From IMG/VR virus record IMGVR_UViG_3300047476_001134, positions 1-28,034 of that record: a stretch of DNA of 28,034 bases; one strand, 5' to 3'. The position numbers and the translations under genes are program-made. Positions 1 through 28,034 of the stretch are shown here, one piece after another. Origin of the DNA: a virus. Position 1 is the stretch's first letter. Each line of letters opens with the position of its first letter. A model generated the notes under the pieces. The model was not told the DNA's origin. It searched no databases and was given only the letters and a program-made list of their open reading frames with translations.

Positions 1-5
1 GGCAT
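1..5 (-). CDS. First codon of the next late gene (partial)
   Basis: An ATG on the minus strand begins at base 5. An AGGA ribosome-binding site lies six bases upstream of it, at 12-15. It follows the stop codon of the 1731-residue structural gene after a gap of about 25 bases, which matches the spacing of this operon. Only one codon is inside the window, so the product cannot be named. Confidence 0.4.
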
Positions 6-30
6 TTATTTTCCTAAGCTTTTCAACTGA

Positions 31-3000
31 TTATTTATCGTCTGTGTTATACAAAGATTTCCATGATTTCTCAGCACGTTCTTTACTTACAAACAGGCCA
101 GTCACCATCATTAATGTCATCCATGGTATACTATTTGGTATAGACCATTTATTATATTTTTTACCCATCATCATATTTACAGCATTATCAAATGTCCATT
201 TTAAATATTTTGATGTCACACTAGAACCATCTTTTCTTATGATAGGAATCCAATATTTACTTGCTACAATATGATAACCTCTATGGAAACGTTCACCGAT
301 CCAAGTCTTATCTAATGTTTTATTTCCCCATGCATTGATACGTGCTAAACGCATTGGTGACATTTCACCACCAGCTGTCATTGCATTTGCAACTACACAG
401 CAACGACTACTTCTAGGTGGAGGTGGTGGAGGAACATAGGTTGCAGTCTGTACTGTGTATGAATATACATACTTAGAGCGTACAGAGATTCTGGCACCAA
501 CATAGTAGTCTGTGATGTTTGAAGCTTTAGCATCAAGTGCTAACTTAGTTACACCAGTGAACCATGCACCACCTTTTGGCATTAAAATTTCTTGTGCTAC
601 AGAATCATAACTTGTTGCTGGAGGTGATGTGGATTGATAAACAATTTCACCAGCAGAATTCTTACCTACGACAGCAACTGCACCTGGACTGCCAGCTGTT
701 GTGGTTGCAGTAATTCTAAACGTATGTGAACCCGCAGTTAAAAACTTAGTATTTGTTGATGTTGTTTTTGGTCCACCAGTATGAGTAATAACTGTATATG
801 GAGCAGTAGTTCCATCAATTCTAAGTATTGATGTACCTGTACCACTTACTACGAATGTGTAAGTGTCATCTTCAGGTACAGTTGCAGTGAAAGTTAAATT
901 GTAAGAACCTGATCTATTTAAATCACCCCAGACACCATATCGATTTAAGAAAGTTCCCCAATCGCCTGCATCTTGCATTTTATAAATGTTAGATGCTGCA
1001 CCACCACCTGCTGGAGTATAACTTCCACCAACACCAGTAACAAGACCAGTTGTATGTAATGCAGTCACAGAGGAAGATGCATTAATGAAACCGTATGCTG
1101 TGTTTGATCCTGCTGCATTGTACTGGCCTGAAGAATCGAATACTGCATTTTGAATTATATTTGTTGTAGTATATGTTGGAGCACCTAATAATGCAGAGAT
1201 GTACAAACGAGCACTTGTGCTATTTGGATAATTGTACATACCAACAACTCTACCAATTGGGTAGAATTTATTTGCTGTGTAATATCCAACAATATCATTC
1301 TCTTTAAATTTACCACCAACATTTACAAGTTCGATTGTATTTGGTGATGTCATGTAGTCATTGACTTTTTCACCATCAAACCAACATGATACTGGAGAGT
1401 TAACTAACAGTCCTTTTGCTCTGACAATAATTTGTTGTGGTCTGATATACGGTAAAACTGCAATGTTAGTTAAGTAACCATTGTTTGTACCAACAGTAGA
1501 AGATACTTGACTATAACCAGCCTTAGTAATATTACCTAATTGACTTGCATATGTTTCTGTGGTTGTTGCAATATAACCCACATAGCCATATGGACTTGGG
1601 TTGACACCATGACCTTCAATAGGACCAGTTGTTGTTGTTTTTGTCTGTGAAGTACCAGGAATAGTTGCAAAGTCACCAGCATTTAGTAAGTTCACACCAT
1701 TAGTTTGTTGATATATCTTTAATGATGGATCCGCAACAAGTATCGATGGTGCTCTGTTATTATCTACCCAGTTATCCATAGGTGGATTTAAACTTAAAAC
1801 ACCTTGTGATACAGCAACAGCGAATGGGTTTACACTTACTGTACTTGTTGCAATTGGTTGCACAACAACGTTTGCGGTTGTGTATGGTAATGTAAAGACA
1901 TTTGTATTCGTACCACCAATACTTGATACTGAGAAGTAATTGGTTTTATTTAATGTACCTAAAGAACTTAATACAACAGGATTTTGTAGTGCAAAATTAT
2001 CTACAATATTTAAAGGTCCAAGTCTTTTCTTTCTTGTGTTTAGATTAGACTGAAAATCTGGATTGGCAGTATCGGCCGTTGAATATGATGAGAAATCATC
2101 AACTAAGATACCATTCTTGAATCTATTTAAACCATTAACATCAGGTACTTGTAGAGATTGTGCATTTGTTTCTAGTAAACTTAATGATGTATAGTATTCT
2201 AGATTATTAACACGTGTTTGTAGGTCAGTAATATCTCTCTTGATCCAATTTTTGTGCAATACTTTTTCAATTGAAAGGTTTGCATCAACTTGTCCTGGTG
2301 ATTCGCCTGGAATATATGCTGTGTAAGGATCTAAAGTTAGATTAGATAATACTAATGCACCATCAGGTTCGGTTGGGAAAATAGGATTAGTAGAAGGAGT
2401 ACCTTTTACAATTTTGAATTCTTTATCTTTTGTCAAGATAAGTTTATCTTTTCTTGCCAGATAATAATTATAATCACTTGTGTATTCCGACAAAGGTAGT
2501 GGTATTAATATACCAGCATCTGATGAAGTAGGATTACCTGTGTATTCAAATGTCATTTCCGCTTGAGCATTTTTTCTAACAGGTCTAAAATCCACACAGT
2601 CTGATAATCTATAAACTGTACCACCCTTACTTGAATAAGTCGGAATAGCTTGATATTCTTCTGGTGATGTTGATACACCGCCAGCTGAACCAGGAAGGTA
2701 AGAGTTTACATTGAAATAACCATCACCACCGGTGTGTTCATAAAAATCAAATACAACTAGTATATTACCATTTGGTACAGATGCACCTGCAACCAGATTA
2801 ACTGATGCATGGTCGTACATAGTATCTCTTTGGCCATTATCTAATACAAATAAAGATGTAATGTCATGTGATGGATCGATCAACATAGCACTAGTTACTG
2901 CTGTTCCTGGTGATTTTGAATTAATCACTTTAACAATCTTTTTAACATCAGAAACATATAGTGAGTTGATTTGTTTTATTGCATCATGTTTAATGTAAAC

Positions 3001-5226
3001 TTGACCTTTAGTTAAATCGATATATGTACTTGAATTGATTGTGTTACTTACACCAGATGTACTTGCAACTGTGGTATTACCGATAACAAGATTTTTTGTT
3101 TTTAATATGGTTGATGAATCGTCAGCATTAGAAATTACAATGTCAGCAATAACATCCACAACAGTACCAGCTGGATGTGTTGTTGATCTTAGTGTGGCCG
3201 TTTTCTTGTCACCAGAAATTGTTACTGTATTACCTGAAGTTGCAAAATCTAAAATTGCACCAGTTGATTGATTGATAACAATGAAATTTTGTTTAACTAC
3301 ATCAGAAGATAACTGTCCTGTTCCTGAGAATACTTGTGGAGTACCAGAAGGTATAGTTATTGCCAATGTAGCAGTACCACCAACGTTAGTTAGTGTCTTT
3401 GATCTGAATACTTTTGTTGAGTTGTAATCACTGTTTGAAATGTTTGCAACATAAGGATAACCAATTGGGAATATAAGTTCAGGTACTTTAGGATTAGTTA
3501 ATACTGTATCGCCTGTTACTAATCCATCAGTCTTACCAGAATTGGAAATATTTGCTGATGCGATAATAGTATTACTACTGTTTCTTATTACAAAGGAGTC
3601 TATGTCTTTAACTTTAAAAGCAAAAGAGAAAGTTGATGTGTTATCAACTGGTACAGTAAATGGTGCATCTACAGTTGCTGTTTTTGTTGTTCCATTGTAT
3701 GATATAATTTTTCTTCTATCACCTATACTTGCACCACCTGTGATAGTAATTGTTGAACCATAGTATGCATTGGTTACATTTGAGAATGTAGCATTGGTAT
3801 CATTAAATTGTATAGTTGTTTCTGTGCCTGTTGTTGCTGTACCATTCAATGTTGTTGTGAATATATCGGTGACATAGGCCTTATAAGTGTAAGTTGATGT
3901 ATCTGAATCGGATGTGCTTGATTCAAATTGTAAATTTCTAATATATGCTGAACCAACTAATGATGAATTATAAGTTGTAGTATTTCCTGATAATATGTTG
4001 GCACTAGTTACACAATGCAAATCAATCTTAGGCATTGTGGTAATATCAATCTTACCTTTTACACCGTTTACAATGAAGTAACTACCATAATCAAAGAATA
4101 CTGGGTTGTTTGTAATTGAATCGGTTGTTCTAGCTCTATCATTCTCTAATAATAGGTCTGATTGATTCTCGATTCTGTAACCATGAACGTATGCAACACC
4201 TTTACCAATTCTTAGGTCGAATTTACTGTCGTCTGCATTTGCTACTGGAGTAATTTTGAATTCATTAACAACATAATCACCATTACTTTCATAATCACGT
4301 TTAGCAAAGTAATCATCGATAACAGAGTAAACTGTACCATCTACTTGTTTAACTATAATACCATTTTCGACTCTCATTAGTTCAACAAACGAATCATCAT
4401 CGCCAAGTTTTAATGGTTTGGAAACAAGTGTTAATTTTATTTGATATCTGTCTGCACCTGGTGCTTGATAGTTGGAAGCACCAACTGCTGGGTCTAACAA
4501 TGATGTATCACCCAAATAGGTAACAATATTTTCAGAAATGTCTAAACCAACACGGAAAGATGGTGTGTTACCATAAGGATCCAAGATTGTGGTTTGTGGT
4601 AATACTGATACAAAGTTACCAACAGAATACTTGGAATAAGAACCATCTGGGTTTGGTGTAGATGAATTACTATACCCATTTACGATGTAGAATACACCTT
4701 GAGAAATCGATGCGGTCGAGGCCTTACCTGAACATGTAGTCCCGCCTGCAACACCAATAGTTAACGCAACCGTGCTTGATCCATCAACGCAGGACACGGT
4801 CATTGCATCGGTGAACTGAGCGCCTGAATAGTAATTGATAATAATGGTAGGTGGTTCATTTGTATCAATCAATGAACCTTCTTTATATGCCACAACTTTT
4901 GCACGAACAGTACCAGTTGAATCGGTAACTTCTTTATTTAAAAAGTCCGAAACGTTAATATCCACATTCTGAAATTGTGGTTGTAATTTGATATAGTAAC
5001 AGTTAAAATTTGTGGTAACTTTACCACCGGTAACTGGGGTATTCTGAGAGAAAATATGGTCAGCAAAGTTGGAGATTTGATTCTGTAGAATACTTTGAGC
5101 TTGTGTCAGTTCTCTAGCTTGAACAGCTGAACCTGGTTTGAATAGTATACGATGAAAATTTTTACTTGGATCAAAATCATCATAGTATGGATCAACGTTA
5201 AAATTAATTGCTTCTTTAATAGCCAT
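31..5226 (-). CDS. Large baseplate/virion structural protein, DUF4815 type
   Basis: This 1731-residue protein is the largest product in the window and lies at the distal end of the baseplate operon, after gp8. Its N-terminus (residues 10-50, with FNVDPYYDDFDPSKNFHR then ELTQAQSILQNQI) is the hallmark I associate with the DUF4815 family of marine T4-like phages, generally annotated as a structural protein in the gp9/gp10 region. The middle is beta-rich with many Thr/Ser/Asn residues. Near the C-terminus (about bases 615-950) is a beta-sandwich resembling PA14 or carbohydrate-binding folds (TVPEDDTYTFVVSGTGTS). A run of six prolines follows, then a distinct helical tail of roughly 125 residues starting with a Cys-Cys pair and containing GERFHRGYHIVASKYWIP. 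An AGGG Shine-Dalgarno precedes the ATG. A role at the baseplate periphery or in receptor binding is inferred; family membership is from memory of the motif. Confidence 0.75.
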   Translation of the reverse strand: MAIKEAINFNVDPYYDDFDPSKNFHRILFKPGSAVQARELTQAQSILQNQISNFADHIFSQNTPVTGGKVTTNFNCYYIKLQPQFQNVDINVSDFLNKEVTDSTGTVRAKVVAYKEGSLIDTNEPPTIIINYYSGAQFTDAMTVSCVDGSSTVALTIGVAGGTTCSGKASTASISQGVFYIVNGYSNSSTPNPDGSYSKYSVGNFVSVLPQTTILDPYGNTPSFRVGLDISENIVTYLGDTSLLDPAVGASNYQAPGADRYQIKLTLVSKPLKLGDDDSFVELMRVENGIIVKQVDGTVYSVIDDYFAKRDYESNGDYVVNEFKITPVANADDSKFDLRIGKGVAYVHGYRIENQSDLLLENDRARTTDSITNNPVFFDYGSYFIVNGVKGKIDITTMPKIDLHCVTSANILSGNTTTYNSSLVGSAYIRNLQFESSTSDSDTSTYTYKAYVTDIFTTTLNGTATTGTETTIQFNDTNATFSNVTNAYYGSTITITGGASIGDRRKIISYNGTTKTATVDAPFTVPVDNTSTFSFAFKVKDIDSFVIRNSSNTIIASANISNSGKTDGLVTGDTVLTNPKVPELIFPIGYPYVANISNSDYNSTKVFRSKTLTNVGGTATLAITIPSGTPQVFSGTGQLSSDVVKQNFIVINQSTGAILDFATSGNTVTISGDKKTATLRSTTHPAGTVVDVIADIVISNADDSSTILKTKNLVIGNTTVASTSGVSNTINSSTYIDLTKGQVYIKHDAIKQINSLYVSDVKKIVKVINSKSPGTAVTSAMLIDPSHDITSLFVLDNGQRDTMYDHASVNLVAGASVPNGNILVVFDFYEHTGGDGYFNVNSYLPGSAGGVSTSPEEYQAIPTYSSKGGTVYRLSDCVDFRPVRKNAQAEMTFEYTGNPTSSDAGILIPLPLSEYTSDYNYYLARKDKLILTKDKEFKIVKGTPSTNPIFPTEPDGALVLSNLTLDPYTAYIPGESPGQVDANLSIEKVLHKNWIKRDITDLQTRVNNLEYYTSLSLLETNAQSLQVPDVNGLNRFKNGILVDDFSSYSTADTANPDFQSNLNTRKKRLGPLNIVDNFALQNPVVLSSLGTLNKTNYFSVSSIGGTNTNVFTLPYTTANVVVQPIATSTVSVNPFAVAVSQGVLSLNPPMDNWVDNNRAPSILVADPSLKIYQQTNGVNLLNAGDFATIPGTSQTKTTTTGPIEGHGVNPSPYGYVGYIATTTETYASQLGNITKAGYSQVSSTVGTNNGYLTNIAVLPYIRPQQIIVRAKGLLVNSPVSCWFDGEKVNDYMTSPNTIELVNVGGKFKENDIVGYYTANKFYPIGRVVGMYNYPNSTSARLYISALLGAPTYTTTNIIQNAVFDSSGQYNAAGSNTAYGFINASSSVTALHTTGLVTGVGGSYTPAGGGAASNIYKMQDAGDWGTFLNRYGVWGDLNRSGSYNLTFTATVPEDDTYTFVVSGTGTSILRIDGTTAPYTVITHTGGPKTTSTNTKFLTAGSHTFRITATTTAGSPGAVAVVGKNSAGEIVYQSTSPPATSYDSVAQEILMPKGGAWFTGVTKLALDAKASNITDYYVGARISVRSKYVYSYTVQTATYVPPPPPPRSSRCCVVANAMTAGGEMSPMRLARINAWGNKTLDKTWIGERFHRGYHIVASKYWIPIIRKDGSSVTSKYLKWTFDNAVNMMMGKKYNKWSIPNSIPWMTLMMVTGLFVSKERAEKSWKSLYNTDDK

Positions 5227-5235
5227 TTTTTTCCC

Positions 5236-6627
5236 TTAGTATCCTAATACAAACTTAAATTGTTCTATACCGTCTGTGTTTCTTTGAACACCTGTTCTAT
5301 TCTCAACAAACATAACATGTCCAGAGAATGTTACATATTCAGGTGGATTAATATTGTTAACTGTTCTCACCGTCTTTGATGTGTCGGCAAAAATTGGTTG
5401 ATTTGAAAGTGGTTCTCCAGTCATATTTATAACTCGTATTACATTGTTTGATGAATCAAAATCTAAAACATTTGCTTTGAATGTACAATCATTCAAAGAG
5501 TTTCCTTGATATACAAATTCATCTTCTAGATACTCACCAAATCCTAGTGCAACTGATATTGATGTTGAACAATCATATACAGTACCATTTGCGATTGCTG
5601 AATTCTCTGGTTCTCCAACTTTCACGGTAGGGTCAACTACAATACCTACTTGGTGAAAGTCTATGTCTGTTGATATTTTACCACCTTCTGTTCCAGTAAA
5701 TTGTGCAATCAACATAATGTGTTCGCAACCTAATTCAGTCAATAGGTCACTTCCATGGCCACCGATTGGAGATACACCAGCAAAAACATTTGCACCTGAT
5801 CCTAAGGCCGATGTTATAGTGATATTCGCATAAGTATAACCTGTGCCTTTATTTGTAACTGTAACGTCTGTAATTTCACCCTGTGAATCAGAAGCTATTG
5901 CAGTTGCACCAATGCCGTCTCCAACAATATTCACAATAATTGCAGCATTTGAAGAATCATAACCTGAACCCGAATTCAATACATTAATAACTTCAATATT
6001 ACCCGCACCAGCTGGACTACCTAGTGTTGTTTCTGTTGTTGTGAAACTGTCTGGTGCTCTATTCTTAATCTGTACAGGAATCCAAACACTGTCCATAAAA
6101 TTAACTTTTAGACCCATATCAATGGTGTACATGTATTTCCATTTGTACCCATCAACATCAATGAATATACCATCATCACTGAATGTTCCTGGTTCAAAGT
6201 ATGGTTCTACAGTAGATGGTGCACCGTTATTGTTCCATAGGCATTTGAATACTTGGTCATATTTGTTCTTAACATAAAAATGATATACCAAAAGACCACT
6301 AGAATCTTTTTTATAGATGTCTAAATCTTCTTGGTAATATGTGTACACTTCACCCGATGTCCAATCTACACGTTGAATAACTGGACTAATATTATTAACA
6401 CTAATCTTTTTAGCCGCAAAGATGTTTTTGCGGATTTGTTTCATGGAATAAGGACTGAAACTTGGTGATGGAGGAAATTCATCGTTTGGCCAAACATCAA
6501 CCTTAGATAAGAAACAGTAGTAGTTAGTTACTGGTATTGTTGAGTTGGGTATAGTTGCAACAGAAGAATAGTAACCTTGAGTTACTGCGGATATCTTTGC
6601 ACCGTGTGTTAGTATATTTTTATTCAT
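5236..6627 (-). CDS. 8: Baseplate wedge subunit gp8
   Basis: gp8 is a dimeric component of the T4 baseplate wedge and assembles with gp7, gp10, gp6 and gp53. Evidence is the N-terminal half (YYCFLSKVDVWPNDE, VIQRVDWTSGEVY), which parallels T4 gp8, and a C-terminal ending FSGHVMFVENRTGVQ...EQFKFVLGY that matches the T4 ending with its GEMIYMENR motif. At 463 residues it is longer than T4 gp8 (334). Most of the excess lies around residues 205-290, where a Gly/Tyr-rich repeat (VLNSGSGYD, VTNKGTGYTYANITI, GDGIGATA) is inserted; similar repeats occur in the gp6 and gp7 of this window. The gene lies between the fibre-like gene and the DUF4815 gene. No Shine-Dalgarno is visible: the leader reads AATAAATAAATC, so coupling to the preceding gene (stop 10 bases upstream) is likely. 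Confidence 0.85.
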   Translation of the reverse strand: MNKNILTHGAKISAVTQGYYSSVATIPNSTIPVTNYYCFLSKVDVWPNDEFPPSPSFSPYSMKQIRKNIFAAKKISVNNISPVIQRVDWTSGEVYTYYQEDLDIYKKDSSGLLVYHFYVKNKYDQVFKCLWNNNGAPSTVEPYFEPGTFSDDGIFIDVDGYKWKYMYTIDMGLKVNFMDSVWIPVQIKNRAPDSFTTTETTLGSPAGAGNIEVINVLNSGSGYDSSNAAIIVNIVGDGIGATAIASDSQGEITDVTVTNKGTGYTYANITITSALGSGANVFAGVSPIGGHGSDLLTELGCEHIMLIAQFTGTEGGKISTDIDFHQVGIVVDPTVKVGEPENSAIANGTVYDCSTSISVALGFGEYLEDEFVYQGNSLNDCTFKANVLDFDSSNNVIRVINMTGEPLSNQPIFADTSKTVRTVNNINPPEYVTFSGHVMFVENRTGVQRNTDGIEQFKFVLGY

Positions 6628-6637
6628 GATTTATTTA

Positions 6638-8341
6638 TTACGCTGTTACGGTTACGAATGTGTTTGCTAAGTCACCGTCAATACTAAAGAATCTCATGTA
6701 TGCGGAACTAGATGCGGTAATTGTAAATGTTGTGGATTTAGTTGTTGAATTTAATGCAGAAACACCATGTGTAACTGTATGATTTTGTCCTCCAGTATTT
6801 ACTAACCAAATTTCAACGACCTTACCAGCAGTAAAGTTGGTATGTGTTATTGTTATATCTGCATTACAATTTGATTTAATGATTGAATCTGTTGCATAAT
6901 TAATTGCAATTGCTGTTTGAGCTCCTTCAGGAACTCTTGGAGTAAAGATAAATCCTTTTTGTGGATTTACAACTCCAGTAAATGTTACTGAATCCGCATT
7001 AAAAGATGCAATTTCAGTAACAACATTTGAACCATTCATGCAATTGAAAAACTTAATCTGTGAACCTCTTGCAGTATCGGTCCAATTTTCTGCTGCCAAG
7101 AAATCTATTCGTGCGCTGCCTAATGGTGCGTATCCTGTTGAACCATACCCATTACCACCAAAACGAATCATAACATCACCAGATAATAAACCAGATGGAG
7201 CAGAATAAGTTCCTCTAGCTGATCTACCAGCATATAGTACATAAGCATTAGCACCATATGAATCTGTAACCACACGTGATACTACATTTTGTTTACCTGA
7301 AATATGTACCATGTAACCATCATTTGATGGTGTTGCAACATACGGATTAGCAGAGATTGTTACTGCGGATTGTGTTGCAGAGAAATTTGTATTAGTTAGA
7401 ATTAACTGTGCGTTCATTGAAACAATACCACTTACACCTAATGTGCCTGATATGTTTGCAGTACCAATGACTTGTAAGTTTGCAGTATTAACTTTCTGTG
7501 CGTAAGTATCACCAGTAATAGTTAAACTACCGTTAAATGTTCCTGTTGTATTAGCAAGTGCGGCATTGGCCTTAGCAAATGCTGCCGATGCATATGTATT
7601 CTGTGCAGTGTTAACACCAGTAATATATGTAATGGTATTAGAACTTGTGTTAGCAAGTGTATAAACTGCTTGTGTATAGTTCCATGTTGCAGTAATATCA
7701 TTAGCATTAGTATTCGCTAATGCAAATGCAGCTTGTGAATAATTTGCAGGTGAAGCTGCTGTATTTTGTGATGTATTGTCTGCAAATATAATAGGTTTCT
7801 GTGATAGTTTAAAACCATTACCATAAGAGAACTTAGCTACAACATTTGCATCTGTCGAACCACCTTGGAAGAATACGATATCTCTGTTTTGTGTAACAAC
7901 ACCCATAACAAGGTTACCACCTAGTGTAGAAGAATCGGTACCACCTTGCACTAAAAGATATCCGTCTGATGGTTTTAAAACAGTGTATCCGGGATAATTG
8001 TATGTTGATCCTGTAAATCCCATATCAATATAATTTGTTACATCTGTACCATTATCACCTGTAACAACATAGTCAGATGAACCATTACTTGAATCGTTCT
8101 GTAGATTAACTTGAAGATAATTTTCTGCCTCACCAGCAAATTGTGCAACTACATTAGGGAAAATAACACTATGATTACCAACATTTAGGTAGTTGTTTGC
8201 ATATAGTTGTTGTGCAAGTGTGGTTGCAGTGAACCTACCAGTAACCTGTGATGGCAAATCAACACCCAAAAATATTGTATTGGATGTATTTGCACTAATT
8301 GATGGTAGTTCTATTAGTTCTGAAATCTTTACTGTAGACAT
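6638..8341 (-). CDS. Fibre-like virion structural protein
   Basis: This 567-residue protein lies between gp7 and gp8. The N-terminus (VKISELIELPS...NTIFLGVDLPS) and the following domain (AQFAGEAENYLQVNLQN, then DNGTDVTNYIDMGFTGS) look like head domains of fibre or collar proteins in marine T4-like phages. Residues about 199-265 contain three degenerate repeats of the form A-A-F-A-L-A-N-T (NYSQAAFALANTNAN, NYTQAVYTLANTSSN, ASAAFAKANAALANT), typical of trimeric fibre shafts. The remainder is beta-rich and ends in a small sandwich-like domain (FTAGKVVEIWLVNTGG). An AGGA Shine-Dalgarno overlaps the end of gp7. There is no chaperone or intramolecular peptidase motif that I can see. A fibre or baseplate-decoration role is inferred from composition and position; the exact function is unknown. 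Confidence 0.6.
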   Translation of the reverse strand: MSTVKISELIELPSISANTSNTIFLGVDLPSQVTGRFTATTLAQQLYANNYLNVGNHSVIFPNVVAQFAGEAENYLQVNLQNDSSNGSSDYVVTGDNGTDVTNYIDMGFTGSTYNYPGYTVLKPSDGYLLVQGGTDSSTLGGNLVMGVVTQNRDIVFFQGGSTDANVVAKFSYGNGFKLSQKPIIFADNTSQNTAASPANYSQAAFALANTNANDITATWNYTQAVYTLANTSSNTITYITGVNTAQNTYASAAFAKANAALANTTGTFNGSLTITGDTYAQKVNTANLQVIGTANISGTLGVSGIVSMNAQLILTNTNFSATQSAVTISANPYVATPSNDGYMVHISGKQNVVSRVVTDSYGANAYVLYAGRSARGTYSAPSGLLSGDVMIRFGGNGYGSTGYAPLGSARIDFLAAENWTDTARGSQIKFFNCMNGSNVVTEIASFNADSVTFTGVVNPQKGFIFTPRVPEGAQTAIAINYATDSIIKSNCNADITITHTNFTAGKVVEIWLVNTGGQNHTVTHGVSALNSTTKSTTFTITASSSAYMRFFSIDGDLANTFVTVTA

Positions 8342-8344
8342 TTT

Positions 8345-11224
8345 TTATCCTAAAATTATGATTCGTCCATCTTCTGTTGTTAATAATCTTCCATCTTCTG
8401 TAGTTAACTCAGGGAAATACTGTATACCAACTGGTCCATAGAATATGATCTGATCTGCTTTATCTGCACCACCACCGGCCACAAATGATGATCTACTAAC
8501 AGTCATATATCCATTAGAATTTGATGTTAGTGGTGAACTTACAGTTAATGTGTTGTTTACAAAGTCAATACTCTGAACAGTTCTTACTGTATTATTTGGA
8601 ATTAAAATTCTATCACCAACATATACAATATCTTTTAATGGATAAGCTGTATTACTATAAACACCATTGTTGATAATGTTATAAGCGTTAGTTAATTGTG
8701 TTATATTTATCGTGTTAGAAGAAGCATTAGCTCTAACTTTTGCAACACTAGAGAATGTTAGTAATGTGCGATCTTCAATCGTTACCGTATTGGATAGGTA
8801 ATCTACACCTGTAATCTTAGAGTATATATTTGGACCAATAGTTGGCGTCAAACGAATATAAGTATTAGGGAATATGAATGTCGCAATGTTTGTCCCTGTA
8901 CCAATATTATTCAACTTCATGATATTGGTATATTTCTGATTGAAGTCGGCAAACATCTGTATATTTGCGGAGGCATCATTTGTATAATAATACAATGTTT
9001 GGCCTTGTGACAACGCAGAACTCATGTGAGCCTGAATCTCACCATTAGAACGCATACGATATTTACCTAGAACTCTTGTACCAGATGGGTGTAATAAGTT
9101 TAGTAATATATTTTTATACGACTGTATAGATTTCTCTACAATAATCTGATAAGTAAAATTATTAAATACCTCATCCTGTAACACATCAAAAGAACTTAAT
9201 TGTCCTTTAGAATCAACATATCTTCCTCGACCAACAACTACACCATCCAGATAAACCGCTTGGCCTTTTGCAGTACCATCTCCAAAATTCTTAATACCCT
9301 TCTTGTCATATGCAGGACTACCCTTAAAGAAGTAATCTTTAGGGAATGGCTGATTCACCATATTCATGACAATATCTTTGTCTTTTATTTTTAGTTTTTC
9401 TGTTGGGTTAGTTGTTGATAGGTATTCAAAAACTCTTAGGTTATACTTTGTTTGTAACGGATCTACTTTATTTGTTTCTAATATTGTTATTGAATTGACT
9501 GTTGCTTTGTAAGCAGAAACATTATCGAATGTGTATTGATATACAATATCACCCTTCTCAGGTAAATTAATCAATGTAACATTCGATACTACAATATCTT
9601 GCACACGTAATGAAACGTTTGGTGCAGCAATATAATCTGTACCTCCATATACAACATCAATTGTTCTGATACCACCCGAACGTTGTACCATTGTTGAGAA
9701 CTCTGCACCGTCACCTAGTATTCCAGGAACATATATGGATGCGTTAGCTGCACTGACGTTGGAAGATTGAACTGATAATGTTGGTAAAGTTAAAGGACCA
9801 TATCCCATACCACCCAGAGGGTAAACACCTGAAGTGTCACTACGATAATATATGCTTGTAATTCCACCAGTATTTGAAACATTACTCACTACTGCATTGG
9901 CACCATAACCAGAACCACCAGTAAAGATGATCTTATCATTTATTTGATAACCAACACCAGGGTTTAGAATTTGTATCGGTGCAAGTATACCTAGATTTTT
10001 AAGTACAGCATTATTGTTTTCATAGTCACCGAGTCCAACTGCATCAACATCTACAGACACATCAGGAATAATACCTGTGCCTCCATCAGTAACTAATACT
10101 GATACAATAGGGAAACCAAATCTCGTAATAAAACTTAATGAGTTTGCTAAAGATGTATTTGCGTTAGAACTTGGATTGCCAGATAAGAATGTATAATTTG
10201 TATTTCCAATTGTCGTATTGGCCGCAGCACCAATCATATTGGTTGGGAAATATGTAATGTTGGCTCTTGATTGTGAATTTGTTGAAGGGTCAACCGCAAT
10301 TACTGATGCAGCTGCACCCTTAGATTCACCATCACCATCTATAATAGATATTGCACTATTCGATAATGTTCCAAAACCATAACCACCTTTACCAGGTAAA
10401 ACATTAATTCTTTGTATGAAACCGGTATATACTTGACCAATTCTGGCTATAGCACTATTGGCCTCAGAGGAGTCATCACTCAATCCACCGTATATAATAA
10501 CTGGATCGCCAGTTTTGTATAATAGTCCTGTTTTGTTTGGGTCTGGTAAAGTAATTGCAGAAATTTCACCAACAATTTTTGCACGTAAAGGTTGACCATT
10601 TACAAGATAATCTCTATTATCAACATCAAGAATTTTTACATATTCACCAGAATGAAATGATCTATTAATAGAAGATATAAAAATCTCTATTCTATTACCA
10701 CCTATTTTAGATACATTCTCAATTACTGCAAAAGATTTAGAATCTTCACCAAAAATTCTTAGGTTTTTGGTGCTTAAAAAATTCACATCAGAAGTTAATA
10801 ACTTTAAACTTTTTGATCTGTACCATGTACCAGCAGAGGCCTTTAGAATTGCATCACCAGTATTGAATACATCAAAATCAGAATTATATAATATTCTGAA
10901 TAGAAATTTATAAGATGCAGGTGTGCCTTTTGTATCGTAAATAGTTTTGGCTATTTTGATGGCATTTTTCTTATTGATTAATGCTTCTTCTGGAAAATAA
11001 GGAAGAAAATCATTAATAAAATAATTTATAAACTTATCTATTGTGGTATCAATATCTCTATAACTTAATAGATTTTTGGTATAATCAGCAACGTTTCCAT
11101 CTTGTTCCATCCATTCATAATACGCTTCAACGAATGAAACAAACTTGGCATATTCTTCCCCATCTCTGATGAATTGAGGAAGTTGTGATGCAACTAGTAG
11201 TGATAGTTTTTTATCTGTAGACAT
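8345..11224 (-). CDS. 7: Baseplate wedge initiator gp7-like protein
   Basis: In T4, gp7 starts wedge assembly and runs through the wedge. This 959-residue protein follows gp6 directly (TAATG overlap), as in T4. Residues 92-120 (TIYDTKGTPASYKFLFRILY) align with the T4 gp7 segment containing STKGIEASYKFLFKVLYN, which lies in the C-terminal third of T4 gp7. A second match is near residues 696-725 (SYKNILLNLLHPSGTRVLG, compared with T4 FVHPVGFGF). The region before the first match is only about 90 residues, so the large T4 N-terminal domains are missing. Instead, residues about 270-545 are filled with Gly/Tyr-rich beta repeats (GTGIIPDVSVDVDAVG, LNPGVGYQINDKIIFTGG). The C-terminus ends in a tandem TTEDGR repeat. 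No Shine-Dalgarno is evident; translational coupling to gp6 is likely. The gp7 assignment is strong by order and moderate by sequence. Confidence 0.75.
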   Translation of the reverse strand: MSTDKKLSLLVASQLPQFIRDGEEYAKFVSFVEAYYEWMEQDGNVADYTKNLLSYRDIDTTIDKFINYFINDFLPYFPEEALINKKNAIKIAKTIYDTKGTPASYKFLFRILYNSDFDVFNTGDAILKASAGTWYRSKSLKLLTSDVNFLSTKNLRIFGEDSKSFAVIENVSKIGGNRIEIFISSINRSFHSGEYVKILDVDNRDYLVNGQPLRAKIVGEISAITLPDPNKTGLLYKTGDPVIIYGGLSDDSSEANSAIARIGQVYTGFIQRINVLPGKGGYGFGTLSNSAISIIDGDGESKGAAASVIAVDPSTNSQSRANITYFPTNMIGAAANTTIGNTNYTFLSGNPSSNANTSLANSLSFITRFGFPIVSVLVTDGGTGIIPDVSVDVDAVGLGDYENNNAVLKNLGILAPIQILNPGVGYQINDKIIFTGGSGYGANAVVSNVSNTGGITSIYYRSDTSGVYPLGGMGYGPLTLPTLSVQSSNVSAANASIYVPGILGDGAEFSTMVQRSGGIRTIDVVYGGTDYIAAPNVSLRVQDIVVSNVTLINLPEKGDIVYQYTFDNVSAYKATVNSITILETNKVDPLQTKYNLRVFEYLSTTNPTEKLKIKDKDIVMNMVNQPFPKDYFFKGSPAYDKKGIKNFGDGTAKGQAVYLDGVVVGRGRYVDSKGQLSSFDVLQDEVFNNFTYQIIVEKSIQSYKNILLNLLHPSGTRVLGKYRMRSNGEIQAHMSSALSQGQTLYYYTNDASANIQMFADFNQKYTNIMKLNNIGTGTNIATFIFPNTYIRLTPTIGPNIYSKITGVDYLSNTVTIEDRTLLTFSSVAKVRANASSNTINITQLTNAYNIINNGVYSNTAYPLKDIVYVGDRILIPNNTVRTVQSIDFVNNTLTVSSPLTSNSNGYMTVSRSSFVAGGGADKADQIIFYGPVGIQYFPELTTEDGRLLTTEDGRIIILG
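8367..8407. repeat. Tandem 24-bp-period coding repeat at the end of gp7
   Basis: Two copies of a 17-base unit (CCATCTTCTGTTGTTAA and CCATCTTCTGTAGTTAA on the plus strand) start at 8367 and 8391, exactly 24 bases apart. They encode the doubled TTEDGR motif (residues LTTEDGRLLTTEDGR) just before the gp7 C-terminus. The copies differ at one base, so this is a recent or constrained duplication. Confidence 0.8.
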
Positions 11225-13296
11225 TACGTTTTAGCTATTACGTTTACTGTTATGGCTGTTGGATCAAATGGATCAACAGTAATGATTCTATTATATGATG
11301 ATGAAATAATTGAAGTCAATGGGTTGGCTGTAATAGTCAATTGACCTTGCTCATTGTTCACACCAACAGGACTGAAAGGTCCGAGTGTAACTAATCCTTC
11401 ATTGTAATTAATTGTTCCAACATTATCTTTGATAATAGTTTTAACACCTTTGGCATCATACCAATATAGTCTTAGTGTACCAACTCTGCCTTCTAATTGT
11501 GCAGTTGCGGCACCTAAAGCACCAGTTGTATCATTTGCAGCTGGTGTTATTTTAACTATTGCACTTGTGTAACCTGAACCTTTGTTAACAACTGTAATCT
11601 TTGTAATTTTTCCTGCAACAATAGTTGCTTGTGCTGTTGCACCGGCACCGTCACCTATGATTTCTATTATAGGTTCATACTGGTAACCATAACCTGTATT
11701 GATAACTGTAACACCTTCTAATCCACCAGTAGATGATGGAACTTCTTCAACATAAACTTCATTTAGAGTTTGTGTAATATTATTTGGGTCTTTATAACTT
11801 ATACCAGGAGAACTACTTACACCACTTAAAAATAGACCTTTCTTTAAAGGTGTACCATAATATAACTTATAAGTTGAACCTGTTACTAAATTAGGATAAA
11901 ACTTTTTCTGTACTTGTATCGATACTTCATTTGTTAGAATAGATGTATCAACATTTTTAATTGTTTCAATTAAATCTGCAAGTAAGAATGTAGAATTAAA
12001 TGTGTTTAGTGTTGTTCTTGCAAATGTGCTGATGGAATTACTAACCTCATAACCTATTTGTTTGTCAGTTAATGTGGTTTTCTTTGGATCATAATATACA
12101 TTCGCATTGATCTTAATATATGTGTAATCTGGATCGATTATATTTGGAACAATAGACATCATTGATATTGGTTTAATTACTTCTTCTATCAATCGTTTCT
12201 TTTGTATCTCAGATAGTGAATATGCACCTTTTGGTTTGATCGACAAGAACACCTGACCATATACAGGTGGATCATTTTCTTGACCACCCCATGCAGACAC
12301 AGCATCAAAAGAGAAACCTAATCTATTTTGTTGTACGGCTGTAATATAATCTTCTTTAGTTACTGCTCTTCTTTGTGATGAAAAGGCCTTAGTGGCTTGA
12401 TAACGAATAGAATCTATAGTTTCTTTATCACCACCATCAGCTGCGGATTTGATAGGATCAACTGAAGAAGATGATCCTACATCTGCCGTTACACTAAAAT
12501 TATTTGCACCAATAGATTCTGTACCCGAAGTGTTCAAGTAGTTAACAATAATTCTACTACCATCTGTTAGTTTTTTACCTAGTATTCCATCTCCAAAATA
12601 AATTTCATAATTTCCATCAGTGCTTTCTTGTAAGAAATAAACTCTTGAATCGGGAGTTAAGTTGATGTAATCATCTGACAATACATATGTTTCATAGAAG
12701 TTTACAGTAGGATTTTCATATACAATAACTTCAATCGTTGTGCTGTCTATAGTTGGATTTGTGAGTTTAAAAATTGCTGATGGGTTTGTAGTTACATCTA
12801 ATGTAAATGTTTGTTTTACTGGAATGCCTTGTTTGATTAAAACATTTTGAAATAATGCATCGCCTCCGGTAGTCACTTCTGTTGTATAACTATCTGTCGT
12901 AACAAAGTTATAATGTTTACCATTTACCAATTCAGATAAAAAAGGTGTATATTTTGGTATCGTTAACAGTGGTCCTTCTGCACCTAAAACTGAAATATTT
13001 ACAGTAGCTGAAGGCGCAATAGCTGTCTTTGGAATGTAACCTAACTCTTTTGCATGAGATACAACTGAACTTCTTTTTAGTGCAGTATCCATAAACATCT
13101 CATTGGATACCATGTTTAGATAGTATGAGTTATATTGTGTATTATAAGCAAGAATATCGAGTAGTACAGAAAGGCCTGACCCTGAAAAATTATAATCCTT
13201 AAAGGCGTCTTGGCTCTTTAAGAAATTGGTTAAATTTTCTTTGATTGTTGCAAAATCTAATTCTGCAACTTGTGTGTTATTATTGGCTATAGCCAT
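11224..13296 (-). CDS. 6: Baseplate wedge subunit gp6
   Basis: gp6 forms the inner continuous ring of the T4 baseplate that transmits the sheath-contraction signal. It contains a core related to the baseplate J family. The N-terminal region (DYNFSGSGLSVLLDILAYNT, MVSNEMFMDTALKRSSVVSHA, ELGYIPKTA) is typical of gp6/gpJ proteins. At 690 residues it is close to T4 gp6 (660). Further support comes from the middle segment (YEIYFGDGILGKKLTDGS; SSQRRAVTKEDYITAV). Residues about 523-602 hold an inserted Gly/Tyr-rich module (VINTGYGYQYEPIIEIIGDG, VVNKGSGYTSAIVKIT) that also appears in gp8. The start overlaps the gp25 stop as TAATG, indicating translational coupling, and its own stop overlaps the gp7 start in the same way. 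Confidence 0.92.
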   Translation of the reverse strand: MAIANNNTQVAELDFATIKENLTNFLKSQDAFKDYNFSGSGLSVLLDILAYNTQYNSYYLNMVSNEMFMDTALKRSSVVSHAKELGYIPKTAIAPSATVNISVLGAEGPLLTIPKYTPFLSELVNGKHYNFVTTDSYTTEVTTGGDALFQNVLIKQGIPVKQTFTLDVTTNPSAIFKLTNPTIDSTTIEVIVYENPTVNFYETYVLSDDYINLTPDSRVYFLQESTDGNYEIYFGDGILGKKLTDGSRIIVNYLNTSGTESIGANNFSVTADVGSSSSVDPIKSAADGGDKETIDSIRYQATKAFSSQRRAVTKEDYITAVQQNRLGFSFDAVSAWGGQENDPPVYGQVFLSIKPKGAYSLSEIQKKRLIEEVIKPISMMSIVPNIIDPDYTYIKINANVYYDPKKTTLTDKQIGYEVSNSISTFARTTLNTFNSTFLLADLIETIKNVDTSILTNEVSIQVQKKFYPNLVTGSTYKLYYGTPLKKGLFLSGVSSSPGISYKDPNNITQTLNEVYVEEVPSSTGGLEGVTVINTGYGYQYEPIIEIIGDGAGATAQATIVAGKITKITVVNKGSGYTSAIVKITPAANDTTGALGAATAQLEGRVGTLRLYWYDAKGVKTIIKDNVGTINYNEGLVTLGPFSPVGVNNEQGQLTITANPLTSIISSSYNRIITVDPFDPTAITVNVIAKT

Positions 13297-13688
13297 TATC
13301 TAGTCCTCTGTAATAGAAGATTTACTGGAGTTGGTGTTGTATTGTTTCCTATAAAAAAACTTAAACGAACGTTATATCCTTGTTCATCTGACGTTACGGA
13401 AACATCAACATACTGTAATGTTACTCTAGGTTCATAATTATTAATACAGTTTTCAATTTCCCTAGCGATAGTTCTTTCCATCAACGGTGAAGCATTCTCG
13501 AATAGTAAACCTTCTAAGTTTGAACCAATACCTGGTTGAAAAGGTCTCTCATAGTGATTTGTTGACAGTAAATTTGTAACCGACCTTATTACGGCCTGTT
13601 CATCATAACTAATGGCAACATCACCCGTAACCGGTGAACGATTAAAGGTGAGGTCTAAGTCTGAGTATATTTTTTTAAGGGTTGCCAT
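13296..13688 (-). CDS. 25: Baseplate wedge subunit gp25 (GPW/gp25 family)
   Basis: gp25 is a small wedge protein with a lysozyme-like fold that nucleates the contracting sheath and binds gp6 and gp53. The 130-residue product matches T4 gp25 (132 residues) in length and carries the family pattern: YSDLDLTFNRSPVTGDV at the N-terminus, VIRSVTNLLSTNHYERPFQP, GIGSNLEGLLFE, and an EIENCINNYEPRV segment. The reading frame is open further upstream to 13766, but the residues there (rich in Arg, Lys and Phe) do not fit the family, so I start at MATLKK. There is no Shine-Dalgarno. The leader carries ACTAAATAT four bases before the ATG, after an unusual 89-base gap in an otherwise packed operon. gp6 follows with a TAATG overlap. 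Confidence 0.92.
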   Translation of the reverse strand: MATLKKIYSDLDLTFNRSPVTGDVAISYDEQAVIRSVTNLLSTNHYERPFQPGIGSNLEGLLFENASPLMERTIAREIENCINNYEPRVTLQYVDVSVTSDEQGYNVRLSFFIGNNTTPTPVNLLLQRTR

Positions 13689-13693
13689 TTTTA

Positions 13694-13700
13694 TATTTAG
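13694..13700 (-). promoter_or_regulatory. Possible late-promoter-like or start-adjacent element before gp25
   Basis: CTAAATA resembles the T4 late consensus TATAAATA. It sits in the only sizeable gap (13689-13777) of the baseplate operon, five bases before the gp25 start. The spacing would give a nearly leaderless transcript, and the same ACTAAATAT-N4-ATG arrangement appears before the gene at 20290. It may therefore be a translation-start feature or chance in A+T-rich DNA. Confidence 0.25.
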
Positions 13701-13777
13701 TGCGAAAGTAAAACGCTTTTTTGGACTCCTGAACTGCGTCCGAAAAATTCTCGGGCCGGAACACAAAATTTCGAATT

Positions 13778-14644
13778 TTAGGTATTCGCAGAAGCCAGTC
13801 TTTGTTTGAGTTTATCTGAACCTATGTAATCATTTATTAATATTGTTTGAGTGTTACTCATAGCACTTTTTGAAAATCTATGTAAAAAAGCATTTTCTGT
13901 TGCTACTTGAAATCCTCTACTGAAAAAAGTCCAATCCTCTGTTCTTCTGGTATTTACCAAGTTATACACACCATCTAATGTATCAACCATTTGTTGTAGT
14001 CTGGTATTAGATAACTGGCAGGTATTTGCGCCAGGAAGTCCAGGAACATATATTGTATTATCAATGATTTCTTGACTAAACAGAGAAATTACATCATTAT
14101 TTGCTTTCAATTCAGGTTCAATAAACAAACTAGTCATTGCACCTAAGGCACCAACAGTATTTTGTATTCCATCGGTTTGATTTAATAGTACAATCATCTG
14201 ATTGCCTAAAGCACTAATAGAATCTTGTGTTGGTATATTAGGATCCTGAAATGCATTAGCAGCAGTACCAGAAACATTTGCAGTGTGAGAAATAAATTTA
14301 TTCATTTCTGCAATTCTGTTTGCCGCTGCAGATTTTGTCAAATTATTGGCAATATCACTACTTGCAAAACGTATATAATATGGACCCTGTTGAGTATTTG
14401 CTGTTACTGCCAACGTGGTCATACTAGAAATTAAGTCATTTGACACATTTAGAACAGGATTTCTGTAATAACTGGTTGTGTCTATAGGACCATTGGCCAT
14501 ATCAGTAATCATCCACTGATCTGGGCTTCTCATTTGTGAATAACTATTTAAAGTATTTTTAGCATCTGGTGATAGATTAATTGCATCTCCAAATTTGGTG
14601 CTATCAAAGTCAAAACTTAATCTTCCAAAAACTGTATTAGTCAT
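13778..14644 (-). CDS. Conserved phage structural protein of unknown function
   Basis: This 288-residue protein lies between the spike gene and gp25 in the baseplate operon, so a virion or baseplate assembly role is likely by context. I do not recognise a family. The sequence has a short Phe/Asp-rich N-terminus (VFGRLSFDFDSTKFGD) and a long, mostly helical middle with Asn, Ser and Ala. A segment near residues 190-215 reads SLFSQEIIDNTIYVPGLPGA, and the C-terminus is basic. No transmembrane helix, Cys pair or catalytic motif is visible. A clear GGAG Shine-Dalgarno stands five bases before the ATG. The gap of 89 bases between its stop and gp25 is the largest in the operon. Confidence 0.6.
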   Translation of the reverse strand: MTNTVFGRLSFDFDSTKFGDAINLSPDAKNTLNSYSQMRSPDQWMITDMANGPIDTTSYYRNPVLNVSNDLISSMTTLAVTANTQQGPYYIRFASSDIANNLTKSAAANRIAEMNKFISHTANVSGTAANAFQDPNIPTQDSISALGNQMIVLLNQTDGIQNTVGALGAMTSLFIEPELKANNDVISLFSQEIIDNTIYVPGLPGANTCQLSNTRLQQMVDTLDGVYNLVNTRRTEDWTFFSRGFQVATENAFLHRFSKSAMSNTQTILINDYIGSDKLKQRLASANT

Positions 14645-14658
14645 TATATCTCCATTAT

Positions 14659-15516
14659 TTAATCAGGTATAGTATTGCCGCCTGCATCAGGATGGCTATG
14701 TGCATTGTATTTCATTCTCATCATTGCTAAAGCACCATGGAAATCAAAAACCATACCGGTTTCCACTATGCCTATCATAGCATTAATACCAAAGAAATTA
14801 GGTGCAGTAATCGCTCCTGAAGCCGTAATACATCCAGGTGGCGCAAGGCCACCCATGTCATATGTAGTCATTCCAGGATAAACTGCACCAACGTTGATTC
14901 CACCTAAGGTTTCAAAACCACCCATTGTAAAACATTTTCCTCCGGCTGTCAAGTATGTTGTGGCCATGATACTTGAACCACCTATGATCGTTCCACTAAC
15001 TCTTAAATCACCTGTCACGTTTACAGTTCCGCCAGTAATGAGGTTAATATTTGGTGGAAGTATACTTAATGGATTACCTGCACTAATATTAATATCTGAA
15101 CCAGCAACAACATCTAGTTGACCTTCAACAACAACGTTTGCATCACCATTAACAGTAGCTCTTAAATTTTCACCAATCGAAGCATAAACAGTACCCCAAA
15201 CGTCAAGTTTAGCGTCAGCTTTAACAACAATAGAACATACTCCACCAATCGTTACTTCATTATTGTTGATAATTACAGTAAAGTTATTACCGGCAGTAAC
15301 TTGTTTAGTTGACCCATCTGGTTCCATTACCCAATATGTTTGATTTGGACCAAAAGCTTTACCGTGTTGTATTCTGATCGATTCATTACCTGGAGTATCA
15401 TCCATCATGAAAAAATGGCCTGATTCTGTTTGTTCCACATTAATAAATGGATGATCTCCAGAATTGTCTATGCCGGTAGAAGCATAATTGCCAAAGGGAA
15501 ATCTAAATGTTGTCAT
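14659..15516 (-). CDS. Central spike beta-helix protein with H-x-H tip (gp5 C-terminal analogue)
   Basis: The 285-residue product looks like the membrane-piercing needle at the tip of the tail. Residues about 75-190 are a regular run of short alternating beta-strands (VTIGGVCSIVVKADAKLDV, ANVVVEGQLDVVAGSDINIS, GGTVNVTGDLRVSGTIIGG), the pattern of the trimeric beta-helix in T4 gp5, VgrG and P2 gpV spikes. The end reads MKYNAHSHPDAGGN, with His273 and His275 placed like the H-x-H iron-binding tip motif of P2 gpV/Mu gp45-type spikes. In T4 the beta-helix is fused to an OB domain and a lysozyme in gp5. Here the OB domain is a separate gene two positions upstream and no lysozyme is present. An AGGA Shine-Dalgarno is present. 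Spike identity is well supported by pattern; metal binding is inferred. Confidence 0.78.
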   Translation of the reverse strand: MTTFRFPFGNYASTGIDNSGDHPFINVEQTESGHFFMMDDTPGNESIRIQHGKAFGPNQTYWVMEPDGSTKQVTAGNNFTVIINNNEVTIGGVCSIVVKADAKLDVWGTVYASIGENLRATVNGDANVVVEGQLDVVAGSDINISAGNPLSILPPNINLITGGTVNVTGDLRVSGTIIGGSSIMATTYLTAGGKCFTMGGFETLGGINVGAVYPGMTTYDMGGLAPPGCITASGAITAPNFFGINAMIGIVETGMVFDFHGALAMMRMKYNAHSHPDAGGNTIPD

Positions 15517-15524
15517 ATTATTCC

Positions 15525-16445
15525 TTAAAATAAACTCACGTTCACGACTGGTTTTGGAGGATTGTTTTTAACGTTTGAAAATACTGATGTTAATGTATCT
15601 GTAGCGAGATCGATGCCTGATGATAAATTTTCTACATCTAATTGTATTTGTTCAAAACCGGCAACAACTGCTTGAGTTGCTTGTTCTGCTAATGTTAGAT
15701 TTTTTTGTAAATTGCTTATTTCTTTTAGTAGTCTAGCAGTATTATCTTGAGGTAATATTGCAAAAGTTAATGCATTTTGAATAGCATTTTTTAATGCAAC
15801 TACACATTCAGCAAAAGCATCTGCAAATATCTTAGGTAAAGAAGCTATAAATTTAAGTAATAAACTAACCCACTGTTCCACTTGTACAATTAGTAATGCA
15901 AGAACAACATATGTTTTAATAATTCTATTAATTTCTCTGATTTTTTCTAAAATATATTTTGCAGCATTTTTAATTGTGTCTAGTAAAGGACCACCAGTAA
16001 CAGAAAAAGCATCTTCAATTGATTTTCTAAGATCGGATAGAAATTTTTGTACTTCAGCACTTTTGAATAATATTGATAATTCTAATGCTGGTGAACCTAG
16101 TGCTAAATTTGGAACTTCAATTCCATCCATGGTTGTGATGGTTCTTCTTTTTGGTTGAGCTATACCAACAGGTTCACAAATATGATGCTGATTTCTGTTT
16201 GCAAAATTGATGCCGGTAGCAATAGTCTTGCCTTTAATGTTATAACTCTGCACTCCACGAGCAATATTAGATACCATAGACTCTCCGGCCGCAGCAACAT
16301 CACCCAAATAACTAGCTTTAGGTGGATTCGTTTCAACTGCGCCTGCATTATGTGAGTATGTTTCGGCTGCTGGTCTAACTAATGAACCAGTCACTTCTTC
16401 AGTTTTAAATAATTGAGTTTCTTCTGGAGTTAACGGATCTGCCAT
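15525..16445 (-). CDS. Helical hub-region protein of unknown function
   Basis: This 306-residue protein is encoded between the gp5 OB-domain gene and the spike gene, exactly where the T4 gp5 lysozyme domain would sit in a fused gene. It has no lysozyme signature that I can see. The first 120 residues are polar and extended. Residues about 125-290 are predicted by eye to be long amphipathic helices with a hydrophobic stretch at 175-210 (IIKTYVVLALLIVQVEQWVS, then LLLKFIASLPKIFADAF) and a heptad-like region at 237-275. A hub plug, a spike-associated protein, or a membrane-active protein delivered with the spike are all possible. Composition and gene order support a virion component, but the function is unknown. 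A weak AAGG Shine-Dalgarno precedes the ATG. Confidence 0.6.
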   Translation of the reverse strand: MADPLTPEETQLFKTEEVTGSLVRPAAETYSHNAGAVETNPPKASYLGDVAAAGESMVSNIARGVQSYNIKGKTIATGINFANRNQHHICEPVGIAQPKRRTITTMDGIEVPNLALGSPALELSILFKSAEVQKFLSDLRKSIEDAFSVTGGPLLDTIKNAAKYILEKIREINRIIKTYVVLALLIVQVEQWVSLLLKFIASLPKIFADAFAECVVALKNAIQNALTFAILPQDNTARLLKEISNLQKNLTLAEQATQAVVAGFEQIQLDVENLSSGIDLATDTLTSVFSNVKNNPPKPVVNVSLF

Positions 16446-16456
16446 TTTAATTGCCC

Positions 16457-16798
16457 TTATTTTGTGTTACTACCAAGTCCAGATGTTTGTGCGTTTAAAC
16501 CATTAAATATACCCAACATACAAGGAGCCTGCCCACTCATACCATCAAGAAAAAATCCCATCACCCAATCTCCAACTCTAGGTGAAGAAAATTTACCTCT
16601 GGAATTTAATGGTATTATTGCTTGAGCCCACGGCAGGTCTTTTTCTGGAATTTTTTCGAATGATTCTTTTCCACCGTCACCATGCCAACCGAATATCCTA
16701 ACTTGACATCTTCCTACACCCAAAGGATCAACTCGATTTACAACCTCACCGACCCACCAGACAAACCCATCTTTACCAGCAAAATTAATTTCACCCAT
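16457..16798 (-). CDS. 5: Baseplate hub OB-fold domain (gp5 N-terminal domain only)
   Basis: The 113-residue protein corresponds to the N-terminal OB-fold domain of T4 gp5 (about 130 residues), which links the gp27 hub ring to the spike. Matching landmarks are WWVGEVVNRVDPLGVGRCQVR (T4: WFVGVVEDRMDPLKLGRVRV), IPEKDLPWAQAIIPLNS (T4: IPTEKLPWMSVIQPI) and GDWVMGFFLDGMSGQAPCML. T4 gp5 has 575 residues; here the gene stops after the OB fold, with no lysozyme (T4 174-342) and no fused beta-helix. A separate downstream gene provides the beta-helix. Upstream lies the gp27-like gene, consistent with hub assembly. An AAAGGTT Shine-Dalgarno overlaps the upstream stop codon. Confidence 0.85.
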   Translation of the reverse strand: MGEINFAGKDGFVWWVGEVVNRVDPLGVGRCQVRIFGWHGDGGKESFEKIPEKDLPWAQAIIPLNSRGKFSSPRVGDWVMGFFLDGMSGQAPCMLGIFNGLNAQTSGLGSNTK

Positions 16799-16800
16799 TT

Positions 16801-18204
16801 TTAACCTTTAGCTTTGTTTATTTCTTCATTTTCAATAAACGGCACATTTGGTGCAGAAAGACTATCCGTAACTGCTAAAACAACACATTTATAGGAACCA
16901 TCAATATCAAGAATGTGTCTTATAGCTGATACCATGTATTTACCAGAATAATATTTATCTATATTCCCAGCATTTTTATTTTTAGTGACAGATAGTGATG
17001 GTATATTTAATTTGACTATATCACCAACTCTCAACATAGGATCACCGGCTATACTAAATTCAACTTTTATATAGTTGGCCAGTCCAAATTGTGCTATTCT
17101 GTAAGGTATTCTAGTTTCTGCATCAATATTTGGTGTAACTGATTGAAGAGCTTGTGGACTATTTTTAATCAAAGGATTACTTCGTTGTGTAGTATTTGTA
17201 ATAACTAACTTAACAGAAGCATCAGTCATTTCACTTACCGTTTTTTCAAACCTATTTTTAAAACCAGCAGTAAGTGGGTAAGGATTCAATGTCAATGGTT
17301 TTTTACCACCTTGTGCAGCCAGTTTACCTTGAATATAGTCATCATACTTAAATCCTGTTATGAATTTGTTTTTTGTTAGAGTATCAATGCCTATAAATTT
17401 ATTTGCGAATAGTCCACCCATTGATGCTCCAAGAGTGTCAAAATGTTTGACTATCTTACATGTTATCATACTTCTTAATCCTTTAGACATACTCTCCGCA
17501 CTTTCTGGTTGATATAGGTTTTGTGGACTAAAATCATACTCAGCGTAGATGTTTTGTTTATATAAGGATTGTAATGATCTTAAATGAAATCCTCTTCTAG
17601 TTTCATAAAAGAACATGTCAGCACCAACATATCCTCCATCATTTTTTGATGGTTTGGCATAGGTGGCCAACCAATTTATTGCATCAAAAGGTGTTAGATT
17701 AGGAACAACCATACTATACAAACCTTCTGTTAAATCCAAATCTATTAGTTTAGTTGATCTCAATTCTTCATACAAAATATTTTCTATCATGTCACGAATA
17801 GTCATATTGGTATATGACCTAGCAATTCTTTTTTGATTTGATAGGAACATTTCTTCAGAAATAAATTGTATCATATACTGAACATTCGTTCGAGTATTTT
17901 GATTTACTTCTTCAATTTTATAAACTCTAAAGGTAATGTCAAATTGATTTATGTCATCTGGTGTTGATTTACTAAAAGCTATTTTGATAAAATCAAAACC
18001 ATTAATATTAAAATTCTCAACGAATCCAGACGAATCGGTTACAATTACATAACCAGAAAATGACGGCATGTATAGTTCTTCAAAAATGGATAATTCTATC
18101 AATGAAGGTTTTAAAGAGATTTTGGTACCAGTGCCAGTTATTAATGATACGTCATTAATACTATATTGTTGTGGTTCACCAATGCCTTTGTTTTTTGTTA
18201 CCAT
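16801..18204 (-). CDS. Baseplate hub protein, probable gp27 analogue
   Basis: This 467-residue product precedes the gp5 OB-domain gene, the position expected for the hub ring protein (T4 gp27, gpD/VgrG family). The N-terminal beta-rich half (ISLKPSLIELSIFEELYMPS, FSGYVIVTDSSGFVENFNI, FDFIKIAFSK) and the middle segment (TIRDMIENILYEEL, PFDAINWLATYAKPS, FFYETRRGFHLRSL) match the general plan of hub proteins with two tube-like domains. The C-terminus has LRVGDIVKLNIPSLS and YYSGKYMVSAIRHILDIDGS, which is usual for gpD/gp27-like proteins. Direct similarity to T4 gp27 (391 residues) is low by eye, so the gene number is left blank. The start follows the gp53 stop by two bases. Confidence 0.65.
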   Translation of the reverse strand: MVTKNKGIGEPQQYSINDVSLITGTGTKISLKPSLIELSIFEELYMPSFSGYVIVTDSSGFVENFNINGFDFIKIAFSKSTPDDINQFDITFRVYKIEEVNQNTRTNVQYMIQFISEEMFLSNQKRIARSYTNMTIRDMIENILYEELRSTKLIDLDLTEGLYSMVVPNLTPFDAINWLATYAKPSKNDGGYVGADMFFYETRRGFHLRSLQSLYKQNIYAEYDFSPQNLYQPESAESMSKGLRSMITCKIVKHFDTLGASMGGLFANKFIGIDTLTKNKFITGFKYDDYIQGKLAAQGGKKPLTLNPYPLTAGFKNRFEKTVSEMTDASVKLVITNTTQRSNPLIKNSPQALQSVTPNIDAETRIPYRIAQFGLANYIKVEFSIAGDPMLRVGDIVKLNIPSLSVTKNKNAGNIDKYYSGKYMVSAIRHILDIDGSYKCVVLAVTDSLSAPNVPFIENEEINKAKG

Positions 18205-18206
18205 AA

Positions 18207-18812
18207 TTAAACAGTTCCATAAAGATTTTTGAATTGTATTTTCAATTCATTTGCTACATTGATATTAATGAGATTGATTGTTTGTTTAGAATCATTTAAT
18301 TCTTGTTCATAAGTATAGTTGCTCATAAAAGACTTACTTACGGAATAAACTACGGTTTCTCCTGAAGGCAAAATACAATTTCTAGAATATGTAATTAGAT
18401 TATCATATTCTTCTTTACCAATTGTTGTGACTGTTTCTTGTTTTTCACCGGTTAAAGGATTAGTGTATGATATTATTTTTTCATAATGATGTATTTGATT
18501 TGCATTTTCAATTGAACCATATTTGTCAATTATATATTTGTTTAAGTTAAATTGACTTAAAGGCCAATCCCACTGTGGATCAAGTAATAGATTTGATACC
18601 ATTACCAACCAATAATCGTCAACAGAACCATAATATTTCTCAGCAACAATCTCTGGAGTGTCTTTTTCTTTTAATGTGTATTCATAATATGACAAAGGAC
18701 TTTTTACTAATTGTGAAACGATATAAACCCTTGTTGTCAAATCTTTCATATAGATGTTGTTTCCACGACCATCTGGATATGAAATTAATGGTAGATTTTT
18801 GAAATATAACAT
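18207..18812 (-). CDS. 53: Baseplate wedge subunit gp53
   Basis: gp53 joins neighbouring wedges around the central hub in T4. The 201-residue protein has the T4 length (196) and the family landmarks: YFKNLPLISYP at the N-terminus, the segment TPEIVAEKYYGSVDDYWLVM, and NLLLDPQWDWPLSQFNLNKYI. The first part (SPLSYYEYTLKEKDTPEIVA) has the look of the LysM-like fold reported for gp53. The gene overlaps the gp48 stop as TAATG, with an AAGG Shine-Dalgarno upstream, and is followed within two bases by the hub gene. Confidence 0.9.
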   Translation of the reverse strand: MLYFKNLPLISYPDGRGNNIYMKDLTTRVYIVSQLVKSPLSYYEYTLKEKDTPEIVAEKYYGSVDDYWLVMVSNLLLDPQWDWPLSQFNLNKYIIDKYGSIENANQIHHYEKIISYTNPLTGEKQETVTTIGKEEYDNLITYSRNCILPSGETVVYSVSKSFMSNYTYEQELNDSKQTINLININVANELKIQFKNLYGTV

Positions 18813-19822
18813 TAGTAGCCTTGTTTAATTTTATTTTTATCAATAATAGCCATTTCTTTGAAGGATAATGTCAAACGTGTTTGAACTGGTGAACCATCTG
18901 GATATGTAATCCATCCATTTGTTGCATAATCGACTTCTATATTCTCTAAAACACATTCATCTATTTTATTGATAAATTTATTCTCATTGCCTTGATACAA
19001 ATATTTAATATCAAACGTTGATGGTAATACGAAAAACTGTCCACCAATTCCGGCCGCAGCGTTGCCTATTTCTGGTGCTGCGTGAAACTTAAACGTGTCT
19101 ATAATTTGTTTTACACTTTGTGCTTCATTTTGGCTGTAAGGTGTAAAAAGAAATGTCATTTGAAACGTTCTTAATGCAGTTGCTTTGAATAACAATTGCA
19201 CTTGTGGATTAATGGCATAACCTCTACCTTTTAATAACACATCAACCGGTATAGAACCACTAACAGCATCTTTAATTAGAGCCAACAGATTGGGATTAGT
19301 TGCAGCTGACGAAAAACTAAACTTATTGTTTTTGAAATCCGACATATAACTAGCAACATCACCACCTAAACCAACAAGAGCTTGGCCAAATCTTGGAATG
19401 GTATAATCATTCAAATCATCTTCTTGATAAGAATTCGTATAAGAAGTTTGCATCGTATCTGGCATATATAATTGAATCGATGCAGCCAATCTTCTCTTTT
19501 CTGTAGATATTTTAATCCCAGTATCTATATTGTTATAATTTCCTATGACAAAGGTTTGACCGGATTTAGAGTTATTTTCATCATATTTCGCAGTATTTCT
19601 GTCCTCTGTATATGATGACTGTTCAATTTCATTGATAAAAAATTGTACTACATGTTGTTTGCTGGGTGGTCCACCTAAACTCTCAGGATATTGCAATGCG
19701 CTCGGTACAGCATAAGCATTTTCATTTAAACTTTTTAGGGGTCCACCTGTTTCCAGCGTTCTCCTAGCAATGTCGGAGTCGGATAGTTCAGCGTTCGGCT
19801 CAATAGATATTTGTAGAGGCAT
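18812..19822 (-). CDS. 48: Baseplate tail-tube cap/initiator gp48
   Basis: gp48 sits on the baseplate hub and, with gp54, provides the platform from which the tail tube polymerises. The 336-residue product (T4 gp48: 364) contains the tube-like C-terminal half (GYAINPQVQLLFKATALRTF, QMTFLFTPYSQNEAQSVKQI, FKFHAAPEIG, then LENIEVDYATNGW and RLTLSFKEMAIIDK), typical of gp48 proteins in marine T4-like phages. It is the first gene of the long minus-strand late operon, with a perfect TATAAATA late promoter 30 bases upstream. It has no Shine-Dalgarno; the leader is A-rich (ACAAAAAAATAAA). Confidence 0.85.
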   Translation of the reverse strand: MPLQISIEPNAELSDSDIARRTLETGGPLKSLNENAYAVPSALQYPESLGGPPSKQHVVQFFINEIEQSSYTEDRNTAKYDENNSKSGQTFVIGNYNNIDTGIKISTEKRRLAASIQLYMPDTMQTSYTNSYQEDDLNDYTIPRFGQALVGLGGDVASYMSDFKNNKFSFSSAATNPNLLALIKDAVSGSIPVDVLLKGRGYAINPQVQLLFKATALRTFQMTFLFTPYSQNEAQSVKQIIDTFKFHAAPEIGNAAAGIGGQFFVLPSTFDIKYLYQGNENKFINKIDECVLENIEVDYATNGWITYPDGSPVQTRLTLSFKEMAIIDKNKIKQGY

Positions 19823-19851
19823 TTTATTTTTTTGTTGAGAAAAGACATATA

Positions 19852-19859
19852 TATTTATA
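19852..19859 (-). promoter_or_regulatory. T4-type late promoter of the baseplate operon
   Basis: On the minus strand the octamer reads TATAAATA, a perfect match to the T4 late promoter consensus recognised by the gp55 sigma factor with gp33 and the sliding clamp. The expected start site is about six bases downstream, near 19846, giving a leader of about 24 bases before gp48. The octamer overlaps the first base of the divergent gp4 gene. A gp33 gene is present in this window, consistent with this mode of transcription. Confidence 0.75.
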
Positions 19860-20281
19860 TGGCTTACTCAGGACGTTTTATACCAAAAAACCCTCGAAAA
19901 TACATGGGGGATCACAATAATATCATATATCGATCATCTTGGGAGTGCAAGGTGATGGATTGGCTTGACCGGAATCCGGAGATTATTGAATGGGGTTCAG
20001 AAGAACTTGTCATACCTTACAAATCTCCAGTTGATGGAAGGTTTCATCGATACTTTCCAGACTTTATTGTTAAGACTAAAAAAGGTACGATGATTATAGA
20101 GGTTAAACCTGAAGCACAGACCAAACCACCAAAAGAAAGAAAACGAGTAACTAAACAATACATACAAGAAGTGGCAACATACGGCATCAATCAGGCCAAA
20201 TGGAAAGCAGCTAATGAATATTGTTTAGATCGTGGATGGTCTTTCAAAGTCATAACAGAGAGTCATCTAGGACTCAACTAA
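19859..20281 (+). CDS. 4: Head-completion nuclease-fold protein gp4
   Basis: T4 gp4 (gp50/gp65) is needed to complete the DNA-filled head so that tails can join. The 140-residue protein begins MAYSGRFIPKNPRKYMGD, the typical gp4 start. The frame is open upstream to a TTG at 19832, which does not fit the family. It shows a PD-(D/E)xK-like, TnsA-type nuclease pattern: Glu29 in RSSWE, Asp68 in HRYFPDF, and Glu81/Lys83 in IIEVKP, followed by a helical C-terminus with NQAKWKAANEYC. No good Shine-Dalgarno is visible, and the start lies within the divergent late promoter of gp48. It is the first gene of the plus-strand block. Confidence 0.9.
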   Translation: MAYSGRFIPKNPRKYMGDHNNIIYRSSWECKVMDWLDRNPEIIEWGSEELVIPYKSPVDGRFHRYFPDFIVKTKKGTMIIEVKPEAQTKPPKERKRVTKQYIQEVATYGINQAKWKAANEYCLDRGWSFKVITESHLGLN

Positions 20282-20289
20282 ATATTGCA

Positions 20290-20886
20290 ATGACATCCAA
20301 ACTTACACAATTAACTGAACAAAAGACGGCAGCTCAGCTAAAGAGTATGTCGATGGAATCGTATAGATGGTTACAAAGTAAGATTTCTCAACTTAGAAAT
20401 CCAGGAAGTATTCCAAGGCAGATTGCCAGAGAAAAAGACAGGTATACATCAAAGTTTAAAGTTGGTGGCCTGTATTTTTTCTTTTATGATCCAAAGACAA
20501 AATCAGAATTACCATATTATGATACATTTCCTTTGGTATTGGTATTAGAGAGATATCCAGACGGGTTTCTAGGACTGAATCTACATTACCTACCGGTAAA
20601 ATACCGAATTGCCTTTCTGAATAAGTTGATGCCCCTAGCGGTCCTAGACGATTCGGATGAAATCAAACGTATGCGAGTGACGTATGATATTTTAAGTGCC
20701 TCCAGACGTTATAAAGAGTTCAGGCCATGCGTCAAAAAGTATTTGTATGGTCACTTTAGGTCTAAATTACTTACCGTTCAGCCAAATGAATGGGATGTGG
20801 CAACAATGATACCGGTACAACAATTTAAGAAAGCCAAACCTACGCATGTTTGGCAAGAATCCATAGAACAAATTAGGAATAATTAA
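20290..20886 (+). CDS. Conserved T4-like phage protein of unknown function
   Basis: This 198-residue protein lies between gp4 and the tube-protein gene. The pattern GGLYFFFYDPKTKSELPYYD, followed by FPLVLVLERYPDGFLGLNLH and YLPVKYRIAFLNKLM, is familiar from T4-like phages of marine bacteria, but I cannot attach a secure gene number. The T4 gp2 DNA-end protector is one possibility by neighbourhood. The first 60 residues are basic and helical. The frame is open upstream into gp4, but ATG 20290 leaves a clean eight-base gap after the gp4 stop. No Shine-Dalgarno is seen; the leader carries ACTAAATAT four bases before the ATG, as before gp25. Confidence 0.65.
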   Translation: MTSKLTQLTEQKTAAQLKSMSMESYRWLQSKISQLRNPGSIPRQIAREKDRYTSKFKVGGLYFFFYDPKTKSELPYYDTFPLVLVLERYPDGFLGLNLHYLPVKYRIAFLNKLMPLAVLDDSDEIKRMRVTYDILSASRRYKEFRPCVKKYLYGHFRSKLLTVQPNEWDVATMIPVQQFKKAKPTHVWQESIEQIRNN

Positions 20887-20888
20887 AG

Positions 20889-21446
20889 ATGCCATCATTA
20901 GACATCAGAAATTTAGTAAGTAGTTTTGATAAAGATTTAGCCAGACCATCAAGATTTGATGTATATTTCAATATACCGGCTCCTTTGTTAGTTGAAGATT
21001 CAAAAGATCCATCATACATGCAGACATTGGATTTAACATTGCGTTGTGAAAGTGCTCAACTGCCAAGTAGAACACTCATGACAACTGAACAGAAAATCTA
21101 TGGAATAACCGAAAAATATCCATATGAAAATTCTTATAATGATGCAGAATTTGTATTCATAGTTTCTGGTGATATGAGAGAGAAAAAATTCTTCGATAAA
21201 TGGATTAATTTAGTAAGTCCAAAACTATCATATAACATGAATTATAAGTCTGATTATGCCACTAGCGTGGTTGTTCGCCAATATGATGTACAAAATAAAA
21301 TTAAATATGAGGTTGAATTAAGAAAAGCATTCCCTATAGCAGTTAATCAATTAGATTTGGATTGGTCAGCTGACGGTTATCATAAACTAACAGTAGTATT
21401 TGCTTACAGTGATTGGATCAGTGGAACTGCAAAAGAAGCTAGTTGA
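20889..21446 (+). CDS. Tail-tube family protein (gp19/gp54-like)
   Basis: The 185-residue product has the layout of the T4 gp19 tail-tube family: ARPSRFDVYFNIP near the N-terminus, a LTLRCESAQLPSRTL segment (the strand preceding the family's typical kink), YGITEKYPYENSYNDAEF, then FFDKWINLVSP and a C-terminal YHKLTVVFAYSDW. T4 gp19 has 163 residues and gp54, the tube initiator, 320. Because it stands beside gp4 and the hub-assembly genes rather than beside the gp18 sheath, it may be a baseplate-proximal tube initiator rather than the major tube. It starts three bases after the previous stop. The 41 bases after it hold no gene, but a strong ribosome-binding site for the next gene. Confidence 0.75.
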   Translation: MPSLDIRNLVSSFDKDLARPSRFDVYFNIPAPLLVEDSKDPSYMQTLDLTLRCESAQLPSRTLMTTEQKIYGITEKYPYENSYNDAEFVFIVSGDMREKKFFDKWINLVSPKLSYNMNYKSDYATSVVVRQYDVQNKIKYEVELRKAFPIAVNQLDLDWSADGYHKLTVVFAYSDWISGTAKEAS

Positions 21447-21487
21447 GATATAAAATTTTAAGTATTATTATATTATAAGGAGTTATA

Positions 21488-22210
21488 ATGGCTTTACCAA
21501 AAATTGATGTGCCTGTGCATGAAATTACATTACCCATAGCCAAGAAGTTAATACGTTTTAGGCCTTTTTTAGTTAAAGAACAAAAAATATTATTGATGGC
21601 CGGTGAATCAAACGATGCAGATACTATAGAAAAAGGAATTAGACAGATTCTTCAGAATTGTTGTTTAGATGAATTTGATGTAGATACACTAAGTTTGTTA
21701 GATGTAGAGTTTTACTTCCTCCATCTCAGAGCTGTATCGGTCGGTGAGATGGTAGAAAATAAATATAGATGCCAAAATGTTGTGAATGAAGAAGTTTGTA
21801 ACAATCTCATGGATGCAAACTTAAATGTCACAGAATTAAAAATAACTGGCATTGAAGATTATAAAGATTTGATATACGTGACCGATAAGGTCGGTGTGAA
21901 GATGATATTACCAAAATACAGTTTGTTGCAGAAGGCCAGAGATATGGTTAACGCAACAGATTTTGTATTTGATTTGATTGTAGATTGTATCGAGTATATT
22001 TTTGAAGGAGATCAATTCTATTATACAAATCAAATACCAAGAGAAGAACTCTTAGAATTTGTAGATAGTTTGAATCAAACACAATTTGCAAAATTACAGG
22101 CATTCTTCGACAACATACCAAAAATAGAAAAGAAAGTTGAAGTAACGTGTGGTAAGTGTGGTTTTGAACATAAAATTGAATATGAAGGAATCGAAAGTTT
22201 TTTCGGATGA
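21488..22210 (+). CDS. 26: Baseplate hub assembly protein gp26-like (T4_baseplate family)
   Basis: The 240-residue product carries the hallmark of the T4 gp26 family at residues 10-38 (HEITLPIAKKLIRFRPFLVK then EQKILLMAGESND). T4 gp26 (208 residues) is needed for hub assembly and is not clearly a virion part. There are two Cys pairs, Cys95/Cys104 and a C-terminal C-G-K-C (221-224), suggesting a zinc-ribbon-like element. A very strong AAGGAG Shine-Dalgarno precedes the ATG. The last codons AGT TTT TTC GGA TGA contain an in-phase slippery heptamer, and the next ORF lies in the -1 frame and starts inside the stop codon region (ATGA). A 303-residue frameshift fusion is therefore predicted, in the manner of lambda G/GT chaperones. 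The tape measure gene follows, as in G/GT systems. Confidence 0.8.
   Translation: MALPKIDVPVHEITLPIAKKLIRFRPFLVKEQKILLMAGESNDADTIEKGIRQILQNCCLDEFDVDTLSLLDVEFYFLHLRAVSVGEMVENKYRCQNVVNEEVCNNLMDANLNVTELKITGIEDYKDLIYVTDKVGVKMILPKYSLLQKARDMVNATDFVFDLIVDCIEYIFEGDQFYYTNQIPREELLEFVDSLNQTQFAKLQAFFDNIPKIEKKVEVTCGKCGFEHKIEYEGIESFFG
22198..22204 (+). promoter_or_regulatory. -1 ribosomal frameshift slippery site TTTTTTC
   Basis: The heptamer T TTT TTC is in the correct phase: codons 22199-22201 (TTT) and 22202-22204 (TTC) of the gp26 frame can slip to TTT TTT. After slipping, reading continues CGG ATG ATA in the frame of the downstream 63-codon ORF, just before the gp26 stop at 22208-22210. This matches the X XXY YYZ rule. 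A short ATGA/TCAT stem downstream is weak, so efficiency cannot be judged. Confidence 0.65.
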
Positions 22211-22398
22211 TATTTGGTCATGATTCGTTGCAAAATTATTATACAACCAATTTTAATTTAATGCAACACCATAAGTACAGCTTAACGGAAATTGAAAATA
22301 TGCTGCCGTGGGAAAGAGAGATTTATATTACACTCTTAATCCAATATATGAAAGAAGAAAACGAAAGAATTAAACAACAACAAATGCAAAATAGGTAA
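22207..22398 (+). CDS. Small hub-assembly protein (gp51-like; likely frameshift C-terminal extension)
   Basis: This 63-codon ORF overlaps the gp26 stop (ATGA) in the -1 frame. It encodes a polar, helical peptide (HDSLQNYYTTNFNLMQHHKY, then LTEIENMLPWEREIYITLL) of the type found after gp26 in T4-like phages of marine bacteria, sometimes labelled gp51, the hub assembly catalyst. It could be made separately from its own ATG by termination-reinitiation, or as the C-terminal part of a gp26 fusion through the slippery site. The PWEREIY element resembles the C-terminal portion of tail assembly chaperones that contact the tape measure. It is followed after three bases by the tape-measure-like gene. 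Confidence 0.7.
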   Translation: MIFGHDSLQNYYTTNFNLMQHHKYSLTEIENMLPWEREIYITLLIQYMKEENERIKQQQMQNR

Positions 22399-22401
22399 AA
22401 A

Positions 22402-24318
22402 ATGGCAATTTTAAATAAGAGTTCTGGATCATTATTTCCATTAATAAGTGACATTAAAAATAATAATGCGAAAAATGAATCACCAGAACCAAAATTAAAA
22501 AGAAGTGCCGGTCCAAAACAAGACGTTCGAATTGGTGACGGTATGACCGTTATTTTATCTAAAATTTGGGGAGCACTAAAGAAACAAGAAGATTTTACCA
22601 AAGTAGTTAAAAAGAATATTGAAACAGATAAAAAATTTAAGAAAGAATCAAAAGACTTGATGAAGAAAAATCACCAAGTTATTCTAAATTCTTTAAATGT
22701 TTTAAACAAAGATGTCACAAAAGTTTTAAGTAAAATATTAGATGTTAATGAAAAAAGTGCAAAAGAAGAAACCAAAAGATTAGATGAGGCCGAAAGAACA
22801 GATGAATTAAAACAAGATTTTGCAAAAGAAACATTTAGAGAAAATAATTCTGAGTCTGAGAGGAGACACAAAGAGCTCTTAGATGCATTAGGTAAGATGT
22901 CTGGTGGTGAAGGAAAAACAAAAAGACAAAGAAAAAATCCTTTTGAAAAATTGATAGATGATTTGAAAAAGGATATGATGGGTTTCTCTGAAGGTCTATT
23001 AGCTGGAGTTTTTGGTAGGTCTATTGCCAAATTCTTCGTATCTACATTACCCGGTTTAATTTCTACATCCGTAGCAAGTGCAATTCGTTTGGTTTTAGCA
23101 AATCCTTTAGCTGCACTTGCAGTTGCAATGTCAGGCCTAAGTGCATATATGGCTAAAGACTTTAGTGACAAAGAAAAAGACTTAAATGCGGCCGCAAAAA
23201 AAGGTGATGTTAAATCTATGCGAGAAGAAGCAGAACGCCAAGCTGACATGATTAGAGATCAAGGTGGTACTGGAATTGGTGCGAATGATATAATTAAAGA
23301 TAGATTGAGGAAAGCAAATACAACAGAATCACAGAAAGCTTTAAAACAACTTGAACAACAGGAAAAAGATGAAGCTTTTGCTGTCCAACACGGTCCAAAA
23401 TCAAGTTCTATGATAATACAAACCGTTAAAGGTAAAGTAGACAATGGTAATCGTACTCAAGAATTCCCTGGCAACTTCACTTTACCTGTTAAAGAAGGTG
23501 TATTAAGTAGTGCAAAGAAAGAAAATAGAACGATCAAAGGAGTAACCAAAGATCATAATGGTGTAGATATCGCTGTACCTTATGGTTCACCTGTTAATCC
23601 AATTGCTGATGGAGAAATTTTACAGGTTGGCCAAGATGCAGCATCAGGAAAATATGTAAGAGTTAAACATCGAGGTGGAATGGTATCTTCTTATGCACAT
23701 CTAAGTGCTATTAATGATAAATTGAAAGTTGGTCAAACAGTTACAACTGAGACTGAAATAGCTAAAAGTGGTGGTGAAGGTAAAGATGCAGGTAGATCAA
23801 CAGGAGCACATTTACATCTTGGTTTAAAAGATGCATCAGGACAATGGGTTGATCCACAAAGATATATTCCAGAATTATCTGGTGTACAAGAAAAAACAAA
23901 AGTAGCTAAAGGTGAGAGTGGAACAGGCACAGCATTAGCTGCGGCCGCCGCACCTGATTCCGGTGGTATGGTAGCGGATGCAGGTAATTTATCAAATATG
24001 ATTCCAGATTTAAATACATCTATTGCAGATGCTTTAGGTAATGCAGACAGAATATTTAAAGGTTCTGCATCTATGTTTCAAGATACAAGTATTAAAACTT
24101 CTCAAGCTGATCCATTGAACAAAATGAATGAAAGTATACGAACAGCTTTACTCAATAACAATAATACACCACCAATCACCAATATTGTGAATAACAGTAT
24201 TGCATCAGCTGGTGGGTCTTCCGAAAAATCTGGTCAATATATGAGTCCTAGAAGTAAAGATTCATCATTAGAACGAGCACAATATGGTATGTTAAGGCCA
24301 GTTACAGGCTTTGCATAA
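22402..24318 (+). CDS. Tape-measure-like tail/hub protein with M23 peptidase domain
   Basis: The 638-residue protein follows the chaperone pair, as tape measures do, and is near T4 gp29 (590) in length. Order of parts: basic N-terminus; charged coiled-coil-like region at 60-165; hydrophobic segment at about 195-250 (ISTSVASAIRLVLANPLAAL and neighbours), suited to membrane insertion; charged linker; a LytM/M23 zinc peptidase at about 370-492; Ala/Gly and Asn-rich C-terminus. Zinc ligands are visible as H385-x3-D389 in KDHNGVDIAVP and the H470-L-H472 motif in GAHLHLG, with His433 in YAHLS. The enzyme should cleave cross-linking peptides of Gram-negative peptidoglycan during DNA entry, which fits the missing gp5 lysozyme. 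An AGG Shine-Dalgarno precedes the ATG. The tape-measure role is inferred from order, length and layout; the peptidase is clear. Confidence 0.8.
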   Translation: MAILNKSSGSLFPLISDIKNNNAKNESPEPKLKRSAGPKQDVRIGDGMTVILSKIWGALKKQEDFTKVVKKNIETDKKFKKESKDLMKKNHQVILNSLNVLNKDVTKVLSKILDVNEKSAKEETKRLDEAERTDELKQDFAKETFRENNSESERRHKELLDALGKMSGGEGKTKRQRKNPFEKLIDDLKKDMMGFSEGLLAGVFGRSIAKFFVSTLPGLISTSVASAIRLVLANPLAALAVAMSGLSAYMAKDFSDKEKDLNAAAKKGDVKSMREEAERQADMIRDQGGTGIGANDIIKDRLRKANTTESQKALKQLEQQEKDEAFAVQHGPKSSSMIIQTVKGKVDNGNRTQEFPGNFTLPVKEGVLSSAKKENRTIKGVTKDHNGVDIAVPYGSPVNPIADGEILQVGQDAASGKYVRVKHRGGMVSSYAHLSAINDKLKVGQTVTTETEIAKSGGEGKDAGRSTGAHLHLGLKDASGQWVDPQRYIPELSGVQEKTKVAKGESGTGTALAAAAAPDSGGMVADAGNLSNMIPDLNTSIADALGNADRIFKGSASMFQDTSIKTSQADPLNKMNESIRTALLNNNNTPPITNIVNNSIASAGGSSEKSGQYMSPRSKDSSLERAQYGMLRPVTGFA

Positions 24319-24323
24319 AAAAG

Positions 24324-24351
24324 AAACCCACCTTTCGGTGGGTTTTTTATT
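24324..24351. terminator. Bidirectional rho-independent terminator between convergent genes
   Basis: A perfect nine-pair stem (AAACCCACC / GGTGGGTTT) with a four-base TTTC loop is followed by TTTATT on the plus strand. On the minus strand the same stem is followed by a C and then TTTTTT. It stands between the convergent tape-measure and gp32 genes and can stop transcription from both sides; its distal edge overlaps the gp32 stop codon. Confidence 0.92.
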
Positions 24352-25234
24352 AGTCCTCTGAAGCAAGTCTTTCAAAGTATTTCATGTCATCATCTTCTTC
24401 ATCCAAATCAGGTTCTTTGGATACTGGAGGTTTTGATTTCACCTGTTCTTTGATTTGTTCAACAGTTGTCTTTGCTTGTGGTGCTTCACCAGCAAGACCA
24501 AGAACTTTATCTAAACGAGATTTCAATTGGTCATAAGATTTAAATTCTTTATCATCAGTTAGTGCTGATAGAGAATGTTCAGACTTCCAAATCTTTTCTA
24601 GTTCATCGTCATCATCTAATAGTGGTGCTGATTCTTCAAATAATGAACTATCATAGTTTTGGTAACCATCTACTTTACGTACCTTCAGTTTAAAGTTAGC
24701 ACCTTTCCACATATCAAATGGATTGATTGGTGTTTCATCTTCAAATTCAGGATTCATTGCAGCAGTAATCTTATCAAAGATTTTCTTACCAAACTTAAAC
24801 AAGAATACCTTGCCGTTGTTTTCTGGATGTTTAGGATCCGAAACAACATAAATGTTGGCCACATAATTTAGTTTACGCTTTTGTTTGCGTACAATTTCTT
24901 TGTTTGCTTCGATGCCTGAATTCCACAAAGATGAATTGTGTTCACATACTGGACATTGTTGATTCTTAGTAGTGAGACAGTTATCAATTAACCAACCACC
25001 TGGTCCTTGAAAACCATGTGAGAAGATTTTAACCCAAGGCAATGCATCGTCACCATCATTAGGTGATGCTGGTAGAAAGCGAATAGTAGCTACTGCATTA
25101 CCAGATTTATCTACTTCTGGTTTCCAATAGTTTTCTGCACGGTCTGGAAGTTCGGTGTTACCGATTGATTCTAGTGCTTTGGAGAGTTTGTCGAGATTGC
25201 CAGATTGGCGTTTGAGGTTCGCAAATGAACTCAT
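24350..25234 (-). CDS. 32: Single-stranded DNA-binding protein gp32
   Basis: gp32 coats single-stranded DNA in replication, recombination and repair. The 294-residue protein (T4: 301) shows a basic N-terminus for cooperative binding (NLKRQSGNLDKLSKAL) and the zinc site His73-x12-Cys86-x7-Cys94-x2-Cys97 (T4: His64, Cys77, Cys87, Cys90). The core ends near residue 250 and is followed by a strongly acidic tail (DLDEEDDDMKYFERLASED), as used by T4 gp32 to contact gp59 and other partners. A GAAAGGT Shine-Dalgarno precedes the ATG. Two tandem 11-base repeats lie 15-36 bases upstream. It is last in the minus-strand block, before the bidirectional terminator. Confidence 0.93.
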   Translation of the reverse strand: MSSFANLKRQSGNLDKLSKALESIGNTELPDRAENYWKPEVDKSGNAVATIRFLPASPNDGDDALPWVKIFSHGFQGPGGWLIDNCLTTKNQQCPVCEHNSSLWNSGIEANKEIVRKQKRKLNYVANIYVVSDPKHPENNGKVFLFKFGKKIFDKITAAMNPEFEDETPINPFDMWKGANFKLKVRKVDGYQNYDSSLFEESAPLLDDDDELEKIWKSEHSLSALTDDKEFKSYDQLKSRLDKVLGLAGEAPQAKTTVEQIKEQVKSKPPVSKEPDLDEEDDDMKYFERLASED

Positions 25235-25248
25235 AGTATTACCTTTCG

Positions 25249-25270
25249 TATAAACGGAGTATTAACGGAA
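25249..25270 (-). repeat. Tandem 11-bp repeats in the gp32 leader, possible operator
   Basis: Plus-strand TATAAACGGAG (25249-25259) is directly followed by TATTAACGGAA (25260-25270), identical at 9 of 11 positions. They lie just upstream of the gp32 ribosome-binding site. T4 gp32 represses its own translation by binding its mRNA leader, so a regulatory site is plausible. It could also be a chance doubling in A+T-rich DNA. Confidence 0.45.
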
Positions 25271-25317
25271 TATTTTCAATGTACTTCTCATAATCAACTG
25301 CTAGTATATCATAGTAT

Positions 25318-25812
25318 TTAGGCGATTGCAAGCGCATCTTCAATTAATTTGATGGTGTTCTTTACATCACGATGTAATATACCAATGCCACCTGCATCTG
25401 TGAAGGCCTTTATAACATAATCGGTATCATCAACCAATATTCTATCATTACCAGATGCATATAAGGCCTTCTTTCTACTACCATTGGTGATATTTGCCTT
25501 ATAAGTAATACTGTGATCGTTTAACCACTGTAACTTTTGTTCTAAGACACGATCATGAAATAACTCTCCACCAGATGAAGAAAGTATTTCAATTTGAACT
25601 TTACCTTCAAGTGATTTCACATAATGTAATAATTCATCAGCACCAGGATACCAATCTAATTTTGTAAAGTTTCTACCTTCAATAAATTCTTTCCATTGTG
25701 GTGTATGTTCTTTACGTTCTCTTGTTGATGCCGCCTCAACACCAAACAACTCAGTGTATCTCTTATTGAAATTACAGAGTACACCATCCATGTCTAAGTA
25801 TAATGTTTTCAT
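25318..25812 (-). CDS. HAD-family hydrolase, probable 5'-nucleotidase
   Basis: The 164-residue protein begins KTLYLDMDGVLCNFN, the HAD motif I, with nucleophile Asp7 and general acid Asp9. Motif II is ILSSSGG at about residues 95-101, and the acidic motif near residue 128 reads RILVDDTDYVIKAF. Length and cap region fit the small 5'(3')-deoxyribonucleotidase (NT5C-like) group often found in T4-like phages, which could dephosphorylate nucleotides or adjust dNTP pools. Substrate is inferred. The start overlaps the gp59 stop as ATGA, so it is co-translated with replication genes. The 83 bases between it and gp32 contain no gene but carry the tandem repeats noted above. Confidence 0.78.
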   Translation of the reverse strand: MKTLYLDMDGVLCNFNKRYTELFGVEAASTRERKEHTPQWKEFIEGRNFTKLDWYPGADELLHYVKSLEGKVQIEILSSSGGELFHDRVLEQKLQWLNDHSITYKANITNGSRKKALYASGNDRILVDDTDYVIKAFTDAGGIGILHRDVKNTIKLIEDALAIA

Positions 25813-26411
25813 TTATAATCTTCCACCATTTGTTTAACAATATCTTTATAAACTTTTCGGTCATAATTTAAAAATGGTGCATACTTCTCACACTTCAATT
25901 TAAATGCAGGCCATATAATATCATCATCAATTTTTTCTGTCCACATGGGAAAGAAATTCAATATCTCATTTAGAATGATTAGAGTTTCTAAATTTGTGGT
26001 CTTATCCATCACCATCTTTAGTAAGATTGGATACTGACCACTCTTTACCTTTAATGTATCGTTGACTTTATAGTTTTCAAATAGGTACGTTAGATCATCA
26101 GTAAATCTATACTTTAAAGAACCGGTGACGGCCAACCACATCTTATAATTATCCTCAGCAGGTTTTAATTCTAGTGGACCTGGTCTGATATTAGGATCAA
26201 TAAGAAAATTGGCAATATAGAAGCCTTTTAGTTCTTCATAATTGTATTTTCGTGATAACCTGTAGAAGAAATATTTGTCACCACGTTGTAGAAACTTATC
26301 TTGTGACATGGTGGTCTTGCCACCATATTTGATATAATCATATTTGCCTTTAAAATGTAAACTTAACGAGTGATATAGATTAAAGGCAGCATAACCAGTA
26401 TTCTCAATCAT
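25809..26411 (-). CDS. 59: Helicase loader gp59
   Basis: T4 gp59 loads the gp41 helicase onto forks covered by gp32. The 200-residue product (T4: 217) aligns over the N-terminal region: GKYDYIKYGGK (T4 GKYDVIKYNW) and RGDKYFFYRLSRKYNYEELK (T4 RRDKYFFQKLSEKYKLKEL), then FYIANFLIDPN. The C-terminal half keeps the pattern NLETLIILNEILNFFP (T4 SFETFILLDSFLNI). It overlaps gp33 upstream and the HAD gene downstream by ATGA, which indicates one operon with gp32, its partner. Confidence 0.93.
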   Translation of the reverse strand: MIENTGYAAFNLYHSLSLHFKGKYDYIKYGGKTTMSQDKFLQRGDKYFFYRLSRKYNYEELKGFYIANFLIDPNIRPGPLELKPAEDNYKMWLAVTGSLKYRFTDDLTYLFENYKVNDTLKVKSGQYPILLKMVMDKTTNLETLIILNEILNFFPMWTEKIDDDIIWPAFKLKCEKYAPFLNYDRKVYKDIVKQMVEDYK

Positions 26412-26629
26412 ATAGGCAGTTTGGATTGTTTCTTTAACATATTGTTGTCTTGTGCTTCTTCACGTATCTTTGCTTTTAATGCAGCAGAGATTAATGTACT
26501 GGCCACTTCTATTTCAAGTCCAGTATCTTTACAATGCTCCAGTATTGCATCAATTCTGGAACATCTTAGTGAGTTAGCCAATTCTTCAATCAATTTACTA
26601 AATTCCGAAATTTCACTTTTAGTTGGCAT
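26408..26629 (-). CDS. 33: Late transcription co-activator gp33
   Basis: gp33 links RNA polymerase to the gp45 sliding clamp so that late promoters fire during replication. The 73-residue protein has the short form seen in marine T4-like phages (T4: 112): SEISEFSKLIEELAN, an IDAILEHCKDTGLEIEVAS segment, and the C-terminal hydrophobic/acidic end IREEAQDNNMLKKQSKLPI. It sits directly before gp59, as in T4-like genomes. The presence of a perfect TATAAATA promoter elsewhere in the window agrees with this function. No clear Shine-Dalgarno; it starts two bases after the SleB-like gene stop, so coupling is likely. Confidence 0.85.
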   Translation of the reverse strand: MPTKSEISEFSKLIEELANSLRCSRIDAILEHCKDTGLEIEVASTLISAALKAKIREEAQDNNMLKKQSKLPI

Positions 26630-26631
26630 AA

Positions 26632-27171
26632 TTAGGTTCTGGTGTAAAATATATGGTTACCAATTTTCATCACTACACCTCTTTTGTCCCATTTAGGATT
26701 AACATAGGTGGCATGATAGAACATTGCTTTCATTGCTGATATTCTAACATGGGCGATAGGTTCTGTCAAGGCCTTTTGTGCAATATATTGTGATTCTTGC
26801 CACAAATAACTATCTTTTGGTGTAGCATTTTTATTACAAGTCCAACTGAATTGGCAAACAGTTCTACCTTTGATTTTATCTTTTTGATATACAACACCAC
26901 AAATTGTTGGTGGATACTTTCCAGAATTGGCACGATTAATAGTAACTTGTGCAACTGCCATTTTACCTTCAAATGATTCTGATCCGGCTTCGTAGTAGAT
27001 ATTCTTTGCAAGACAGTCCATTTCTTTTGTCATTTCAATACGGACTTCTTGTGTAATTTCTTTTGCCACATAATGTGGAAAAGAGTAGGCCAACATTACT
27101 GTAAACAGTAAGAATGAGGCGATTAGTAAATTTATACTGGTAAAAATACCAGTTAGCTTTGAGTTAAGCAT
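26632..27171 (-). CDS. Membrane-anchored SleB-type cell wall hydrolase, probable endolysin
   Basis: The product has 179 residues if it starts at 27171, where AAGGAG stands six bases before the ATG; a longer frame reaches 27285 but overlaps the upstream gene and lacks such a site. Residues 8-30 form one hydrophobic segment (TSINLLIASFLLFTVMLAYS), either a signal anchor or a signal-arrest-release type helix. The hydrolase_2/SleB domain covers about 50-179: NIYYEAGSESFEGKMAVAQV carries the likely catalytic Glu61, followed by VTINRANSGKYPPTICGVVY and CQFSWTC, typical of the family. These enzymes act on peptidoglycan glycan strands (lytic transglycosylase-like). It is probably the lysis enzyme. 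It lies in front of gp33-gp59-gp32. Confidence 0.83.
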   Translation of the reverse strand: MLNSKLTGIFTSINLLIASFLLFTVMLAYSFPHYVAKEITQEVRIEMTKEMDCLAKNIYYEAGSESFEGKMAVAQVTINRANSGKYPPTICGVVYQKDKIKGRTVCQFSWTCNKNATPKDSYLWQESQYIAQKALTEPIAHVRISAMKAMFYHATYVNPKWDKRGVVMKIGNHIFYTRT

Positions 27172-27226
27172 GTGCTTCTCCTTGTTGATTGGGAGCGGCC
27201 AAAATAGACCACTCTTTCTCACGCAA

Positions 27227-27502
27227 TTACGAGTTTTGCTTTTTCGTTTTAATTTCAGGCGTGGTTGTTTGAGATACGAAACCATTAAGCATCGAGGCCT
27301 TGGTTATAATATCGTTCTCTGATGGATAACTTGGGAATGCTGGATGATCTGGTATTGCTTGTCCGTTTAACTTAGCGGACTCTACCTTTACATTCCATTC
27401 ATTGATTAGGCGATCTTTGTTGGAAACATATTCTTCCATCAAAAGGTCTTTCGCCATCTTTAGTAGTTCGAGGCGAATCTCGAACGGTGTCATGTTGCTC
27501 AT
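27227..27502 (-). CDS. Conserved small protein upstream of the gp33-gp59-gp32 cluster
   Basis: The 91-residue product has a helical N-terminal half (MTPFEIRLELLKMAKDLLME, EEYVSNKDRLINEWNVKVE) and a proline-rich segment (IPDHPAFPSYPSENDIITKA) before a short basic tail. I have seen this pattern as a conserved hypothetical in marine T4-like phages, but no function is known to me. A perfect AGGAG Shine-Dalgarno stands six bases before the first ATG (27502); a second in-frame ATG follows three codons later. The 55 bases between its stop and the SleB-like gene contain the latter's ribosome-binding site. Confidence 0.75.
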   Translation of the reverse strand: MSNMTPFEIRLELLKMAKDLLMEEYVSNKDRLINEWNVKVESAKLNGQAIPDHPAFPSYPSENDIITKASMLNGFVSQTTTPEIKTKKQNS

Positions 27503-27568
27503 ATACTTCTCCTATTTGTGTGTGAGTGTGTTTAGTTTTTAATGAGAACTATAACTCATGTGTATATT

Positions 27569-27576
27569 TATTTATG
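27569..27576 (-). promoter_or_regulatory. Candidate late promoter (CATAAATA)
   Basis: The minus strand reads CATAAATA, one base from the T4 late consensus TATAAATA and consistent with the NATAAATA form in related marine phages. It lies between the tmRNA and the 91-residue gene, about 67 bases before its start. The region is A+T-rich, so chance is possible. Confidence 0.4.
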
Positions 27577-27637
27577 CTTCTAAATTCTTGCAAGGTGATT
27601 GGGTGATAAGGACACCTTGCGAAACCTCATCTAGTGC

Positions 27638-27670
27638 TTAAGCAGCTAGAGCGTAACTTTCATCGTTTGC
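27638..27670 (-). other. tmRNA proteolysis-tag reading frame (ANDESYALAA)
   Basis: The resume codon GCA at 27668-27670 begins a ten-codon frame, GCA AAC GAT GAA AGT then TAC GCT CTA GCT GCT, ending in TAA (27638-27640). The ending YALAA is the degron recognised by ClpXP-type proteases. It differs from the E. coli encoded tag ANDENYALAA by one residue (Ser for Asn at position 5). Confidence 0.93.
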
Positions 27671-27761
27671 AGTTACTAGTTTTGCTTGATTTACGGTCAT
27701 CGCCTACCGTGTTGTCCATATCCTTACTCTTTACCCTGTCGAGACCAGATCAGCCCCATCA

Positions 27762-27824
27762 GAAACACATAATCCCCGCTAGAGCCCTAAGAGGTTTCTT
27801 TCATCTAGGACAACTATGTGCTTC
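27762..27824 (-). other. Intervening segment of the permuted tmRNA flanked by inverted repeats
   Basis: The segment between the acceptor 3' end and coding 5' end is bordered by GAAGCACATA (minus strand, 27824-27815) and TATGTGTTTC (27771-27762), which pair over ten positions with one G-U. The stem abuts the CCA end and lies four bases (TGAT) from G1, so it extends the acceptor stem in the precursor and probably presents the loop for RNase processing. Confidence 0.7.
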
Positions 27825-27892
27825 TGGTGGAGCTGGGCGGAATCGAACCGCCGTCCAGAATACTTTTCATTCAACTTCATACAACAATATTC

Positions 27893-28006
27893 TTAAAACC
27901 AATCATCTTCATCATCACGACTATTACTGGTATCTTTCATAACAAGAACTACTGCTATAACTATTACTCCAATAATTAGTGTGCATAACATTAAATCTGC
28001 TATCAT
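27893..28006 (-). CDS. Small single-span membrane protein
   Basis: A 37-codon ORF with an excellent GGAG Shine-Dalgarno five bases before ATG. The peptide has a hydrophobic helix from about residue 5 to 23 (LMLCTLIIGVIVIAVVLVM) and a short hydrophilic C-terminus (KDTSNSRDDEDDWF), rich in Asp. The charge pattern suggests an N-out/C-in or reverse single-span membrane peptide. It could be a holin-like, spanin-like or host-interaction peptide, but no family is recognised. Its stop lies just before the tmRNA acceptor piece, so the two may share a transcript. Confidence 0.6.
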   Translation of the reverse strand: MIADLMLCTLIIGVIVIAVVLVMKDTSNSRDDEDDWF

Positions 28007-28034
28007 ATAATCTCCATTATACAGTATTTTATTT

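Follow-up and report, generated by a model that had tools for sequence, protein, structure and literature searches.

Two-piece tmRNAs encoded by phages have been described before. Buchholz et al. 2022 (PMC9004378) found one in phage Melnitz and arrived at a count of 53 two-piece structures in phage tmRNAs, 50 being marine or aquatic, so that a phage-borne permuted gene is already known in kind; that paper also discussed functional guesses similar to those made in the initial annotation of the DNA studied here, and a database of 2025 (PMC11915505) holds 79 bacteriophage tmRNA sequences. We examined a 28-kb metagenomic fragment from IMG/VR (28,034 nt, the whole of which we call the window) that carries such a gene near the end of the contig. 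The window gene extends the published phage gene to beta-type relatives. Of greater importance, we think, is the spacer between its two pieces, a probably discardable sequence that surpasses the mature RNA in conservation, is found again beside a tRNA and has no counterpart in Rfam.

The permuted gene and the phage that carries it

A complete gene for a circularly permuted (two-piece) tmRNA occupies the minus strand from 27890 to 27590; its parts and neighbours are listed in Table 1. ARAGORN reported a permuted tmRNA on this strand (full gene 27547-27917, tag ANDESYALAA), and full-length matches were obtained with RF04321 (tmRNA_permuted; 148.8 bits, E 8e-30, gathering score 47) and with RF01850 (beta_tmRNA, the best of its clan; 136.3 bits, E 8e-42, gathering score 84), E values that do not allow a chance match. 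The initial annotation had placed the acceptor half before the coding half, with a seven-pair acceptor stem containing G3-U and a tag reading frame ending in YALAA. Searches with Infernal models and with ARAGORN, as it proposed, gave matches, ARAGORN and the sequence confirmed the boundaries at 27825 and 27757, and the tag with its stop was found at 27670-27638. The acceptor strands GGGGCUG and CAGCUCC form seven pairs, and the G3-U70 alanine identity pair and an encoded CCA end are both present. The 3' end of the coding piece is uncertain (27580-27590), and the minimum free energy fold shows the 8-bp stem of the pseudoknot that follows the tag.

Table 1. Predicted features of the tmRNA gene and of the genes around it in the window
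Feature	Position	Strand	Basis or remark
gp32-like single-strand DNA-binding protein, synteny anchor	24350..25234	-	
gp59-like helicase loader	25809..26411	-	
gp33-like late-transcription coactivator (PF16805)	26408..26629	-	Melnitz and Mosig have the same neighbour
Cell-wall hydrolase (PF07486)	26632..27285	-	Start codon uncertain
H-type pseudoknot after the tag, GAUGAGG/CCUUAUC interleaved with GCAAGGUG/CACCUUGC	27590..27631	-	Read from the sequence
Coding piece: acceptor 5' strand GGGGCUG, D-loop, helix P2 strand, pseudoknot region, tag frame, 3' pseudoknot	27590..27757	-	ARAGORN, RF04321, RF01850
Tag reading frame: GCA resume codon, ANDESYALAA, UAA	27638..27670	-	
Spacer between the pieces, 67-nt hairpin, expected to be excised from the mature RNA	27758..27824	-	ARAGORN boundaries, fold
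Spacer element type A, AGUUGUCCUAGAUGAAAGAAACCUCUUAGGGCUCUAGCGGGGAUU	27771..27815	-	Also in 40 further IMG/VR phage tmRNA spacers and one tRNA-Thr trailer
Acceptor piece (GUUGU...CCA): helix P2 strand, T arm GGCGG-UUCGAUU-CCGCC, acceptor 3' strand CAGCUCC, A, encoded CCA	27825..27886	-	ARAGORN, RF04321, covarying stems
37-aa ORF (MIADLMLCTLIIGVIVIAVVLVMKDTSNSRDDEDDWF), predicted membrane-like, ends directly before the tmRNA	27893..28006	-	Read from the sequence

From its gene content the contig is assigned to a T4-like (Kyanoviridae-like) phage, its T4-like set comprising gp32, gp33, gp59, a deoxynucleotidase, a cell-wall hydrolase and baseplate/tail genes. Among isolated phages, those nearest in gp6 are Melnitz (host Methylophilales; 40%) and HTVC008M (38%), and those nearest in gp32 are cyanophages (57%). 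The tmRNA gene stands among gp32, gp33, gp59, baseplate and tail genes with synteny in 25 of 27 relatives, which bears out the earlier view that it is encoded by the phage. Among bacterial tmRNAs the closest are permuted ones from Alcaligenaceae-type Burkholderiales (about 81% over some 120 nt); the permuted form occurs in a minority of the Burkholderiales sampled (an RF04321 match above cut-off in 17 of 300 genomes). Three Burkholderiales genomes (G200, G180 and G274) have a second, weak match besides a strong permuted one; the weak match may be the standard gene, with the permuted copy on a mobile element.

Conservation of the locus, its stems and its tag

A permuted tmRNA lies 2.3-5.2 kb before gp32 in 25 of the 27 gp32-centred IMG/VR loci that could be judged, i.e. 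those with at least 5.3 kb upstream of gp32, and because these loci are the closest gp32 relatives the fraction describes this clade only. The gene is upstream of gp33-gp59-gp32, as is ssrA in Melnitz and Mosig; the recommended search of related phages recovered the locus in these 25 relatives and, beside gp33, in both isolates. The statement that tmRNA genes are uncommon in phages thus does not apply within this clade, of which the tmRNA is, to judge from these loci, near to a fixed gene. With the window tmRNA as query, blastn of the phage collection returned Mosig as its sole match.

Some records point to exchange of the gene or of its parts. In L003 (1159-1409; IMGVR_UViG_3300047476_001065), a close relative, another type, with the T-loop GGCAGUA, has taken the place of both tRNA-like halves, while the spacer and tag half are nearly identical to those of the window; the replaced halves still pair, like a coordinated chimera, and ARAGORN missed this tmRNA. 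In L098 (1122-1374; IMGVR_UViG_3300032297_000372) the tmRNA is 98% identical to that of the window over the gene alone and the flanks differ (phoH, rubrerythrin-like), from which it would follow that tmRNA genes or parts of them move between phages. A 236-kb phage record (G022, IMGVR_UViG_3300032562_000004) has two permuted tmRNAs, at 143658-143932 and 172862-173101, one with the tag ANDESYALAA and the other with a tag of 29 aa.

Pairing was counted on an ungapped alignment of the acceptor and T arm of 26 distinct phage sequences, since in a MAFFT alignment of the whole tRNA-like part the acceptor strand had slipped out of register wherever the D-loop was shorter. In the acceptor and T stems 312 of 312 base-pair cells were paired, with double-sided changes in 60 cells and at eight of the 12 pairs, and covariation was 0.548, compared with 0.128 ± 0.020 in shuffles and 0.044-0.127 when slid. 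G3-U was present in all 26 sequences. Complete pairing and the invariant G3-U follow in part from the script that collected the genes, which kept a gene only if it had G3-U, most of the T stem and six or more acceptor pairs, raised to seven in the set analysed; ARAGORN, free of these criteria, yields the same stems, and the variety of compensated pairs is independent of the filter. These data indicate that the acceptor/T-stem pairing is under selection, and the covariation ties the two tmRNA pieces together. The tag frame is also preserved, with a variable middle and an end that is mostly LAA or MAA, and no relative had the broken acceptor pairs or tag frame that would have spoken against the gene. 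Read by eye, D-loop and T-loop change together: sequences with GG in the D-loop have UUC in the T-loop, and those with AG have GC at these positions, Mosig being an ambiguous case.

Bacterial genomes have the tag ANDESYALAA too, in 37 stretches, so that tagging with a phage-specific peptide, as once suggested, finds no support for the window copy, and ordinary ribosome rescue and degradation are the best guess for a tag that equals that of several bacteria. Elsewhere, L157, L271 and L294 share one family of 29-aa tags (ANASTGEVTVSGKNVKFSARTVKAESFAV and variants), which end in AV rather than ALAA and differ synonymously between phages; this is a possible phage-specific tag, and it had no match in the phage collection.

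We consider it very probable that the window encodes a working two-piece tmRNA of betaproteobacterial sequence type, which is matured by host enzymes, uses host SmpB and rescues ribosomes. Its folding, cutting, charging and tagging are proposed because known two-piece tmRNAs (PMC11915505, PMC9004378) behave in this way, and by such analogy we infer its processing, charging, use of SmpB and benefit. One precursor would be transcribed with the surrounding genes, its acceptor stem closing over the spacer hairpin; host tRNA-maturation enzymes would cleave after the CCA and before the GGGG, freeing the spacer, and the two pieces would remain paired and receive alanine through the G3-U70 identity pair. 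We found no smpB in the window or in 21 other phage records searched, the single match being in a phage record whose adjacent tmRNA is of the standard form, and as the window has none the host protein is presumably used. Together, host SmpB and the phage tmRNA would release stalled ribosomes and append A-ANDESYALAA, readable by host proteases, most likely to the benefit of translation, which would be kept going while messages break down during infection. A tmRNA whose type does not suit the host might work badly, and it might even be a competitor of the host tmRNA.

In a rival reading the RNA is a decoy or inhibitor, which would compete for SmpB or ribosomes with the tmRNA of the host and so block ribosome rescue there; a tag-less form from phage DS6A inhibits the endogenous tmRNA in E. 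coli, according to the 2025 database paper (PMC11915505). A decoy, however, would need no in-frame degron tag, and here none of the tag frame, resume region, G3-U70, T arm or pseudoknot shows damage and all are conserved, which makes this explanation very unlikely. We give scarcely any credence to a recently captured, functionless host fragment, for instance one left by integration at ssrA: tmRNA genes are indeed common integration sites (discussed in PMC9004378), but the gene has a positional ortholog in 25 of the 27 relatives and in two isolated phages and has undergone extensive compensatory change, which together argue for long retention under selection.

The spacer and the elements that it carries

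Spacers in the phage genes are 40-175 nt long (median 67), whereas those of the bacterial permuted genes that we read are plain hairpins of 24-43 nt, one odd case of 5 nt being excluded. The window spacer, which scores 94.4 bits with its own covariance model, forms a hairpin with a 45-nt element in the loop, termed type A (consensus AGUUGUCCUAGAUGAAAGAAACCUCUkAGGGCUCUAGyGGGGAUU). A 17-nt word common to the window and Mosig spacers was found in 70 contigs, mostly within phage tmRNAs, after the CCA and before an acceptor strand that pairs, and a second pattern, for the full type A, in 41, i.e. in 40 tmRNA spacers and in L281; chance matches to the searched words inside coding genes (L322, L254, L265 and others) were left uncounted. 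In L281 type A is directly behind the CCA of a phage tRNA-Thr, and the tmRNA spacer of that contig holds a 24-codon ORF. When 30 phage records were searched with a covariance model (R1), seven had one copy each, two contigs of 143 and 162 kb among them.

Across phages, the spacer, although expected to be excised, is conserved more strongly than the mature tRNA-like halves, as far as sequences can tell. Mean identity was 93.5% over the 24 nt beyond the 17-nt word, against 75.3% in the acceptor piece and 69.2% at the start of the coding piece, in 26 distinct genes (eight acceptor and 12 T-arm sequences) that were collected by the word, a procedure that favours similar spacers, although the compared bases lie outside the word. 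Pairing of the outer spacer stem is kept through double changes at five pairs. Type A is best described as a putative separate structured RNA module carried in the loop that would be excised. It gave only chance-level matches (E up to 10) among 4227 Rfam families and no blastn match in the isolated phages of the phage collection, its exact core had zero matches in 399 Burkholderiales genomes, and the conserved spacer element, which the initial annotation had overlooked, appears to be undescribed so far. A glutamine riboswitch was rejected, the window having no RF01739 or RF01704 match, as was a known small ribozyme, of which no motif fits (by eye only).

Other phage spacers hold other elements. 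A short form, B (UGGUCCUAGAUGAAGGAAAUU), was found in 13 contigs, 11 times in a tmRNA spacer and twice in a hairpin outside tmRNA (immediately behind gp32 in L291, and in L280 with identical sequence), and Mosig has it too. Element C, in which CGAACCGAGUUAUCGGUAGCAAA is joined by a variable paired hairpin, matched 96 contigs; we read 101 copies, of which 74 lie in spacers with an encoded CCA, 12 in spacers of genes with ACCT for ACCA, nine in the tmRNA 5' leader, four before tRNA-Gly and two elsewhere, and blastn of the phage collection gave only weak, unconvincing matches. In L332 (4650-5260), L341 and L382 the leader copy of C is just past a promoter-like TTGACA...TACAAT, and the tmRNA spacer of L332 can encode a hydrophobic peptide of 22 aa. 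Small ORFs, some hydrophobic, were likewise seen inside the tmRNA spacers of L281 (1-560), L018, L085, L048 and L321 (Melnitz).

It is quite possible, if short of an even chance, that element A is a small piece of selfish or neutral DNA, passed from phage to phage in an excised loop tolerant of insertions and without a role for the phage. Spread by recombination is a serious rival because gene parts have been exchanged in L003 and L098, and it is fully compatible with a patchy, near-identical distribution: among 35 classifiable gp32-anchored spacers, two have A (the window and L003), ten C, two D and 21 others, some of these being variants of C, and A is near-identical across unrelated tRNA-like halves, reaches at most one copy per searched record and occurs behind a tRNA-Thr too. 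Less easily explained in this way are its outer stem, which varies with compensation, its start, which is always immediately after the CCA, and, on our reading, element C, in which the core is constant while the variable hairpin and outer stem change pairwise. The placement of A between the cut sites, directly after the CCA and also at a tRNA-Thr 3' end, would suit a processing signal that aids separation of the tmRNA pieces or maturation of the CCA end; this is rather unlikely, as the loops of most relatives are quite different although the gene is of the same kind, those of bacteria are plain hairpins and short, and C is also found in the 5' leader and beside other RNAs. More tentatively than the selfish reading, we suggest that phage two-piece tmRNA genes are release cassettes, with a spacer slot for independent small RNAs (A, B and C) or mini-ORFs that tRNA-processing enzymes would free along with the mature tmRNA and that would act alone in the infected cell, perhaps by binding proteins or by serving as a sponge or aptamer. 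If released spacers do act, phages would deliver small RNAs via split tRNA-like genes, and the cassette reading is testable now because Mosig, which bears element B, was isolated on a cultured host, HTCC1062.

Relation to known spacer RNAs and two-piece tmRNAs

Small RNAs that derive from tRNA spacers, such as 3'ETS-leuZ, offer only an analogy for the window spacer, as a structured spacer excised from a tRNA-like precursor that could act alone. The window gene matches RF04321 and RF01850 over their full length and differs from bacterial genes in having a 67-nt spacer with a conserved element in place of a plain 24-43-nt hairpin. The ssrA of Melnitz (MZ577097), a T4-like phage of Methylophilales, is likewise a two-piece tmRNA upstream of gp33-gp59-gp32; it is, however, of alphaproteobacterial type (RF01849, 106.7 bits) with the tag ANDNYVPVDYALAA, whereas the window gene is of beta type, its long spacer holds an ORF and not element A, and downstream it has a glutamine riboswitch, for which the window gave no match to either family. 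Mosig EXVC030M (MT647606), a Pelagibacter phage, has an SsrA of alpha type with the tag GEDNFALAA and a 44-nt spacer, but shares with the window a permuted tmRNA beside gp33 and a spacer hairpin that carries a related element, B.
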